From contig JAUIJE010000003.1 of the NCBI GenBank assembly GCA_030431455.1, positions 134,360 to 198,359 of the forward strand: a stretch of DNA of 64,000 bases, read 5' to 3'. The position numbers and the translations under genes are program-made. This DNA is from a bacterium. Its GTDB lineage: Bacteria > Myxococcota > UBA727 > JAUIJE01. Shown here one piece after another: positions 1-64,000 of the stretch (positions are counted from its first letter, which is position 1; every line of letters begins with the position of its first letter). The notes under the pieces are model-generated. The model searched no databases, was not told the origin of the DNA, and worked only from the letters and a program-made list of their open reading frames with translations.

Positions 1-708
1 GATCTCCAGGAGGGGGAGCTTTTTGACCGGCACGGACGCTTCCACCCAGAACGTGTCGGTGCCGATCAGCGTCGCCACCTGCGAGGCCTGGCCCACCACC
101 GCGCCCCGCTCGGCGTTTTCGTTCACCACCAGGGCATTGAACGGCGCCCGCAGCGTCGTGCGCGCGAGGTTGAGCTCGGCGCGCTTCACCGCCTGCTCGG
201 CGGTGGCCACCATGGACTCCGCCTTTTTCAGTTGCGGGACCCGCAAGGCCAAGTCGGGGTTGCCCTTTTTGTTGCCGAGCAACTGGTACTCGCGTTTGGC
301 CACGTCGCCGCGCCCCTGCTCGAGGGTGAGCTCGATCTGGGCTTGCAGCAGTCGTTGCTTCTCGGTCTCGAGGGCGATGGCGTAGTCGCTGGCGTCCACC
401 CGCAGCAGGGTCTGGCCTTGTTTGATCCGCCCCCCCACCACCAGCTCGTCGGCGACGTAGGTCACGCGACCGCTCACCTCCGGGGAGAGCACCACCCGCC
501 GCGCGGGCGACACAGTGCCATTGGCGGTGAGCTGCGCGTTCACGGTCTCGGCCCGGACCACGAGGATGTCGGCCGCGGGCACCACCCGGGCGGGCGCCTC
601 GCGCTTGGACTGTGGCTTCAGCTTGATGATGCCCACCGCGGCACCGGCCGCGAGGAGGATCACCGCCAGGGGCAGCAGGACAACACGGGTCAAACAACCT
701 TCTTTCAC
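1..708 (-). CDS. RND/HlyD-type periplasmic membrane fusion protein, 3' end outside window
   Basis: Adaptor subunit of a tripartite efflux pump, which would link an inner-membrane transporter to the TolC-like protein encoded just upstream. About 236 residues are visible. A GTG start at 708-706 overlaps the TGA of the upstream gene as GTGA. An uncleaved membrane anchor spans residues 8-28 (VVLLPLAVILLAAGAAVGI). It is followed by the family signature of a beta-barrel/lipoyl half (VSGRVTYVADELVVGGRIKQ), a coiled-coil hairpin (residues about 100-175) and the returning lipoyl half (LRAPFNALVVNENAERGAVVG). The gene leaves the window before its C-terminal domain; the inner-membrane transporter would be expected beyond base 1. 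Assignment to an efflux adaptor is firm, but the substrate is unknown. Confidence 0.9.
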   Translation of the reverse strand, partial: MKEGCLTRVVLLPLAVILLAAGAAVGIIKLKPQSKREAPARVVPAADILVVRAETVNAQLTANGTVSPARRVVLSPEVSGRVTYVADELVVGGRIKQGQTLLRVDASDYAIALETEKQRLLQAQIELTLEQGRGDVAKREYQLLGNKKGNPDLALRVPQLKKAESMVATAEQAVKRAELNLARTTLRAPFNALVVNENAERGAVVGQASQVATLIGTDTFWVEASVPVKKLPLLEI

Positions 709-2132
709 GGCCGGACTCCTTGGGTGAACGCACCACCGAGGGCGTCCAAAAGATCAATGCGGGCAGCGAGGAGCTGACGACGCTGGGTGAGCAACGTCAG
801 CTCGGCTTGAAATGCTTGGCCCTCGGCGATGAGGACCTGGGGATAGGTGACGAGGCCGGCTTCAAAGCGGGCCAACGATTCTTGGCGGGCCTTGTCGGCG
901 GCGTCGCGCTGGGTGCGGGTGGCGGCGAGCTGCTTGCTGATTTCGTCCTCGCGGACCCGGGCCATCTCCACCGCCTGGACCACCCGGCGGCGGAGCTGGA
1001 AGTACTGCTCCTTGCTCACCGCCTCGTTGGCCTTGGCCGCGCGAAACCCTTGGATGTTCTGGCCGCTTTGGAAGATGGGCAAGGTGAACACCGCCCCCGC
1101 CCCCCAGACCCATTGGGACTTGGGATCTTCGACCATGAACGCCTGGGCCCCAGCCTGTCCGGTGAACGCCAGGGTGGGCAGGAAGTTGAGCATCGCCGCC
1201 CAGCTCCGCGCTTCGGCGGCGTCGATGCGTTGCTTCGCCGCGCGCACGTCGGCGCGGCCTTCGGCGAGGTCCTCGGGTTGGCCCACCGCCGAGAGCGGGG
1301 CGAGGTCGGGGACGCGTTCGGGGGTGCGGACGTTGATCGACTCGTAGGTGCCGATGAGAATGCCGATTTGGCGTTCGAGGATGCGCACCTGGGTCATGGC
1401 CTGCGGACGCAATGCCTCGGTGGAGGCGAGCTGCTGCTTTTGTTGCAGCACGTCGACCGCGGTGGATTGACCGGCGTCGAACCGGAGCTCGGTGAGTTCG
1501 AGTACGGTGCGCTGGTTGGCGATCTGCTGATCGATGATGGTCAGCTGCTCTTTGGCCGCGGCGAGGTCGAAGTACGCCCGGGTCAGCTCGCGGGCGGTGA
1601 CCATCTGGTTTTGTTGCACGTCGTTTTCGGCGGCGGAGGCGTCGTGGGAGGCGGCGCGCTGGTTCATCACCGTGCGGCCGAGGTCGAGCTGCCATTGCCC
1701 TTTGAACAGCGCCGACCCCGAGAAGAACACCAACGGGGGCCGGTCTTTGGTCACCCCGGCGAACTGGGTCTCGAGCGGGGCGCCGGGCACCTGGGGGGTG
1801 AAGCCTCCCGAGGGAAAGCCGCCGAACTGAAAACCCAAGGAGTTGTAGGGCGCGACGTTGCCCGCGGCCTCGAAACGGACCGCGGGAAGCAGCGGGGCAA
1901 TGGCATTTTGGGCCTGGATCTCCGACGCGTCCACCCGGGCCCAGCCCGCCCGGAGGTCGCCGTTGTGGTCCAGGGCCTTCTGGATCAGGTCGTCGAGGAC
2001 GGGGTCCTCGAGCGCCATCCACCACGCGGCCACGTCGCCGGAACGTTCGGGCTGGCCGAATGAATAGCGATCGGGCCACGCTGGTTCGGCGGCGACCAAT
2101 GTCGACATCAACGCTGCGGTGAGGGTGAGCAC
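705..2132 (-). CDS. TolC-like outer membrane efflux protein
   Basis: Outer-membrane channel of a tripartite export system, 475 aa, the usual size for the OEP/TolC family. It starts at GTG 2132, preceded by AAGGAG with 8-base spacing; that Shine-Dalgarno lies inside the last codons of the TetR gene (5-base gap). A signal peptide (LTLTAALMSTLVAA) precedes two repeated OEP halves. Long alpha-helical segments carry the typical LTRAYFDLAAAKEQL and ELRFDAGQSTAVDVLQQKQQ motifs, and the second half has ARQESLARFEAGLVTYPQVL. It forms one transcription unit with the regulator upstream and the fusion protein downstream. There is no obvious lipobox, unlike some NodT-type paralogues. Confidence 0.92.
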   Translation of the reverse strand: MLTLTAALMSTLVAAEPAWPDRYSFGQPERSGDVAAWWMALEDPVLDDLIQKALDHNGDLRAGWARVDASEIQAQNAIAPLLPAVRFEAAGNVAPYNSLGFQFGGFPSGGFTPQVPGAPLETQFAGVTKDRPPLVFFSGSALFKGQWQLDLGRTVMNQRAASHDASAAENDVQQNQMVTARELTRAYFDLAAAKEQLTIIDQQIANQRTVLELTELRFDAGQSTAVDVLQQKQQLASTEALRPQAMTQVRILERQIGILIGTYESINVRTPERVPDLAPLSAVGQPEDLAEGRADVRAAKQRIDAAEARSWAAMLNFLPTLAFTGQAGAQAFMVEDPKSQWVWGAGAVFTLPIFQSGQNIQGFRAAKANEAVSKEQYFQLRRRVVQAVEMARVREDEISKQLAATRTQRDAADKARQESLARFEAGLVTYPQVLIAEGQAFQAELTLLTQRRQLLAARIDLLDALGGAFTQGVRP

Positions 2133-2137
2133 GCGCT

Positions 2138-2743
2138 TTACTCCTTCTCGTCGCGGCGGGGCTGCATCCCGCGGTGGAGGGTGTTGACCAAGGATGTGAC
2201 CGCCGCCCGGAGCCGGTCTTCGGTCCGGGGGGTGGTGGTGAGGTGGGCGTGAAAGGCCCCGGCCTGGAGGCCGCCGAGGAAGGCCGACGCCAATGCCTCT
2301 GGATCGGGCGCGTGGACAAGGCCGCGTGCGTGGGCCCGGGTCAGCCAGCCCACCAACGCGTCCTTGGTGCGCAGCGGGGGCGGCTGCTTCATCTCCATAA
2401 ACATTTGGGCCACGGTCTGTTCGCTCGCGGCCCGCAGGGTCATCAGGCAGGGCAGCATGCGATCGAAAAAGCGGCTCACCTCGAGCCCGATCTCGATCAG
2501 CTGCACTTTGGCCTCGCGGGCGTCGGGCCCCGCCTCCACCAGGGGCAAAAACGGCAGGTCCCGGGGCAGCAGCGAGTCGAGCATGAGCCGCTCTTTGGTC
2601 CCGAACCGCTTGAACAGCGCCGGCTGGGACAGGCCCACCGCCTCGGCGATGACCTTGGTGGGCACGTGCGGGCCCCGCTCCAGAAACAGGCGCCGGGCGG
2701 CGTCGAGGATTTCCTGATCGGAGACGATGCGCGGTCGGGCCAA
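2138..2743 (-). CDS. TetR/AcrR-family transcriptional regulator
   Basis: Ligand-responsive repressor of 201 aa, typical for TetR. The N-terminal helix-turn-helix occupies residues 8-55 (ILDAARRLFLERG, then TKVIAEAVGLSQPALFKRFG), and the rest is an all-helical ligand domain. The only plausible start is TTG at 2743; no in-frame ATG exists near the N terminus. The gene is first in an operon with the TolC-like and fusion genes, so it probably autoregulates and controls this pump. Two similar palindromes lie 19-57 bases upstream of its start. The inducer cannot be predicted. Confidence 0.9.
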   Translation of the reverse strand: MARPRIVSDQEILDAARRLFLERGPHVPTKVIAEAVGLSQPALFKRFGTKERLMLDSLLPRDLPFLPLVEAGPDAREAKVQLIEIGLEVSRFFDRMLPCLMTLRAASEQTVAQMFMEMKQPPPLRTKDALVGWLTRAHARGLVHAPDPEALASAFLGGLQAGAFHAHLTTTPRTEDRLRAAVTSLVNTLHRGMQPRRDEKE

Positions 2744-2761
2744 GGCGGCGTCCAGGGTTAG

Positions 2762-2800
2762 TTAGTGATTGGTCACTAAATTGGTGAGTGACTGGTAACT
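2762..2800. promoter_or_regulatory. Tandem palindromic operator upstream of the TetR-pump operon
   Basis: TTAGTGA (2762-2768) and TCACTAA (2773-2779) form a 7-bp inverted repeat with a TTGG spacer. A second, less perfect copy (AGTGACTGGTAACT, 2787-2800) matches the core of the first (AGTGATTGGTCACT, 2764-2777) at 12 of 14 positions, offset by 23 bases. Position, symmetry and size fit binding of two TetR dimers. Binding by the adjacent regulator is inferred. Confidence 0.65.
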
Positions 2801-3117
2801 ATCTTTTCGTTTGGATGCTGCGCAAGCGGGATCCGTCGTGGACTTTGTGATGTTTTGTGAAGTTCATATTTTTCAACCACTTAGGAGACCGTCCGGGGTG
2901 GCGGCCCCGGGATCGGGCCCGCCGCCGCGCGCGCCCCCAGGTCCGCCCCGTGGCCGGCCCGGGCGCCCTTCCACGGCCCGGCCCCGGGGACGCGGCCCTG
3001 GGCGAAAAGGCCCATCTTTTCTGGGGGTTCGGGTCTGATCTGCGGGGGGCCGGACGCGGCGGTTTATTCCGGCCGCGCATGGGGTTTCTGTGGCGCATCT
3101 TGCTAGACTGGCGCCGC
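2801..3117. other. Intergenic region, very GC-rich, no gene recognised
   Basis: This 317-base stretch separates the TetR operator from the start chosen for the next gene. An open frame continuous with the downstream gene begins at 2857, but its translation is Arg/Pro/Gly-rich and compositionally unlike a protein. It is treated as untranslated leader. An in-frame ATG at 3079 is an alternative start. Confidence 0.5.
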
Positions 3118-4530
3118 ATGGCTGGGCCCAAAGACAAACGTCCTGCGACGACCGGGCGCTCAACGCGCGTGCGCCCGCTCGATGACGACGGCCCGCAAGA
3201 GGCCGGTTTTGGCACCAAGAACCCCACGATTCCGCGGGAAGTGAGCCTGCCCGGCGGCGGCAATTCCGACCTGGACATCGCGTTTGACAAGACCCAGCTC
3301 GTCGACCCCGCCGAGTACCGCGAAAAGGCCAAGTCGCAGACCGCCCCGGTCAAGTTCAACCCCACCCGCCTGAACGCGGTCACCCCGTCGGCGCCACCGG
3401 GCGAGGGCGCGCCCCCGCCCGCGGTGCCCACGCCCCCCGGCGGCGCGGCTGCGGTACCGCCGACACCCCCCGCGCCCCCCCCAGCCCCGGCCGAGGACCC
3501 CGCGGAAGAGTTCGGGGGGCCCACCGAGTTTGTCGACGCAAGCGCCTACGGCCCCCCCGCCAACCGCACCCGGCTGGTGCCGGGGCCGCCCCCCGACGAC
3601 GACGTGGCGCCCACCGTGCCCCCCACCCCGCCGCCGCTGGACATGTCCGACGAGACCCACGACGACCTCCAGCACCAAGACGCGACCGTGTCCTGGTCGG
3701 ACGCCGAGCACGGGCCCCGCACAAAGCAGCAACCACATTGGCTCGCCAACGCCCAGTCCATCGATCTCAAGCGCCCCTCGATGCCCGCGCCGGTGGGCAT
3801 CCCCGTCAACGAGTCCTCCGCCCCCCACCGCAAAGGCGGGACGTCGTACCTGGTGCCTTACATGCTCGCGGGCATCGCGGTGTTCGCGGTCGCGTTCGTG
3901 GTCGCGTACTTCGCCGGCCGCACCGGCGACGAAGACCCCGCGCCGGCGGTCGATGACGAGGACCCGATCGCCCGCGACGACCCCACCGGCGACGACCCGC
4001 CCGGCGACGACCTCCCCCAGCCCCTCGACACCCCGCCGGTGGACCTCGAGCCGCCGGCCTCGACCAAGGTCGCGGACGGCGACCGCATCCCGGTGCGCAT
4101 TTCGCTCGTCGACGACATCTCCGGCAGCGGGTTTCCCAAGCTGAGCGAGACCCTCAAGCGCGACATCGGGCAGTCCCTCAACCAGCACGGGCCGTTCATT
4201 CCTGGCAGTCGCATTGTGGACAAAGGCTTTGAGACCAGCCTGTGGATCAAGTCCGCCCGGGTCAACCGCGGCAACACCCGCTCGCTGGCCAAGGTCAACT
4301 GCTCGATGGCGGCCAAACCCGCGGGCGACGACGTGGCCAAGATGTTTGAGGCCACCGGCCGCGTCACCCACGAGGGCGCGCTGGTCGAGGGACTGCGCGT
4401 GACCGAGGACGGGGCCGACGACGCGCTCGAAGCCGCCGAGGCCTCCCTGGTCCAAGAAGCGGTCCGGGCCTGCGGGGTGGAGTTGGCCAAAGCCCTCAGC
4501 CAACACGTGGCCGGACGAGGCGATAAATGA
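3118..4530 (+). CDS. Single-pass membrane protein with acidic linker, unknown function
   Basis: Unrecognised 470-aa protein. The N-terminal ~240 residues are low-complexity, Pro- and Asp-rich and probably cytoplasmic. One clear transmembrane helix (about 243-266, VPYMLAGIAVFAVAFVVAYF) follows, then an Asp/Pro-rich spacer (DDPTGDDPPGDDLPQ). A folded C-terminal domain of about 150 residues would be periplasmic. The start at ATG 3118 was chosen because the upstream in-frame sequence is compositionally non-coding; there is no strong Shine-Dalgarno. Its stop overlaps the next gene's ATG (ATGA), so it is translationally coupled to the double-aspartic-protease lipoprotein. The topology resembles membrane proteins with disordered cytosolic tails common in myxobacteria. 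No catalytic motif was seen. Confidence 0.75.
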   Translation: MAGPKDKRPATTGRSTRVRPLDDDGPQEAGFGTKNPTIPREVSLPGGGNSDLDIAFDKTQLVDPAEYREKAKSQTAPVKFNPTRLNAVTPSAPPGEGAPPPAVPTPPGGAAAVPPTPPAPPPAPAEDPAEEFGGPTEFVDASAYGPPANRTRLVPGPPPDDDVAPTVPPTPPPLDMSDETHDDLQHQDATVSWSDAEHGPRTKQQPHWLANAQSIDLKRPSMPAPVGIPVNESSAPHRKGGTSYLVPYMLAGIAVFAVAFVVAYFAGRTGDEDPAPAVDDEDPIARDDPTGDDPPGDDLPQPLDTPPVDLEPPASTKVADGDRIPVRISLVDDISGSGFPKLSETLKRDIGQSLNQHGPFIPGSRIVDKGFETSLWIKSARVNRGNTRSLAKVNCSMAAKPAGDDVAKMFEATGRVTHEGALVEGLRVTEDGADDALEAAEASLVQEAVRACGVELAKALSQHVAGRGDK

Positions 4531-5972
4531 CCGGTCCGCGTCCCCGGGGATCGGGGGGAGCGGCGCTCATCGGGTTGTGTCTGGCGGGGTGTGTGTCGTC
4601 GGCGCCGGGCGCGCCCCGGGTCAAAGCCGCGGCCGCGGCCGAGCCGGTGGCGGCCCAGACCTGGCCCGCGGTGGAGAAAGATCCGGCCCGACCCGATCCC
4701 CCCGTGACCGACATCGGCTCAGATCAAACGACATTGCCGGCGCGCTACCCCGCCGGGGTCTGGCTCCCCATCGAGCAGCCCTTGCTTTCGCTGCAGGTGG
4801 TGGTGCGGGTGCAGGTCGAAGGCCAGGACGTGCTCGCGACGTTGGATTCGGGGGCTTCGTCGTCGGTGATGTCGACGATGACGTTCAACCGGGTGGCCCC
4901 GCCCGACACCGAGCCGGTGGGGTTCGCCCGGGTGATGGACGCCCACGGTGACCTGGTGCGGGCGCGGCGCTTCGTGCTCGACAAGGTGCAGGTGGGGAGC
5001 CTGACGTTCAACCGCTACGAGGTCTTGGTGGTTCCGGGTGGCTATCCCCTGTTTCTCATCGGGGCGGAGAAGCTCGAGAAGATGGATGTGTTCTTGGCCG
5101 CGGACGAGGGGGTGGTGGGCCTGTTTCCCCCCGGCCGAGCCCCCATCGAGCCCGGCGCCACCCGGGTCCGCTTACACGTCGAGGACCAACAACCCCGGCT
5201 GGTGGCGTACGCCCAGGGGCCCCGGGGACGGGAAGCGGCCTTCACCCTCATCGTCGACACCGGCGCGTCCGAGACCGCGCTCCCGGTGGGCGCGGGCCTG
5301 AAGGCCGGTCTGGTGACCGACCACCGGGCGACCAAGACCACCATGGCCATCGGGGGCGAAGCCGAGCGGCGGGGCCGGTTCGTGGTCGGCACCCTTCAGC
5401 TCGGGGACGAGCGGGTCCCGGTGCACAACGTGCTCGCCCAGTCCAGCCGCCTCGCCGGCGGCAAGGACGTGGGCTTGCTGGGCAACGACGTGCTCATGCG
5501 GCACCGCACGGTGCTGCGCTTGTCCAAAGGCGAACTGTTTTTGAGCCCCCTCCCCGACCGGCCCACCACCCGGCACCGGGGGCCGGGGGGGGCGGTGTGC
5601 ACCGCGCGGGGCAAGCCGGTGCCGTGTATCCACGTCGCGGTGGAGCACGGCCAAGACCCCTGCCTGCGGGTCCGCATCCACCCGGTGTACTCGGGGACCA
5701 CGGTGGAGATGGCCCTGCTCGCGGAGAAGGACAGCCAAGGGCCCGCCCTCGCGGGGGGGGCCCTGCGGGTGTTCTCGACGGTGGGGGACCACGGGGTCGA
5801 CCGCTGCATGCCCATGCAGTCGCATACGGAGCTGGACGACGCGCGCATGAGCCTGACCTGGGTGCGCACCGAGGGCATCATCTGGCCGTGCGATCCCTGG
5901 GCCACCGAGTGCGTGTCCGTGTCCGGCCCCCTCGCCGACAGCGGCGTGGCCCGCGCCCACTCAGAGGGCTGA
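4527..5972 (+). CDS. Lipoprotein with two retropepsin-like aspartic protease domains
   Basis: Predicted exported lipoprotein of 481 aa, with lipobox LAGC and Cys22. Two retropepsin-like repeats are visible: LDSGASSSVM (catalytic Asp107) ending in FLIGAEKLEKMD, and VDTGASETALP (Asp244) ending in LLGNDVLMRH. Each matches the D[ST]GA active-site loop and the later hydrophobic-Gly motif of the family. Retropepsins normally dimerise to pair two Asp residues; two domains in one chain could form an intramolecular pair, like pepsins. The C-terminal ~110 residues are Cys-containing and unassigned. The gene overlaps the upstream membrane-protein gene by 4 bases, suggesting the two act together in the envelope. 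The substrate is unknown. Confidence 0.82.
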   Translation: MTGPRPRGSGGAALIGLCLAGCVSSAPGAPRVKAAAAAEPVAAQTWPAVEKDPARPDPPVTDIGSDQTTLPARYPAGVWLPIEQPLLSLQVVVRVQVEGQDVLATLDSGASSSVMSTMTFNRVAPPDTEPVGFARVMDAHGDLVRARRFVLDKVQVGSLTFNRYEVLVVPGGYPLFLIGAEKLEKMDVFLAADEGVVGLFPPGRAPIEPGATRVRLHVEDQQPRLVAYAQGPRGREAAFTLIVDTGASETALPVGAGLKAGLVTDHRATKTTMAIGGEAERRGRFVVGTLQLGDERVPVHNVLAQSSRLAGGKDVGLLGNDVLMRHRTVLRLSKGELFLSPLPDRPTTRHRGPGGAVCTARGKPVPCIHVAVEHGQDPCLRVRIHPVYSGTTVEMALLAEKDSQGPALAGGALRVFSTVGDHGVDRCMPMQSHTELDDARMSLTWVRTEGIIWPCDPWATECVSVSGPLADSGVARAHSEG

Positions 5973-5995
5973 GGCCCAAATCGGGGTCTACCCGG

Positions 5996-8281
5996 TCAGG
6001 TCCCCTCGAACACCATGCGGGATTCGCGCAGGCGCGACACAGTCTCATTGGCGCGCTCGTCGATGGCCGCCTCGAACATCTCCCGGATGCGGGGCTCGCG
6101 GCTGAGGATGACCTCGAGGTCCTCGCGCCGCATGCAGAACAGTTCGATGTCTCCCATCGCCCGCACGCTCGCGGACCGGGGGGTGCCGTGCACCGCGGCC
6201 ATCTCCCCGAAGAACTCGCCCTCGCGCAGCTTGTTGATGAACACCGGCAAGCCGCTGTCCTCGCGGAACACCTCCACCTCGCCGTGCTTGATGAAGTACA
6301 TCTCCTCGGAGACATCGCCTTGGACCACGACCAGGTCCTCGTCGCGGTACCGGCGCAACACGCTCCGCATCAAGAGCTCGCGGCGGTCCTGTTGGCTCAA
6401 CACCGAGAACACGGTGTTCTTGGCCATCATCAACTCCCCCACCCGCTCCTTGTAGAAATCCAGCAGGGGCTCGGTGAACGCCGGGTCCCGGCGGAGGATG
6501 GTGTCCGCGGCCACCTCGTCGATCTCCAACACCCAACACGGGGTCATGGCCTCGACGGTGGCGCTGCGGGGGCGGCCGGTGAGGAACGAAAACTCACCAA
6601 AGAAGTCGCCGTCCGCGAGCGCGGACAGGTAGATGCGATCCCGCTGCTGAAACTCCAGCGGCCTTGCATTGACATTGGTATCGATGCTCGACATCGTCTC
6701 GGGGTCGCGCCGGCTCGGGCGACAATGCACCACGAGGTGGCCGCGCCCGAGGGCGTACAGGGAGTTGCCCGGCTCCCCCTCGCGGATGAGGGTGCTGCCG
6801 GCCTTGACCTTGAGCACCCGCATGGAGTGCACCAGCTTGGCGAGGTCCCGGGGACGCAACCGCCCGAACAGGGGCGCGGGGTGGCGGATGGAGGTCTCGG
6901 CCTGGGGCTCGCGCTGCTTGTCGACGGCACAGATGAGGTCCCAGAAGCTGTGGTCGGACAGCCCCGCGATGTGCGCTTCGAGACGACGGCGCTCGGTGCC
7001 GCAGAGCTCGGCGAGTTTTTCGATGTCGAGCAGGAAGGCGTCGGTGGACAAGAGGTCGCGCGCCCCCTCGAAGGCGCAGATCGCCTGCACCAGCAGGCCC
7101 CGGTGGGCGAACACCCCCGCCGCGGTGCGGAAGGCGGCGATGGCGGTGTTGACGTTGCTGAGCGCGACGTGGCGTTCGGCGATTTCGACCAAGGTCCACA
7201 GGTCGGGGGCGCGGCGAAAACGCTCGGTGAGTTCTTGGATCACGGCGTCGGACTTGATGCCGGGCTGCCGGTGCACCGCCGACGGGACGGGGGCGAACGC
7301 GTCGGGTTTGCCCACGCTGCCGGTGCCGCGGCCCGGGGAGGTCTCGTCGTTCCACTCGAGCTCGCCGAGGAAATCGGCGAACTTGTCCCGCGAAAAATCG
7401 AGCTCGGCTTCGACCGCGGCGAGGTCTTCGGCCATGGCCTCGGCGGTGGGGTACCGGGCGTCGAGGTCGCGTTCGAGCGCGCGCAACACGATGCGATCGA
7501 GGGCCGCGGGCACGCCCGGGGTCTTTTCCGACGGGAGCGGGATCGGCTGGTTGCAGACGTTGCCGATGGTGGCGACGGGGTTGTCGCTCATGAACAGCCG
7601 CTGGCGGGTCAGCATCTCCCAGAGCACCACCCCCGCGGCCCACACGTCGGCCCGCGCGTCGATGATGCCCCCCGTGCTCTGCTCCGGGGACATGTAGGCA
7701 AACTTGCCCTTCACGGTGCCCGCTTGGGTGACGGTGATCTTGTTGCGCGCCGACGCGATGCCGAAGTCGCCCAGCTTCACGTGGCCTTGCCAACTCAAGA
7801 ACACGTTGTGGGGACTGACGTCGCGGTGCACGATGCCCAAGGGCGTCCCGCGGTAGTCACATTGGATGTGGGCGTGGTGGAGCCCGCGACACAGCCCGCG
7901 CACGACGTGGGCACACACCTCGGGGGGCACCGAGCGGCCCAACTTCTTGTGGGTGCGCAACAGATCGACCAGGTCGAGCCCGTCGACGTACTCCATGGCC
8001 ATGTAGTAGGTCCCGCTGACCTGGCCAAAATCGAACAGCCGCACGATGTTGTCGTGGTCGAGCCCGATGGTGATGCGGGCCTCGTCGATGAACATGCTCA
8101 CGAACTGCCGGTCGGCGGAGAACTCGGGGAGGATGCGCTTGATCACGCATTGGCGGGTCACGCCGCCCAGGGAGGCGGACCGGGCGATGAAGATCTCCGC
8201 CATCCCCCCCACCGCGAGACGGTCGAGGAGCTCATATCGTCCAAAGCCCGCGGGAGCGGGACCGGATGCCGATTGCTGCAT
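5996..8281 (-). CDS. Ser/Thr protein kinase with two C-terminal cyclic-nucleotide-binding domains
   Basis: Soluble 761-aa PknB-type kinase. The glycine-rich loop is at residues 21-28, the catalytic Lys is K49 (CVIKRI), the catalytic loop is HRDVSPHN with D154, DFG is at 172-174, and the activation-segment motif is YMSPEQ. A linker of about 180 residues with helical, repeat-like character follows. Two CNB domains come next (about 480-600 and 610-730). Both keep the phosphate-binding-cassette Glu and Arg (FFGEFSFLTGRPRSAT and FFGEMAAVHGTPRSAS), so nucleotide binding is plausible. Start ATG 8281 follows GGAGGT at 12-base spacing; longer readings upstream look non-coding. There is no membrane segment. 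The domain order is the reverse of eukaryotic cGMP-dependent kinase. Confidence 0.93.
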   Translation of the reverse strand: MQQSASGPAPAGFGRYELLDRLAVGGMAEIFIARSASLGGVTRQCVIKRILPEFSADRQFVSMFIDEARITIGLDHDNIVRLFDFGQVSGTYYMAMEYVDGLDLVDLLRTHKKLGRSVPPEVCAHVVRGLCRGLHHAHIQCDYRGTPLGIVHRDVSPHNVFLSWQGHVKLGDFGIASARNKITVTQAGTVKGKFAYMSPEQSTGGIIDARADVWAAGVVLWEMLTRQRLFMSDNPVATIGNVCNQPIPLPSEKTPGVPAALDRIVLRALERDLDARYPTAEAMAEDLAAVEAELDFSRDKFADFLGELEWNDETSPGRGTGSVGKPDAFAPVPSAVHRQPGIKSDAVIQELTERFRRAPDLWTLVEIAERHVALSNVNTAIAAFRTAAGVFAHRGLLVQAICAFEGARDLLSTDAFLLDIEKLAELCGTERRRLEAHIAGLSDHSFWDLICAVDKQREPQAETSIRHPAPLFGRLRPRDLAKLVHSMRVLKVKAGSTLIREGEPGNSLYALGRGHLVVHCRPSRRDPETMSSIDTNVNARPLEFQQRDRIYLSALADGDFFGEFSFLTGRPRSATVEAMTPCWVLEIDEVAADTILRRDPAFTEPLLDFYKERVGELMMAKNTVFSVLSQQDRRELLMRSVLRRYRDEDLVVVQGDVSEEMYFIKHGEVEVFREDSGLPVFINKLREGEFFGEMAAVHGTPRSASVRAMGDIELFCMRREDLEVILSREPRIREMFEAAIDERANETVSRLRESRMVFEGT

Positions 8282-8451
8282 CGGGGCGAGCTTACCTCCG
8301 ATGGTCCGCCGGGGTCGACAAACGGTGCGGTCGGACACAGGGAGATTTTTCGTCGACCGGATCGAGCCAACCACGGGGCGGTTGCTTGCGGGGGGCGGAG
8401 TTGGGGGTGTAGGTTTCAGGTCGCACTGGAGCGCGTCGGAGAGAGCCCACC

Positions 8452-9027
8452 ATGGTTCCGGGCTTTAATCACAACATCAAACACAAAGGTCGGGTGTTCC
8501 ACATCCAGACCGAGGACTCCGGCGTCGCCAATCCTCACATCATCACCCACCTCTTCGTGGGGGGGAACATCCTCGCCTCGAAGAAGACCACCTACGCCGA
8601 CATCGTCGGCCAGGACCAATACGAAAACGCGGTCAAATCGATGATGGAAGAGCAGCACAAACAGATGCTGCGCAACTTGATCAACGGGGTGTACGACCAG
8701 ATCGAGACCGGGACCGCGTACCATCTCGACGGGCCCGCCCCCCTCAACACCGATCCCGCGGTGAGCTCACCGGGCACCGGGATGTTCGCCGGCGGGGCCG
8801 CGCACCGGGGCCGGCCGAGCGAAGCGCCCCAGCCCGCGGCCCAGGGGGGCGTCAAGGTCCAGACCACCCCGACCATCAACCCCGCCGCGGCCGCCGCGGC
8901 CCCGACCATCGTCGTCCCCGACGAGCCCGCGCAGAACACGATCTTCGGCGAGGACCTCATCAGCGAAAAGAGCCTCGACGAGGTCATCCTCTCCTACCTC
9001 GCTGAAGACCTCGCCGACCTCGACTAG
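8452..9027 (+). CDS. Conserved hypothetical protein, 191 aa
   Basis: No function recognised. The N-terminal ~85 residues look like a folded domain (HKGRVFHIQTEDSGVANPHI, then HLFVGGNILASKKTTYADI). A disordered Pro/Ala/Gln-rich middle follows, then an acidic C terminus (DEVILSYLAEDLADLD). The spacing of a folded N-terminal module and an acidic tail suggests an adaptor, but this is inference. It is divergent from the kinase gene (170-base gap), and a shared promoter region is likely. GGAGAGAG lies just upstream of ATG 8452. The stop TAG abuts the repeat element at 9027-9105. Confidence 0.8.
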   Translation: MVPGFNHNIKHKGRVFHIQTEDSGVANPHIITHLFVGGNILASKKTTYADIVGQDQYENAVKSMMEEQHKQMLRNLINGVYDQIETGTAYHLDGPAPLNTDPAVSSPGTGMFAGGAAHRGRPSEAPQPAAQGGVKVQTTPTINPAAAAAAPTIVVPDEPAQNTIFGEDLISEKSLDEVILSYLAEDLADLD

Positions 9028-9105
9028 AGCGCATCCTGAAATCAAAGATGCAGTGCGCTCGCCAGGGCCACGACGAGCGCCCGATCGGGCGTCTCCTCGC
9101 TGAAC
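9027..9105 (-). repeat. Dispersed ~80-bp element, copy A
   Basis: The reverse complement of this stretch is roughly 85% identical by eye to 27086-27165. It holds a perfect hairpin arm pair GCGCTCG/CGAGCGC, the palindrome CGCCCGATCGGGCG, and a GAGCGC...GCGCTC closing stem. It starts at the last base of the upstream TAG stop. Read on the minus strand it also encodes an in-frame peptide tail, FSEETPDRALVVALASALHL-stop, conserved in the other copy. Confidence 0.7.
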
Positions 9106-9451
9106 ACCAGAACACCTCTCAAAATCGCCTTCGGCCCTTTCGAGCCGGGTCGTCTTTGCAGCGCATGACTTCGATGGGAGTCCGCTCGTTCGGTGTACGC
9201 ACGGCCAATCCAGAGGAATGGCTGAAGGAACGTGAAACGTTGCCACGCCTCACCCACGTCGGAAACTGTGTCGTTTTCTTTGGGGATCGGTCCGGTTGCG
9301 CGTGGCGCACTCGCTCCGACGCCCCCCGCCTATTCGCTCTCTGGACCCGCGAATGCAATGTCCAGGAGATTTTGAGGTGTATTCTAAGGCGCCTGATCGA
9401 GCGTCTCGTCAGCAGACAACATCCCGCTCGTTCTCCGCCCCCCGCCCGTGA
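9106..9451. other. Intergenic region, possible remnant
   Basis: No confident gene. A 71-codon open frame on the minus strand (9257-9042) runs into the repeat element and could be a decayed gene fragment, but it has no homologue I recognise. The stretch is less GC-rich than its surroundings. It separates converging genes. Confidence 0.45.
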
Positions 9452-10837
9452 TCACTCCGCGGGGTTCGCCTCGCCAAAGCTCGCGACCGCGCACACCGCG
9501 AACGGTCCGGTGCCGTCGGGCACCCGGCAATAGTCCACCGCGGCGTCGCCGTCGGCCCACGCGACCTCGTCCACCACCGCGCCTTCGGCGTCATACAACG
9601 TGACCGCGTCCGCGCCCCCCAACCCGAAATCGTGAAAAGCGACGCCGTCCACAACCAGATAGGCACCCGGCGCCACCGTCGTCCCCGCATCGAACACGTA
9701 CAGGTGCGTGGGGTCTTCGGGATACGCGCTGTCGCCGTACGACCACCCCTCGAGGTCGGCGGCGGCGTTGCCGCGGTTGAACAGCTCGATGCGATCGTCG
9801 CCGCTCGACTCGACCTCGTTGAGCACCACGTCGGGCAAAGGACCGACATTGGCCGCGCCGGGGGTCGGCGTCGCGGGCGCAAACGCGCCCACCCCATCGG
9901 GCAACCGGGCCAAGCTCGACCCCACGTCGACCACCCCCGCGGCCCAGTCCACCATGTCGACCGCCTCACCGCCGGGCGCGAACAGACCGACTTCCTCGTC
10001 GTCGCCGAGCTTGAACCCCACGGTCGCGTCGCTGATGTCCACCACCGCGTAGCCCCCCGCGGGCACCACCGTCCCGGCCGGCACCGGGGCTTTGGCCGGG
10101 TCCCCGGCAATGTCGTCGGTGATCGTGAACCCATCGAGGCTGACGTCGGTGTCGCCGAGGTTCTTGAACTCGACCCAGTCTTCGCCGGCACCATCGAACA
10201 CCACCTCGTTCAACACCACCGGGGGAATGTCCCCGTCCCCGTCCCCGTCCCCGTCCCCGTCCCCGTCTCCATCTCCATCGCCGTCTCCATCTCCATCGCC
10301 CGCAGGGGCGTTGCTGGACCCCGGCGATGGGGCGCACGTCCCAAACGCGCCACTTCCGTCCGGCAACCGGCACCACGTGGTCCCGGCCCCGCCGTCCCCC
10401 TCGTCCCAGTCCACCACATCGATGGGCGCGCCGTCGGCGTCGAACAACCCGAGGGCCTCGTCGCCGCCGAGCTTGAACCCATGGGTTTGGTCGGTGAGCT
10501 CCACCACCAAAAACCCGCCCCCGGCCAGCGTCGTCCCCACCGCGAACCGCGCCTTCTGGGTCTCCATCTCGATGTCGTCGGAAAAGAACACGTCGTCGAG
10601 CGCGATGGGCGCGGTCCCCGTGTTGTAGACCTCGAACCAATCGTTGGGGTCCCCATTGGGGGCCACTTCGTTGATCACCAAATGATCGAACTGACCGTCA
10701 CCGTCCCCGTCGCCGTCCCCATCTCCGTCGCCGTCCCCATCGCCACCCCCGTCACCGGGGGTCACCGCGCCGCTGCAGCCCGCCACCGCGAGGACCAACG
10801 CCCAAGCCCAGACGCCCTTTTGTGTATGCACGCGCAT
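9452..10837 (-). CDS. Lipoprotein with three lamin-tail-like domains joined by Gly-Asp linkers
   Basis: Predicted surface lipoprotein of 461 aa (lipobox AVAGC, Cys about 21). Three copies of a lamin-tail (LTD)-type fold are marked by LVINEVAPNGDPNDWFEVYN, VVLNEVVFDGAGEDWVEFKN and VVLNEVESSGDDRIELFN. Each is followed by a conserved motif with a single Cys-bounded end. Gly-Asp tracts of 8 and 12 units separate the lipid anchor, LTD1 and LTD2. LTD domains in bacteria occur in secreted, often calcium- or surface-associated proteins; no catalytic domain is visible. Start ATG 10837 lies one base after the upstream stop, making it third in a coupled operon with the DUF2252 and barrel genes. Confidence 0.85.
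   Translation of the reverse strand: MRVHTQKGVWAWALVLAVAGCSGAVTPGDGGGDGDGDGDGDGDGDGDGQFDHLVINEVAPNGDPNDWFEVYNTGTAPIALDDVFFSDDIEMETQKARFAVGTTLAGGGFLVVELTDQTHGFKLGGDEALGLFDADGAPIDVVDWDEGDGGAGTTWCRLPDGSGAFGTCAPSPGSSNAPAGDGDGDGDGDGDGDGDGDGDGDGDIPPVVLNEVVFDGAGEDWVEFKNLGDTDVSLDGFTITDDIAGDPAKAPVPAGTVVPAGGYAVVDISDATVGFKLGDDEEVGLFAPGGEAVDMVDWAAGVVDVGSSLARLPDGVGAFAPATPTPGAANVGPLPDVVLNEVESSGDDRIELFNRGNAAADLEGWSYGDSAYPEDPTHLYVFDAGTTVAPGAYLVVDGVAFHDFGLGGADAVTLYDAEGAVVDEVAWADGDAAVDYCRVPDGTGPFAVCAVASFGEANPAE
10229..10300 (-). repeat. Gly-Asp hexanucleotide tract, 12 units
   Basis: Twelve GGN-GAY units encode the linker between lamin-tail domains 1 and 2. Confidence 0.9.
10698..10745 (-). repeat. Gly-Asp hexanucleotide tract, 8 units
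   Basis: Eight GGN-GAY units encode the spacer between the lipid anchor and lamin-tail domain 1. Confidence 0.9.
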
Positions 10838-10838
10838 T

Positions 10839-12212
10839 TCAACTCCCCTGGCCGCGCGCCGCGGCCCACATGTCGTCGACAAAAAACAAACCTGTGGCCT
10901 CGAGGCCAAACTGTACCTGGACGTGGTTGCTCGCCTGGGGCACGCCCGGCAGGGGGCCCGCCTCCGCCTCCACCAGTTGGCCCGTGAGACAGCCATACAG
11001 CCGCACCCGGCTCGCCCCGTCTTGTGCGGGCCGGACAAACGGATCTGTGAACAGCGCGGCCTGGAGGTTGTGCACCCCCGACGACGGCGCCCACCCGTTG
11101 GTCCCGAACCGGTCGTAACGCACCGCGACCCCGAGCACGCGCGGCACGATCACGGTATCCGCCCAGACCCCCACCGCGTGGGTCTGGAGGTCGCCGCGGC
11201 CCTGGTGGCCAAAGGCGTACACGGCTTCGAGCCCGAGATGAAACCAGGGGTGCGCCAATGTCGCTGCACCCGCGACGCGGTGGTCGGGGGCGCTCCCCGC
11301 CCCGAGCGAGCCATCCCGATAGGCCGCGTGGGCGGCGAGGCGCATCGGCCGCGAAAACACCAACCAAGCGGGGGTGCGCAACGACACGAGGGCGGTGGTG
11401 TTCTTCCCGAAGTTCTGTTCGCGCTGGATGCGGCCTTCGCCGTTGGTGAACGACGCGCGGGCTTCCAGAATCCCATCGAACAACGACGCGGCCGCGGACA
11501 CCCCGAGATCGCTGGTGTCGAAAAACGCACGACGCTCTGCAGCCAGAGGGACGAGCCCGCGCAGGTCGTACTCCGCCTGGACGGTGTCGATCCACACGTC
11601 GGGAATCAGCCCCGCCCGCAGCGTCAAGGTCACCGGTCCGTACCCCGGCTCGGCGAAGGCAAAGGCGTGACGGAACCGGGACAAGATAGAGTCTCCGTCG
11701 ACGCCGAACAGGCTGTCCGGTCCGCCCGAACGAATCGCTTCGTATCGCACGACAAAGCCCAACCAGTCGTCAAACCCGTAGCCGATGCCGACATCCGCGC
11801 GCTCGAGCACAAACTCATGAAACAGAGCGGGCTCGGACACCAAAAAGCGGTACCCGGCGTACAGTTGGCCGAACACCAGCAGCCCCTGGCGTGGCATCAC
11901 CAGGCGGCCGGTGGCCACCGGCGGCAATGCATCTGGATCCACCTCCACCAAGCCGGCCCACCACGTCGACGCCGCGTCCTGAAGCGCCGCCGTCCACGTC
12001 GTCGCCGGCGCGTCCTGTTCGCCCGGAGCCGCGTCCTCCTCGACCGCCGGCACCTCCTCGTCGACCAAAGGCGCCTCTTCGGACCTCGCCTCGGGTGCCG
12101 TCTCCTCTGGCGTCGTCGTTTCAGGGCCGGGCGGCACCCGCTCGTCGGCGGCCGCCGGCGCTTGCGCGGTGACGCAGCGGAGCGCGAGCGCAACGAGGAG
12201 TCCGCTGTTCAC
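10839..12212 (-). CDS. Predicted outer-membrane beta-barrel protein
   Basis: A 457-aa exported protein. It has a short signal peptide, then an acidic Glu/Pro-rich region (residues 25-70), then about 330 residues of alternating hydrophobic/aromatic strands (YAGYRFLV, LVFGQL, WFHLGLEAVYAFGH). The C-terminal strand region ends near GLFFVDDMWAA. The pattern resembles phosphate-selective or general porins found in delta-proteobacteria and myxobacteria. GTG start at 12212 overlaps the DUF2252 stop (GTGA); its own stop is one base before the lamin-tail gene. It is probably a partner of these two envelope lipoproteins. Transport specificity cannot be judged. Confidence 0.75.
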   Translation of the reverse strand: MNSGLLVALALRCVTAQAPAAADERVPPGPETTTPEETAPEARSEEAPLVDEEVPAVEEDAAPGEQDAPATTWTAALQDAASTWWAGLVEVDPDALPPVATGRLVMPRQGLLVFGQLYAGYRFLVSEPALFHEFVLERADVGIGYGFDDWLGFVVRYEAIRSGGPDSLFGVDGDSILSRFRHAFAFAEPGYGPVTLTLRAGLIPDVWIDTVQAEYDLRGLVPLAAERRAFFDTSDLGVSAAASLFDGILEARASFTNGEGRIQREQNFGKNTTALVSLRTPAWLVFSRPMRLAAHAAYRDGSLGAGSAPDHRVAGAATLAHPWFHLGLEAVYAFGHQGRGDLQTHAVGVWADTVIVPRVLGVAVRYDRFGTNGWAPSSGVHNLQAALFTDPFVRPAQDGASRVRLYGCLTGQLVEAEAGPLPGVPQASNHVQVQFGLEATGLFFVDDMWAAARGQGS

Positions 12213-13663
12213 AGATTCTCCCGGGGCCTGGGCACGTAGCCGAGCAGCGGTCCTCGCTCCTCGAGCAAGGACAAGAACCGGCCGTGATCGTCCTCGACCT
12301 GGTCCGCGTACCCGAGCGCAAACGTGACCGTCTCGTCATCGAGTCCGCCGCCCTCGCCCGCTGCGTCCTGCAACGCGGCGGCGGCGTCGACCCCCTCGTT
12401 CCCCTCGTGCAAGAGCCCCCCCTGGACATGGGCCCGGGCCAGGAGTCGGCCGGCGGTCTGGGCGAGGTAGACCAGGTCCTCGTCGGTCCAAGTCGCGTCG
12501 TCCCGGCCCTCGGCCACCCGGTCCTGGTCGATGCCCTGTTGGTAGCCGCTCACCGCGTGCACGACGAAGCTCGCGCTCGCGTCCCCCACCGCTCCCGCCG
12601 CGCGGTCCGCGTCAGGGCTTTGCATCGCCCGCTGGGCATCGACGATGCGGGTGGCGTTGTCCACAAACCGGCGCGACGGCACCTGCACCAGGCCTTGCAC
12701 GCGCATGGGGTCGCGGGCTTCTTTCAGGTCGAACACGAGGTCGTCGTCGGGGGACGCGGTCGGGCCCTCGGTCAGCACATAGAAGCGCAACAGAGCATAG
12801 CTGCTCACCCCTGCGCCCCGCCGGCGGGCCACGTCGCGAACGGGGCCCGGGTCCACCGCCGCTGACGCGCGGTAGGCCTCGAATAGGGCACGGGCGGCGT
12901 GGTCTTCGTCGGAGGTGGCGGCGACCAACCCGCGCAGGGTGGCCTGGTCTTCGCCCGCGCCGGCAAGGACGAACCGGCGGCCGCCCTCGTCGAGGCGCGT
13001 CCAGCGCTCGAGCTCCTCGTGCAAACGGCCGTCGGCCAGCGCGCGGACCAGCGCGTCGTCGGCAAGGGCCCCGGCCCCGCGCGCCAGCGAGACGGGTGCG
13101 CCCCGGTCTTCGTCGCCGAGTCCCGCGCGATAGCCCGCCGCCACCGCCCGGGCCAAACGCTCATCGAGGGTCACGTCGGGGGCGCCGGTGGTGCGCGCGA
13201 AGATGACGAACCCCGTGGCCAGACGACGCAGGTCCCAGGTGTACGGCCCGTAGCGGGCGGCATCAAAGTCGTTCAGCTCGAACACCACCTCGCCGCTCCC
13301 CGCGCGAAACGTGCCGAGGTTTTCGGGATGCGGATCGCCCACCAGCCAGACGCTGGACGTGTCCGCCGACCCGTACGCGGTGGCGGCGTACCCCGGCCCG
13401 GGCTCCTGCGCGTCGCGCACGAACTGTCCGGCGGTGCCACGCAAAAATGTATAGGCATCGGTGCCCATCTTCGCGAACTTGCCGCCCACCGCGTCCGGGT
13501 CCCGGGCCAACAGGTCACGGTTGTCATCGACCAGGGTGCTTTGCAGCCACATCCGGCGCGCCGCGTCTTCGCCCGGGGCACAGCCCGCGGCCACGCCCCC
13601 CCACACGAGGAGGGCCAGGAGCGATCGGTGGGCCTGGGCGTTCACCGGAGTCTGGTACGGCAT
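12209..13663 (-). CDS. DUF2252-family protein with predicted lipoprotein signal
   Basis: About 484 aa. DUF2252 hallmarks are present: FLRGTAGQFVRD near the N terminus, GDPHPENLGTF, the acidic motif ELNDFDAARYGPYTWDLRRL, and a C-terminal region with ARAHVQGG. DUF2252 proteins are usually cytoplasmic with a kinase-like fold; here the N terminus reads LLALLVWGGVAAGC, a plausible lipobox, so it may be exported. The ATG at 13663 is preferred over GTG 13678, but neither has a clear Shine-Dalgarno. First gene of the operon with the barrel and lamin-tail genes. Biochemical function of the family is not established. Confidence 0.82.
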   Translation of the reverse strand: MPYQTPVNAQAHRSLLALLVWGGVAAGCAPGEDAARRMWLQSTLVDDNRDLLARDPDAVGGKFAKMGTDAYTFLRGTAGQFVRDAQEPGPGYAATAYGSADTSSVWLVGDPHPENLGTFRAGSGEVVFELNDFDAARYGPYTWDLRRLATGFVIFARTTGAPDVTLDERLARAVAAGYRAGLGDEDRGAPVSLARGAGALADDALVRALADGRLHEELERWTRLDEGGRRFVLAGAGEDQATLRGLVAATSDEDHAARALFEAYRASAAVDPGPVRDVARRRGAGVSSYALLRFYVLTEGPTASPDDDLVFDLKEARDPMRVQGLVQVPSRRFVDNATRIVDAQRAMQSPDADRAAGAVGDASASFVVHAVSGYQQGIDQDRVAEGRDDATWTDEDLVYLAQTAGRLLARAHVQGGLLHEGNEGVDAAAALQDAAGEGGGLDDETVTFALGYADQVEDDHGRFLSLLEERGPLLGYVPRPRENL

Positions 13664-13765
13664 TGCCGCGTGGCGCACAGCGGCCCGCCCTTGGCTTGTT
13701 GCGCGATTGTTGCAAACCTCGCCGCCCCGAGCCGCCGATAAGCGGTTGTTTTTACTGGTCTTTCT

Positions 13766-15181
13766 TCATTGGCAAGGCACGGCTCCCAACCGGGCGCCGG
13801 TGGCCTCGGCGACCACGTAGTGGTCGAAGGACGCGGCGAAGGCGGCGTCCCGGCTGGTGTTGCTCATCTTGGGTTGGTCCCACTTCCAGGCGCCAAAGCC
13901 GCCGCCGGCGAGCACGTAGCCGCGGTATCCACTTTTCGCCATCCACACGTACATCATGCGGTCGAAGAAACGTGCGGGCTGAGTTCCATTGCCATAGTTA
14001 TCGATCACCCCGAGGGTGGGCGAGACGTGGCTCTCGCTGCGGCGGCTCTTGCGCCGTTCCATCAACCAATGAAAACGACCTTTGTTCGCGAACGCCCCTC
14101 GGCTGCCCCGAAAGAAATCACCCAGCCAAGTGTCGCGGGTGGCGGCATTGCTGCCGGCCTGGCAATAGCGAGATTGGCGCACATAGAATTCCGGCGCGAT
14201 GACCGCGTGGGCGTCGAGCAAGGCATCGATGGCGCGGGTGGGCGCGGTGTTGAGGTTGGGATACGCCACGCCTTCGCCGTTGACCACGAACGCCCCCCAG
14301 CGTCCGGTCCACTCGGGGTAGACCGCGGCCAGCCTCCGGGCGGCGTCGTGCACCTTGTCTTTGCTCGACCCATTGAGCTCATCGATGATCACAAACGCGG
14401 GGGCGTCGGGTCCGGCCAAGGTGTTCGCGATGTAGTCGGCCAAGTCCTCCCCGCACTGAAAGTGCACGGGGCTGACCTTGTGGGCCCAATCTTGGCTCGA
14501 CACTGAATCGGGGCGGTTGGTCGACGCGATGATCGGTCCCTTGCCCGCCTGCACGAGGCCGACGATGGCGTCGTACGCGTAGGTGTCCGCCAAGTGCACG
14601 ACGTGAAACGACCGCCTTTCGGGCCGGGGGGCGGCGCTCGCGCAGCAACGGTCGCAATCGCTCGCCGCGCGCCACGCCCCCGGGCAGCTCCCGCTCCCCC
14701 CGAGACATTGGTCGCCGCCCGCCTGGCCGCAGGTCAGGCCGCAGGCCGAGAGCGCGGTACAGGCCGCGCGGTCTGCATTCACATTCCCGAACGGGCAGGT
14801 CCCCTCGTCGACGAAGCACGCGTCCGACGCTGCCCCGATGACGTGACAGCCAAACGCGCACGAGGCATGGGCCACCTCCACCGTGCCCTGGCAGGTGATG
14901 AGGGTGTCGCCGCGGCAGTGATCGCCGGTGCCCCGAATGTCGCAAAAGCGCGTGGTCCCGAACGACGCCTGCGCGTGGGGGGCGGCAAGATCGTTGGCCC
15001 CCGCGAGGTCGTGGGCGTCGTCGGCGATCAGCGCGTCGTGGCCGGCCAAAGACAGCTCGTCGCGGTGGGCGGACGCGGCGGGTACGGCCTCCGCGGGCGC
15101 CGCCTCGGACATATCGCCGCAGGCCGCGCACAATAGGGCATAGGCAGCGGCCGTGACCGCGTGTACGGTGCGTTGGTTCAT
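13766..15181 (-). CDS. Secreted lipoprotein with Cys-rich N-terminal region, unknown C-terminal domain
   Basis: A 471-aa lipoprotein (LLCAAC lipobox near residue 18). Residues about 60-165 contain many Cys in pairs (CDIRGTGDHCRGDTLITCQG and similar), likely disulphide-stapled. The C-terminal ~270 residues form one domain with the motifs HLADTYAYDAIVGL, FVIIDELNGSSKDKVHDAA and YVLAGGGFGAWKWDQPKM. The VIIDE and NGEGVAYPN segments give it a hydrolase-like or TIM-barrel-like appearance, but I do not recognise the family. ATG 15181 has a strong GGGGAGG at 5-base spacing. Transcribed alone after the symporter gene. Confidence 0.78.
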   Translation of the reverse strand: MNQRTVHAVTAAAYALLCAACGDMSEAAPAEAVPAASAHRDELSLAGHDALIADDAHDLAGANDLAAPHAQASFGTTRFCDIRGTGDHCRGDTLITCQGTVEVAHASCAFGCHVIGAASDACFVDEGTCPFGNVNADRAACTALSACGLTCGQAGGDQCLGGSGSCPGAWRAASDCDRCCASAAPRPERRSFHVVHLADTYAYDAIVGLVQAGKGPIIASTNRPDSVSSQDWAHKVSPVHFQCGEDLADYIANTLAGPDAPAFVIIDELNGSSKDKVHDAARRLAAVYPEWTGRWGAFVVNGEGVAYPNLNTAPTRAIDALLDAHAVIAPEFYVRQSRYCQAGSNAATRDTWLGDFFRGSRGAFANKGRFHWLMERRKSRRSESHVSPTLGVIDNYGNGTQPARFFDRMMYVWMAKSGYRGYVLAGGGFGAWKWDQPKMSNTSRDAAFAASFDHYVVAEATGARLGAVPCQ

Positions 15182-15317
15182 GTGTCCTCCCCAAGGAGAA
15201 CCATCGGCGAACCGGGCGAGGCCTGCGTCGGGCCGACGACCGAGACGTCCACCACGCAGGGAAAGCGCTGCGATCGCGAGGGCTTGGCCGGTTTTGACCA
15301 CGGGGTGCGTCACCGCC

Positions 15318-15339
15318 AGGTCGGTCGTTCGACCGACCT
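15318..15339. promoter_or_regulatory. Inverted repeat at the end of the symporter gene
   Basis: AGGTCGGTCG / CGACCGACCT form near-perfect 10-bp arms around TT, directly at the symporter stop codon. There is no T-tract on either side, so it may be a transcript-stabilising hairpin or an operator for the 13766-15181 gene rather than a Rho-independent terminator. Confidence 0.4.
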
Positions 15340-16766
15340 CAGGGCGTCATCGAGGCCGCGGGGGCGCGCACGGTCTTGGCCACGACAAATGCCAATGCAC
15401 CGGACACGAGGATGCCCCAGGCCGCGCTGACCGCGGGGTTTTCGACCCCCGCGACCTGCAGCACGCCGTGGGTGGCCACGCCCACCACCGCGAGCCAGGC
15501 CACCGGCACCGCGGATTTGACCTGGGGAAACAGCGTGCCCAGGAAGAACGGGGCGAACGACGCCGCCACCAGCCCGTAGACCCCCTGTTGGGCAAAAATC
15601 CCGAGCAACGCGGGCGGGTTCCAGGCGAGGGCGAGGCTGACCAGGCCGATGACCACCAACGCAATGCGGCTGTACCAAAGACCGTTGCCCTCTTTGTCCG
15701 CGGGCGAAAACGGCAGCACGAGATCGGCCACCACCACCGTGGACAGCGACACCAAGATCCCGTCGAGGGTGCTCATGCCCGCGGCCAGCAACGTCACGAG
15801 CACGAAGCTCACGATCACCGGGGAGAAGTTCTGGGTGATCCACACTACCACCACTTTGTCCTGGGCGGGGACCTCGAGCCCGGAGAACCGCGCGAAGAAC
15901 CCGATGAACAGCATGAGCGAGAACAGCACCGAACACACGATGGTGACAACGAGGAACGTGCGCAGGTCCTTCTCTTCTTTGAGGTACAGGACCTTGGTCA
16001 GGATGTGCGGCTGCATCATCAGGGCCGCGGTGACCACGAACGCCGAGATGAACACCGAAAACGGCCCGTTGTAGAGCGCGCTCTGCTCATTGAACACGCT
16101 CGCGAACGATGCAGACACATCCTGCATCTGGACCATGAAGCTGCCGTCGATGCGCCACACCCCCACCGCGAACAGCCCCACCGCGATCACCAGCATCATC
16201 ACGGACTGAAACGCGTTGGTGTAGGCGTGGGCATAGCTGCCCCCCATGAGCACGTAGGAGAACACGAACAACAACACCCCGACGAGGGCGAGGTGGTAGT
16301 CGAGGCCGAACAGGCCCCCGAGGATGATCGCGCTGCCCGCGAGGATGAGCACGATGAACGTGATGTACAAAAGAGACAGCAGAGCAAAGCCAACCCCGAG
16401 GCGCTGGCTGCCGAAGCGTTTTTTGAGCCAGTCGGGCAACGTCACCGCCGCGACCTGGCTGCCGATGCGGTGAAAGCTCTTGCTCATCACCACGAGCGCC
16501 ACCGCCAAACCGCCCATCGCCGCCACCCCGTAGTGCAGGTAGGCGGAGAGGCCGTCGGCGTAGACAAAGCCGGGGTTGATCACGAAGGTGGCCGTCGACG
16601 CGATCGACGATGCCATGGTCAGTCCCACCAGCGTGGGGGACATGTCCCCCTTGCCGATGGCGAACGACTTCAGGTCCGAGGTCTTTTTCATGCCCACCAC
16701 CGACAGCGCGATGGTGATCAGACAATAGACCCCGAGGAGCGCCGCGCCGAAGACCCCCGCGCTCAC
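15339..16766 (-). CDS. Sodium/solute symporter (SSS) family transporter
   Basis: Inner-membrane symporter of 475 aa, about 13 hydrophobic helices, the normal SSS length. The family region around TM2-TM3 is seen in GKGDMSPTLVGLTMASSIAS and GFVYADGLSAYLHYG, and the sodium-site region near TM8 in LLAAGMSTLDGILVSLSTVV. GTG start 16766 overlaps the phaC stop as GTGA, so it is the last gene of the PHA operon. Closest functional analogues with such context would be monocarboxylate or short-chain fatty-acid carriers (ActP/MctP-like), which is an inference from location beside an acyl-CoA ligase and PHA synthase. Sequence alone does not fix the substrate. Confidence 0.9.
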   Translation of the reverse strand: MSAGVFGAALLGVYCLITIALSVVGMKKTSDLKSFAIGKGDMSPTLVGLTMASSIASTATFVINPGFVYADGLSAYLHYGVAAMGGLAVALVVMSKSFHRIGSQVAAVTLPDWLKKRFGSQRLGVGFALLSLLYITFIVLILAGSAIILGGLFGLDYHLALVGVLLFVFSYVLMGGSYAHAYTNAFQSVMMLVIAVGLFAVGVWRIDGSFMVQMQDVSASFASVFNEQSALYNGPFSVFISAFVVTAALMMQPHILTKVLYLKEEKDLRTFLVVTIVCSVLFSLMLFIGFFARFSGLEVPAQDKVVVVWITQNFSPVIVSFVLVTLLAAGMSTLDGILVSLSTVVVADLVLPFSPADKEGNGLWYSRIALVVIGLVSLALAWNPPALLGIFAQQGVYGLVAASFAPFFLGTLFPQVKSAVPVAWLAVVGVATHGVLQVAGVENPAVSAAWGILVSGALAFVVAKTVRAPAASMTP

Positions 16767-17902
16767 GACGCCGCCTCCACCGCGGCGGCGGCTTTGTTCT
16801 CGCCCAGGGCGTCGCCGTGGCGGGTGAACCACTCGCCGAGGGTCTTGTGCAGCAAGCGCTTGCCTCGTCCCCCGACGACGACCCCGATGTGTCCGCCGGG
16901 GATGACCAGGGTCTCGTTGACCTTGGCGCTGAAGTGCTCTTGGCCCACCAGCGCCGACGGCGGGGGCACGATGTGGTCCTCGGAGGCGGCGATGGTGAGG
17001 ATCGGCTTTTCGACGTTCTCGAGCACGACCTGGCGGCCGTTGATCTCGAGCTTGCCGCGCACGAGGGCGTCTTCGCGGTACAGACCGGTGATGAGGTCGA
17101 CGTAGAAGCCCTTGGCGATGGACACGTTGTCGTTGATCCAGGTCTCGAGCGCGGCGAAGAAGGTGAGGAACTTCTCGTTGCCCAAGTTCTGGAACAGCCG
17201 GAAGATCTTCGACGGTTGGCTCAAGGGCTTGAGCAACACGAAGCTCGGCTGGGTGATGAAGGTCGGCACGTTGCCGAACACCTCGGCGAACGCCCGGGCG
17301 TCGAAGAACGGGGCCCGGGACCACGCCGAGAGGATGCCGGTGTCGTCGAAGCTGATGGGCGCGGTGAGGTTGACCAGGCTGCGAACCTTGTCGTCGGCGA
17401 CCGCCCCCAGAATCGTGGTCAAGGTGCCGCCGAGGCACTGGCCGAGCAGGTGGGCGTCGGCGGTGCCCGCGTCCGCGCAGGTCGCGGCCAAGAACGCCTC
17501 CAGCCGGGTGACGTAGGTCTGCAGGTCGTCCTTTTCGTGCGCAGGGGTGGGGTCGCCCCAGTCGATGCAATAGACGTCGAAGCCCTGGTCGAGGAGCGCC
17601 TGCACCACCGAGACCCCGTCCATGAGGTCGAGGATGTAGGGGCGGTTGATCACGCTGGGCACGAGCAACACCGGGGTCTTGTGCCGCGGCGCGGTGCGCG
17701 GCACGTAGTGCACCAGCGTCGACGGCCCGTCCTGGCACAGCACGGTGTAGGGGCTGGGCGCGATCTTGGTGCCCTCCCCGGTGAGGTAGGTGCGGGACAG
17801 CTTCATCGCGCCGTTCATGCGGGCGAGGGCGCTGGGCACAGCGTCGAGCACGCCGAGGCGCTTGAGGGCGGAGGTGGGGTCGGTCCAGGCGGAAAGGCGC
17901 AT
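16763..17902 (-). CDS. phaC: Poly(3-hydroxyalkanoate) synthase, class III-like size
   Basis: Polymerises 3-hydroxyacyl-CoA to PHA. The 379-aa length matches class III/IV PhaC rather than the ~590-aa class I/II. The lipase-like box is GQCLGG with nucleophile Cys156; Asp309 (ASEDHIVPP) and His338 (IPGGHIGVVVG) complete the triad. The N-terminal YDWGDPTPAHEKD-like segment (CIDWGDPTP) is also typical. Class III/IV enzymes need a second subunit (PhaE or PhaR-subunit), and none of normal size is adjacent; a 76-aa protein encoded immediately upstream is the only candidate in the operon. ATG 17902 lies 57 bases downstream of that gene; its stop overlaps the symporter start. Confidence 0.93.
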   Translation of the reverse strand: MRLSAWTDPTSALKRLGVLDAVPSALARMNGAMKLSRTYLTGEGTKIAPSPYTVLCQDGPSTLVHYVPRTAPRHKTPVLLVPSVINRPYILDLMDGVSVVQALLDQGFDVYCIDWGDPTPAHEKDDLQTYVTRLEAFLAATCADAGTADAHLLGQCLGGTLTTILGAVADDKVRSLVNLTAPISFDDTGILSAWSRAPFFDARAFAEVFGNVPTFITQPSFVLLKPLSQPSKIFRLFQNLGNEKFLTFFAALETWINDNVSIAKGFYVDLITGLYREDALVRGKLEINGRQVVLENVEKPILTIAASEDHIVPPPSALVGQEHFSAKVNETLVIPGGHIGVVVGGRGKRLLHKTLGEWFTRHGDALGENKAAAAVEAAS

Positions 17903-17959
17903 GAGGAACCTCGTGTCAGTCAGTTCGATGATTCTGTGAAAGTCGATATGAAGGCACGC

Positions 17960-18190
17960 TCAGTCTTCGAGCGCGTCGACCCCGCGCCACATGACTTGGG
18001 GTTTGCCGTGTTTGACCGCGAGGATGCTGCGGCACCACAAGGTCCAGCCCGCGCCCATGGGGGCGAGGAAGAGCTTGCTCTTCATGATTTTTTCCGCCCG
18101 CCGGTTGACCGGTCCTTCGAGGAAGGAGACCCAGCGGTCGAGGAACTCTTCGGGCAACGGCTTGATGGTATCGGGTTCGGGAGCGTTCAT
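17960..18190 (-). CDS. Small 76-aa protein upstream of PHA synthase
   Basis: Unrecognised. Sequence features: acidic N terminus (EPDTIKPLPEEFLDRWVSFL), basic middle (NRRAEKIMKSKLFLAP), and an aromatic, possibly membrane-touching segment (GWTLWCRSILAVKHG). No signal peptide. The ATG at 18190 overlaps the upstream lipoprotein stop (ATGA), so it is translated as part of the PHA operon. Position directly before phaC makes it a candidate accessory factor, granule-binding protein or miniature second synthase subunit; this is inference only. Confidence 0.75.
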   Translation of the reverse strand: MNAPEPDTIKPLPEEFLDRWVSFLEGPVNRRAEKIMKSKLFLAPMGAGWTLWCRSILAVKHGKPQVMWRGVDALED

Positions 18191-19017
18191 AGCGCCAACC
18201 TCCACAGTTGTTGAATGTCGGTGAACTCGTCGTCGAGGGGGGTGGAAAGCGGCACCGCGGGGCTGATCAGGCGCGCGACCTCGCCCAGGCACTCGTGCAC
18301 AAAAAGGTGCGAGACCTGGTGGGTGTCGCCGGCGAGCAAGGTGCGCTCGAACCGCACGGTGATGCGCAGGGTGTTCTCGAGGACCAGGTCGGGCAACTTG
18401 AGCGTGCCCCGGCCGGTGACCTCGATGTCGTAGGTGTCGTCGAACGCGCTGGGCAGGCCCAACAGGCGTGCGTCCTCGGCCCGGGCGGTGCTTGTGAAGT
18501 GGTCACCGAGGGCCAAGGGGAACTGGTACAGGGCGATGGGCTGGTCGTAGCTGGCCAGCGTCTGCCCGGATTCGCCCTGTTGCTGGGCGGAGGCGAAGCC
18601 GTGCAAATAGACGCCGTCGTCGTCGGTGACCACCGCCCCGTAGGTGGTCGGCCCCGGGTCCAGGGCCGCGGCGTAGTCGGCCCCTTCGAACACGGGCGCG
18701 AACCAGAACCCGTCCAGCGTCGACAACTCAAACGTGGCCTGGGGCGAGGCCTCGGCGTCGGGCCGGGTGAAATCCCAGGTGTCGACGCCGAACTCTTTTT
18801 GCGGCTGGGTCGAGACCTCGCTGGGCAGGTCGTTGATGCGGTACCGCGCGCGAACGCCCACCACGTAGGGCAGCTCGGCGCGTTCGATCACGCCGTCGTT
18901 GTTGCCGGTGCAGGGCGGGACCGCGACCGCGGGCTCGTAGGGGGTGCCCTCATCGATGGGCGCGGGTTCGCAACCGAGCAAGGCGAGGCAAGGCAAAAGC
19001 AGAAGCGTGCGGTTCAT
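18187..19017 (-). CDS. Lipoprotein of the PHA operon (paralogue of 21799-22794)
   Basis: A 276-aa lipoprotein (LALLGC, Cys about 16). The body aligns by eye with the other operon lipoprotein: C-x3-DG-x-I/L-E-x2-ELP at the start, then WDF, a FWFA motif, YGA/YGV, a YD-x-P repeat, PLALGD/PLAAGQ, and an ending with C-x-GEVA-like residues and LWRL. This suggests a beta-rich surface domain duplicated within the operon. This copy has no Gly-Asp linker. It overlaps the outer-membrane protein gene upstream (ATGA) and the 76-aa gene downstream (ATGA). Function unknown. Confidence 0.82.
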   Translation of the reverse strand: MNRTLLLLPCLALLGCEPAPIDEGTPYEPAVAVPPCTGNNDGVIERAELPYVVGVRARYRINDLPSEVSTQPQKEFGVDTWDFTRPDAEASPQATFELSTLDGFWFAPVFEGADYAAALDPGPTTYGAVVTDDDGVYLHGFASAQQQGESGQTLASYDQPIALYQFPLALGDHFTSTARAEDARLLGLPSAFDDTYDIEVTGRGTLKLPDLVLENTLRITVRFERTLLAGDTHQVSHLFVHECLGEVARLISPAVPLSTPLDDEFTDIQQLWRLAL

Positions 19018-20600
19018 GCTTGGTCTCCCGTGACCCCGAGCCGGAGCAACAACATTTGCGCGATGCCGGGGGCAGACCCGCCCCGGGCCCCGAGACCGCC
19101 CAGGGGCAAGAGCACCCCGTAGTCGGCCCGGAAGGTCACCGCCCCGTACTGAAAGTACGCGGCCAAGTCGAGCTCGGCCCCGAGGGGGGCCCGGCCCCCG
19201 GGGGTGCTGGCCGCGGACAGCCCGTGGCTGTAAATGGCATTGGCTTCGAGCCCCAGCCCGGGCAACGGTTGGCCCCCGATTTTGGCCCGCCCAAACGCGG
19301 CTTCGGACACGCCCCCGAGGAGGGTGCGCCACATGATCAGGTCCACCCGGTAGGCGGGGTGGAATCGAAACGCGTCCATCCGGGTGTCGTGCGTGCCGTC
19401 GAGCTGGCTGCCGTACACGTCGCCGGGCCGGCCCGCGGCGAACGCGGAGGGGCCGTTGACGGGAAAGCCGAACCCGGGGTCGGCGCTGGCCAGGCCCACC
19501 TCGCCGAACACCGACAGACGGTCGCGCAGGGTGCGGTACTCGGCGTTGGCCACGGCCCCGAAGGGGTTGCCGGTGACCGGCTCGCGCAACACCACCCCCG
19601 CGTAGGGCGAGGGGTTGGCGATGACGAAGTGGGACCCCACCGCCTCGGCTTCGAGCTTGATGTCGCCCCACCAAAGCCGCGCCCACACGTCGAGCACCGC
19701 CGCGCCATAGCGCCGGTCCACCACCGCGAAGTCGTCGACGCCCAAGGTCGAATCGAGGGTGCGGTAAAAGCCGGGGGTGTCCTCCCACTGTCCCTGCACC
19801 GAGACCACCGCGCCGTAGTCGAAGCGCGGCCGCCACGCGTCACGGTAGAGCTTGACCTCCCAGGGGGCGTGGTAGCGCACCACCGCCACGGACGCGGCGT
19901 GCACCCCGTCGGTGACCCGGCCCGGGTCGGGGGCGATGCCGGCGTCGGCCACCCGCGGGCCCGATGCCGCCCAGTCGAGCCCCACCGCGACGTAGTGGCC
20001 AAACAGCGGGGCCATGAACCCGATGCGGTCTGCGCGGTCCCCGCCGTCGTCGTCGAGGTCGTTGCCGTTGTTGGCGGCGATGCCGAGACCAAAGTGACTG
20101 GGCATGCGGCCAGCGAACAACACCCCGAACGGGAGCCGCGCTTCCGCGTACGCGTCCCGCACCCGAAACGCCCCCAACGCGAAGGTGAGCGGCTCCTGGA
20201 ACGCGGTGCCGGCCACGATCGCGGTCTTGTCCCGGTACGGCGCGCCTTTGGGGCTCGCGCCCAGGGCCACGTTGTCGAGCACGTCGACCCCGAGCACCAC
20301 CCGCACGTTGTCGCCCCAGAAGAAGCTCGGGCGCAGCCGAAGCCGCATGTCTTGCCCCGACGTGATGTCGAGCGGGGTGGTGCCCGCGGGCCACAATGCC
20401 GTTTGGCTCGAGGGAGACACGCCCCGGTCGAGGTCGAGATTGGAGAACGCGCCGATGCGCAGGCGCAAGTGGCCCTCGAGCCGCATCCAGTCTTCGGGCT
20501 GTTTTTCGCGCCAAGCGTCCGCGGGGTCGCCAAAGCCCACCCGGGCCGCGGCGGGCAACGACCCGACGAACAGCACCAAGCACAGGAGGCGCTTGATCAT
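19014..20600 (-). CDS. Outer-membrane protein of the PHA operon
   Basis: A 528-aa exported beta-barrel candidate. It has a signal peptide (LLCLVLFVGSLPAAA) and many amphipathic strands (LRLRIGAFSNLDLD, MRLRLRPSFFWGDNVRVVLG, LDVWARLWWGDIKLE), and ends in MLLLRLGV. It resembles a family of large outer-membrane proteins described from myxobacteria (TIGR04551-type), but that assignment needs a profile search. It contains an acidic NGNDLDDDGGDRADR loop. Overlaps by 4 bases with the hydrolase lipoprotein gene upstream and the lipoprotein gene downstream. In this context it could be the outer-membrane gate of an acyl-compound uptake route. Confidence 0.8.
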   Translation of the reverse strand: MIKRLLCLVLFVGSLPAAARVGFGDPADAWREKQPEDWMRLEGHLRLRIGAFSNLDLDRGVSPSSQTALWPAGTTPLDITSGQDMRLRLRPSFFWGDNVRVVLGVDVLDNVALGASPKGAPYRDKTAIVAGTAFQEPLTFALGAFRVRDAYAEARLPFGVLFAGRMPSHFGLGIAANNGNDLDDDGGDRADRIGFMAPLFGHYVAVGLDWAASGPRVADAGIAPDPGRVTDGVHAASVAVVRYHAPWEVKLYRDAWRPRFDYGAVVSVQGQWEDTPGFYRTLDSTLGVDDFAVVDRRYGAAVLDVWARLWWGDIKLEAEAVGSHFVIANPSPYAGVVLREPVTGNPFGAVANAEYRTLRDRLSVFGEVGLASADPGFGFPVNGPSAFAAGRPGDVYGSQLDGTHDTRMDAFRFHPAYRVDLIMWRTLLGGVSEAAFGRAKIGGQPLPGLGLEANAIYSHGLSAASTPGGRAPLGAELDLAAYFQYGAVTFRADYGVLLPLGGLGARGGSAPGIAQMLLLRLGVTGDQA

Positions 20601-21802
20601 CGCGCCCCCTTCCGACGCTGCGGCGCCATCGGACGCTCGCCGTCCCCCGCCGGCAATGTCTCTGCCTCGTCTTCGCTGTCGGCGTCCACGTCGTCCATAT
20701 CGTCCGCGTCATCTGCCGGTTCGGCCGGGGGCACGTCGGTCTCGTCGGTGGGCACATCCCCGGCGGGCTTTTCCGCAGGAGACGCGGGCTCGCTCGACGG
20801 TGCCGGGTCGACATCGGCCTCGGGCCCGGCGGGGGGCACCGCCGGCGGCAGCATCGTGTCCGGGGCCGGCGCCCCGTGGCCGGATTTTGCTTCGGCCTCT
20901 TTGACCATCGGGGACAGCGCCCGCCACAACGACTTGGGCCGCTCCCAGCTCGGCATGTGGCCGCACGCGGGGAGCACCACCAGGGGTGCGTCGATCACCG
21001 CGGCCAGGCGTTTGCCGTTTTCGAGGGGGACCACACGGTCCTTTTCACCCCACACCAACACGATGGGCACGTCGAGGTCGCGGTACTGGGCCTGGGCCTC
21101 GGCGTAGTCCATGCCCCGGACGGTGGCCAGCGCCGCATAGACCGCGCCGTCTTTGTCCATCATCGCTTCCATCTCGTCGAGCGCTTCGAGGGACACGAAC
21201 TGGTCGCGATCGTCGAAGGCGAGCAGGTATTTTTCCCCTGGCACCTCTTTGAAAAACGCCCCGAACAAAAGCTCGCCCACCCCCGGCACCTTGGCCCAGC
21301 GAAAGTCGGTGGGGATGTCCTCCTCGAGGGCAAACGCGCTCACCAGCCCGACCCCCCGCACGCGGTCTTTGTCCTCCAGAGCCGCGCGCATCACCACGCC
21401 GCCGCCGTAGCTGTGCCCCACGAGCACGGCCTCGTCGATGTCGAGGGTGTCCATCAGCTTGATCAGGTCTTTGGCGTGTTGCTCCGGGCCGTAGGCGCCC
21501 TCGGCCCGGGAGCTATGCCCAAATCCGCGCTGGTCGTAGCTCACCACCCGGCGCCGCTGGGCCAGGCGCGGCTGCAGCTCCCGCCAGGCCTCGAGCCGGG
21601 AGCCGTACCCGTGCACGAGGATGATCGGCAGGTGCCCCATGTCGCGCGGGCCTTGGTCGCGCACCCGCAACCAAGCGCCGTTGATGTCGAGGTACTGCTC
21701 GGCCACGTCGTCGAGGTTGGGCGGCGTGTCCCAGTTGGGGCCCGCGGTCACGCAACCGGTGAAAGCCACGCCGAGCAGCAGGAGCAGGACAGACCGGGTC
21801 AT
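20597..21802 (-). CDS. Alpha/beta-hydrolase lipoprotein with long acidic C-terminal tail
   Basis: A 401-aa lipoprotein (GVAFTGC, Cys about 16) with an alpha/beta-hydrolase domain at residues about 35-300: LVHGYGSRLEAW oxyanion region, GHSYGGG nucleophile Ser, WGEKDRVVP with the acid, and CGHMPSWERP with the His. A low-complexity Asp/Glu/Pro/Ala-rich tail of about 90 residues follows, then a basic end (PQRRKGAR). An envelope-anchored esterase or lipase is the likely role. Overlaps by 4 bases with the upstream Gly-Asp lipoprotein gene and the downstream outer-membrane protein gene. It could release acyl chains outside the inner membrane for import. Confidence 0.87.
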   Translation of the reverse strand: MTRSVLLLLLGVAFTGCVTAGPNWDTPPNLDDVAEQYLDINGAWLRVRDQGPRDMGHLPIILVHGYGSRLEAWRELQPRLAQRRRVVSYDQRGFGHSSRAEGAYGPEQHAKDLIKLMDTLDIDEAVLVGHSYGGGVVMRAALEDKDRVRGVGLVSAFALEEDIPTDFRWAKVPGVGELLFGAFFKEVPGEKYLLAFDDRDQFVSLEALDEMEAMMDKDGAVYAALATVRGMDYAEAQAQYRDLDVPIVLVWGEKDRVVPLENGKRLAAVIDAPLVVLPACGHMPSWERPKSLWRALSPMVKEAEAKSGHGAPAPDTMLPPAVPPAGPEADVDPAPSSEPASPAEKPAGDVPTDETDVPPAEPADDADDMDDVDADSEDEAETLPAGDGERPMAPQRRKGAR

Positions 21803-22794
21803 TCGCCGAGGCCCAGGCGGCGCAGCTCGCTCGCGGTGGTGAACAGGTCGTCGTCCTCGTCTTCCTGCGAGGCCACGAACGCGACCTGCCCGTAGCAGGG
21901 GGTCATGAACGAGTGCCGCACGTACCGGTAGGTGAGCGAAAACGGGAACACGATGATCGGCACCGTGACCTCGAGGACCACCTGGACCTGCCACGCCTTG
22001 AACGTGCCCGCGGCGGTGATCACGTCCCCCTGCCGCAACACATCGATCTCGTAGTGGTCGTCGCTGGAGAAGAACAGCCCCTCGAAGGTCCCGCTGACCT
22101 CGGTGTCCACCGTCCACGATTGGCCCGCGGCCAGCGGCAACTTGAGGGTGGCCACCGGCGGGTCGTAGTGGAGCACGGTCTCGTCGACCGCCGCGCTCGC
22201 GACCCCGAGCAGCAACAGTTCGGTGTCGGTGCGCGCGAGCACGCCGTAGTTGGTCGCGTCGCCGTTGAGGGCCAACACGTAGGGCGTGGCCCCCGCGGGC
22301 ACGATGTATTCGTCCGCGAACCAGAAGTCGTCCAGCGGCTCGCCCATCAACTCGATGTTGCGGTCGGTGGCGTAGGGACCGGAAAAGTCCCACACCCACC
22401 CGTCGCCGGTGTCGCTTCCCGCGACGTCGACGGTGAGCCCGTCGTCCCCCCCCGGGGCCTCGACAAACCGCAGGGCGGTGCCGAGGGTCAAGGGCAGCTC
22501 GTCGTTCTCGAGTTGGCCGTCGCCGTCGTCGCAGATGCTCACCCCCGCGTCGTCCCCGTCGCCATCGCCGTCCCCGTCGCCATCGCCATCGCCATCCCCA
22601 TCGCCGTCCCCGTCACCGTCGCCATCACCGTCGCCGTCACCGCCGTCGGTGACCCCCGCGTCGAGGTCGTCGGCGCCCACGCACGCCCCCTCCACGCACG
22701 TCTCGGTGGCCGCGCACTCGTCGGAGGCGGTGCACTCGACCCCGCCCGGACAGGCACACAACAAAAACGGCAACAGCGACAACCAGGCTTTCAC
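21799..22794 (-). CDS. Lipoprotein with Gly-Asp linker (paralogue of 18187-19017)
   Basis: A 331-aa lipoprotein, GTG start 22794 (GTGA overlap with the acyl-CoA ligase stop). Lipobox LLCAC is followed by a small Cys-rich segment (CTASDECAATETCVEGACVG), a 15-unit Gly-Asp tract, and a ~240-residue domain sharing motifs with the second operon lipoprotein: CDDGDGQLENDELP, WDFS, FWFADEYIVP, YGVLAR, PLAAGQSW and a CYGQVAFVAS end. The Gly-Asp tract sits exactly between Cys-rich and paralogous domains. Role unknown; probably surface-exposed. Confidence 0.84.
   Translation of the reverse strand: MKAWLSLLPFLLCACPGGVECTASDECAATETCVEGACVGADDLDAGVTDGGDGDGDGDGDGDGDGDGDGDGDGDGDGDGDDAGVSICDDGDGQLENDELPLTLGTALRFVEAPGGDDGLTVDVAGSDTGDGWVWDFSGPYATDRNIELMGEPLDDFWFADEYIVPAGATPYVLALNGDATNYGVLARTDTELLLLGVASAAVDETVLHYDPPVATLKLPLAAGQSWTVDTEVSGTFEGLFFSSDDHYEIDVLRQGDVITAAGTFKAWQVQVVLEVTVPIIVFPFSLTYRYVRHSFMTPCYGQVAFVASQEDEDDDLFTTASELRRLGLGE
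22552..22641 (-). repeat. Gly-Asp hexanucleotide tract, 15 units
   Basis: Fifteen GGN-GAY units encode the linker of the upstream PHA-operon lipoprotein; absent from its paralogue at 18187-19017. Confidence 0.9.
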
Positions 22795-24326
22795 GCGCGC
22801 TCCCCCAGGCGATGTTTCTGCACTTTTCCCGAGGGGTTGCGCGGCAGCTCGTCGACGACCACAAACTCCTTGGGCACTTTGTAGGTGGCCAGGCGCTGCT
22901 TCAACCAGTCGCGCAATGTCTCTTGGGCCACCGCGTCTTTGTCGGTGACTTCGAGATAGGCCCGGCCCACCTCGCCCCACTTCTCGTCGGGAACCCCCAC
23001 CACCGCCGCGGCGCGAACCTGGGGGTGGTCGGACAAGGCCTTCTCGACCTCCGCGGGGTACACGTTCTCGCCGCCGGAGATGAACATGTCCTTCTTGCGG
23101 TCCACGATGGTGTAAAAGCCGTCCGCGTCGCGCTCGACCACGTCCCCGGTGCGGAAAAAGCCGTCGTCGCTCAACGCGTCTTTGGTCGCGTCGGGCCGAC
23201 GCCAGTAGCCGGCGCAGACACACGGCCCCCCGAGCAGCAGCTCGCCCCGGCCCGGGCCGGTGACCACGTCGCCGCGCTCGTCGACGACGCGGGCCTGGAT
23301 GTGCAGGTTGGGCCGGCCCGCGGCCCCGCGTTTCTTGTCGATGTCCTCGACCCGGAGGTTCAGGCAGTTGGGGCCGACCTCGGTGAGACCGTAACCCTGC
23401 TTGAACTTGATGCCCCGCTGGGCATAGGTCTCGATCAAAGACTTCGGGCACGGCGCGCCGCCGCACAGGGCCACCCGCACGTGACCGAGGTCGGTGTCGG
23501 CGAACCGCGGGGCCACCGACATCATCTCGAAGGTGGTGGGCACGCCGAACAACAGCGTACAGCGCTCTTCGGCGGTCAAGCCCAGGCAGCGATCGGCGTC
23601 GAAGCCGTCATCGAGCACCACCGAGCCCCCGCAGGACAGCAGCGGGGTGGTGAGCACGTGCAAGGCCCCGGTGTGGAACATCGGGGTATAGGTGACGGTG
23701 CGGTCGTCGGCGGTCAGCCCCAACGCCACAATGGTATTGAGTGCATTGAACGCCACCTGGCGGTGGGGCAACAGCGCCCCCTTGGGGCGCCCGGTGGTGC
23801 CCGAGGTGTACAGCACCACCCACACGTCGTTGAGTGAGAGCGGGGCCTGGGCGACCTCCGGCGCCCCGCTCACCTCGGCGAGGCGGTCGGCGAGCACCAC
23901 CGCGGCCTGCGGGGTGTCCTCGTCGGTGGGGCGGGGGGTGTCGAGGGCCACGGCTTGGGCGTGGGCCTGGGCGAGGATCTTGCCCGCGACGAAAGCGTGC
24001 TCGGCGTCGAAGAACAACGCCGCGGGCTCGAGGTCGTCGAGCACGAAGCTCAGCTCGGGCGCGGCCATGCGCCAGTTGAGCGGGGCGTAGAGCGCGCCGA
24101 GCCGGGCGGTGGCGAACAGCAGGTCGAGATGTTCGAGCCGGTTCTTGGCGAGGATCGCGACCCGGTCCCCCTGCTTGACCCCGAGGGAGACGAGCACGCG
24201 CGCCATCGCGTCGACCCGGGCCGCGAGCTTGCGGTACGACACCCGGGTGCCGGTCTTGACCTCGAGAAGGGCCTCTTTTTCCTCGAACAGCTCCGCGAGG
24301 TTCTTGGTCCAATCACCGGCCCACAT
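22791..24326 (-). CDS. Acyl-CoA synthetase (AMP-binding family)
   Basis: Cytoplasmic ligase of 511 aa that adenylates a carboxylic acid and transfers it to CoA. The full set of family motifs is present: LYTSGTTGRPKGALLPH (A3), GYGLTEVGPN (A5), TGDVVERDADGFYTIVDRKKDMF (A7-A8, here split as TGD and DRKKD), GGENVYPAEVE, and PRNPSGKVQKH with the catalytic Lys. ATG 24326 was chosen because AAGGAG lies 7 bases upstream; GTG 24332 would be too close. It overlaps the upstream hydrolase gene by 14 bases. Medium/long-chain or branched acyl substrate is likely but unproven; in this operon it would feed acyl-CoA towards PHA. Confidence 0.93.
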   Translation of the reverse strand: MWAGDWTKNLAELFEEKEALLEVKTGTRVSYRKLAARVDAMARVLVSLGVKQGDRVAILAKNRLEHLDLLFATARLGALYAPLNWRMAAPELSFVLDDLEPAALFFDAEHAFVAGKILAQAHAQAVALDTPRPTDEDTPQAAVVLADRLAEVSGAPEVAQAPLSLNDVWVVLYTSGTTGRPKGALLPHRQVAFNALNTIVALGLTADDRTVTYTPMFHTGALHVLTTPLLSCGGSVVLDDGFDADRCLGLTAEERCTLLFGVPTTFEMMSVAPRFADTDLGHVRVALCGGAPCPKSLIETYAQRGIKFKQGYGLTEVGPNCLNLRVEDIDKKRGAAGRPNLHIQARVVDERGDVVTGPGRGELLLGGPCVCAGYWRRPDATKDALSDDGFFRTGDVVERDADGFYTIVDRKKDMFISGGENVYPAEVEKALSDHPQVRAAAVVGVPDEKWGEVGRAYLEVTDKDAVAQETLRDWLKQRLATYKVPKEFVVVDELPRNPSGKVQKHRLGERA

Positions 24327-25257
24327 GCGCACGCTCCTTGGCAGGGTGGTCGGAAAGGCATTCCGCGTCGAACGCCATCAACAGCTCGTGGACCGCGTCG
24401 GGGGCGTCGACCATGGGCACGTGGCCGGCCCCCTCGACGACGTGGACCGGCGCACCGCAGGCCCAGGCCACCGTCTCCACCGGGCCGCGGGGCACGATCA
24501 CGTCCCGTGCGCCGAACACGTACGACACCGGCGCGGGCAATGCCAACGCACGCTCGTGCACCAGATGGTCGAACACGTCGCCCACCACCTGCTCGGTGGT
24601 GGCCGCGTACCGCGGCCCCAACTCCGAGCGGGGCAGGGCCAACCGCCGCACCAATGCGTCTGCTTTGGCCGCGCGGTCGAGATAGATCGCATCGTTGACG
24701 GCGCGGATCTGGGCGTCGGTGCGCGCGAGCCACATCGCGCTCGAAAACGCTTGGCGGGCCGCGGCCGCGACCTCGGGGTCTTTGCTCTGGTAGCCGCCCG
24801 GGCCGATCAGCATCAGGCCGCGGCAGGGCACACCCGAGAGCGCGGCGAGCTGCACCACGTGACCGCCGAGGCTGGAGCCGACCAGGAGCGGGGCTTCGTC
24901 GAGGCTCTTGACCACCTCGGCCACCGCCGCCACCAACTCGGACAGACCCGCGCCGGGCAGCGGCAAATCCGCGCACCCAAAGCCGGGCAGGTCGAGCGCG
25001 ATGTACGTCTTGTCCGCGCGCCGGGAGAACAGCGGGGCCCAGTCGGACAGGTCGTGGCCGAGGCCGTGCACAAACACCACCGCCGGGCCTTGGCCGGCCT
25101 GGAGCACGGGGAAGGACAAGCCGTCCACCGCCATGGTGCGCTCGATGCCTTGGGGCCAGCGGGTGCGCAAGAAGCGCCGCAGGGCCGCGCCCTCGATGCG
25201 GGCGGGGAGGTCCGCGGGGCGGCGCCAGGGGCTGGGGGAAGGCTGGTGATCGGTCAT
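24313..25257 (-). CDS. Cytoplasmic alpha/beta hydrolase, first gene of the PHA operon
   Basis: A 314-aa alpha/beta-hydrolase without signal peptide. The oxyanion region is VVFVHGLGHDLSDW, the nucleophile elbow GSSLGG, the acid in FGARDVIVP, and the His in EGAGHVPMVD. The cap region holds FSSAMWLARTDAQIRAV. Candidate roles include intracellular PHA depolymerase/oligomer hydrolase, acyl-CoA thioesterase or a general esterase. As the first gene it sits directly under a PhaR-like palindrome that overlaps its ATG (25257-25255), which ties its expression to PHA status. Confidence 0.88.
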   Translation of the reverse strand: MTDHQPSPSPWRRPADLPARIEGAALRRFLRTRWPQGIERTMAVDGLSFPVLQAGQGPAVVFVHGLGHDLSDWAPLFSRRADKTYIALDLPGFGCADLPLPGAGLSELVAAVAEVVKSLDEAPLLVGSSLGGHVVQLAALSGVPCRGLMLIGPGGYQSKDPEVAAAARQAFSSAMWLARTDAQIRAVNDAIYLDRAAKADALVRRLALPRSELGPRYAATTEQVVGDVFDHLVHERALALPAPVSYVFGARDVIVPRGPVETVAWACGAPVHVVEGAGHVPMVDAPDAVHELLMAFDAECLSDHPAKERAHVGR

Positions 25258-25271
25258 TGTGCGCTGCAGCA
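25257..25271. promoter_or_regulatory. PhaR-type operator candidate at the PHA operon start
   Basis: TTGTGC-GCT-GCAGCA overlaps the ATG of the minus-strand operon. Its first 12 bases are identical to the phasin-promoter site at 25948. The right arm deviates from GCACAA. PhaR proteins are known to bind TGC-rich dyads; binding here is inferred. Confidence 0.5.
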
Positions 25272-25322
25272 GGGTTGTGTTGCGGCTGTTTCCCAGCTGT
25301 GAAGGCGGGTGTCAACTGGTTA

Positions 25323-25338
25323 TTGTGCAAACGCACAA
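25323..25338. promoter_or_regulatory. PhaR-type operator candidate upstream of phaR
   Basis: Perfect dyad TTGTGC-AAAC-GCACAA, located just upstream of a TTGACG -35 element for phaR. Suggests autoregulation and control of the divergent operon. Confidence 0.65.
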
Positions 25339-25342
25339 CCGA

Positions 25343-25370
25343 TTGACGCATCCGCGCAAAGATCTTAGGA
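25343..25370 (+). promoter_or_regulatory. Candidate promoter for phaR
   Basis: TTGACG (25343-25348), 16-base spacer, then TTAGGA (25365-25370) as a weak -10. The dyad at 25323 lies immediately upstream. Confidence 0.45.
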
Positions 25371-25390
25371 GGGGTGGAATTGGAGAGCGC

Positions 25391-25945
25391 ATGGCCGACC
25401 CCGTGGTGATCAAAAAATATGGCAACCGCCGGCTCTACGACACGGAGCGCAGCGGGTACATCACGTTGGCCGATCTGGAAGAGATGGTGCGCGCCGGGCG
25501 CGACGTTCGTGTCGTCGACGCCAAGACCAACGAGGACCTGACCAAGTTGGTGCTGGTCCAGATCATCGCCGAGCGGGACGCCGCCCGTGAGGTCCTGCCC
25601 CTCGGTTTTCTCAAGGCCATCGTGCAACACGCGGACTCGCCCGAGCGGGGCAAGCTGCGCGACGCCCTCAGCAACGCCTGGGGCGGTTTTGTGCAAACGC
25701 AAACGGCGGCGGTGGCGCAGATGACCCAAGCCGCGCTCGCGGCCAGCCCTTGGGCGATGTTCTCCCAGGGGCCGTTCACCGCCCCGCGCCCGGCCCCGAC
25801 CACGGTCAGCCCCCAAGATGTCGTCGAGCAGAACGCGCGGCGTGATCAAGAGATCGCAGATCTCAAGGCCCAGCTGGGACAGACCAACGAGCTGATCCAC
25901 GCCCTGCTCAAGGCCCAACAGAACGGCCAAGAACCGGGCTCGTGA
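25391..25945 (+). CDS. phaR: Polyhydroxyalkanoate synthesis regulator PhaR
   Basis: A 184-aa DNA-binding regulator that senses PHA granules and represses phasin and PHA genes in other bacteria. The N-terminal PHB_acc_N domain is unmistakable: IKKYGNRRLYDTERSGYITL, then VVDAKTNEDLTKLVLVQII. A PHB_acc-like helical segment follows (LGFLKAIVQHADSPERGKLR), then a Pro/Gln-rich linker and a C-terminal coiled coil (RRDQEIADLKAQLGQTNELI). ATG 25391 follows GGAG at 5 bases; a longer frame upstream reads through the promoter and operator and is rejected. Convergent context: upstream divergent PHA operon, downstream phasin-like gene with the same operator type. Confidence 0.95.
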   Translation: MADPVVIKKYGNRRLYDTERSGYITLADLEEMVRAGRDVRVVDAKTNEDLTKLVLVQIIAERDAAREVLPLGFLKAIVQHADSPERGKLRDALSNAWGGFVQTQTAAVAQMTQAALAASPWAMFSQGPFTAPRPAPTTVSPQDVVEQNARRDQEIADLKAQLGQTNELIHALLKAQQNGQEPGS

Positions 25946-25947
25946 TT

Positions 25948-25962
25948 TTGTGCGCTGCACAA
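25948..25962. promoter_or_regulatory. PhaR-type operator candidate at the phasin promoter
   Basis: Perfect dyad TTGTGC-GCT-GCACAA, three bases after the phaR stop and just upstream of a TTGACG -35 box. A repressor bound here would block phasin transcription, as described for PhaR in other bacteria. Confidence 0.68.
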
Positions 25963-25967
25963 TTTTC

Positions 25968-25995
25968 TTGACGCACCGCAAAAAGAGCCTATCCT
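25968..25995 (+). promoter_or_regulatory. Candidate promoter for the phasin-like gene
   Basis: TTGACG (25968-25973), 16-base spacer, TATCCT (25990-25995). One of the best sigma-70-like promoters in the window; the TTGACGCA core is shared with the phaR promoter. Confidence 0.6.
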
Positions 25996-26039
25996 CCGGC
26001 CACACCCACACCACGGGTGCCCACCCCAAGGAGGATTTC

Positions 26040-26285
26040 ATGACCACCGAGAAGAAAAAGCCCGCGGCCGAGCCCACCACCTTCCACGTCGCCACCTGGA
26101 TGGACCAGCTGAAGGAACAAAACGAGCGCATGCTCGGCGAGACCGAAAAGGCGATGAAGCAGGTGATGGACCAGGGTCAGCGCATGTTCGACGAGACCCA
26201 AAAGACCATGGCCGCGCAGTTCAAGCTGCAACAGGACTTCATGGAGTCGATGCTCGACACCGCCAAGAGCTTCACCGCGCGCTGA
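26040..26285 (+). CDS. Small phasin-like PHA granule protein
   Basis: An 81-aa, strongly helical, amphipathic protein rich in Lys, Glu, Gln and Met. After a basic leader (TTEKKKPAAEP), heptad-like repeats (DQLKEQNERMLGETEKAMKQ; MFDETQKTMAAQFKLQQDFM) run to the end. Phasins coat PHA granules; most are 110-190 aa, so this is short and the family assignment rests on composition and location between phaR and a reductase gene. ATG 26040 has a strong AAGGAGG. Its own promoter carries a PhaR-type operator, and a strong terminator follows. Confidence 0.75.
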   Translation: MTTEKKKPAAEPTTFHVATWMDQLKEQNERMLGETEKAMKQVMDQGQRMFDETQKTMAAQFKLQQDFMESMLDTAKSFTAR

Positions 26286-26294
26286 CGTGCGCCT

Positions 26295-26340
26295 CCCCGC
26301 GCGGCTCGTCAAGGTGACGACGCGCGGGGCTTTTTTTTTT
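26295..26340 (+). terminator. Rho-independent terminator after the phasin-like gene
   Basis: Stem CCCCGCGCG...TCGTC / GACGA-CGCGCGGGG with an AAGGT loop, followed by a run of ten T. The next gene starts 16 bases later, so some read-through is likely. Confidence 0.88.
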
Positions 26341-26355
26341 GTGCAGGAGACCCCC

Positions 26356-27084
26356 ATGCGTGGATTGAACAACCGCTCCGTTCTTGTCACCGGCGCCGCC
26401 CGCGGCATCGGCCTGGCCACCGCCGAACGATTCGCCGAAGAGGGTGCGCAGGTGCTGCTCGTCGACCTCGCCGAGAGCCTGGAGCTCACCGGCGCGCTCG
26501 CCGAACGCGGGACCTACAAGTGCATCGACGTGACCTCCGCGGACGGCCGCGCCGCGATCGAAACGCTCATCGATGAGCGGGACATCGACGTCCTGGTCAA
26601 CAACGCGGGCATCACCCGCGACGCGGTGAGCTGGAAGCTCGACGCCGACAACTGGCAGAAGGTCATCGACGTCAACCTCACCGCGGTGTTCATGCTCAGC
26701 CAAGCGATGGCCAAGTCGCTGCGGGCCCGCAAGAAAGAGGGCGTGATCCTCAACGCCGCGTCGGTGGTCGCCCACTACGGCAACTTCGGCCAATCCAACT
26801 ACGTGGCCACCAAGGCGGGCGTGATCGGGCTGACCAAGACCATGAGCAAAGAGCTCGGCCGGTTCGGCATTCGGGTCAACGCGGTGGCCCCCGGCTTCAT
26901 CGCCACCGACATGGTCGCGAAGATGCCCGACGAGGTGCTCGACGGCATGCGCGGCAAGGCCCCCCTGAGCCGCCTGGGCGAGCCCTCGGAGATCGCCGCT
27001 GCCTATGCATTTTTGGCGTCCGATGACGCGAAGTTCATCAGCGGCGCGACCCTCAACGTCGACGGTGGCTTGGTCCTCGGATAG
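26356..27084 (+). CDS. FabG/PhaB-like 3-oxoacyl reductase (SDR)
   Basis: A 242-aa classical short-chain dehydrogenase. The nucleotide-binding motif TGAARGIG is at residues 12-19, NNAG follows the fourth strand, and the catalytic residues are the Ser in NAASVVAHYG and YVATK (Tyr-x3-Lys). The C terminus (DAKFISGATLNVDGGLVL) is typical of FabG/PhaB. Such enzymes reduce 3-oxoacyl-ACP or acetoacetyl-CoA with NADPH. Location after phaR and phasin makes an acetoacetyl-CoA reductase role (PHA precursor supply) attractive, but FabG cannot be excluded. GCAGGAGA lies upstream of ATG 26356. Confidence 0.9.
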   Translation: MRGLNNRSVLVTGAARGIGLATAERFAEEGAQVLLVDLAESLELTGALAERGTYKCIDVTSADGRAAIETLIDERDIDVLVNNAGITRDAVSWKLDADNWQKVIDVNLTAVFMLSQAMAKSLRARKKEGVILNAASVVAHYGNFGQSNYVATKAGVIGLTKTMSKELGRFGIRVNAVAPGFIATDMVAKMPDEVLDGMRGKAPLSRLGEPSEIAAAYAFLASDDAKFISGATLNVDGGLVLG

Positions 27085-27085
27085 G

Positions 27086-27165
27086 GTTCAGCGAAGAGAC
27101 CCCCGATGGGGCGCTCGTCGTGGCCCGGGCGAGCGCACCGCATCTTTGATGTGGAGATGCGCGCT
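27086..27165 (+). repeat. Dispersed ~80-bp element, copy B
   Basis: Similar to the reverse complement of 9027-9105 (about 85% by eye). It keeps the GCGCTCG/CGAGCGC stem. It lies between the TAG stops of two convergent genes. The in-frame peptide FSEETPDGALVVARASAPHL-stop is retained, with three amino-acid and two silent changes relative to copy A. Confidence 0.7.
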
Positions 27166-27168
27166 TGA

Positions 27169-27750
27169 CTACAGCCGGCGCCAGCGGCACCAGAACTCGT
27201 GCCGCGGGCCGCCCTCGCTCATGCAGGCGCGTTCGTGGGCATCGTCGAGGACCTCGGCCCCGATGGTGCGCATCGACGCGATCATCCAGCCCTCCATGAG
27301 CTTACAATGCTCTTTGGCCATGCCCGGGAAGCCCTCGATCACCACCAGCGTGTCGTCGGGCGAAGACCGCTCGGCGAACATCTTGCCCGCGTTTTTGTAG
27401 TACTGCGACCACACCCGCCCGCAGGCCTTGACCAGACGCTCGGGCCCGTAGAGCCGCACAAAAAATGAAAATGTGGTGTTGAGGTCGACGCCGGCGGCGT
27501 GTTCGCCCAGCCGCCGGCAATACCCGCCGTCGCCGGTGCCGAAGTGTGCCTCCAGCCCCTGCAAAAACTCCGCGAGCGCGGCGTAGGGGTACCAATGGGT
27601 GGCCCGGATGCGCGACGCGAACACCTCTTGGGCCGCGGGCCCAGCGTCGTCGAGCATCGCCTCGAAGGCGTCCCGTCCCTGTTCATTGCGCGCGAAGCGC
27701 ACCAACCCCAAAAAGGCGCTTCCGCGAGCCTGCGCCGCGGCATCGGTCAT
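27169..27750 (-). CDS. Conserved hypothetical protein, 193 aa
   Basis: Soluble helical protein. Motifs visible: HWYPYAALAEFLQGLE, then CRRLGEHAA, LYGPERLVKACGRVWSQYY, and a Cys-containing C terminus (EHCKLMEGW, RACMSEGG, FWCRWRR). The layout (YPY, LG, GPERL, w-x2-Y, C-x-L-x-GW, C-x2-G) recalls the DUF2378/TIGR02265 proteins abundant in myxobacteria and, more distantly, V4R/heme-NO-binding-like folds. Four conserved-looking Cys/His positions could bind metal. Convergent with the reductase gene and located 3' of mnmE. Confidence 0.75.
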   Translation of the reverse strand: MTDAAAQARGSAFLGLVRFARNEQGRDAFEAMLDDAGPAAQEVFASRIRATHWYPYAALAEFLQGLEAHFGTGDGGYCRRLGEHAAGVDLNTTFSFFVRLYGPERLVKACGRVWSQYYKNAGKMFAERSSPDDTLVVIEGFPGMAKEHCKLMEGWMIASMRTIGAEVLDDAHERACMSEGGPRHEFWCRWRRL

Positions 27751-27806
27751 GCCCTTGGTCTATCGCAGGACCGCGCGCCGCGGAAGCCGCGACCAAAACG
27801 CACCAA

Positions 27807-29159
27807 TCATTTGCCGATGCAAAACCGCGAAAAGATCACATCGAGCACATCCTCATCGAGGTCTTGGCCCACCAAGCGGTCGATGGCCGCCCCCGCCCGG
27901 CGCAGCTCGCCCGCCACCACCTCGCCGGGCATCGACTGCGCCAACGCCGCGCGCGCCTCGCCTAAGGCCGCGCGGCACGCCTCCATTTCCGCGTGGTGGC
28001 GCGCCCGGGTGAGCAGCACCTCGTCCGCGCTGTCGCCCTGCTCTCCCCAAAATGACGCGACGCGCGCCCGGAGCTCGGCGAGCCCCGCCCCGGTGGCCGC
28101 GCTCACCGACAGGTCGAAGCCCGCCGCCCCGGGGTCGAGGTCGGCCTTGCTGCGCACGAACAACACCGGCCGCTCGTGGTCGAGCACCAGCTCCGCCGCG
28201 GCCGCGCGGTCCACCCCGGGCGGGCACAAACACACCACCACGTCGGCCCGGCGCCACTCGGCCTCGGCCCGCGCGATGCCCATCTTCTCCACCGGGTCGA
28301 GGTCGGGGCCCCGCCGCACCCCGGCGACGTCGACCACGGTGCACGCCACCCCGCCGATGTCGGCCAGGCCCTCGAGCACATCGCGGGTGGTGCCGGGCAC
28401 ATCGTGGACCAATGCCTTTTCCTCCCCGCACAGCCCGTTGAGCAGCGTCGACTTGCCCGCGTTGGGCACGCCGTAGAGCAAAACGCGCGCGCCTTCGGTG
28501 AGCTTGAGCCCGAACCGCGCGGTGCCGAGCAGGGCGGTGGTCTCGGCCAAGGCCCGGTCCAGGGTCTGCGCGAGACGGTCCTGCTCGGCCTCGCCCAACG
28601 GCTCGTCGGGAAAGTCGAGCCGGGCCTCGAGCTCGGCGAGCACGTCGACGATGTCGTCGCGGATGCGCTGCACCGCGTCGCCGAGCCCCCCCGCGAGGCT
28701 TTGCAGCGCGGCCTGGCTCGCGGTCTGGGTCTTGGCCTTGATCACGTCCTCGACCGCCTCGGCCTGGGCGAGGTCGAGCCGCCCGGTGAGCACCGCGCGC
28801 AATGTGAATTCACCCGGCTCGGCCAGGCGGCAGCCGGCCTCGACGAGGCGGGCTTGGGCCGCGCGCTTGACCGCGTGGCCGCCGTGCACCGAGAGCTCGA
28901 AGCTTTGCTCCCCGGTGTAGCTGCGCCCGGCGGCGAAGTACGTGCACACCACCTCGTCGAGCACCGCGCCGTCAGCGTCGACGAGCCGCCCCACCCGGGC
29001 CACAAACGGCGCGACCGGGCCTTGGGCGTAGGGCCGAAAAACCGCGTCCAGGACGTTTTCAGCATCGCGCCCGCTCACGCGGAAGATCGCGAGCGCGGCA
29101 TCTTCGCGGCCGGTGGCGAGGGCGCAGATGGTGTCGTGGCGGTCGAGGTCGAGGCTCAT
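27807..29159 (-). CDS. mnmE: tRNA-modification GTPase MnmE
   Basis: A 450-aa GTPase that, with MnmG, installs the 5-(carboxymethyl)aminomethyl group on wobble U34 of certain tRNAs. N-terminal tetrahydrofolate-binding domain (residues 1-115: DTICALATGREDAALAIFRV); helical domain; G domain with the P-loop GVPNAGKST, the DVPGTTRD switch region, and RSKAD in place of NKxD; C-terminal FCIGK with the conserved Cys. ATG 29159 is one base after the mnmG stop. Length is normal. Confidence 0.97.
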   Translation of the reverse strand: MSLDLDRHDTICALATGREDAALAIFRVSGRDAENVLDAVFRPYAQGPVAPFVARVGRLVDADGAVLDEVVCTYFAAGRSYTGEQSFELSVHGGHAVKRAAQARLVEAGCRLAEPGEFTLRAVLTGRLDLAQAEAVEDVIKAKTQTASQAALQSLAGGLGDAVQRIRDDIVDVLAELEARLDFPDEPLGEAEQDRLAQTLDRALAETTALLGTARFGLKLTEGARVLLYGVPNAGKSTLLNGLCGEEKALVHDVPGTTRDVLEGLADIGGVACTVVDVAGVRRGPDLDPVEKMGIARAEAEWRRADVVVCLCPPGVDRAAAAELVLDHERPVLFVRSKADLDPGAAGFDLSVSAATGAGLAELRARVASFWGEQGDSADEVLLTRARHHAEMEACRAALGEARAALAQSMPGEVVAGELRRAGAAIDRLVGQDLDEDVLDVIFSRFCIGK

Positions 29160-29160
29160 G

Positions 29161-31017
29161 TCACCCCGCGCGGCGGGCGCGGGCCTTCACCGCCAACAGC
29201 GACAGCGCCGCGGGGGTGACCCCGGAGATGCGCGCGGCCTGGGCCAACGTCTCGGGCCGCGCCGCGAGCAGCTTCTCGTGCACCTCGTTGCTCATGCCCG
29301 GCAGCCGCTCCTCGAACACCTCGGGGGGCAGCCGCTCGTCGGACAGGCCCTTGGCGCGTTCGATCTCTTTTTGGGCCCGGGCGATGTAGCCCTCGTACTT
29401 GAGCTCCACCGACGCGCGGTACCGCACGTTGGGGGGCGCGATGTCTTCGCCCACCAGATCGTCGACGGTGTCGACCTCGGAGCGTTTGATCAGCTGGGCC
29501 AACGAGGTCAGGCCCTTGATCGGGGCCGACCCCAACGCGGCGAGGTCGGCGTTCATTTCGCCGGGGGAGACCTTGACCGTCCGGTAGCGGGCGATGGCGG
29601 CTTGCACCTCGGCCTCGAAGGCCCGCACCGCGTCCAGCCGCGCGGCCGGGCACAGGCCGATGTCCTCGGCCCGGGGCAAGAGCCGTCCATGGGCATTGTC
29701 TTCGCGCAGGATCAGCCGGTGCTCGGCCCGCGAGGTGAACATCCGGTAGGGCTCCTCGGTGCCCAGCGTGACCAGGTCGTCGATGAGCACCCCGGCGTAG
29801 GCTTCGTGCCGGCCGAGCACCACCGGTTCGCGGCCCTGGGCGGCCCGGGCGGCGTTGACCCCGGCGAGGAAGCCTTGGATCGCGGCCTCTTCATACCCGG
29901 TGGTGCCGTTGATTTGCCCCGCGCAGTAGAGCCCGGCCACCGCCTTGGTCTCCAAACTCGCGTGAAGCTGCCGCGGGTCGACGAAGTCGTACTCCACCGC
30001 GTAGCCGAGCCGGGTGATCTCCACCTCCTCGAGCCCCTCGATGGTGCGCAAGAACGCGAGCTGCACGTCGGCGGGCAACGAGGTCGAGAGCCCGTTGGGG
30101 TAGATCTCGGGGGTGTCGAGCCCGTGGGGCTCGAGGAAGATCAAATGTGACTGCTTCTGCGCGAAGCGAACCACCTTGTCTTCGATGGACGGGCAGTAGC
30201 GCGGGCCCTTGCCCTCCAGCTGCCCGTTGAACAGCGGCGCCGCCCCCCGGGACACGGCCTCGGCGATGACCCGGTGGGTCTCGTGGTTGGTGTGGGTGAT
30301 GTGGCAGCCGACCTGGGCGAGCGGGGGCGGGCCCGAGTCGAACGAAAAGCGCGGCGCGGGATCGTCCGGCGCCTGCCGCTCGAGCCGGTCGGTGTCGATG
30401 GTGCGCACGTCGACGCGGGGACAGGTGCCGGTCTTGAGCCGCCCCAGGGACAACCCGAGGCCGGCCAGCGAACCGGACAAGCCCTCCTGCGGCGCCTCCC
30501 CCGCGCGGCCGCCGGGCTTGACCTCGGTGCCTTGGTGCAGGCGGCCCCCGAGGAACGTGCCGGTGGTGAGCACCACCCGGTCGGCTTCGATGGTTTGGCC
30601 GCTCTTGGTCGTCACCCCGCGCACGCGGCCGTCCTCGACCACGAGGCCCACGACGTCGTTTTGCACCACCCGGAGCCCGCGCTCGTTCATCACCACCCGG
30701 CCCATGTGTTGGCGGTAACGCTCCATGTCGCTTTGGCAACGGGTGGCGCGCACCGCGGGGCCGCGCGACTCGTTCAGCGTGCGGAAGTGGATGCCGGTGG
30801 CGTCGGCCGCGCGGCCCATCTCGCCCCCGAGGGCGTCGAGCTCGCGCACGAGATGGCCTTTGCCCACCCCGCCCACCGCGGGGTTGCAGCTCATGGCGCA
30901 GATGCGGTCGATGGCGCCGGTGACGAGGGTGGTGCGCACGCCGAGCCGCGCGCTGGCCAGGGCGGCCTCCGCGCCGGCGTGTCCGCCCCCGACGATCAAG
31001 ATGTGTTCGCTGGACAT
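29161..31017 (-). CDS. mnmG: tRNA uridine 5-carboxymethylaminomethyl-modification enzyme MnmG
   Basis: FAD-dependent partner of MnmE, 618 aa, normal length. N-terminal dinucleotide fold [20 protein letters not shown], then [20 protein letters not shown] and [12 protein letters not shown] second conserved block is [21 protein letters not shown]. The C-terminal helical domain ends with the SRISGVTP-like [17 protein letters not shown] 31017 was chosen; the same frame stays open far upstream but that region belongs to the plus-strand OmpA gene. Forms a two-gene operon with mnmE. Confidence 0.97.
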
Positions 31018-31143
31018 AGGATTGGGCCTCAAGCGGGTTCGTAGGAGCCTGCACCGGGCCCGGCAACCCCCGCCGGCGGGCTGGCAACCTTTCGCTTTTT
31101 TCGGCCAGGCGGTAAACCTGCGGGCCCCGCTCGTGGAGGCCCG

Positions 31144-33351
31144 ATGAGACTGCCCGTCCCGTTCGCGACCCTCGTGTGTTCCCTGCTGCTCGCCCTGCCC
31201 GGGGCGGCCCAGGTGACCGGCAGCGAAGGCTTTGGCCTCGTCAATCTCGGCGGGGATGGGCCGGGCTCGTTCCCCGGGGATCGCTTCCGGCCGGCCATCG
31301 ATCGGCAGGGCATCCTCGACGTCGAGTCCGGGTCGGTGGGCGAACACCTCGACTACGACCTCGGCATCTGGTTCGACTACAGCCACAACAACCTGGTGCT
31401 CTACCGGTACAACCAACCCGGCGAGACCACCCTGAGCCCCCGGCGGGCGTTCTCGCTCATCGAGCACCGGTTCGCCGCGCACCTCACCGGCGCCATCTCG
31501 CTGTTCGACTGGGTGGAGATCGGGCTCGACCTGCCCTTCGTGCCGTTTCAGTACCGAAGCCCGGTGCCGGACAGCTACACCGCGGCGGCGCCGTTTTGGA
31601 CCGTGGGCGGCTTTGGCCAGTTTGTGTCCGGCCTCGGCGACATCCGGGTCACCCCCAAAGTGCGCATCCTCAAGGCCGAGGACCAGTTCGTCGACTTGGC
31701 GTTTGTGCCCCACGTGACCTTGCCCACCGCGTTCCCCGCCGGCGTGTACCTCGGGGAGGGCTTTTTCACGTTTGTCCCCGAGTTTGCCCTGTCGCGCGAA
31801 ATTCTCGGTCTGCGCCTCGGCACCAACATTGGGTACCGCGCGCGGTTCTTCGCCCAGATGGCCAACCAGAGCATCGGCCACGAGGTCACCTACCGCTTCG
31901 GCCTCGGCTACAAGTTTCATGAGCTGACCGAGGTGCCGCTGAGCATCGACTGGACCTTGTCCGGTGCGGTCGGGGTCATCCCCCTCATCGCCAACACCAA
32001 CCAAGCCCCCCTCGAGACCCACGCCGCGGTCACCTACGACATCATCGACCGGCTTCAGGTGTTCGGGGGCGTGGGCGCGGGCCTCATCGGCGGGCCCGGC
32101 ACCCCCGAGGTCCGCCTGTTCGCCGGCACCCGGTATGCCCCGCGGGTGCGGGACAAAGACGGCGATGGGTTGCGCGACAAAGACGACGCCTGCCCCGACG
32201 ACCCCGAGGACAAAGACGGCATCGCCGACAGCGACGGGTGCCCCGACCCCGACAACGACGAGGACGGCATCCTCGACCGCGACGACCACTGCCCCAACGA
32301 GGGCGAAGACGTCGACCAGTTCGAGGATGAAGACGGGTGCCCCGAGATCGACAACGACCAAGACGGCGTGGTCGACGGCGAAGACACCTGCCCCAACGAG
32401 CCTGAAGACAAAGACGGCTTCGCCGACGAAGACGGGTGCCCCGATCCCGACAACGACGAGGACGGCATCCTCGACGCCCAAGACAAGTGCCCGATGGAGC
32501 CAGGGGTGCCGGCCGAGAATGGCTGCCCGGTGGGCGACAGCGACCGCGACGGCATCCCCGACGACCGCGACCAATGCCCCAACGACCCCGAGGACAAAGA
32601 CGCCTTCGAGGACGCCGACGGCTGCCCCGACCTCGACAACGACAAGGACGGCATCCTCGACGCCCAAGACAAGTGCCCGGTGGACCCCGAGGACAAAGAC
32701 CAGTTCGAAGATGAGGACGGTTGCCCCGAGCTCGACAACGACCACGACGGCATCCCCGACAAAGACGACAAATGTCCGCTCAAGCCGGAGACCATCAACG
32801 GGCGCAAAGACGACGACGGGTGCCCCGACCGGGGCAAGACCAAGGTGCGCATGACCGAGACCTCCATCGAGATCCTCGAGCGCGTGTACTTCGACACCGG
32901 GCGGGCCACGATCCAGTCGCGCAGCTTCAACCTCCTCGGCCAGGTCGCGGCCCTGCTGCGCGCCAACGGGGAGGTCACCAAGGTGCGCATCGAGGGCCAC
33001 ACCGACTCGCAGGGCGACAGCGCCTACAACAAGCGCTTGTCCCAAGAGCGCGCCCAAGCGGTGCGGCAGTTCATCATCGACCAAGGGGTCGACCCCGGGC
33101 GCCTCGTCGCCGAGGGCTTTGGCGAAGAGCGTCCGGTGGCCGACAACGGCACCCGCGACGGACGCGCCCAGAACCGCCGGGTGGAGTTCAACATCCTCGA
33201 AATCAGCGGCCGCCCCGTCGAGGGGGGCAAGGGCACGATCCGCCGGATGGAACAAGAGCGCCCCGACGACACCGCCCCGGACAAGAAGGCCCCGGCCCCC
33301 GCCGCGCCCGCCCCCGGCACCCCGTCCCCCGGTCCCAAAACGGGGGGGTGA
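31144..33351 (+). CDS. OmpA-family protein with thrombospondin type-3 repeats
   Basis: A 735-aa outer-membrane protein. Signal peptide ([12 protein letters not shown]), N-terminal beta-barrel of about 310 residues, then about 10 calcium-binding type-3 thrombospondin repeats (residues about 335-570; units such as [15 protein letters not shown] and [15 protein letters not shown]). A peptidoglycan-binding OmpA domain follows ([40 protein letters not shown]). The tail is Pro/Ala-rich. It probably tethers outer membrane to cell wall. Divergent from mnmG. The rsmA start follows its stop by one base. Confidence 0.95.
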
Positions 33352-33352
33352 G

Positions 33353-34213
33353 ATGACCGAGCGGGTGCGGCTCGCCCCCAAGGGGCAGCTGCTGGCGCGC
33401 AACCTGCGCCCGAAAAAATCCTTCGGGCAGAACTTCCTCGGCGACGTGGGCATCCTCGAGCGCATCGCCGCCGAGGTCACCGCGGTGGCGCCCGCGTCCC
33501 GCCGCGGGGTCGAGTACGGCAGCGGCACCGGCGCGCTCACCGCCCCCTTGCTCGACGCCGGAATGCAACTGCACGCGGTGGAGCGCGACCGCGACCTGGT
33601 CCCGGTGTTGCGGGACCGTTTCGCCGACGACATCGAGCGGGGGACGCTGGTGTTGCACGAGGCCAACGCCTCGACCTTCGTCGCGCCGTTCGACGAGCCC
33701 TACGTGCTGTGCGGCAACCTCCCGTACCATTTGACCTCGGGCCTGCTCTCCGACGCGGTGGACAATGCCCAGGTGTGCGCGGCGGTGTTCCTGATTCAAA
33801 AAGAGGTCGCCGACCGCGTGGCCGCGCCCGAGGGCAACAAGACCTACGGGACCTTGAGCGTGATCGTGCAGCGGGTGTTCGACGCCCACACCGCGTTCAT
33901 CGTGCCCAAAGGCGCGTTCTGGCCGGTGCCCGACGTCGACGGGGGCGTGCTCGTGCTCAAGCGGCGCGCGACCCCGCGGGGGGGCGACATCGCCGACGCC
34001 GACGTGCGGCGGGTGGTCAAGGCCGCCTTCGGAGGCCGCCGCAAGACCCTGCGCAACGCGCTCAAGAAGTTGCTCGACCCCGACGCGTTCGACCGCGCGG
34101 GGGTCGACCCGTCCGCTCGTGCAGATACATTGACAGTGGAGCAGTTCGTGGCCTTGGCCCGGGAGCTGCCCGCCCCCCCCGAGGCGGGCGCGGCCGAGAC
34201 CGACGGTGCCTGA
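33353..34213 (+). CDS. rsmA: 16S rRNA dimethyltransferase RsmA (KsgA)
   Basis: A 286-aa SAM-dependent enzyme that dimethylates A1518 and A1519 of 16S rRNA. Motifs: KKSFGQNFL at the N terminus, the SAM-binding [15 protein letters not shown], and the target-base motif [14 protein letters not shown]-terminal small domain with [16 protein letters not shown] 33353 lies one base after the OmpA stop; an open frame continues upstream inside the OmpA gene and is rejected. Its 3' end overlaps the mutM start by 8 bases. Confidence 0.96.
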
Positions 34214-35039
34214 GGCCCCCGAGGTCGAGACCGTGCGCCTCACCCTCGACCCCCTCATCCGGGGCAAGGCGCTCGGCACCCCGTGGTGGTCTTTTTTGCC
34301 CCTGCGCAACCGGGTGCCCGACGAGGCCTCGTTTCGGTTCCTGGTGGGGCGGCCCATCCGGGGCACGTCGCGCCACGGCAAGGTCTTATTTGTGCATAGC
34401 GAGACGGGGGGCCTGGTGGTTCGGCTCGGCATGTCCGGTCGCTGCTTGGTCCAGGCCCAGGACGCCCCCCTCGCCCCCCACACCCACTTGCGCTGGCCCC
34501 TCGCCCCCGGCGAGACCGAGCTGCGCTACGTGGACCCCCGCCGCTTCGGGGACGTGCGCCCCTTCGTCGACGAGGAGGACCGGGCCACGGTGATCGCCCC
34601 CCTCGGCCCCGACCCCACCACCCTCGACCAACCCGCCGTCGCCCAGGCGGTGAGCTTGGCCCTGCGCCGCACGCGCCGGTCCTTGAAGGCCGCGCTCCTC
34701 GACCAGGCCCTCATCGCCGGCCTCGGCAACATCTATGTCTGCGAGGCCCTGTTCATCGCGCGGCTCTCCCCTTTTCGCGCCGCCAAGGGCCTCACCGCGC
34801 CGGAGGCCACACGCCTGCTCGCGGCTTGCCACCAGGTCATCCAAGACGGGATCGCCCGCCGGGGCACCACCCTCAACGACTACGTCGATGCCGAGGGCCG
34901 ACAAGGCGACAACCAGCATCATTTGTTCGTGTTTGCCCGCGAAGGCGATCCCTGTCACACCTGCGGTACCGCGGTGCGGCGGAAGACCCAAGCCAACCGC
35001 AGCACGTACTACTGCGCCCGCTGCCAACGCGCGCGCTAG
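34206..35039 (+). CDS. mutM: Formamidopyrimidine-DNA glycosylase family protein (MutM/Fpg)
   Basis: A 277-aa base-excision repair glycosylase/AP lyase. The N terminus [10 protein letters not shown] keeps catalytic Pro2 and Glu3 (PEAPEVE instead of the usual PELPEVE). The central AGLGNIYVCEALF helix-two-turn-helix motif and the C-terminal zinc finger (PCHTCGTAVRR...YYCARCQ, four Cys) are intact. Start is GTG 34206, overlapping rsmA. Could be Nei-like rather than MutM; PEAPEVE and the zinc-finger sequence fit Fpg somewhat better. Part of an ompA-rsmA-mutM transcription unit. Confidence 0.9.
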   Translation: MPEAPEVETVRLTLDPLIRGKALGTPWWSFLPLRNRVPDEASFRFLVGRPIRGTSRHGKVLFVHSETGGLVVRLGMSGRCLVQAQDAPLAPHTHLRWPLAPGETELRYVDPRRFGDVRPFVDEEDRATVIAPLGPDPTTLDQPAVAQAVSLALRRTRRSLKAALLDQALIAGLGNIYVCEALFIARLSPFRAAKGLTAPEATRLLAACHQVIQDGIARRGTTLNDYVDAEGRQGDNQHHLFVFAREGDPCHTCGTAVRRKTQANRSTYYCARCQRAR

Positions 35040-35140
35040 CCACGGCGTGGTCGACCGACCGGTGGGGCCCGCGTCACAGCGAGGGCGGTTGCCTCCGTCC
35101 ACGGTTGCCCTACCGTGTCCGGCTCAGCATTGGAGTGTTC

Positions 35141-36901
35141 ATGAACAACCGTATCCTGTTGATTTCACTGTGTTTTATGCTCCCTTTGGCCGGTTGTCCG
35201 GGCGAGACCGGCGATCCGGTGGGCGGCGCCGACGCCGGCCCCGAAGACGCGGACATCGGGACCCCGGCGTTTTTGTGCGAGGTGCAGTCGCGCGGGGTGT
35301 TCAACATGACCGGGCTGGTGCTCGGCGCGCTCGTGGCCGCGTTCTCCGATCAATGCCAAGACCACTACGACCCCGATGAGCTGGCCGCGATCGAAGAAAG
35401 CACCATCTGGATCGGCGACAACCCCGACTTTGTCGCCCAGCTGCGCGAGGCCTGCCAAGACCCCGACGCCGACCACGGCATCAACCAAGAACTCATCGAC
35501 CGCGGCAACCTCCGCTTCGACACCGCCAAGATCGAAGACTGCCGCGACGCCGGCCGCCAATACCGGGAGGCGGTCGACCTCGCCGAGCTCGCCGGCTTTT
35601 CCGAGATCGACATGGACGCCCTCAGCGAAGAACTCGAAGCGCAGAGCGGCGCGTGCCTCGACGCGGTCACCGGCGTGCTCGAACAAGGCGAGGAATGCAT
35701 CGCCGACCTCGAGTGCGGCGGCGACCTCACCCTCCGGTGCGAACTCGACCTCACCGACCTGACCACCCGCTGCTTGTCCCCCGCCGCGCTCGGCGAAGGC
35801 TGCTACGGCGGCGCCACCCCCCGCACCTGCGACCCCGACCTCACCTGCCACGAGGGCACCTGCCAGGCCTACAGCCAAGAAGGCGACCCCTGCGGGTACA
35901 CCCTGCCCGACTGCGCCGCCGATCTGTTCTGCCAAGAGATCGAGGGTGAACCCAACGGCGCCTGCCGCCCTCCCCTCGCCGCGGGCGAGGACTGCAGCAA
36001 CAACGAGGTGTGCGGCGAAGGCCTGTACTGCCACGAGGTCTACAGCGAAACCCTCGGGCACGACGTGGGCACCTGTGTGGCCCCCAGCCCCGCCGGCGAC
36101 AGCTGCGCGGACGGCGAAGAGTGCGAAGAGGAGCTGTTCTGCTCATCGTCCAGCGAGGTCTGCACCGCGCCGCTCGCCAATGAGGCCGCGTGCGATCCAG
36201 GCGCATTGTGCGAAGACCCCTGCTTCACCTGCCGCCCCGCCCTCCCCGGCGGCGACGCCTCCGCCTGCCTCGCCTTCGGGGTGGTGGGCGACGGCTGCAC
36301 CTCGACGGGCCACTGCGCGCCGGGTCACTTCTGCGACGCCACCGGGACCTGCGCCGAGCTCGGCGACGCCGGCGACAACTGCCTCAACGACGGCCAGTGC
36401 AAGGCCGGCTTGGTCTGCGACCTCGAAGGCGCGCCCCCGGTGTGCGTCGAGGACGATGGCGAAGAAGAACCCGCCGGTCCCTGCGGCGAAGACCTCTGCC
36501 CCGAAGGCGCCGCGTGTACCTTCGACAGCGACTGTGTCGAGGGTCTACTGTGCGCCGACCCCGACGACGAGGACGACGTCGACGAGGAGGTGTGCTTGGT
36601 CCCGCCCGCCGAAGGCGCGCCCTGCCACCTCGGCTACCGGTGCGGCGACGAACACTGGTGCGACGACACCGGCGACGACGCGGTGTGCCTGCCCCGCCGG
36701 GCGGTGGGCGAGCCCTGTCCCTCCGACGACGCCTGCGCCACCCAGTCCTGCTACCGGGCGGACCTGGACGCCGACGGGCAATGCGCCCCGGTGGCGGCTT
36801 CGGGGTGCACCCACGGGAAGGACTTTTTCCCCACCCTGCTGTTTTTGAGCGTGCTGCTCGGCGGGGTGCGCGTGCGCCGGCGCTTGCGGCGCGCCCGCTG
36901 A
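35141..36901 (+). CDS. Cys-rich surface lipoprotein with MYXO-CTERM-like tail
   Basis: A 586-aa lipoprotein (MLPLAGC lipobox). After an acidic helical domain (residues 45-190) come about 350 residues of Cys-rich, short repeats (C-x5-6-C-x5-8-C, for example GSCADGEECEEELFCSSSSE-like units) similar to dickkopf/EB-type repeats of myxobacterial proteins. The C terminus reads SGCTHGKDFF, then a hydrophobic stretch TLLFLSVLLGGV and a basic RVRRRLRRAR. This Cys, helix, Arg layout resembles MYXO-CTERM sorting signals. The combination of an N-terminal lipobox and a C-terminal sorting-type tail is unusual. A terminator follows. Confidence 0.85.
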   Translation: MNNRILLISLCFMLPLAGCPGETGDPVGGADAGPEDADIGTPAFLCEVQSRGVFNMTGLVLGALVAAFSDQCQDHYDPDELAAIEESTIWIGDNPDFVAQLREACQDPDADHGINQELIDRGNLRFDTAKIEDCRDAGRQYREAVDLAELAGFSEIDMDALSEELEAQSGACLDAVTGVLEQGEECIADLECGGDLTLRCELDLTDLTTRCLSPAALGEGCYGGATPRTCDPDLTCHEGTCQAYSQEGDPCGYTLPDCAADLFCQEIEGEPNGACRPPLAAGEDCSNNEVCGEGLYCHEVYSETLGHDVGTCVAPSPAGDSCADGEECEEELFCSSSSEVCTAPLANEAACDPGALCEDPCFTCRPALPGGDASACLAFGVVGDGCTSTGHCAPGHFCDATGTCAELGDAGDNCLNDGQCKAGLVCDLEGAPPVCVEDDGEEEPAGPCGEDLCPEGAACTFDSDCVEGLLCADPDDEDDVDEEVCLVPPAEGAPCHLGYRCGDEHWCDDTGDDAVCLPRRAVGEPCPSDDACATQSCYRADLDADGQCAPVAASGCTHGKDFFPTLLFLSVLLGGVRVRRRLRRAR

Positions 36902-36922
36902 GCCGCAGGGCACCCACGATGA

Positions 36923-36952
36923 AGGCCGGCCTCGACGGGGCCGGCCTTTTTT
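36923..36952 (+). terminator. Rho-independent terminator
   Basis: AGGCCGGCC (36923-36931) pairs with GGCCGGCCT (36939-36947), followed by six T. It ends the Cys-rich lipoprotein transcript; the next gene starts 29 bases later. Confidence 0.9.
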
Positions 36953-36980
36953 GCCGCCCCGCGCCCGGCTACCGTGGGGC

Positions 36981-37916
36981 ATGACCGACGCTGTGGCCAC
37001 CTGTTCGCTGCCTTTGCCACGGGGCCACCGGTTTGTCGGCACGCTGTTCCCGCTGGCCCAGGGACGGTTCGACCCCACCTGTTCGCTGCGGCGGGAGCGT
37101 CTGGTCCGCGCCGCCCACACCCCCGACGGTCCTGTGACATTGGTGGTCGAGGTCCGCGACGGCACCGCCCACGCCACCGCCCATGGCCCGGGCGCGCAGT
37201 GGCAGATCGAGCGCGTGCCCGACCTGCTGGGATTGTTCGACGAGGGCGCGGTCATCCCCGCCGGCCTGCACCCGGTGGTCGACGAGGCGGTCAAGGCCCA
37301 GCCCTGGCCGCGCTTCATCAAGACCCACGACGTGCTCGGCGCGCTCATCCCCATCATCCTCGGCCAGAAGGTCACCGGCCACGAACAGGTGCGTTCCTTC
37401 TCGCGGCTGGCCCGGCTGGTGCCCCAAACCGCCCCAGGCCCGTTCGCGGATCTGTTGCTGCCCCCCGCGCCCGAGACCGTGGCCGGGGCATCCCTCGACG
37501 AGCTCCAGGGCTGCGGCATTCTGCGTCCCCAGGCGCGGACGTTGAAGGAGGTCTGCCGCCACCGCAAGAAGTTGACCCGCCTCGGCCAGGAGGATGAAGA
37601 GACATTGCGCACGCTGCTGCCCAAGATCGCGGGCATCGGCCCCTGGACGGTGTCGTGCCTTTTCTCCCAGACCCGGGGCGACGCCGACGCGGTGGTGGTC
37701 GGCGACTTCCACTTGCCCCACGCGGTGGTGCACGCCCTGACCGGCCGGGCCCGCGGCAGCGACGAAGAGATGCTCGCCCTCCTCGAGCCGTTCCGCGGGC
37801 AGCGGGCGCGGGTGGTGCGCTTGTTGTTGCGGCACAAGGGGCCCGAGCCCAGCTTCGGCCCCCGGGCCCCGCTGCGGGAAAACCCCGTGCCCTTCGCCCC
37901 CCGCGGCCGACGCTGA
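36981..37916 (+). CDS. DNA-3-methyladenine glycosylase (AlkA-like, HhH-GPD)
   Basis: A 311-aa base-excision repair glycosylase for alkylated bases. The C-terminal half carries the HhH-GPD core: IIPLGQKVT-like region (IPIILGQKVTGHEQVRSFSR), the hairpin LPKIAGIGPWTVSCL and the following Asp in VVVGDFHLPHAV. The N-terminal half matches the AlkA N-terminal domain only loosely. No iron-sulphur Cys cluster is present, which separates it from Nth/MutY. ATG 36981 is the start with best context. Confidence 0.87.
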   Translation: MTDAVATCSLPLPRGHRFVGTLFPLAQGRFDPTCSLRRERLVRAAHTPDGPVTLVVEVRDGTAHATAHGPGAQWQIERVPDLLGLFDEGAVIPAGLHPVVDEAVKAQPWPRFIKTHDVLGALIPIILGQKVTGHEQVRSFSRLARLVPQTAPGPFADLLLPPAPETVAGASLDELQGCGILRPQARTLKEVCRHRKKLTRLGQEDEETLRTLLPKIAGIGPWTVSCLFSQTRGDADAVVVGDFHLPHAVVHALTGRARGSDEEMLALLEPFRGQRARVVRLLLRHKGPEPSFGPRAPLRENPVPFAPRGRR

Positions 37917-38033
37917 CCGCCCCACCCTGGCGCACCCGATCCGATCTGGTGCACCCCAAGCCCGGGCCGGGGCCTGGCCGCGCGGCCCTCGACGTGGAAC
38001 GCCCCGTGCACTGTCTGTCCCCGGAGGACAGCT

Positions 38034-39266
38034 ATGCACAAAAATCAAGACACCTATGCCCAAGCCACCCCCGTCGCGTCCGGGACCGCCCCCTCGCGCG
38101 AGGAGGCCGGCTGGCGCCGGGGCCGCCCGGTGGAGGACCCGGACAAGACCAAGCGGTGGGGCTTCATCTCGGCCAAGCCGAGCGAGTACTTGATCCACAT
38201 GCGCCGGGGGGAGGTGCTGGCCGGCTCATCGGGCCAGGGCGCGACCTGCTTCAAGCGCCCCCGGGACGCGGTGGCGGTGGTGCCCACCTCCTTGCAGCGG
38301 CTGACGTTCACCGCCGACCAAGTCACATTGGAGAAGGTCGGCGTGCTCGTGCGCGGGTTGGCGGTGTTCCGCATCGCGGACCCGGTGCTCGCGTTCCGGG
38401 TGCTCAACTTCTCCTACCCCGAGCGGGCCCAAGAGAAGCTGCGCCAAACCCTGGGCGAGATGTTCGTGGGGGCCACCCGCCGGCTGGTGGCCAACCTCTC
38501 GGTCGACGACTGCCTGCAAAAGCGCAAGGCCGCCCTCGCCGACGAGCTGTTGCAAGAGATCGCCCCGGTGGTCGGTGGGCACGGCCGGTTCGACGACACC
38601 ACCGACGCGGGCTGGGGCGTGGTCCTCGACACGATTGAGATCCAAGAGGTGCGGGTCCAGTCCGCCCAGCTGTTCGACGACATGCAGGCGCCGTATCGGG
38701 CCGAGCTCGAACGCAACGCGTCCTTGGCCCGGGCCGCCCGGGACAAAGAGACCCGGCTCAAGGCCGCCCGGGACCAAGAGGAGGTGGCCACCGCCGAGCT
38801 GTTGCGGGACCGCAACACCGCCCGGGCCCGGGCCGAGGCCGAGACCGAAGAGCGCACCCGCTGGCTCGAGGCCGCGGCCGAACGCGAACGCGAACGCGCC
38901 GCCCAGGCCGAGGAGCAGCAGCGCGCGGCCGAGGACAAGATCGCGCTGCAGGCCAAGCTCGACGAGGCCGCGCACACAAAGGCATTGCGCGACCTCGCCC
39001 GGCGCGAGCAGGAGGCCCGGGTGGACCTCATCGCCGCCGCGGGCCGGGCCCAGCTCACGGTGGCGGAAAAGCTCCCCGAGCTCGCGGCCGCGGTGGGCCA
39101 ACGCTTCGGCGACATCAAGCTCACCCAGATCGGGACTGGGGCCACCGGCTTGCCGGTGACCCCCATGGTGGAGGCGGTGGGGGCGGTGTTGTCCTTGGCC
39201 CAAGACACCCTGGACCGGCTGCGGCCCGACGCGCCCGACGACGAGGCTCAGCCCACCGAGGTGTAG
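38034..39266 (+). CDS. SPFH/band-7-like protein with coiled coil
   Basis: A 410-aa protein. Residues about 45-215 resemble an SPFH domain (SEYLIHMRRGEVLAGSSGQG; VPTSLQRLTFTADQVTLEKV; LGEMFVGATRRLVANLSVDD). Residues about 215-335 are a long charged coiled coil (ERNASLARAARDKETRLKAA and continuing Ala/Glu/Arg heptads). A flotillin-like C-terminal domain ends the protein. It has no N-terminal transmembrane helix, so membrane association would need partners or lipidation. GGAGGA precedes ATG 38034. The 3' end overlaps the convergent lipoprotein gene by 19 bases. Confidence 0.85.
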   Translation: MHKNQDTYAQATPVASGTAPSREEAGWRRGRPVEDPDKTKRWGFISAKPSEYLIHMRRGEVLAGSSGQGATCFKRPRDAVAVVPTSLQRLTFTADQVTLEKVGVLVRGLAVFRIADPVLAFRVLNFSYPERAQEKLRQTLGEMFVGATRRLVANLSVDDCLQKRKAALADELLQEIAPVVGGHGRFDDTTDAGWGVVLDTIEIQEVRVQSAQLFDDMQAPYRAELERNASLARAARDKETRLKAARDQEEVATAELLRDRNTARARAEAETEERTRWLEAAAERERERAAQAEEQQRAAEDKIALQAKLDEAAHTKALRDLARREQEARVDLIAAAGRAQLTVAEKLPELAAAVGQRFGDIKLTQIGTGATGLPVTPMVEAVGAVLSLAQDTLDRLRPDAPDDEAQPTEV

Positions 39267-40816
39267 CGCGCGGTGCGCACGCTGATGCCAAACCCCTGGG
39301 TGGCGATCACCGTCTCCTCATCGACGTGCGCCACCTGGCCTTTTTGGTTGTACCCAATGCTCATCACCTGAAGCAGGAGCCGGGCCCGGTCGGCATAGCC
39401 TTCGCCCAGCAGATGCCGGGGCACGTCGGGGGCCACCTCTTCGATCCCGGTGCGCTCGCGCACCACGTGCTGCAGCCGTCCCTGGTCGTCGTACACCAAC
39501 ATCATGCGCTCCTGGGTCTGGTTGGCGCTCTCCCGTCCCGAGTCCGCCGCCTTCACCATCACGTTCACGCGCACCACTTTGCCCTTTTCCCGCACCACCT
39601 GGGGGGCCATGACCTGAAAGTCCGAATACCCCACCGGGTCCTCGAGCCGGGCCTTGCCCAATGTCTTTGCCTTTGCCTCGAAGAAGGTCACGTCGGCGAG
39701 CTGGACCAGGGCCGCGGGGCTCACCCGGCCCGCGGCTTTGGCGTTGCCCGACGTGGTGAGTTTCTCCTCCTCCCCGTCGTAGTCCTTGGCGTACCGCAAC
39801 CACTCCGCGATGGTGGCCCAATCACTCTGCAGGATGTAGAGCCCGTCGGGGGTGGCGGGGGGCGCGGCCGCGAACGACGGGGTCGAGGCCACCCCCAGGT
39901 CGGCCATCCACGGCCCCTCAAACAACGCGCGGCTGTCCGCGGACAGGGCCTGCACGAACTCCGCGGGGTTGATCTTGCACGTCTTGTCGCGGCTCTTGCA
40001 CGGCCCCGCCCACTCCTTCTGGGTCAGCTTCTCCCGCTCGGTTTTGAAGTGGGTGCCCGCGTAGGGATAGGTCTTGGGCAACTTCTTGAACGCCAGCGCT
40101 TCGTCGCGCCGGCCCTTGATCCAATGCAGCACGCGCTTTTGTTTGCCCTTTTCCATCTTCTCTTCGTACTTGGCCGCGGTCTTCACCTCGGTCTGCACGT
40201 CGGAGATGCAGGTGTCCTGGTATTTGCGGCCGGCCTTGACCGCGAGCACGGTGAGCCGGATGCGGTCGAGGCCGCGCTCGGGGGGCAACGTGAACGACAC
40301 CGTCTGGCGGCCCCACCGGGGGGACAGGGCCTTGTCTTCCTGGGCGACCTGAATGCCCTGGTGGTACGCGGTGATGCGCACCTTGGTGGGCGTGCTGTTG
40401 GCCGCGTGCAGTGACTTTGATTTCTGGTAGCCACTCTTGATGTTGAGCCGCACCGCGTCCACCTGATGCAGCGGGGTGAGGTCCCACTCGATCCACTCCC
40501 CCGTGCCCTGGCCGTTGGCCCCCTCGACCCACGCGGTCTGGGGGTTGTCGTCGAGGATGTAGTTGGGGTGGTAGTTCTCGGAGAACTTGTTCCAGTTGTT
40601 CTTCAAAAACGAGCTCGCCCGGGCCTCGTCGGAGTACAGCCGCACCCAACGCGACGCGCTGGGGGCTTGGGCCACCGCGGCCGGGGCTTGTTCGCTCTCC
40701 TCCGGGGGGGCCGCGGCCGCGGTCTTGGCGGTGGCGGCCGCGCCCGGGGTCGAGCCGCTCTCGGTACAAGCCAAAAACAGGTTCAACGCAACCAGCAATG
40801 TCACGGGATGGCGCAT
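39248..40816 (-). CDS. Lipoprotein with NADase-type glycan-binding/discoidin-like domain
   Basis: A 522-aa lipoprotein (LNLFLAC, Cys17). Residues about 55-215 match the discoidin-like NADase-type glycan-binding domain: YHPNYILDDNPQTAWVEGA, GQGTGEWIEWDL, then VDAVRLNIKSGYQK. The C-terminal ~280 residues form an unassigned domain (FKKLPKTYPYAGTHF, ADVTFFEAKAKTLG). Downstream partner of the pentaheme cytochrome gene, overlapping it by 16 bases, so an exported pair is likely. The sugar ligand and the role of the C-terminal domain are unknown. Confidence 0.83.
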   Translation of the reverse strand: MRHPVTLLVALNLFLACTESGSTPGAAATAKTAAAAPPEESEQAPAAVAQAPSASRWVRLYSDEARASSFLKNNWNKFSENYHPNYILDDNPQTAWVEGANGQGTGEWIEWDLTPLHQVDAVRLNIKSGYQKSKSLHAANSTPTKVRITAYHQGIQVAQEDKALSPRWGRQTVSFTLPPERGLDRIRLTVLAVKAGRKYQDTCISDVQTEVKTAAKYEEKMEKGKQKRVLHWIKGRRDEALAFKKLPKTYPYAGTHFKTEREKLTQKEWAGPCKSRDKTCKINPAEFVQALSADSRALFEGPWMADLGVASTPSFAAAPPATPDGLYILQSDWATIAEWLRYAKDYDGEEEKLTTSGNAKAAGRVSPAALVQLADVTFFEAKAKTLGKARLEDPVGYSDFQVMAPQVVREKGKVVRVNVMVKAADSGRESANQTQERMMLVYDDQGRLQHVVRERTGIEEVAPDVPRHLLGEGYADRARLLLQVMSIGYNQKGQVAHVDEETVIATQGFGISVRTARYTSVG

Positions 40817-41814
40817 GGGACGTCCTCCTCCAGGTCGGCCGCGAACAACACGCGGCGGGTCTCGGTGTCGCGCAACTGCGGGGTCATCGCGTTGCGCGGA
40901 TGGGTGAACCAGTACACGACCTCCACCCGCGCGGCGTCGGCGGGGAGGTCCAAGGACCGGCGCTCGGCCGGGCGAAGGGTGCTGTCGGCGTCCCGCACCT
41001 TGCGCATGCCCCCGCCGGCCTCGTCGGGGACAAAGCGGAAGGTGCGCACCAGGCTCTGCACCACCCGGCGCCGGCCCGCGGCGGTCACCGCCACGACGTC
41101 GAGCCGCCGGGTCATGTCCCCGGTGGGCACCGCGTGGCCGGCTTGATTTTGCAGGGTCAGGCGGCAGCCGGCGGCCGACGGTGACAATGAATAGGCAATC
41201 GCCTGATCCAACGTGGGCCGGTGGTGGGCGCCCCAGAAGCGGTGTCCGCCCTCGGCCATGTGGCAATCCCGGCAGGACTTTTGGCCCCCCCGGTCGCGGT
41301 AGGCGCGCCACTCGGTGACTGTGCTCTGGATCGGCGCGTCGTCGGACAAGCTCCCGTCCGCCCGCCGGAAGGCGAACTCATGGCACTGCGCACAAAACCC
41401 CGGTTCCGCGAGCGCCGGGGCCAGCTCACTTTTGTGCGCGGCCTCGCCGAGGGCGGACATCGGCCGGGCGGTGCGCACCTTGCCGTCCCGGACATGGCAG
41501 ACCGCGCAGTTGACCCCCTCGTCGCGGCGGCCTTGTGCGCGGAGCGGCGCGTGGCAGTTGACGCAGCGGGGGTCGGGCTCCTTTTCCAGGGCGGACACGA
41601 ACAGGGCGTTGGTGGCCGCGGCCGCGTGGCGTGATCCAGCCCACGCCCGGTACACGTCCTGGTGGCAGGTCCGGCAGCTCGCGGCCCCCGCCGCCGCGCC
41701 CCCCGCGGCGGGGTCGAGGGGTCGTAAACCGGACGAAAACCCCCATGAAATCAAAGGGTTGGCGCCCATCAAGAGCAGCCCGCCCAGCATGACCACAAAC
41801 CCCCAGCGCCCCAT
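40801..41814 (-). CDS. Membrane-anchored pentaheme c-type cytochrome
   Basis: A 337-aa exported protein with five CXXCH haem c sites: CRTCH (47), CVNCH (84), CAVCH (103), CAQCH (141) and CRDCH (181). One N-terminal hydrophobic segment (VVMLGGLLLMGANPLISW) acts as signal/anchor. The C-terminal ~130 residues lack haem sites and look beta-rich (LTLQNQAGHAVPTGDMTRRL). The haem spacing resembles the cytochrome c554/multihaem nitrite-reductase family, with distal ligands such as H63. It probably moves electrons in the periplasm; partner unknown. ATG 41814. Followed by the glycan-binding lipoprotein gene. Confidence 0.92.
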   Translation of the reverse strand: MGRWGFVVMLGGLLLMGANPLISWGFSSGLRPLDPAAGGAAAGAASCRTCHQDVYRAWAGSRHAAAATNALFVSALEKEPDPRCVNCHAPLRAQGRRDEGVNCAVCHVRDGKVRTARPMSALGEAAHKSELAPALAEPGFCAQCHEFAFRRADGSLSDDAPIQSTVTEWRAYRDRGGQKSCRDCHMAEGGHRFWGAHHRPTLDQAIAYSLSPSAAGCRLTLQNQAGHAVPTGDMTRRLDVVAVTAAGRRRVVQSLVRTFRFVPDEAGGGMRKVRDADSTLRPAERRSLDLPADAARVEVVYWFTHPRNAMTPQLRDTETRRVLFAADLEEDVPCAIP

Positions 41815-41859
41815 GCGAGCGGGGATAGAGCCCCCCCGCCCCGCCCGCAACCGAGGGGG

Positions 41860-41888
41860 TTGACAGGTCGGGTCTTGTCCCACATTTA
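41860..41888 (+). promoter_or_regulatory. Candidate promoter
   Basis: TTGACA (41860-41865), 17-base spacer, CATTTA (41883-41888), about 40 bases before the next start. Located in the divergent region between cytochrome and lipoprotein genes. Confidence 0.5.
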
Positions 41889-41928
41889 ACCGAACGATTG
41901 ATTCATTCTGTCCAGGGGAGGACTTCTG

Positions 41929-44127
41929 ATGTTCCGTTTCGCAACCACCGGGGGCCCCGGCGTGATGGTGCTGGTCTTGGCCAGCGCCACGCTCGGGTGC
42001 TCCACCTTGGCTCTCAAGCTTCCGAAGTCGCTGCGCGGCGGCAGCGCGTCCCGCGCCGACGACAAAACCGGCGCGGCCGACCACGGGGGGGCCCGCGGGG
42101 AGGCGGCCGCCCCCGCCCGGACCGCCGCGGCCCCGGCCCGGGGCACGCTGCCCGCGGACGCGCCCGCGGGGGTGCCGCAGAAGAAGTACGAGGACGCGAC
42201 CTACCACGTCGCGCGCCTGGAGAAGTCCCTGGCCGAGGACCGCGACTACGCCGCCCAGATGGAGCAACGCCTGGGCGTGGCCCGCGCCGCGGTGGCGGAG
42301 CTCGCGGTGGACTATCCCGACGCGGACCTGTCCGCTCTTCACCAATACATGGGCGCGCTCGATGCCGAGGCGCGTGGCGTCCTGCTCGCGCTCACCGTCG
42401 AGAAGCAGGCCGAGCGCGAGCCGGGGCTGTCCCGGGAGCAGCAGATCGCGGCGGTACACGGGGCCCCGGCGATCGAGCCATTGGCCCCCGCGGCGTGTGA
42501 TGGGCCGTTCAAGATCTCGGAGCTGCCCGCGCCCGGCTACTACCGCGACATCATGAACGCGCCGACCCAAGAGGAGAGCCTGCACAACATCGCGGCGTGG
42601 TCGTGCCGCGCCCCCGAGCTCGCCGCCCGCCACAAGTGGGTGGCGAATCTGTGGCAAGGGGTGGCCAACGAGGCCGGGCTCGACGGGGCGGCCTTCGCCA
42701 AACACCAGCGCACGCTGCTCTACCTCACCGACAAAGGGTTCGACGCCAAGATGAACGCCTACTGCGAACAGATCACCGCCCCCTTGAAGCGCAGCAAGGG
42801 CAAAGAGGTGGCGATGTCCCTCGCCGAGCGGGCCGAGGCCACCTCGCACGCGGTGGTGATGGGCTGCCTCGAGCGCTACGCGCGCAATGGCATTTGGCCG
42901 GACGCGATCGACGACGCGCTCGAACAGGGCCTGACCGGTCCGGAGCAGCTCTGGCGCGGGGCGCTGCTGTACGAAAAGCTCTACGTGCTCGACGCCCAAG
43001 AACTGCAAGACGAACGCAAGCGCCAGGACGAAGCCCTGCGCATGGTGGCCCAGGTCGCGCACCTCAGCACCGACGTGGAGCGGTTTGACCCCCGGGCGTT
43101 CCAGAAGCAAGCGCGCAAGTCCCTGCCCGAGACCAAGGACCCCCAGGTGCTCGCCTACCGCGACTGGCGCCTCGATTTTGTGAGCAGCGCGGCCCAAGCC
43201 CAACCCGCGCGCCTCGAAGCGGCCCTGCAAGAGGTCGATCGCGATCACCCCGGGGTGTACAAAGTGGCGGTCACCGCCCCCCGGGCCGCGTTCAAGAAGT
43301 GGGAGCGGTCGTTCAAACGGGACAAGACCGCCCTCGCCCTGGTGCGCACGGTGCAGGCGGCCAAACAAGACGGCCAGGTGGGCAAAGCCAAAGGCTGCAC
43401 CAAAGGGGCCCGGCGGCTCCTGCTCCAACGGATGAAGGGGGCCAAGGACCGCGACGACGTCAAGGCCCGGGCCCAGGACTTCACCGTGCGGCCCATCGTC
43501 GATGCCACCGTGGACTGTGCCCGCCTGGACGGTGAGAGCTATGATGCAGCATTGCTCAAGCCCCTCACCTACGGGGACAAGGCGGCCCTGGGCCCGCGGG
43601 CCGCGGCCATGCTCGGGGCCCGCGACGCGGTGATTCCCTACCTGGAGAAAGACGAGAAGTTCCCGATCAAGGCCGGCTACTTCAAGGACATCCTGTCCGG
43701 CAACGACGTGGCCCGGGAGTTCCAAAAACAACAACAGAAGAGCGGGTTCCGCGATCTGTCGTTCACCGCCCAAGACGGGGTGGTCCAGTCGATGAAGAAG
43801 ACCAAGGGTGGGGTGAAGGTGACGTTCAAGCAGACGTTCATCACCCAGCCCAAATACTCCTGCAAGGAGACCAACCGCATCGATCGCATCATGCCCGACG
43901 GCACCATCAAGTACCGAGAGAACTGCAAACGCATTGGCACGGAGAAGCTGCGCAGCTCGCCGCTCCCGGTGGTGTTCCCGCCCCATCTCACCACCGGCAT
44001 GAAGCGCGGCAGCTTCGTGAAGTTCGATCGGGTGCAAGGCGGGGACAGCGGCGTGCCCGTCGAGGTCTACAAAGACGAGAACATGAAAAAGATGACCGCG
44101 TTCCGTGGCGTCGCGGTCAAGAACTGA
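41929..44127 (+). CDS. Large lipoprotein of unknown function, 732 aa
   Basis: Lipobox SATLGC (Cys about 24), then a low-complexity Ala/Arg-rich spacer to residue 80. The remainder is mostly alpha-helical, with Lys/Gln/Ala-rich segments (VARLEKSLAEDRDYAAQMEQ; LDAQELQDERKRQDEALRMV) and a beta-rich C-terminal domain with two Cys (QPKYSCKETNRIDRI, YRENCKRIG). No enzyme motif was found. Shine-Dalgarno GGGGAGGA, strong terminator downstream: an independent gene with its own promoter. Confidence 0.82.
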   Translation: MFRFATTGGPGVMVLVLASATLGCSTLALKLPKSLRGGSASRADDKTGAADHGGARGEAAAPARTAAAPARGTLPADAPAGVPQKKYEDATYHVARLEKSLAEDRDYAAQMEQRLGVARAAVAELAVDYPDADLSALHQYMGALDAEARGVLLALTVEKQAEREPGLSREQQIAAVHGAPAIEPLAPAACDGPFKISELPAPGYYRDIMNAPTQEESLHNIAAWSCRAPELAARHKWVANLWQGVANEAGLDGAAFAKHQRTLLYLTDKGFDAKMNAYCEQITAPLKRSKGKEVAMSLAERAEATSHAVVMGCLERYARNGIWPDAIDDALEQGLTGPEQLWRGALLYEKLYVLDAQELQDERKRQDEALRMVAQVAHLSTDVERFDPRAFQKQARKSLPETKDPQVLAYRDWRLDFVSSAAQAQPARLEAALQEVDRDHPGVYKVAVTAPRAAFKKWERSFKRDKTALALVRTVQAAKQDGQVGKAKGCTKGARRLLLQRMKGAKDRDDVKARAQDFTVRPIVDATVDCARLDGESYDAALLKPLTYGDKAALGPRAAAMLGARDAVIPYLEKDEKFPIKAGYFKDILSGNDVAREFQKQQQKSGFRDLSFTAQDGVVQSMKKTKGGVKVTFKQTFITQPKYSCKETNRIDRIMPDGTIKYRENCKRIGTEKLRSSPLPVVFPPHLTTGMKRGSFVKFDRVQGGDSGVPVEVYKDENMKKMTAFRGVAVKN

Positions 44128-44229
44128 CGCCGTTCACCCTGTGCGCGCGGTCATTCGCGCGCGCGGGGCTGAGCGTTACAACCCCCTTGACGGCACATGT
44201 GGATGGTCTGCTTGTGTTGGTCAGCCTGG

Positions 44230-44258
44230 CGGTGCCCTTCGGGGCACCGTCTTTTTTT
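44230..44258 (+). terminator. Rho-independent terminator
   Basis: CGGTGCCC (44230-44237), TTCG loop, GGGCACCG (44242-44249), then T-rich tract. Ends the preceding large lipoprotein transcript; the convergent gene ends four bases further on. Confidence 0.92.
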
Positions 44259-44261
44259 GGC

Positions 44262-45770
44262 TCAGTTGCGCGTGACCACGATGGAGGTGTAGCTCCACTC
44301 GTTGTTGTCCCAGTTGCCGTCCCCGTCGTCGTCGCCGCACATGCCGAACTCGTAGGTGCCGTTGAGGCCGGTGACCACCCCATTGATCGCAAACGGCATG
44401 CGGGTGTTTTGCGGGACCTGAAGGTTGAACATCCCCAAGCCAATGGTACTGGGCGTGGCGGTGCTCCCGGAGACGCGGTAGCAGGGATAGATGTCGAGGC
44501 CCCCGGCGCCGGCGGCGTTGACGGATCCGAACGCGGCGCTGCTTTGGATGTTGATCATGTCCGCGGGGGCCACGGTGGCGGAGACCCGCACCGACAAGAA
44601 CGCGCGGGTGGCGGTGGGGGTGGTGGTGCTCCCGGCCGCGGAGACCATTTGGTTGTTGCCCGCGCCCCCGGCCAGCGACGACAAGTCCGCGGACACGGTG
44701 CCCGCGCTGTCGGTGAGCTGCAGGGTGGTGCCGGACAGGGTCATGCTCTGGTTGGTCTCGTTGGTGGGATCGGCGTCGGCGTCGTTCACCCCGTCTTGCA
44801 AGGCGGCAAGATTGGCCGAGAGGGTGCCCCCGTTGTCGGTCAGCTGCAGCGTGGTCCCGCTCAGCACCAAGGAGCTGTTCAGCTCGTTGCTCGGGTTGCT
44901 GTCCGCGTCGTTCACCCCGTCTTGCAAGGCGGCGAGATTGGCCGAGAGCGTGCCCCCGTTGTCGGTCAGCTGCAGCGTGGTCCCGCTCAGCACCAAGGAA
45001 CTGTTCAGCTCGTTGCTCGGGTTGCTGTCCGCGTCGTTCACCCCGTCTTGCAGCCCGGCCAAGCTCACGTTGTACATGATGCCGCTCTCGGTGATGTTCA
45101 ACGTCGTGCCGGTGAGGGTCACGTCGCTGATCGTGCCCCCGCCCGCCGCGGACTCGTCCGCGGCACAGTCCCAGCCTGTGGCGGTGCGCTTGAGCACGTT
45201 GCCCACCGCGCAGCTGCTCAACAAAGAAAACTCCCCGCCCACCAACTCAATGCCACTGTTGCCTTTGGCCGCGTAGGTGGTGTCGTCGTCCCCATCATCG
45301 AGACCGGCGGGCACCGAGGTCAGGCGCGACCAGTCGAGGTCGTCGCTCTGCAGGGTCAGGTCCGCGGGGCTGAGGCCCTGCAAGGTGGTCGCCTCGGCGC
45401 AGAACTCCGCCGCGGCCGCGAAGGGCACGGTGCCGAGCTCGATGAGGTCCATCTCGTCGTCACCGTTCACCGCGATGCCGAGATAGGCGCTGGGCAGCGA
45501 CGCGAGCTGGGCGAGGTCCAAGGCGGCCTGGTCGCCGAGGTACACGGCAAAAAAACCCTCCGCGAAGGACACGTCCCGGGTCTCGGTGAACACACTGGTC
45601 GTGCCCGCGGCGTCTTCGTACACGGTGAACGCCACCGACACGGTGCCGTCCAGTGGCGCGCCGTCGGCGTCGGTGATCACCCCCTGCACGGGCAAGGTCG
45701 CGGGCACCGCCCCCGCCGCCATCGCGAACATCAGCGCAAAGCCTGCGCTTCCCCATTGCCCCAGTCTCAT
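44262..45770 (-). CDS. Secreted repeat protein (surface/tail-fibre-like)
   Basis: A 502-aa exported protein. Signal peptide ([16 protein letters not shown]), then an Ig-like N-terminal domain beginning [20 protein letters not shown], a pattern common in secreted proteins of this group. Residues about 240-365 are three 42-residue tandem repeats ([20 protein letters not shown] plus [18 protein letters not shown]). The repeats are of the type seen in trimeric, fibre-forming tail or adhesin proteins. A C-terminal jelly-roll-like domain ends with [20 protein letters not shown] start overlaps the upstream gene stop (ATGA). Function inferred as surface display. Confidence 0.8.
44676..45053 (-). repeat. 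Three 126-bp tandem repeats within the secreted repeat protein gene
   Basis: Copies at 44928-45053, 44802-44927 and 44676-44801. The first two are almost identical at DNA level, the third has diverged. Near-identity implies recent duplication or gene conversion. Confidence 0.9.
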
Positions 45771-46273
45771 TGTGTGTTCCCTTGTCGCAGCGGGGCCACG
45801 CCCACGCCGATGATTGCTTGATGCCCGGGCGCGCTCACTTGTTGGCGCGGGGCGGGCCCGCCCACGATCACCGTGGCCCGGTATTGCGAGGACTGGGTGC
45901 GGCGCACGCCCGACGACGGGCCGACGCGAAGACCGATCGACACGTCCCCGTCCCCATCTCCGTCCCCATCGCCATCTCCGTCACCGTCCCCATCTCCGTC
46001 ACCGTCCCCATCTCCGTCACCGTCCCCATCTCCGTCACCGTCCCCATCTCCGTCGCCGTCCCCATCGCCGTCACCGCCCATCACCGCGCAGGTGCCCATG
46101 TCGCACACCAACGTACCTGGACAGTCGACGTCGATGACACACGCGCAGCCTTCCCCGGAGTCTTCACACCCCGAACCCGCGTCCATGACCGGCACGCCGG
46201 CCGGGCATCCGCCGAACAGGGACAGGGCGATGAGGGCGAACCCCCACCAAATGATCTTGGTGCTGCGCTGCAT
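45767..46273 (-). CDS. Short lipoprotein dominated by a Gly-Asp tract
   Basis: A 168-aa lipoprotein (LFGGC). It has a Cys-rich head (CEDSGEGCACVIDVDCPGTL) and a 22-unit Gly-Asp tract. A 50-residue tail of beta-like composition follows (VSIGLRVGPSSGVRRTQSSQ). It looks like a surface spacer or stalk without its own functional domain, perhaps working with the downstream repeat protein (ATGA overlap). No other function recognised. Confidence 0.78.
   Translation of the reverse strand: MQRSTKIIWWGFALIALSLFGGCPAGVPVMDAGSGCEDSGEGCACVIDVDCPGTLVCDMGTCAVMGGDGDGDGDGDGDGDGDGDGDGDGDGDGDGDGDGDGDGDGDGDGDVSIGLRVGPSSGVRRTQSSQYRATVIVGGPAPRQQVSAPGHQAIIGVGVAPLRQGNTQ
45944..46075 (-). repeat. Gly-Asp hexanucleotide tract, 22 units, with 18-bp higher-order repeat
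   Basis: Twenty-two GGN-GAY units. Between 45980 and 46051 the order of synonymous units repeats exactly every 18 bp for four cycles. Confidence 0.92.
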
Positions 46274-46341
46274 CAACCCCAGGCTACCAACGCAAAACCG
46301 CCTGTCTATGCGGCTCCCGGCGAATGATGACCAGCGGGTAC

Positions 46342-47325
46342 TCAGGCCGTCCGGCGGTAGGCCCCCGGGGTCTTGCCCGTCCACTTCTTGAACGCCCGGG
46401 TGAACGCCGCCTGCTCCGAAAAGCCGAGCAAAAACGCGATCTCCCCCATCGACCGGTCGGTCGCGGCCAACTGCTGAACGGCCACGTTCTGGCGAATCTC
46501 GTCCACGATCTCTTTGTGGCTGGTGCCGACGTCTTTCAGCCGCCGCTGCAGCGTGCGTTCGTGAATGCCCAAGCGGCCGGCCACCCCGGTGAGGGTCACA
46601 TCCTGGGCCAGGTGGTCGGCCACGTCCTGCCGAATCTGGGCCACGAGGTCGCGCTCTTGGGCGTGGGGCACGCGCGCGGCGATCTCCCCCACCACCCCCT
46701 TGAGCACCTGGGCCAACACCGGGTTGTGGCGGGTCATGTGCTGGCTGAGCACGTCGTGGGTAAAAAACAGCGCGTCCACCTTCTTCCCGGTCCGCACCGG
46801 ACAGCCGAAGGCCTTCTCCAAGTCCGGCTCGAGGGCGGGCGCATGGTGGGCAAACCACACCTCCCGCGGCACCACCGCGTGCCCGGCCATGTCGCTGCAG
46901 GTCTGCAACACCGCGGCGTGCGCGAACTGCACCTCCACGAATGGACACCGCGGGCTTCCCTTGTCCCGCCGGACCAAACGGCCCCCGGCCTCGTCGTGCT
47001 CAAACACCACCGCCACCGACTCATCGATCACCGGGTAGAACCGGCTAAACGTGGATAGCCCATCGATCAGCGTGGCCTGGGTTCCGCTGGCGTAGGCCAA
47101 GGTCGCGGCCAACCCCTGATCGACCTCGCCCCGTCGGGCGAGCTTGATGCCGATCAAAGGGTCGGCGCTCACCCGGCCGATCTCTTGCCACAGTTCGCGC
47201 AGGTCGATCGACGCACACCGTTCCTCGAGGCCCGCGGATGTCTCGGTCGGCGGCACCACCATCGCGCCCGCGTCGCGGGCGACGCGCTTGAGGTACCGCA
47301 GCAGTCCCAGGTCGGCGGTGTGCAT
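46342..47325 (-). CDS. AraC-family transcriptional regulator
   Basis: A 327-aa regulator with an OruR/ArgR-type N-terminal ligand domain (residues about 20-210) and a C-terminal AraC DNA-binding pair. DNA-binding motifs: VTLTGVAGRLGIHERTLQRR and MGEIAFLLGFSEQAAFTRAF, followed by KKWTGKTPGAYRRTA. The effector is unknown. It stands alone between surface-protein genes; targets could be these genes or distant loci. Confidence 0.93.
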   Translation of the reverse strand: MHTADLGLLRYLKRVARDAGAMVVPPTETSAGLEERCASIDLRELWQEIGRVSADPLIGIKLARRGEVDQGLAATLAYASGTQATLIDGLSTFSRFYPVIDESVAVVFEHDEAGGRLVRRDKGSPRCPFVEVQFAHAAVLQTCSDMAGHAVVPREVWFAHHAPALEPDLEKAFGCPVRTGKKVDALFFTHDVLSQHMTRHNPVLAQVLKGVVGEIAARVPHAQERDLVAQIRQDVADHLAQDVTLTGVAGRLGIHERTLQRRLKDVGTSHKEIVDEIRQNVAVQQLAATDRSMGEIAFLLGFSEQAAFTRAFKKWTGKTPGAYRRTA

Positions 47326-47370
47326 GGTTCGTTTTACCTACAAAAGCGATGGGCGAGTCGGACGTGGGAC

Positions 47371-47399
47371 AAAAAAAGAGCGGCTCCGAAGAGCCGCCC
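47371..47399 (-). terminator. Rho-independent terminator (minus strand)
   Basis: On the minus strand: GCGGCTC / GAGCCGC stem with a TTCG loop, followed by seven T. Positioned 14 bases after the stop of the large surface protein gene. Confidence 0.9.
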
Positions 47400-47413
47400 C
47401 TGTCGACCGTCGG

Positions 47414-49468
47414 TCACAGACACTGGGTCGGGTCGGACGGGTCGATGCTGCCGCCGTTGGGGCAGTTGTTGTACGCGCAGGTCGCGGCGGTGTAGCTCGC
47501 CCCGCAGTCGGGGTCGTCGATGCCACAGCCGCAGTCGCAGCCATCGCCCGCGTCGTAGTACGACTGGTTGCAGGTCCACACCGGGGTGGGCTCGGGCTCG
47601 GGCTCGGGCCCCCCGGCACACACCGGCTGGTAGTCGGCGCAGCAGTCGCCGTTGCTCACGCAGGCCGCGTCGCAGTAACAGCCCGCCGGGGCTTGCTGGC
47701 CACACCGGCCCACGCAGCTGGCGTCGCCGTCCCCGTCCCCGTCGCCATCGCCATCGCCATCGCCGTCGCCATCGCCATCGCCGTCGCCATCGCCGTCGCC
47801 GTCACCGTCGCCGTCGCCATCGCCGTCGCCATCCCCGTCACCGTCGCCGTCGCCGTCGCCGTCCCCATCGCCGTCGCCGTCGCCGATGAGCTCGCAGTCG
47901 ACGCTGCACTCGTCGCAGGCCCGCTGCAGCGCCACGGGACGGTCCACGCAGCAGTTGCCCGCGGCCACGCAGTCGGGGCTGCAGTCACAGTTGTCGCCGT
48001 TGGAGATGGTGCAGTTGGAGAACGTCGAGACGTAGCAGCTGCCATAGGGGGCGAGGTTGTCGAGGGGACAGTCCTGGTCCGAAGCCGAGAACGACCCGTC
48101 TCCGAGGTAGCCTGGGTTTTGGATCGCGTCGAACAGACCTTTGACCACGCAGCTGTTGAGCGTCTCGTTGGCGTACACGTTGATCGAGGTGGTGTAGTCG
48201 AGGCCGTAGACCGGGTCGATCTCCTCGGGCAGCACAATGCTGCTGGCATGCGCGATGTCGGTGAGCTCGTAGTTGCCGGTGATGGTCAAGTCGGAGATGG
48301 CGGACAGCCCCGAGATGTCCACCCCGACAAATCCGGTGTCGGTGACGGACACGCTCTCGGTGTTGGCCAGGGACGACAGATCCAATGTGGCATTGTAGCC
48401 GGTTCCGCTGATGTTCACGGTGGAGGACGCGGTGAGCGCCGGGAGCTCGATCGAGCCCACGTAGCCCTCGCTGATGTTGATGCTCTCGGCGGTCTGCAGC
48501 GCGGGGAAGCGGAGCCCACCGCCGCTTTCGGCCGTCGCCGAGAAATCGCTGATCGAGACGGTGGTGGTGGTGTGCAGAGCGGGGAACACCAGCTCGTTGG
48601 CGGTCACGTTGCTCATGGTGATGGCCCCCACCTGCAGGGCGTCGAAGCGCATGATCGGGGCGTCCATGCTCAACAGATGGATGTCGAGCGACGCGGTGTC
48701 GGACACGTCGAGTTCTTGCAGGCTGAGCGAGGTGAGCTGCAACGTGCTGCGCTCGGTGGCGTCGGGCACGCGGCCGTACTTGGGGATGCGCAGCGAGGTG
48801 ATGGCGTTGATGCGGTTGAAGCCACCAAAGAACTCGTCGTCACCGATGTAGCCGGCGGAGCGCAGGTCGGGGAGGTTGACCGCGCACCGGTCTTCCTCGG
48901 CCACGTCGAACGGTCCTTCGATGAGGATGTCGCCGCCGATGGTGCGGAGCTTGGGGAAGTTCAGATCGGGGCAGCCGTTGTCGGTGCGGATCTCGAGGTC
49001 GTCTTGGATTTCGCGCAGCTCGGGGAGCAGCACCTGGGAGAGGCCGTTGGCGTCGATGACCAAGCTGCCGGTGACGGTGGTGTATTCGGAGAAGTCATCG
49101 ACGTCGATGGTGTTCTCGATGGTGTAGGTGCCCTCGAACACCACCGGGTTGTAGGGGGGCTCGGGTTCGGGCTCGGGCAAGTCCCCGTCGCCGTCCCCGT
49201 CCCCGTCGCCGTCGCCGTCCCCGTCGCCGGTGCCGTCGCCGTCCCCGTCGCCGTCGCCGTCGCCCGCGCTGGGCACGCAGTTGTAGTTGTCCTGGTCGCT
49301 CGGGTCCTCCCAGGTGTAGCCCGCCTCACAGCGGACATCGCCGCCGTCGCGGACACAGTGGTTCTCGGTCTTGCAGGGATGATCGTCGTCGCCGTCTCCC
49401 CCGGTGCACGCGGCGAAGCCGAGGGGCGCGGACAGACACAACAACAGGAACAAATGGATGCGGGACAT
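47414..49468 (-). CDS. Large surface lipoprotein with L-domain-like repeats and Cys-knot modules
   Basis: A 684-aa protein with signal/lipobox GFAAC. Order: Cys-bearing head; 14-unit Gly-Asp tract (one Asp replaced by Thr); about 380 residues resembling receptor L-domain-type or leucine-rich repeat solenoids (VTGSLVIDANGLSQVLLPEL, LRTIGGDILIEGPF and similar turns). Then a somatomedin-B-like Cys module (CDCSPDCVAAGNCCVDR), a 27-unit Gly-Asp tract, a second SMB-like module (CYCDAACVSNGDCCADY), and a Cys-rich end. The mix suggests an adhesin. A terminator follows. A 440-base region precedes it. Confidence 0.84.
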   Translation of the reverse strand: MSRIHLFLLLCLSAPLGFAACTGGDGDDDHPCKTENHCVRDGGDVRCEAGYTWEDPSDQDNYNCVPSAGDGDGDGDGDGTGDGDGDGDGDGDGDGDLPEPEPEPPYNPVVFEGTYTIENTIDVDDFSEYTTVTGSLVIDANGLSQVLLPELREIQDDLEIRTDNGCPDLNFPKLRTIGGDILIEGPFDVAEEDRCAVNLPDLRSAGYIGDDEFFGGFNRINAITSLRIPKYGRVPDATERSTLQLTSLSLQELDVSDTASLDIHLLSMDAPIMRFDALQVGAITMSNVTANELVFPALHTTTTVSISDFSATAESGGGLRFPALQTAESINISEGYVGSIELPALTASSTVNISGTGYNATLDLSSLANTESVSVTDTGFVGVDISGLSAISDLTITGNYELTDIAHASSIVLPEEIDPVYGLDYTTSINVYANETLNSCVVKGLFDAIQNPGYLGDGSFSASDQDCPLDNLAPYGSCYVSTFSNCTISNGDNCDCSPDCVAAGNCCVDRPVALQRACDECSVDCELIGDGDGDGDGDGDGDGDGDGDGDGDGDGDGDGDGDGDGDGDGDGDGDGDGDGDGDASCVGRCGQQAPAGCYCDAACVSNGDCCADYQPVCAGGPEPEPEPTPVWTCNQSYYDAGDGCDCGCGIDDPDCGASYTAATCAYNNCPNGGSIDPSDPTQCL
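47723..47884 (-). repeat. Gly-Asp hexanucleotide tract, 27 units
   Basis: Encodes the linker between the two somatomedin-B-like modules. Confidence 0.9.
49181..49264 (-). repeat. Gly-Asp hexanucleotide tract, 14 units
   Basis: Fourteen units, one mutated to Gly-Thr, between the Cys head and the L-domain-like region. Confidence 0.88.
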
Positions 49469-49908
49469 GATGAAAGCCTCCAGGCAGAACAGCGGTGAAG
49501 GCGGCGGCCGTCCCCTCGGCGGGCGCTGAGAACAAACCCCTGCCCGGGCCCGCGCCAGGCACCGGGCCGTCGTGTCCCGAAGGGACCGCACAGAAGCTGT
49601 TCAGGGGCGTGTCTTGGGGAAGTCACCGCCGCGTTACCCCCCAGGAACGGCACACCGTGCCAGGACGGACGAACCGGTCGCGATCTGGCCCCGGGCTTTG
49701 TGATCCCGGCCGCGGGGTCGGCGCGGCCCCCCTTGACGAGACCTGATCCGGGCGCGGGCCCCGAAAGGGCGCTTGAGACCGTTGGCACCCGCGACATCGG
49801 TGTCGCGGGTTCACACTTTTTGGGTCCGGCGGAAACGTTTCGCGCGCGCGTCCCGCGTCACCTGGCACAATGCGATTGGTTCGCAAAACCAACATGGAAT
49901 GGGGTGAC
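49469..49908. other. Divergent intergenic region with strong hairpin
   Basis: No gene was recognised in these 440 bases. The stretch 49787-49810 forms a perfect 10-bp stem (ACCCGCGACA / TGTCGCGGGT, loop TCGG) followed by TCACACTTTTT, a good terminator-like structure about 100 bases before the DUF2330 gene on the same strand. It could be an attenuator or the end of a small RNA. The rest is GC-rich with no clear promoter. Confidence 0.55.
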
Positions 49909-51636
49909 ATGATGAGAATGAACGTATGGGGGGCGGGGGCCGTCCTCGCCGGGGTGGCGGTGGCCGCGTTGGCACCGTCCGAGGCCCGGGCCTGTGGTGG
50001 CTTTTTTTGCAGCAACGCCAACCCGGTCAACCAACAAGCGGAGCGGATCGTGTTCGTCACGCACGACGACGGCACCATCACCGCGGTGGTGGAGATCCAG
50101 TACGAGGGGCCGAGCGAGTCCTTTTCCTGGATCGTGCCGGTCCCGGGCGTGCCGGAGATCGGGGTGTCCAACGGGCAGGCGCTGGCCGCCCTGCAGACCC
50201 GCACCCAACCCCGCTACCAGTTCCGCGACGTGGGGCCCTGCGTGGGCGACGGGGACGGGGACGGCGACGGCGACGGGGACGGAGACGGGGTGGCGGTGAT
50301 CGCAGAGGGCAATGTGGGCCCCTACGATTACGTGTTGATCACCGCCGAGGACGCGCCCGACGACCCGGCGGTGGCGGCCACCGACTGGTTGGCCAACAAT
50401 GGATATGACGTGGCCCCGGGCAGCCCCGCCTTGCTGCGGCCCTACCTGGAGGACGGGCTGAACTTGCTCGCGTTCCGCCTCGAAAAGAACGCCACCGCCG
50501 GGTCCATCCGCCCGGTGACGATGCGCTACAGCTCCGCGCACCCCATGGTCCCGATCAAGCTCACCGCGGTGGCCGCCACCGAGGACATGGGGGTGCTGGT
50601 GTGGAACGTCGCCCCCGCCCGGGCCGTGCCCAGCAACTATGCGACATTGGTGCTCAACGAAGCGCTCATCGACTGGTCCTCCGGCGGCGGCAACTACAAC
50701 GAGGTGGTCAGCGCCGCGGCCGACGAGGCCGGGGGCCAAGGCTTTGTGCTCGAGCACGCGGCGATGTCCGACACGTTGGCGGGGTTGTTCTGGTCGCCCG
50801 GCCGCGAGGAGACGTGGGAGACGTTCTACGACGACGATTGGTCCACCAACAGCTACGACCTGCTGTTCAACACCGCCCTGCGCTACGGCACCCTCGATGG
50901 GTTTGTCGATGTGGTGCGCAACCACGTGCCGCTCCCCGAGGGCATGCCCGCCTCGGAGCTGTCCGATTGTTTCGCCGGGGTCGAAGACGAGTACGACTGT
51001 GCCTTCCCCGAGGACGGCGCGCTCGCTGGGTTCAACTCCGTCGGGTACCTCGCGGCCCTCGAAGCCGAGGTCATCGGCCCGCTGCGCGACTTCGAAACGT
51101 TGATTCAAGCCAACACATTCATCACCCGCCACTACACGACATTGTCCGCCGACGAGATGACCGTCGACCCCGAGTTCGAGTTCGGCAGTCTCATGCCCTA
51201 CTCGAACTTCCACGTGCTCGATCGCACCTTCGGCTGTGGGTACAGCCCCGAGCTCGGCCAGGACCTCAGCTGGCAAGCCCTCCTCGAGGGCGGCGGCCGC
51301 GTCACCGGCAACGGGGGCTGGCCCCAGTCGCTCGTCGACAACGACCTCAACCTCCCCTACAACCGGCAAATCCTGACCTTCGACCCCAACTTCGGCCCCA
51401 TGATCAGCGTCGACAACACCGGCGCGATCAACGACACCCTCGACGCGGCCTTCCCCGCGCTCGAGGACGGGCCGGGGTTCGAGCCCGAACCCAGCCCCGA
51501 GCCCGAGGGGGGCGTGACGGGCGACATGATGTCGATGGCCGGCTGCACGAGTTCGCGGTTGCCCCGCACGCCCGCGCTGGCCGGGCTGCTCGCGTTGGCG
51601 TTCGCGGTCATTCGCCTGCGCCGTCGACGACCCTAG
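49909..51636 (+). CDS. DUF2330 surface protein with internal Gly-Asp tract and MYXO-CTERM-like tail
   Basis: About 575 aa. Signal peptide ending ARA, then the DUF2330 opening ACGGFFCSNANPVNQQAERI, FVTHDDGTITAVVEIQYEG and SFSWIVPVPGVPEI. A 7-unit Gly-Asp tract interrupts the family domain at about residue 113. The domain continues with YDYVLITAEDA, FRLEKNATAGSIRPVTMRYS. The C-terminal MAGCTSSRLPRTPALAGLLA with the final RLRRRRP resembles MYXO-CTERM. The exact start is uncertain (49909, 49912 or upstream ATG 49894). Confidence 0.87.
   Translation: MMRMNVWGAGAVLAGVAVAALAPSEARACGGFFCSNANPVNQQAERIVFVTHDDGTITAVVEIQYEGPSESFSWIVPVPGVPEIGVSNGQALAALQTRTQPRYQFRDVGPCVGDGDGDGDGDGDGDGVAVIAEGNVGPYDYVLITAEDAPDDPAVAATDWLANNGYDVAPGSPALLRPYLEDGLNLLAFRLEKNATAGSIRPVTMRYSSAHPMVPIKLTAVAATEDMGVLVWNVAPARAVPSNYATLVLNEALIDWSSGGGNYNEVVSAAADEAGGQGFVLEHAAMSDTLAGLFWSPGREETWETFYDDDWSTNSYDLLFNTALRYGTLDGFVDVVRNHVPLPEGMPASELSDCFAGVEDEYDCAFPEDGALAGFNSVGYLAALEAEVIGPLRDFETLIQANTFITRHYTTLSADEMTVDPEFEFGSLMPYSNFHVLDRTFGCGYSPELGQDLSWQALLEGGGRVTGNGGWPQSLVDNDLNLPYNRQILTFDPNFGPMISVDNTGAINDTLDAAFPALEDGPGFEPEPSPEPEGGVTGDMMSMAGCTSSRLPRTPALAGLLALAFAVIRLRRRRP
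50245..50286 (+). repeat. Gly-Asp hexanucleotide tract, 7 units
   Basis: Seven units inside the DUF2330 domain rather than between domains. Confidence 0.9.
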
Positions 51637-51695
51637 ACCGCACCACCCGCCCGGGCGGGCCTTGCCCCGGTCCGGGCGGGGCGATAGCCAGCGCC

Positions 51696-52238
51696 ATGTC
51701 GTACGCGCGCCTTGTCTTCGCCCTGACCCTGTGCACCGCCAGCGCCGGCCTCGCCGAGGAGCTCCAGCCCGCCCCCGCGGGCCGCATCCTCGACGAGAGC
51801 TGCGACGAGGCCAACCCCTGCGTCAAGACCCTGCGCTGCAAGGACGGCGTCTGCCAAGCCCCGTTGGTCTCCTACCCCACCTACAAAGTTGTGCACCTCG
51901 CGGCGGTGCTCACGTTGCTGTTTTTGCTCGGGGGCCTGTGTGCATTGGCATGGGCGGACGCGCTGGACAACAAGAAGGTCGTGCGCGGCCTGATCATCGC
52001 CCACGGGGTGGTGATGCTCCTGGCCATCGCCGGTGGGTTTGGCCTCATGGCCCGGCTGGGCATCGCCCACGGCACGAGTTGGCCCCTGTGGGTCAAGCTC
52101 AAGCTCGGGCTGTGGTTGGTGCTCGGGGCGGCGCCGATGTTGCCGCGCCGGATGCCCCAGCGCGCCCTGTTGTGGATGGCGATCATCCTCGGGCTCGCGG
52201 TGATGGCGGCGAGCTTCGCGGTGAACAAGCCGCTGTAG
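51696..52238 (+). CDS. Four-helix membrane protein with short Cys-rich ectodomain
   Basis: A 180-aa protein. Signal peptide (TLCTASAGLA), a 30-residue external segment with CDEANPCVKTLRCKDGVC (four Cys), then four hydrophobic helices (residues about 63-178: VVHLAAVLTLLFLLGGLCAL; LIIAHGVVMLLAIAGGFGLM; LWLVLGAAPML; LLWMAIILGLAVMAAS). No family recognised. Terminates four bases before the convergent HDOD gene. Confidence 0.78.
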   Translation: MSYARLVFALTLCTASAGLAEELQPAPAGRILDESCDEANPCVKTLRCKDGVCQAPLVSYPTYKVVHLAAVLTLLFLLGGLCALAWADALDNKKVVRGLIIAHGVVMLLAIAGGFGLMARLGIAHGTSWPLWVKLKLGLWLVLGAAPMLPRRMPQRALLWMAIILGLAVMAASFAVNKPL

Positions 52239-52241
52239 CCC

Positions 52242-53063
52242 CTAGATCGGCTCGAACACCCCGTCGATGATCAACACCGCGGTGTCCTTGTCGAGGCCAA
52301 ACGCGTCTTTGGCTTTCTCGATGACCCGCTCTTTGCCGTCCGCGTCCGCGGGGCCGCGGAAGTCCGACACCAATGCCGCTGCAGGCAGCGCGCTCTGGTT
52401 CGCGGGGTCCACGTGGTGGTCAGCGATGGCCGCTTGCAGGGCCCCGGGGAGCTCCCAGGCTTCGCCCATCCAGCCCCCGATCTCGTCGTGGGCGAGGTCG
52501 CTGTGGGCCTTTTCCTTGGCCGCGAAGCTGCCCCCGTAGGCTTTCCACTCCTCGAGCAGGGGCCCGTACACGCTGCCTTTGGTGTGGGCGAGCGCGGGCA
52601 GGGCCATGTCCTGCAGCAGCGCCGCGGTCACCGTCTCCGCCCGGGTGGCCGGGTGCAACCGCTCGGCGAACTCCCCGGCGAGCTGGGCCCGCTGGCTCGC
52701 CTCTTTCCAGAACGCGCCCGGGTCGTAGCCTTGGGCACGTTTTTGGGGCAAAGCGGTCCGCACCCCGACGGCGATGAGCGCCGCTTCGAGCCGCGCCCGG
52801 CCCAACAATGCCGCTGCACGAGGGACCGCGTCCACCGGTTGGCGCAGGCCGAAGGCCGCGGAGTTCACCAGCTTCAACACCGACACCGTGACCCCGGGGT
52901 CTTGGGCCAGGGCCCGGCCGATCTCCCCGAGGTTCGGGTCCAGGCCACGCAGGTCGCTGAGGGCGGCGCTGATCACGGCGGGAAAGACCGGCAGGTCAAA
53001 GTCACCCAGGGCCTTCTTGAGCCGGGCCCGGGGGGACAGAACGGTTTTCAACGCTTGCAGCAT
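52242..53063 (-). CDS. HDOD-domain protein
   Basis: A 273-aa protein, nearly all HDOD domain. Motifs: ALAQDPGVTVSVLKLVNSAA, LGRARLEAALIAVGVRT, and the HD-like DMALPALAHTKG with AIADHHVDP further on. HDOD proteins participate in signalling, often with c-di-GMP or chemosensory proteins, without proven catalysis. ATG 53063 follows GAAGGA; its upstream neighbour's stop is 8 bases away, so it is co-transcribed with the pentapeptide channel gene. Confidence 0.9.
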   Translation of the reverse strand: MLQALKTVLSPRARLKKALGDFDLPVFPAVISAALSDLRGLDPNLGEIGRALAQDPGVTVSVLKLVNSAAFGLRQPVDAVPRAAALLGRARLEAALIAVGVRTALPQKRAQGYDPGAFWKEASQRAQLAGEFAERLHPATRAETVTAALLQDMALPALAHTKGSVYGPLLEEWKAYGGSFAAKEKAHSDLAHDEIGGWMGEAWELPGALQAAIADHHVDPANQSALPAAALVSDFRGPADADGKERVIEKAKDAFGLDKDTAVLIIDGVFEPI

Positions 53064-53070
53064 AGGTCCT

Positions 53071-54048
53071 TCAATCTGCGCGCCGCGCAATCTTATTGGA
53101 CAGAATGCTGATCATTCCGCCGAGCAGGGTGTAGCCGACCACCGCCTCGCTCATCGCCACCACCTGGGCGGGACCGGTCTGGGGCAACACATCGCCGTAG
53201 CCGAGGGAGGTGAGGGTCACGACGCTGTAGTAGATGGGGGACAGGAATGTTTCATAGTCGCCGTAGTCGATCGCGACCTGGGTGTAGGCCCAGGCGTAGA
53301 CGAGCATGACCAACATCGTGAGCAGTCCCCAGCGGGAGAAGCTCCGCCCACAGTCCGACGTCGCCCACCAAAGCCAAAAGACCAGGGCGCCCTTTTTGGA
53401 CCCCACCCGCAGCTCGTGCAGGTAGTTCTCGTCGGCGATGTGGCGGCGCAAGGCCAGCGCCCCCGCGAACCGCGCCGAGTGGGTGTCGGCGTCGATCCAG
53501 GTCGACTTGGTGAACGCGTGCACCCGATCCAACCGGGCGTCGGCGAGGTGGGCCTCGTCGAAGCAGGCGTGGTGCATGGTCGACGACGTAAAGTCCGCGC
53601 CCCCGAGCTGGCAGGCGCGAAAATCGGTCCCGCTCAGGTCGCACGACACGAACCGGGCTTTGTCGGCGTGGGCGGTGCGGAAGTCGGCCCCCGCGAGGTT
53701 GGCCTGGGAAAACGTGGTGTTCTCGCAGGTCGCGCCGAACAAGGACGCGCGGCTGAGGTCGGCCCCGCCGAAGCTCGCGCCGGTGACATCGGCGTGTTTG
53801 AGGTCGGCGCCGATGAGCTGGGCACCGAGGAGCTCGGCCTTGGACAGGTCCGCCTCGAACAGCGTGGCCCCGCTGAGATCGGCCCCCATCATCAGGCAGT
53901 TGATCAACGTGGCCCGGCTGAGGTCGGCCCCCGCGAGCTTGATGCCGGTCAGGTCGAGCCCGGACAGGTCGCGGCCCGACAGGTCGCGGCCGGACAGGTC
54001 AGCGCCGGGGACGAACTCGTCGCGGGAAGGGATGGCTCCATCGGGCAT
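53071..54048 (-). CDS. Pentapeptide-repeat protein fused to two-TM potassium-channel domain
   Basis: A 325-aa protein. Residues about 15-175 are pentapeptide repeats (A-D/N-L-S/x-x, for example ADLSRATLIN), forming a right-handed beta-helix. A basic linker leads to TM1 (about 239-260, WGLLTMLVMLVYAWAYTQV), a pore region with the selectivity filter TLTSLGYGD (278-286), and TM2 (about 296-318). This is a 2TM, KcsA-type pore. The repeats would sit in the cytoplasm, possibly as a gating or docking platform. ATG 54048 lies after a non-coding-looking upstream frame. Confidence 0.92.
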   Translation of the reverse strand: MPDGAIPSRDEFVPGADLSGRDLSGRDLSGLDLTGIKLAGADLSRATLINCLMMGADLSGATLFEADLSKAELLGAQLIGADLKHADVTGASFGGADLSRASLFGATCENTTFSQANLAGADFRTAHADKARFVSCDLSGTDFRACQLGGADFTSSTMHHACFDEAHLADARLDRVHAFTKSTWIDADTHSARFAGALALRRHIADENYLHELRVGSKKGALVFWLWWATSDCGRSFSRWGLLTMLVMLVYAWAYTQVAIDYGDYETFLSPIYYSVVTLTSLGYGDVLPQTGPAQVVAMSEAVVGYTLLGGMISILSNKIARRAD

Positions 54049-54248
54049 GGCGTCAGCAATCGATCGGTCATCGGCCCCCCGCGGGCCGATCCGAAGGTGT
54101 GCACTGTCCGACACAACCGCGGCGCCAGATTGGCAATGTCCGCGCATCGGCCGCGCGGCGCGGACAAGTTGGCAAACCGCGCGGGGGCGGAATCGCCGCC
54201 CACGCCGGACCGGTTGCGCCACCGCTTTTCCCAACCCCTGGAGCCGGT

Positions 54249-54989
54249 ATGCACAGTCTCGTCCTCGTGAGTTCTTTGTTGTTCACCCCCGCCGCGGCCG
54301 CGGGCGGCGTGTCCGCGGTCGAGGACCCCGCGGGGGGCGATGCAAAGGTGGCGCCGGCCGCCGCGCCCCCCGCCCGGCCGGTCCACGCGGTGTTGTTCGG
54401 GGTCGACTTTCCCCTCGGCGGGTTTCGCCCCTCTCTCGCCTACCAATGGTCCCCGTGGCCGCAGACCCGCGTGGTGGTCGCCCCGCAGCTGGGCCTCGGC
54501 TTGACCGCGCGGCACCAGGTCGATCACGACGCGTTCGTGGGGATCGACACCTTGGCCAGCCAGGGCCTGGACGCGCACGGCAGCGCCGGCGGCCGGGTCG
54601 AGATGCAGCAAGGCTGGGACGGGGGCTTTGCCGTGGTCCCGTTTGGCTACGCCGCGGTCGAGGCCGGGGTCTACGGCAACCTCGGCTCGTTCTCGCAGGT
54701 CGCGGCCACCCAGCGGCAGGCGCCCATCTCGGGGTCGTCGAGCCGCGCTGTGGGCAACGCGTCGGCGCGCGTCATCGGCGGCCTCGGGATCGATGTGCCG
54801 CTCCCCTCCGCAATGTTTCTGCGTTTTCGGGTGGACACCGCGGAGGCGAGCGTGATCGCGGCGCGCAGCCACCTGTCGTTCATCAACCCCTTGTCGCTCG
54901 ACATCCTCCACGACCTCCGCCACGCGGATGGGGCCCTCAGCGCGCGCCTGTTGGTCCGGCCGGGGGTGGCGTTCGGGGCGCGCTTCTGA
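54249..54989 (+). CDS. Predicted outer-membrane protein, 246 aa
   Basis: Signal peptide (LVSSLLFTPAAAAGG), an Ala/Pro linker, then about 190 residues of beta-strand-like sequence: VHAVLFGVDFPLGGFRPSLA, TRVVVAPQLGLGLTARHQ, AVVPFGYAAVEAGVYG, ending in GVAFGARF with a C-terminal Phe typical of outer-membrane beta-barrels. No family identified. Divergent from the channel gene. Confidence 0.72.
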   Translation: MHSLVLVSSLLFTPAAAAGGVSAVEDPAGGDAKVAPAAAPPARPVHAVLFGVDFPLGGFRPSLAYQWSPWPQTRVVVAPQLGLGLTARHQVDHDAFVGIDTLASQGLDAHGSAGGRVEMQQGWDGGFAVVPFGYAAVEAGVYGNLGSFSQVAATQRQAPISGSSSRAVGNASARVIGGLGIDVPLPSAMFLRFRVDTAEASVIAARSHLSFINPLSLDILHDLRHADGALSARLLVRPGVAFGARF

Positions 54990-55030
54990 CCCGGTTGTGA
55001 CCCGCGCGACCGGTCGTTACTGCGTTGCGC

Positions 55031-55531
55031 ATGCGTGTTCTCACCGTGTGCGGCAGCCTGCAAGCGACCTCGACCAACCGAGACCTGCTGGGCCAGGTCG
55101 AGCAACGGGCGATCGCCCGCGGCCACCAGGTGGTGGCCGCGCCGGGTCTCGATGCATTGCCATTGTTCAACCCCGACATCCTGACCACCACCGGCGAGCC
55201 CCCCGCGGTCCGGGCGTGGCGCGAGAACCTGAGCGAGGCCGACGCGGTGGTGTTCGCGTCCCCCGAGTACGGTCACAGCCTGCCCGGGGCCCTCAAGAAC
55301 GCCGTCGACTGGGTCATCGGCAGCGGCGAGCTGTACCGCAAGCTCGTCGCGCTCACCGCCTCGGTGCCGCACGAGACCCGCGGCCAGCTCGGGCTCGAGG
55401 CGTTGGCCGTGACCCTCCGCGCGGTGGAGGGCCGCATCGCGTGGCAGGCCCCCATCGCGCGCCAGCCCGGCGCCGACGACGCCATCGATGCGCTCCTCGT
55501 CGCGCTCGAGCGCGGTCAGGTCGACGACTGA
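55031..55531 (+). CDS. NADPH-dependent FMN reductase family protein
   Basis: A 166-aa flavodoxin-fold oxidoreductase. The FMN-phosphate loop VCGSLQATSTNRDLL and the conserved PEYGHSLPGALKNAVDW are clear. ATG 55031 is used; TTG 55025 gives two extra residues. Members reduce quinones, azo compounds, chromate or flavin; substrate unknown. The 3' end overlaps the convergent SnoaL-like gene by 16 bases. Confidence 0.93.
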   Translation: MRVLTVCGSLQATSTNRDLLGQVEQRAIARGHQVVAAPGLDALPLFNPDILTTTGEPPAVRAWRENLSEADAVVFASPEYGHSLPGALKNAVDWVIGSGELYRKLVALTASVPHETRGQLGLEALAVTLRAVEGRIAWQAPIARQPGADDAIDALLVALERGQVDD

Positions 55532-55905
55532 GCGGGACGAGGCGGGCCATCGAAGGTGGTCACGAGCCGCACGATGCGCCCCCGGTCAAACACGAACCGG
55601 TCCGTGCCCGGCACCGCCCCCCCGAACGCCGCCGACGCACACGTCCACGTCGCGCGCACCTCGTCGGGACCGACCTCGATGCGGCCGAGCTCGAGCACAA
55701 AATCGTCCGGCCGCTGGGCCGTGCCCGCGCGCAACACCTGGGCGATGGCGTCGCGGCCCCGGTGCGTACGCGGCCCCGCGGGGCCGAAGGGTTCGGTGTA
55801 TTCCGCGTCCTCCGCGAACAGCCCGATGAGCTCCTCGACGTGGCTCGCCCCCGCGCGCATACACACATAGAATCGTTCGGTGAGTTCTTTGCCGTCGGTG
55901 CTCAT
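55516..55905 (-). CDS. SnoaL-like (NTF2-fold) protein
   Basis: A 129-aa NTF2-like protein: [60 protein letters not shown]. The fold binds small hydrophobic ligands; some members are isomerases or polyketide cyclases. No catalytic Asp/His pair can be assigned. Convergent with the flavin reductase gene and divergent (23-base gap) from the LuxR-type gene. Confidence 0.83.
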
Positions 55906-55928
55906 CTGCTCCCCCCGGGGGTCGTCCC

Positions 55929-56357
55929 ATGTCCTTGCCTGAGCCTACCCTCGAGCGCCTGCGCGCGGTCCTCGCCGCCGCCGAACGCACCGGCCATTCG
56001 CCCCTCGCCGCCCTCGCCGACGTCCAGCGCGGGTTGCCGCCGGGCACGGAGGTGACCATCGACTTTGGCGCCACCGAGACCTTGGGCCACCCGTTGCTCG
56101 TCGTCGACCACACCGCCGCCCCCCTGCCCAGTTGGTGGCGCGCCCTGTCCCCCCGCGAACAAGAGGTCGCCCTCCTGCTCGCCCGGGGCCTCGCCAACCA
56201 GGCCATCGCCGCGCAGCTGTGCATCGCGGTCTCGACGGTGAAAGACCACGTGCACCACATCCTCGACAAGGCCGGCCTGCGCCGGCGCACCGAGGTGCAG
56301 CAGGCGCTCAGCGCCGTGCAGGTGACCGCTCACGACGCCTTGTCCGGCCACAGCTGA
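55929..56357 (+). CDS. LuxR-type HTH regulator, short
   Basis: A 142-aa DNA-binding protein. The C-terminal GerE/LuxR HTH is intact: [25 protein letters not shown] followed by [21 protein letters not shown]. The N-terminal ~70 residues form a small unrecognised sensor-like region; no receiver or PAS motif is apparent. Its 3' end overlaps the convergent DoxX-like gene by 28 bases. Targets may include the adjacent small oxidoreductase/NTF2 genes, by proximity only. Confidence 0.9.
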
Positions 56358-56665
56358 AGGCCGGCCATGGCCACGAACAGCAGCGACAGCGGCGCAAACG
56401 GGTACACGGCATTGGCAAACAGGGCATAGGTGGCGATCAAGAACGTCGGAATCAACACGCCCGCCCCGAGCCTTCGTGTGCGCGGGGGCACCAACAACAC
56501 CCCCGCACCGAGCTGCACCACCCCAAACGCCACCGTGAGCCCGTCGCTCCAGCCCAGATGACGAAACAGCGCCATCTCCTCGGGCAACTGGGCGATCTTC
56601 ACCGCCCCCGTGCTCACCGCCAGCAGGGTCAACAACCCCAAGTCGATTTTTCGTACCATGCCCAT
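56330..56665 (-). CDS. DoxX-like four-helix membrane protein
   Basis: A 111-aa protein with four hydrophobic helices ([71 protein letters not shown]), matching the DoxX-like family size and the conserved Gly-rich second helix. ATG 56665 with GGAGG upstream. Divergent from the SDR gene. Function of DoxX-like proteins is poorly defined. Confidence 0.82.
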
Positions 56666-56761
56666 GCGCGCCTCCGGGAAAGTCCCTACCCTGGGGCTCT
56701 TCCCTGACGCGGACAATCCATCGAAGGATGGGTTTTGCCCCCTCACCCACAGGAGCCGACC

Positions 56762-57421
56762 ATGCCCACCGCCCTCGTCACCGGAACCAACCGCGGCATC
56801 GGACTCGAGCTCGTCAAAGGGCTCCAGCAACGTGGCTTCACCGTCATCGCAGGGTGCCGCACCCCCTCCGACGAGCTCGTCGAGACCGGGGCCCACGTCG
56901 TCAGCGGGGTCGACGTGACCAAGGAGGCGTCGCTGCAAAAGCTCGCCCAGGCCGTGCCCGGCTCCCTCGACGTCTTGATCAACAACGCCGGCATCATGCA
57001 CCGCAACACCCTCGACAACCTCGACGTGGCCTCGTGCCTCGAGCAGTTCGAGGTCAACGCCCTCGGCCCGTTGCGCACCACCCTGGCCCTGCTCGACAAG
57101 CTGCCCGGGGGCAGCAAGGTCGCGGTGGTCACCTCCCGCATGGGCTCGGTCACCGACAACACCTCCGGCGGCGCCTACGGCTACCGCATGAGCAAAGCCG
57201 CGGTGAACATGGGCTTCACCTCCCTCGCCCACGACCTGCGCGGACGCGGCATCGCCGTCGCCATCCTCCACCCCGGCTGGGTCCAGACCGACATGACCGG
57301 CGGCACCGGCCACATCACCCCCGCCGAGTCCGCCGGCGGCCTGCTCGCCCGCATCGACGCCCTCACCCTCGAGACCACCGGCACGTTCTGGCACCAAAAC
57401 GGCGAGGTCCTCCCCTGGTGA
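56762..57421 (+). CDS. Short-chain dehydrogenase/reductase
   Basis: A 219-aa SDR. TGTNRGIG at residues 7-14, NNAG, the Ser in VVTSRMGSV, and catalytic YRMSK. It is more like the single-domain C-factor/CsgA-type or atypical SDRs than FabG, lacking the usual C-terminal extension. AGGAG before ATG 56762. Substrate unknown. Its stop overlaps the GTG start of the downstream lipoprotein gene. Confidence 0.9.
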   Translation: MPTALVTGTNRGIGLELVKGLQQRGFTVIAGCRTPSDELVETGAHVVSGVDVTKEASLQKLAQAVPGSLDVLINNAGIMHRNTLDNLDVASCLEQFEVNALGPLRTTLALLDKLPGGSKVAVVTSRMGSVTDNTSGGAYGYRMSKAAVNMGFTSLAHDLRGRGIAVAILHPGWVQTDMTGGTGHITPAESAGGLLARIDALTLETTGTFWHQNGEVLPW

Positions 57422-58485
57422 CCGCCCGCGGTCTCCTGGCCACCGGCGGCCTGATCCTGCTCACCGGCTGCCCCTGCCCGGCGGGCACGGCGCGCACCGA
57501 CGACGGACAATGTCACGCCCCCGACGCGGGCCCCCCGTCCACCGACGCGGGCCGGGACGCCGGTCCCGCGGACGCCTCCCCCCCCGACGCGGCAGACCCC
57601 GACGCGGGGGGCCCCGACGCCGCGGGCCCCTTCGACGCGGGCTTGCCGGACGTGACGTGGTTCTTCGACGGGGGGCCGGACTGTCCCATCGCCGTGCTCG
57701 CCCCGGTGCCGCAAAACACCGACAGCCTCATCGCCCTCCCCATCAACGGAAGCAACAGCATTGCATATCCCGGGAGCACCGTGAGCGAATGGCAGTACCG
57801 CATGGAGCCCCCCCGCCCGCTCAACGTGCCCTTTTCACCCGCGGGCGCGCCCTTGACCAGCTACACCACCAGCATCGCCGGGCTCTACACAGTTTCTCTT
57901 GACGTCGTCGACGATCAGGGCCGCACGAGCTGCACCTCGACCAGCCGCTCGTTCACGGTGACCCCGTCGGCGGATGTTCACGTCGAACTCACCTGGACCA
58001 CCCCCGGCGATCTCGATCCCTTCGACACCGGCCCGGGGGCGGGAAGCGACCTCGACCTTCACGTCTGGAACCTCGCCTACCCCGCCACCGCCGATCACAC
58101 CGGCGACGGCCAAGCCGATGCCTGGTTCACCATTCCCGGCGACGCCTTTTGGTTCAGCACCGCCCCCAACTGGGACGACCCGGCCAGCCCCTACGACAAC
58201 CCCAACTTCTTCTTGGGCGACGACACCGCGGGTCTTGGCCCCGAGCTTGTCGTTGTCCCCCTCGCCCCCGTCGACAACGTCTACCGCCTGGCGGTCCACT
58301 ACTACGACGACAGCGGCTACGGGCCGTCCACCGCCCGGCTCGACGTCTTCACCAACGACAAGTTCGTGGGCAGCCTCGAGCGTACCTTGGTGCACAAGGA
58401 CTTTTGGATCGTCTACGACAAGTCGGCGGTGTCGCTCACGGTGATCGACACCGTGACCCCCAACGTCGATCCCCCCGTGCCATGA
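57418..58485 (+). CDS. Secreted lipoprotein with Asp/Ala/Pro-rich linker, unknown beta-rich domain
   Basis: A 355-aa lipoprotein (LILLTGC). A 50-residue linker of Asp-Ala-Gly repeats (DAGPPSTDAGRDAGPADASP-like) follows. Then a PKD-like domain (about 95-185: YPGSTVSEWQYRMEPP, LYTVSLDVVDDQGRTSC) and a C-terminal domain with DVHVELTWTTPGDLDPFDTG, GSDLDLHVWNLAYP and AVHYYDDSGYGPSTARLDV, a pattern seen in cell-surface proteins with DLDLH metal-binding-like motifs. GTG 57418 overlaps the SDR stop; its own stop overlaps the EamA start. The coupling to an SDR and a transporter is odd and may be merely economical. Confidence 0.8.
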   Translation: MTARGLLATGGLILLTGCPCPAGTARTDDGQCHAPDAGPPSTDAGRDAGPADASPPDAADPDAGGPDAAGPFDAGLPDVTWFFDGGPDCPIAVLAPVPQNTDSLIALPINGSNSIAYPGSTVSEWQYRMEPPRPLNVPFSPAGAPLTSYTTSIAGLYTVSLDVVDDQGRTSCTSTSRSFTVTPSADVHVELTWTTPGDLDPFDTGPGAGSDLDLHVWNLAYPATADHTGDGQADAWFTIPGDAFWFSTAPNWDDPASPYDNPNFFLGDDTAGLGPELVVVPLAPVDNVYRLAVHYYDDSGYGPSTARLDVFTNDKFVGSLERTLVHKDFWIVYDKSAVSLTVIDTVTPNVDPPVP

Positions 58486-59411
58486 CCGCCACCACCACCC
58501 CGCCGGTCTCCGCCCCCGCCCCAGGCTTTGGCGGCTACGACCTCATCCTCATCCTCACCGGCGTCATCTGGGGCAGCAACATCCCGCTGATGAAATGGGT
58601 GCTGGCCGACGTTCACCCCTTGGCCTTCAACGCCCTGCGCTTCCCCCTCGCCACGCTGTTTTTGCTCGTGCTCTACATCCGCACCCCGCGCCCCCTCCGC
58701 GAGGTCGACTGGTCCCGGTCGGGCAAGGCCCTGCTGGGACTCAGTCTCATTGGGCACGTGGGCTACCAGGCGTTCTTCATCCACGGGCTCGAACGCACCG
58801 GGTCGGGCAACGCCGCGCTGTTGGTGGCCACCGCCCCGCTGTTCACCACCTTGCTCGCGGTGTGGTTGTTCGGCGAGCGCCTCGCCCTGCAGAACGTGCT
58901 CGGCCTGCTCGTGGCCTTCGCCGGCGCCGCCATCATCATCGGGGCCGCGGCGGGGTTTTCGCTCGGGGCCGAGAGCCTGCGCGGCGACCTCCTCGTCCTC
59001 GGCTCGGGGGTGTGCTGGGGCTCGTACACCGCCTGCGCCCGGCCCGTGGCCGAGCGGGTGCACAACGTCACCCTCACCTTCTGGACGATGTTGTTCGCGG
59101 TGGTCCCGCTGGTGTTGCTCGGCGCGCCGCATCTGCCCGACGCGGTCCGGGTCATGACCGGCCTGCACTGGCTCGCGGTGATGGGTTCGGGGGTGCTCAG
59201 CCTCGGCCTGACCTATTGGCTCTGGAACGTGGGCATCCACGGGGTGGGCGCGACCCGCACCGCGGTCTACGGCTACCTCGCGCCGGTGGTCAGCCTGAGC
59301 ATCGGGGTGGCGTTCCTCGCCGAGCCCCTCGGGACCCAGCGCGGCCTCGGGGCCTTGCTCGTGCTCGTCGGGGTCGGCCTGGTGCGGTACCGCGCACGCG
59401 CCCGTCGCTGA
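58482..59411 (+). CDS. EamA-family (DMT superfamily) transporter
   Basis: A 309-aa inner-membrane exporter, ten helices in two EamA repeats: LILILTGVIWGSNIPLMKWV starting repeat 1 and LLVLGSGVCWGSYTACARPV starting repeat 2. The typical ALLVATAPLFTTLLAVWLFG and YGYLAPVVSLSIGVAFLAEP segments follow. Substrate (amino acid or metabolite) unknown. Third gene of an SDR-lipoprotein-EamA coupled unit, followed by a bidirectional terminator. Confidence 0.93.
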   Translation: MTATTTPPVSAPAPGFGGYDLILILTGVIWGSNIPLMKWVLADVHPLAFNALRFPLATLFLLVLYIRTPRPLREVDWSRSGKALLGLSLIGHVGYQAFFIHGLERTGSGNAALLVATAPLFTTLLAVWLFGERLALQNVLGLLVAFAGAAIIIGAAAGFSLGAESLRGDLLVLGSGVCWGSYTACARPVAERVHNVTLTFWTMLFAVVPLVLLGAPHLPDAVRVMTGLHWLAVMGSGVLSLGLTYWLWNVGIHGVGATRTAVYGYLAPVVSLSIGVAFLAEPLGTQRGLGALLVLVGVGLVRYRARARR

Positions 59412-59434
59412 TCGCGCGTCGCTATCCACCAAAA

Positions 59435-59460
59435 AAAGCCCGCCATGCGGCGGGCTTTCT
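59435..59460. terminator. Bidirectional Rho-independent terminator
   Basis: AAAGCCCGCC (59435-59444), loop ATGC, GGCGGGCTTT (59449-59458), flanked by an A-tract and T-tract. Serves both the EamA gene (plus) and rpsI (minus). Confidence 0.92.
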
Positions 59461-59478
59461 TGACCGGTCCAGAATCGA

Positions 59479-59868
59479 TCAGCGCTTGCTGAACTGGAAC
59501 CGCGCACGGGCGCCGGGGCGACCGTACTTCTTGCGCTCGACCTCGCGGGCGTCGCGGGTGAGCAGGCCCGCGCGCTTCAGCTTGGTGCGCAGCTCGGGCT
59601 CGGTGGCGACCAACGCGTTGGACAGCCCGTGACGAATCGCGCCCGCTTGGCCCGATTTGCCGCCGCCCCGCACCGTGCACCACACGTCGTACTTGTTGTC
59701 GGTCTCGGTGACCTGGAACGGTTGCTTGACGATCCAGCGCAGCACTTCACGGTTGAAGTACTCGGTGATGTCCTTTTTGTTGACCATGAACTTCCCGGTT
59801 CCGGGAGCGACGCTCACGCGAGCGGCCGCTTCCTTCCGGCGTCCAGTGTGCAGCTTCTTTTCCGCCAT
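59479..59868 (-). CDS. rpsI: 30S ribosomal protein S9
   Basis: A 129-aa small-subunit protein whose C-terminal tail reaches the P-site tRNA. Clear S9 pattern: [20 protein letters not shown], the middle [20 protein letters not shown], and the invariant C-terminal ARFQFSKR. Second gene of the rplM-rpsI operon; 19-base gap to rplM. Confidence 0.98.
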
Positions 59869-59887
59869 GATGGAGTCTCCTGCTCGC

Positions 59888-60316
59888 TCAGATCTTGAGC
59901 GCTTCGGGTTTTTGTGCGGCGTGCGGGTGCGCAGACCCGCCGTACACTTTGAGTTTTTTCAGCATTTTGCGGCCCAGGGGGCCCTTGGGGAGCATGCCCT
60001 TGACCGCGTGGGTGATGATGCGGTCGGGGTGCTCTTCCCGCTGACGCTTCAGCGAGGTCGAACGCTCACCGCCCATGTAGCCGGTGTACCGCCAGTAGAT
60101 CTTTTGTTCGCCTTTGCCGCCGGTCAGCTTCACCTTGTCGGCGTTGACCACGACCACAAAGTCGCCGGTGTCGACGTGGGGGGTGAAGATCGCTTTGTGC
60201 TTGCCCCGGAGGACGGTGGCCACTTTGGTCGCCATGCGGCCGAGGACCACGTCCTCGGCGTCGACGATCCACCAGCGCCGCTCGACCTTCTCGGCTTTTG
60301 CGCTTTCGGTTTTCAT
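59888..60316 (-). CDS. rplM: 50S ribosomal protein L13
   Basis: A 142-aa large-subunit assembly protein. Motifs: [63 protein letters not shown] 60316 has AAAGGAG upstream; a longer frame to 60397 is rejected as leader. First gene of the operon. Confidence 0.98.
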
Positions 60317-60443
60317 TGGTTCTCCTTTGCGGCCGTGTCCCGGAGGCCACGTCCTACGCCATCGCGGCGCATGCGGGAGGGCTCGTTGACGCAACAACGG
60401 CCCCCTCAGGGTTGTGAGCCCACACGGGTGTGCGCTCCGGTCC

Positions 60444-60472
60444 TACCTGCCGGATTGGGCCCCGGGTGTCAA
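60444..60472 (-). promoter_or_regulatory. Candidate rplM promoter
   Basis: On the minus strand: TTGACA (60472-60467), 17-base spacer, CAGGTA (60449-60444). This leaves a leader of about 120 bases before the rplM ATG, long enough for feedback control but with no motif I recognise. Confidence 0.5.
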
Positions 60473-60589
60473 AAGGCGATGCGGGCTTTTGAGGGCACGC
60501 GGTAAGTCCCTGTTTTTAATGAGATTTGACAGATGACGTCCCGGCGTCTCACCCCCGGCCGGTTCGCCGGGTCACGGTAGGATGATCGG

Positions 60590-62647
60590 GTGCGTGTTTG
60601 GGGGCTGATCGTTTGGATGTGGGTCGTGGGCGGGGTCCTGGTGGGCTGCCCCCCCGTGGCGCCCTCGTTGTCGGTGCTGTGTGACGACGAGGGGGCGTGC
60701 CCGGGCGACCAGTCCTGCGTGGACGGGCACTGTGTCGCCGCCGGCGACGGCGATGGCGACGGCGACGGCGACGGCGATGGCGACGGCGACGGCGACGGCG
60801 ATGGAGACGGCGATGGAGACGGCGACGGCGATGGAGACGGCGACGGGGATGGAGACGGCGACGGGGATGGAGACGGCGACGGGGATGGAGACGGCGACGG
60901 GGATGGGGACGGCGACGGCGATGGGGACGGGGACGGCGATGGGGATGGGGACGGGGACGCCGGTCCAGAACCCGATGGCGGGGCCGACGGCGGTCCGGCC
61001 GGCGAGGACGCCGGGGTCGACGGGGGCCCCGGCGCGGACGCGGGGATCGATCCCTTGGGCCCGGTGGCCCAAGATCAAACTGTGCAATGCGACGCCGGGT
61101 TCCCCTGCACCTTCACCCTCGACGTGAACGATCCGGACACCGACGACGTGGACCTTGTGATCTCGCCGGTGACGGTCCCCCCCACGGGCACCATCGACCG
61201 GTCCGGGCTCGACATCACCTACACCTCCGGCAACCGCGACCTCGGTGATGTCACCTTCGTGTACACCGTCTCCGATGGCACCAACACCGACACCGGCACC
61301 GTGACCTTGCAGGTGGTGCGCCGCACGAGCTGCCTGGGCCTCCTGTCATCCGGCCTCTCCCTCGGCGACACGTTGCATGTCATCGACCCCGACGGCCCGG
61401 GGGGAGAAGAGCCGTTCGAGGTCTATTGCGACATGACCAACGGCGGCTGGAACCTCGTGCTCAAGGCCGACGGCAACAACACCACCTTTGCCTACGACGC
61501 CGCCCTGTGGACCAACACCTCCACGCTCAATCCAGGCTCATTGAACACCAGCCTCGAGGAGGCCAAGCTCGGGGCCTTCACCCGCGCCCCGGTCCAGGAG
61601 ATTCGCGTGGCCATGACCGCGGCCTCCGCCGACCCGGGCAACACCCTGGAGAACACCACCCACCAGGTGGTGGAAATGCAGGTGGTGGGGCCGTCCCTGG
61701 TCGAGATGTTTCAATGGCCCCTGCTGCCCAGCTACGCCGGCCGGCAAGCCTGGCTCAACATGGTCCCCGGCGCCGACCTGCAAGACAACTGCAACGCGGA
61801 AGGCGTCAACGTGCGCACCAGCGGAAACAATGCCAATGCACGCGTACGCATCGGATTGGTCGCCAACGAAAACAACGACTGCAACTCCCCCGACTCCCGG
61901 GTGGGCGTCGGGGGCGCCGGCGACACCTGCAGCCAAAACCCCAACCTCACGGTGGGCTCGGTGAGCGGGACCTGCGGTGCCGACCACGAGGACCACCCCG
62001 CGTTCGCGTTTGTGTTTGTGCGACACGACGGCATCATCCCCGTCCGCCGCACCGACTGCGCCGCCCACCGCGCCGCCGGGGTCACCGAAGACGGGTATTA
62101 CCCGATCAAGCCGTTCCCCAACGGGCCCAACACCACGGTGTATTGTGACATGACCACCGACGGCGGGGGATGGACCCTGGTGGGACGAAGCCACCCCGCG
62201 GGCGCGGCCCAGTTCGGCTGGCTCCCCGCCGCCGGCGACGTGTTCGTCGACAGCGCGGCGTTTTCGCTGGGCATGACGCCCTACCCGCTGGCGTTCACCG
62301 AAGTGCTCATGGGCGACTACGTGCAAGGCAAGACCTGGGGCACGGAGGTCTACAAGTGGACGGGCCTGAGCCCCACCTTTGTCGCCGACGAGGACGGCCA
62401 GAGCCTCAACGTCGCCATGGACTTCCAGGTGCTCAACACGTCCTGCAACAGCGGACCGGACCCCAACAACGGCAACTGCATGTACAGGTACATTGGGCAG
62501 ACCCAACGCACCGACGTGTTCTACATGCGCGACGGCCCGGGCGACGACTCCTACGGGCTCGAGGCCAACGGGTTTGATTTGGCCTACGCCCAATGTGAGC
62601 GCACGGGGGGGCTGGACAACGCGCAGGGAATGGTGTTCGTTCGCTGA
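60590..62647 (+). CDS. Surface lipoprotein with 36-unit Gly-Asp stalk and two fibrinogen-like domains
   Basis: A 685-aa lipoprotein (VGGVLVGC). Order: Cys-rich head (CDDEGACPGDQSCVDGHC), Gly-Asp tract of 36 units, an Asp/Gly/Pro-rich segment, and a cadherin/PKD-like domain (residues about 165-245: FTLDVNDPDTDDVDLVISPV). Then two fibrinogen-C-type regions, marked by PFEVYCDMTNGGWNLVLKAD and NTTVYCDMTTDGGGWTLVGR. Fibrinogen-like domains in secreted proteins usually bind glycans or other cells. GTG start 60590 with TAGGAT upstream. The head sequence is nearly shared with the next gene, so they are members of one stalked-lipoprotein family. Confidence 0.87.
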   Translation: MRVWGLIVWMWVVGGVLVGCPPVAPSLSVLCDDEGACPGDQSCVDGHCVAAGDGDGDGDGDGDGDGDGDGDGDGDGDGDGDGDGDGDGDGDGDGDGDGDGDGDGDGDGDGDGDGDGDGDGDGDAGPEPDGGADGGPAGEDAGVDGGPGADAGIDPLGPVAQDQTVQCDAGFPCTFTLDVNDPDTDDVDLVISPVTVPPTGTIDRSGLDITYTSGNRDLGDVTFVYTVSDGTNTDTGTVTLQVVRRTSCLGLLSSGLSLGDTLHVIDPDGPGGEEPFEVYCDMTNGGWNLVLKADGNNTTFAYDAALWTNTSTLNPGSLNTSLEEAKLGAFTRAPVQEIRVAMTAASADPGNTLENTTHQVVEMQVVGPSLVEMFQWPLLPSYAGRQAWLNMVPGADLQDNCNAEGVNVRTSGNNANARVRIGLVANENNDCNSPDSRVGVGGAGDTCSQNPNLTVGSVSGTCGADHEDHPAFAFVFVRHDGIIPVRRTDCAAHRAAGVTEDGYYPIKPFPNGPNTTVYCDMTTDGGGWTLVGRSHPAGAAQFGWLPAAGDVFVDSAAFSLGMTPYPLAFTEVLMGDYVQGKTWGTEVYKWTGLSPTFVADEDGQSLNVAMDFQVLNTSCNSGPDPNNGNCMYRYIGQTQRTDVFYMRDGPGDDSYGLEANGFDLAYAQCERTGGLDNAQGMVFVR
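60743..60958 (+). repeat. Gly-Asp hexanucleotide tract, 36 units, with 18-bp higher-order repeat
   Basis: Thirty-six GGN-GAY units. From 60839 to 60904 the order GGCGAC-GGGGAT-GGAGAC recurs every 18 bp for just over three cycles. Confidence 0.93.
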
Positions 62648-62708
62648 GTGGTTCGATGTGGACCACCGGACCCTGACCCAAAAACGCGATGGTTTACACT
62701 CGGTGTCG

Positions 62709-64000
62709 ATGATGTCTGGCTTCTTCCGCAGGTCGTGGACCCTGCTCTGCCTCTGCCTGGGGGCGGGGGCGCTCGGCTGCCCCACCATCCGGCCCCTCAA
62801 CGTGGCGTGTACCGAGAGCCTCGACTGTCCCCCCGGCGAAGCGTGTCTCGACGGGCACTGTCATCTTTTGGCGGGCGCCACCGACGGGGGCGTGGTCGGG
62901 GGTGATGGAGACGGCGATGGCGATGGCGACGGAGACGGGGACGGTGATGGCGACGGAGACGGCGATGGAGACGGCGACGGTGATGGCGATGGCGACGGAG
63001 ACGGGGATGGCGACGGAGACGGGGATGGCGACGGGGATGGAGATGGCGATGGAGATGGAGACGGGGATGGCGACGGAGACGGGGATGGGGATGGGGATGG
63101 AGACGGCGACGGGGATGGCGATCCGTGTGGGAATGCGGCGCTCGACGTCGGCGAGGCGTGCGACGACGGGGTGAACGACGGGGCTTACGGCGGGTGCAAC
63201 CCCGACTGCACCCTGGCCCCGTACTGCGGCGACGGCGCGGTCGAGACCGTGCTCGCGGACGAAGAATGTGACCTCGGCGCCGACAACAACACGGGGGGCT
63301 ACGACGGCTGCGAGCAGGATTGCACGCGCGGCCCCTACTGCGGCGACGGCGCGGTCGAGACGGTGTTGGCCGACGAAGAATGCGACCTCGGCACCGACAA
63401 CAACACGGGCGGCTACGATGGCTGCGCGGCCGATTGCACGCGCGGCCCCTACTGCGGCGATGGCGCGGTCGAGACGGGGTTGGCCAACGAAGAATGCGAC
63501 CTGGGCGCCGGCAACAACACGGGCGGCTACGACGGCTGCGAGCAGGATTGCAGCTGGGGCCCCTACTGCGGCGACGGGATCGAAGACGCGACGGAGTGGT
63601 GCGACGATGGCAACGGGGTCGACTACGACGGGTGCTCCACCCTCTGCTTCTTTTCCGAGATCGAATCGGACGACACCGACAACAACAGCATTGGCAGCGC
63701 GAACCCCATCCCGGGTTGGGGCATCCCCATCCAAGCGCGCATCTCTCCCGTGGGCGACGTCGACTACTTCGAGGTGCAGACCAGCGATGGCTGGCGCTAT
63801 CCCCTCGAGACCTTCGTGGATGGCCTGGACCAGTGCCCCGGGCCCGCGTCCAACAACGACACCGTGTTGCGCTGGTACCGCGGGGTCAACGATTACTCCG
63901 TCGAGGTGGACCAAGGTGGCCTGGGCAACTGCTCGGCGGCCACCATCATCAACACCAACGGCACCCGCTGGGTCCGCGCCCACGACTGGCAACACAACGA
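62709..64000 (+). CDS. Surface lipoprotein with 37-unit Gly-Asp stalk and DUF4215-type repeats, 3' end outside window
   Basis: At least 430 residues, truncated by the window. Lipobox GAGALGC, head CTESLDCPPGEACLDGHCHL, then 37 Gly-Asp units. DUF4215-type Cys repeats follow (DVGEACDDGVNDGAYGGCNP; PYCGDGAVETVLADEECDLG units of 38 residues), ending with a canonical WCDDGNGVDYDGCSTLC. The last visible part is a beta-rich domain of PPC type (SANPIPGWGIPIQARISPVG, DVDYFEV). DUF4215 repeats are typical of myxobacterial surface proteins. An ATG-ATG start; the second is also possible. Confidence 0.88.
   Translation, partial: MMSGFFRRSWTLLCLCLGAGALGCPTIRPLNVACTESLDCPPGEACLDGHCHLLAGATDGGVVGGDGDGDGDGDGDGDGDGDGDGDGDGDGDGDGDGDGDGDGDGDGDGDGDGDGDGDGDGDGDGDGDGDGDGDGDGDPCGNAALDVGEACDDGVNDGAYGGCNPDCTLAPYCGDGAVETVLADEECDLGADNNTGGYDGCEQDCTRGPYCGDGAVETVLADEECDLGTDNNTGGYDGCAADCTRGPYCGDGAVETGLANEECDLGAGNNTGGYDGCEQDCSWGPYCGDGIEDATEWCDDGNGVDYDGCSTLCFFSEIESDDTDNNSIGSANPIPGWGIPIQARISPVGDVDYFEVQTSDGWRYPLETFVDGLDQCPGPASNNDTVLRWYRGVNDYSVEVDQGGLGNCSAATIINTNGTRWVRAHDWQHN
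62901..63122 (+). repeat. Gly-Asp hexanucleotide tract, 37 units
   Basis: The longest tract in the window, in the lipoprotein gene directly following the 36-unit gene. Confidence 0.93.
63219..63560 (+). repeat. Three 114-bp tandem repeats encoding DUF4215-type units
   Basis: Copies begin at 63219, 63333 and 63447, each starting with Pro-Tyr-Cys-Gly-Asp-Gly and 38 codons long. DNA identity is high; a fourth partial copy starts at 63561. Confidence 0.9.

Follow-up and report, generated by a model that had tools for sequence, protein, structure and literature searches.

A conserved PHA synthase operon in Myxococcota with envelope-protein genes and candidate PhaR boxes

PHA synthesis is usually regarded as purely cytoplasmic. 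In the window analysed here, a 64,000-nucleotide stretch of a Myxococcota genome, a PHA synthase gene lies inside a minus-strand operon (15339-25257) that also encodes lipoproteins, an outer-membrane barrel and an inner-membrane carrier (Table 1). What would such proteins have to do with a storage polymer? An earlier note had described nine coupled genes with a PHA synthase among them. Each of the nine ORFs is intact, GC3 lies between 0.83 and 0.96, and 6 of the 8 junctions are 4-base ATGA/GTGA overlaps: ligase/lipo1, lipo1/lipohyd, lipohyd/OMP (the barrel), OMP/lipo2, lipo2/p76 and PhaC/SSS (the sodium:solute symporter). The hyd and ligase genes overlap by 14 or 20 nt, according to the start chosen, and 57 nt separate p76 from PhaC. 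Profile searches bear out the assigned families: AMP-binding, PhaC_N, SSF, alpha/beta hydrolases and an outer-membrane protein of TIGR04551 type. On the opposite strand, at 25391-27084, a part that the note spanned but did not describe, lie phaR, a phasin-like gene with no family match in profile searches, and a fabG/phaB-type reductase gene. The gene at 13766-15313, downstream of the symporter, had no family match and is excluded from the operon account.

Table 1. Genes and candidate PhaR boxes of the locus, in window coordinates
Feature	Position	Strand	Basis
hyd, 314-aa alpha/beta hydrolase of the cytoplasm, at the head of the operon	24313..25257	-	Abhydrolase_6 76 bits
Acyl-CoA ligase, ligA type, 511 aa	22791..24326	-	AMP-binding 279 bits plus C-terminal domain
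lipo1, lipoprotein	21799..22794	-	alignment, motif count, profile survey
lipohyd, lipoprotein alpha/beta hydrolase	20597..21802	-	Abhydrolase_1 115 bits
Outer-membrane beta-barrel, TIGR04551 paralogue	19014..20600	-	profile match and structure model
lipo2, all-beta lipoprotein paralogous to lipo1	18187..19017	-	alignment and AlphaFold2
p76, 76 aa, in the place taken at other loci by the short PhaE-like subunit X	17960..18190	-	profile comparison
PhaC, class III-like PHA synthase	16763..17902	-	PF07167 35 bits, TIGR01836 234 bits
Sodium:solute symporter (SSF), at the end of the operon	15339..16766	-	PF00474 130 bits
phaR, predicted PHA-responsive regulator, divergent	25391..25945	+	PF07879 96 bits
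Phasin-like protein, 81 aa	26040..26285	+	size, position, PhaR box
SDR reductase, FabG/PhaB type	26356..27084	+	TIGR01830 254 bits (cut-off 298), TIGR01829 210 bits
PhaR-box-like palindrome TTGTGCAAACGCACAA	25323..25338	.	perfect; divergent promoter
Candidate PhaR box TTGTGCGCTGCACAA, before the phasin-like gene	25948..25962	.	5 nt ahead of TTGACG
Imperfect second box TTGTGCGCTGCAGCA, in contact with the start codon of hyd	25257..25271	.	2 mismatches

Conservation of the envelope block

The earlier note had staked its reading on conservation of the envelope genes beside phaC in related genomes. That comparison was run, and gene order is kept: a block consisting of a lipoprotein, a lipoprotein hydrolase, an 18-strand barrel and a paralogous lipoprotein, in that order, adjoins a PHA synthase gene in about ten Myxococcota families. 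Because the order is kept in distant genomes, the operon arrangement is not due to chance. The block is carried by 12 of the 15 loci gathered with PhaC alone as bait; of the other three, L006 and L012 have no upstream sequence, and L008 has its block on another contig. Relatives L007 and L088, with the same gene order, retain hyd, and the ligase orthologue of L007 is 61% identical.

Members of the lipoprotein family turn up in 33 of the 179 Myxococcota genomes surveyed, almost always in exactly two copies, placed in the block. PhaC is found in 29 of these 33 (genus-level Fisher p = 8e-7), and in 26 it lies within about 10 kb of the block, as judged from coordinates. Several separate PhaC clades have the block as a neighbor; at one locus (L085) it stands beside a divergent PhaC-like gene. 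The PhaC of a large genus, g61, was considered as an equivalent and rejected, as these are lone genes from another clade. An all-species scan, which used PhaC patterns only, gave matches all labelled Myxococcota, Myxococcales or Deltaproteobacteria. Gene order, phylogenetic co-occurrence and the PhaR boxes on the envelope operon, described below, strongly support, on comparative sequence grounds, a true association of the envelope genes with phaC. Searches of open-access papers turned up no description of a Myxococcota PHA/envelope operon.

PhaR and its candidate boxes

The divergent regulator scores well above the cut-off of 25 bits for PF07879 (PHB_acc_N) and reaches 89.4 bits against the equivalog model TIGR01848, cut-off 109.45. 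In other bacteria, PhaR senses PHA and leaves its boxes as PHA accumulates. Palindromes of the form TTGTGC-N3/4-GCACAA, which match footprinted PhaR boxes, occur in the divergent promoter and in that of the phasin-like gene. The first lies between divergent TTGAC(A/G) -35-like hexamers, at 25310-25315 on the minus strand and 25343-25348 on the plus strand; the promoter-like TTGACA of the minus-strand operon was read by eye, not taken from a sigma-70 scan. The box before the phasin-like gene contains TGCGCTGCACAA, footprinted for B. diazoefficiens PhaR. TGC-N3-GCA boxes are found at the promoters of phaR itself and of phasin; the box at 25323 has a spacer of 4 bases, compared with 3 in the characterised PhaR sites consulted.

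The window contains two perfect boxes against 0.02 expected, and the whole 7.7-Mb genome contains only three, the third preceding a gene for a KAS III-type synthase. A box occurs upstream of phaR in 20 of 29 loci, versus 4.4% by chance, and the envelope operons that are detached from phaC in G013 and G015 still bear boxes. Judged by these motifs, PhaR apparently controls the envelope/storage operon through the boxes, and the motif matches extend the PhaR box to Myxococcota.

Proteins of the envelope and of storage

The lipo1 protein has a Cys-rich start, a (GD)n linker, a DG-x-I-x3-E loop and an all-beta domain. The AlphaFold2 model of lipo2 (pLDDT 85.7) is all-beta too, and a Foldseek search with it returned solely insignificant, YmcC-like matches (E 0.06). 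Both lipoproteins are probably calcium-binding. The lipoprotein hydrolase has a lipobox cysteine, C17, and a catalytic triad, S131-D255-H282, invariant in 13 homologs. Its nearest solved structures are generic alpha/beta hydrolases, with a PHB depolymerase present but not at the top.

The barrel matches TIGR04551 over its whole length with 265.4 bits, under the cut-off of 300, and is a paralogue of the TIGR04551 copy found in nearly all Myxococcota; with the block profile, that ubiquitous copy scores about 340 bits and the block barrels 460-800. The open-access papers covered by the search do not mention TIGR04551. The structure model shows 18 long strands at low confidence (pLDDT 58); its best Foldseek matches are AlgE, MOMP and Omp32, OccK11 matches also, and FadL is absent from the best 50 of 763. 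Because the barrel, in this low-confidence model, resembles AlgE, MOMP and anion porins rather than FadL, fatty acids and triglycerides are not the favored substrate. The proposal in the earlier note that external acyl esters are taken up keeps its link between envelope and phaC and, as far as a low-confidence barrel model can tell, loses fatty acids and triglycerides.

That note had also listed a sodium/solute symporter in the operon. A carrier slot recurs in several loci, but the SSS protein occupies it in only three, the window, L025 (65% identity) and L058 (41%), and its candidacy as a core part was rejected. An MFS carrier stands there instead in seven loci (L007, L013, L014, L028, L045, L046 and L087), the two of these carriers tested by NCBIfam weakly resembling organic-anion families, and an SNF carrier in L071. 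In the largest group, the Archangium/Myxococcus-like loci, the block was seen to have no carrier next to it. The symporter of the window matches PF00474 and misses every equivalog cut-off among the subfamilies of known substrate (PutP, PanF, ActP, MctP).

On the storage side, PhaC is the only PhaC_N match of its genome (PF07167, 35.1 bits, cut-off 23.7). It has a G-x-C-x-G box and the triad C156-D309-H338, invariant in 17 alignment rows, and scores 234.5 bits against the class III model TIGR01836, under that model's cut-off of 365.3. By family and triad, it is a class III-like PHA synthase. The short subunit X of relatives matches the C-terminal part of PF09712 in two of three tested (28-32 bits, cut-off 25.7). 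The p76 protein gave no match to PF09712, and aligned with the X profile at E 1.4e-4 and a probability of 52%; it is probably a shortened relative of X. The PhaE family search of its own genome was silent, as was the control for that search. CoA ligases of the operon type are long-chain-like, nearest to FadD13 and PRK06187-type enzymes.

Uptake and storage, other readings, and known systems

The conserved cluster suggests that these bacteria take up external ester-linked acids and bank them as polymer. We give about an even chance to the reading that the operon, under PhaR control, spans the envelope and serves to take up and store ester-linked carboxylic or hydroxy acids; in this reading we infer the import direction, the substrate, surface exposure and the roles of the lipoproteins. 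The lipid-anchored hydrolase would cleave ester-linked acids at the outer membrane, and lipo1 and lipo2 would work alongside the hydrolase and the barrel, at the surface or in the periplasm. Water-soluble acids set free in this way, or short oligomers, would pass the barrel and be moved across the inner membrane by a secondary carrier, SSS here and MFS or SNF in some relatives. The CoA ligase would activate them, an activity on free acids that makes it suited to import, and PhaC, aided by the PhaE-like small subunit, would polymerise them. Since PhaR would control both the operon and phasin, acquisition would be switched on together with storage. Several observations weigh against this reading: the Archangium/Myxococcus-like loci lack a neighboring carrier, MFS carriers can export, the nearest fold to the barrel, AlgE, is an exporter, the G025 block lies away from PhaC, the closest solved relatives of the hydrolase are generic, and the perfect box at 25323 departs from the usual spacer.

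A bolder form, which we consider rather unlikely, makes the lipoprotein hydrolase, two calcium-loop lipoproteins and 18-strand barrel a PhaR-controlled complex, a PHA-sensing import machine that strips hydroxyacyl esters, perhaps from the PHA of lysed prey, and re-polymerises them directly. If true, this would be, to our knowledge, the first storage-polymer operon to span both membranes. A narrower form, in which exogenous PHA or oligomers of 3-hydroxyacids would be scavenged, from lysed prey for instance, with lipohyd as oligomer hydrolase, is unlikely. The solved structures closest to lipohyd include the PHB depolymerases 8ynv and 8ynw, the predator Bdellovibrio hydrolyses prey PHA with extracellular-type depolymerases that release oligomers, and PhaR control would fit; however, the similarity to depolymerases is at superfamily level only, and lipohyd reaches 78 bits against a cut-off of 300 in the NCBIfam model NF050089 (intracellular nPHAscl depolymerase).

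Traffic could instead run outward, with hydroxyacids, oligo-PHA or a surface polymer exported at high PHA as overflow or coat. Lipoproteins and an outer-membrane protein are encoded here with a synthetic enzyme, PhaC; AlgE, the best fold match of the barrel, exports, the weak lipoprotein match is to a YmcC-like fold, and PhaR of S. meliloti controls exopolysaccharide genes, including one for an outer-membrane export protein. SSS and SNF carriers, however, are known importers, export does not require a CoA ligase, no glycosyltransferase or polymerase was seen besides PhaC, and the porins Omp32 and OccK11 match the barrel too, so that we hold export also to be improbable.

Quite unlikely is envelope maintenance or lipid turnover merely co-regulated with PHA, in which acyl chains of the envelope would be salvaged by lipohyd together with the lipoproteins; the CoA ligase would re-activate these for storage, and the substrate would therefore be the cell's own lipid. 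Such turnover needs no external food and would account for a lipoprotein hydrolase together with long-chain-like ligases, but the carrier slot is filled by exchangeable families, the barrel is porin-like, and 146 of the 179 Myxococcota genomes do without the block. That two unrelated operons are adjacent only through shared ancestry is very improbable: related genomes supply many loci, and phaC and the block lie apart in G013, G015 and G025, but the association spans distinct PhaC clades and families, two detached copies retain PhaR boxes, and six translational overlaps join genes in the window.

Uptake followed by storage remains the preferred reading. This operon, conserved and furnished with PhaR boxes, links the formation of granules with genes for an outer-membrane protein and a carrier. 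It hints at what a lipoprotein family that has no name, and a barrel paralogue of Myxococcota, may do, and it leads to a claim, open to experiment, on the way in which environmental bacteria, often predators, fill their reserves.

With class III/IV PHA synthase loci the operon shares the PhaC C-D-H triad, a probable short PhaE-like subunit, and the divergent phaR, phasin-like and FabG/PhaB reductase genes. It differs in containing the envelope block and an inner-membrane carrier, in a PhaC score under the class III cut-off, and in the small size of the presumed PhaE, about 100 aa for X and 76 aa for p76. In Sinorhizobium and Bradyrhizobium, the regulons of PhaR (AniA) have the same core TGC-N3-GCA with TTG/CAA arms, likewise next to the -35 element of phasin promoters; here, unlike there, the main predicted target other than phasin is the operon that encodes an outer-membrane protein and a carrier. 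The Bdellovibrio PHA depolymerases Bd3709 and Bd2637, which hydrolyse prey PHA outside the cytoplasm, are offered as a biological analogue, not as homologs; in Myxococcota the lipoprotein hydrolase is encoded with a barrel, carrier, ligase and synthase. Sus-type glycan uptake loci combine a surface lipoprotein enzyme, binding lipoproteins, an outer-membrane channel and an inner-membrane carrier in one operon. Their part list resembles that of the Myxococcota operon, a likeness in working and not in sequence, although the latter has no TonB-dependent receptor and ends in polymer synthesis.

Operon layout and encoded proteins

The nine minus-strand genes that the earlier note had read as a single operon are all real and intact, and their translational coupling was confirmed. 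Its description of nearly all of them as joined by 4-base overlaps holds at six junctions; the hyd/ligase overlap is longer than 4 bases, and the sole intergenic gap, of 57 nt, separates PhaC from p76, a 76-residue protein. Divergent from the operon, on the plus strand, are genes for PhaR, a phasin-sized protein and a FabG/PhaB-type reductase. A family-less gene whose product begins like a lipoprotein lies 25 to about 160 nt beyond the symporter gene and may be a tenth member of the operon.

Operon genes and perfect PhaR-like palindromes (window coordinates unless a locus is named)
Feature	Coordinates	Strand	Position or context
hyd	24313-25257	-	1st in transcription order
CoA ligase	22791-24326	-	2nd
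lipo1	21799-22794	-	3rd
lipohyd	20597-21802	-	4th
outer-membrane barrel	19014-20600	-	5th
lipo2	18187-19017	-	6th
p76	17960-18190	-	7th
PhaC	16763-17902	-	8th
SSS symporter	15339-16766	-	9th
family-less gene	13766-15313	-
perfect PhaR-like box	25323-25338		separates divergent units
perfect PhaR-like box	25948-25962		precedes phasin-like gene
third perfect palindrome	L098:4897-4911 (G000:C16:405896-405910)		10 nt before KAS III-type synthase start codon

PhaC, the only PhaC_N match in the source genome, retains C156, D309 and H338. The lipoprotein hydrolase, lipohyd, keeps its lipobox cysteine and S131, D255 and H282 in all 13 aligned rows; among the aligned rows, only the window sequence has the C-terminal tail (20597-20900), which is rich in proline and acidic residues and about 100 residues long. 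In lipo1, a (GD)n repeat linker (about 22550-22660) joins a Cys-rich start to a beta domain, and homologs have different low-complexity linkers in its place. A relaxed EF-hand-like loop pattern, mostly N-x-D-G-x-I-x3-E, appears in 24 of 24 long lipoprotein rows, which suggests that these lipoproteins bind calcium. The AlphaFold2 model of lipo2, paralogous to lipo1, is almost entirely beta (pLDDT 85.7); a search for its structural relatives gave no significant match, with YmcC-like lipoproteins at an insignificant level. The barrel model, at pLDDT 58, has 18 long strands and matches AlgE, MOMP, Omp32 and OccK11 best, with FadL not found in the top 50. Other loci carry between lipo2 and ligB a gene of about 100 residues, X. 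Of three X sequences tested, two exceed the Pfam cut-off in a match to the C-terminal quarter of PhaE. The N-terminal half of X aligns with p76 (E 1.4e-4, probability 52%), which is thus probably a shortened relative.

Conservation of the envelope block beside PhaC

A scan of 84,980 species with PhaC as the only bait, so that block neighbors were unselected, returned 15 loci, all labeled Myxococcota, Myxococcales or Deltaproteobacteria. The envelope genes proved conserved beside phaC: upstream of PhaC, 12 of the 15 have lipo1 - lipohyd - barrel - lipo2 in unchanged order, at mostly 25-55% identity. Among the rest, sequence ends too early in L006 and L012, and L008 has p76-PhaC with the block on a different contig. 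A wider survey, covering 179 genomes from the phylum plus 70 fetched stretches, found the block in about ten families (f1, f5, f6, f9, f16, f17, f18, f19, f22, f31), its synthase in f31 being a divergent PhaC-like gene. Most block families show the full plan, [SDR - PhaC(a) - phaR] divergent from [lipo1 - lipohyd - barrel - lipo2 - X - ligB - PhaC(b)].

Of the 179 genomes, 33 encode the lipoprotein family, nearly always as exactly two copies within the block. PhaC is present in 29 of these 33 vs 88 of 179 overall, counts properly read at family level because close kin are over-represented; by genus, co-occurrence is 19/21 vs 18/62 (p = 8e-7). In 26 of the 33, a lipoprotein gene and a PhaC gene are no more than about 10 kb apart (coordinates read by hand). 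The barrel is a paralog of a TIGR04551 protein found in almost all genomes of the phylum, block copies scoring 460-800 bits against the block profile vs about 340 for the other copy. Block-linked synthases fall in separate clades of the PhaC tree, where strongly supported branches require at least three label changes; the pairing thus outlasted replacement or duplication of the synthase.

Several loci (L009, L015, L018, L020 and others) have two PHA synthases, from separate clades, flanking phaR, and their monomer preferences may differ. At L085:8973-10592 (-), the synthase slot of the block holds a PhaC-like protein that has a GYCGQG box but is strongly divergent (just 20.7 bits to TIGR01836). 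Genome G025 has the block away from PhaC (L087:6625-12249), followed by an MFS carrier and adjoining a 3-hydroxyisobutyrate dehydrogenase-like gene, identified by eye. In G020, an RND pump gene (L054:9251-14278; ACR_tran, 675 bits) lies directly upstream of phaR/PhaC.

PhaR-like boxes

The 64-kb window holds two perfect TTGTGC-N(2-5)-GCACAA palindromes, vs 0.02 expected. These putative PhaR boxes match experimentally tested PhaR sites, that of S. meliloti phaP1 (TTATTGTGCACTGCACAAATT; PMC12542648) and the footprinted core of Bradyrhizobium phaP4 (TGCGCTGCACAA; PMC6201568). The entire 7.7-Mb genome has three, a count unremarkable by itself, as the backwards pattern used as control gave two sites; the weight rests on where the three stand. 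The third precedes a KAS III-type synthase (PRK06840, 410 bits vs a cut-off of 315), possibly a PHA-linked acetoacetyl-forming enzyme. A TTGAC(A/G) hexamer directly follows a box at the promoter of the phasin-like gene, at each of the two divergent promoters in the window and at hyd in L007. Boxes with at most two mismatches occur within 400 bp upstream of phaR in 20 of 29 loci, vs 4.4% expected. In G013 and G015, envelope genes and phaC are on separate contigs, yet there are three imperfect boxes upstream of hyd and one perfect box upstream of lipohyd. Of all the evidence, these boxes on detached genes tie the envelope genes most strongly to PHA metabolism.

Direction, substrate and known systems

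Together, the operon's parts would make a full route from ester cleavage at the outer membrane to polymer. The symporter of the earlier note is the variable part: an SSS carrier occurs in the window, L025 (65% identity) and L058 (41%), MFS carriers in L007, L013, L014, L028, L045, L046 and L087, and an SNF carrier in L071, while in several Archangium/Myxococcus-like loci no carrier was found near the block. Both SSS and SNF carriers belong to importer families. Of the MFS carriers, two were tested, and these show weak, sub-cut-off resemblance to organic-anion families (for example galactonate, aromatic acid or oxalate/formate carriers). We keep alive the reading that the envelope genes serve export, with which the AlgE-like barrel model and the known role of Sinorhizobium PhaR in controlling exopolysaccharide genes are consistent, but the CoA ligase and Na+-coupled carriers favor the inward direction. 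For uptake, the porin-like character of the modeled barrel favors soluble acids or oligomers over long-chain fatty acids as substrates. Prey PHA would be an attractive source, since another predator hydrolyzes it extracellularly (PMC4834554).

No such system was described in the open-access papers searched. The PHA locus and the PhaR regulon are known; what is clearly new is the variant carrying an envelope module.
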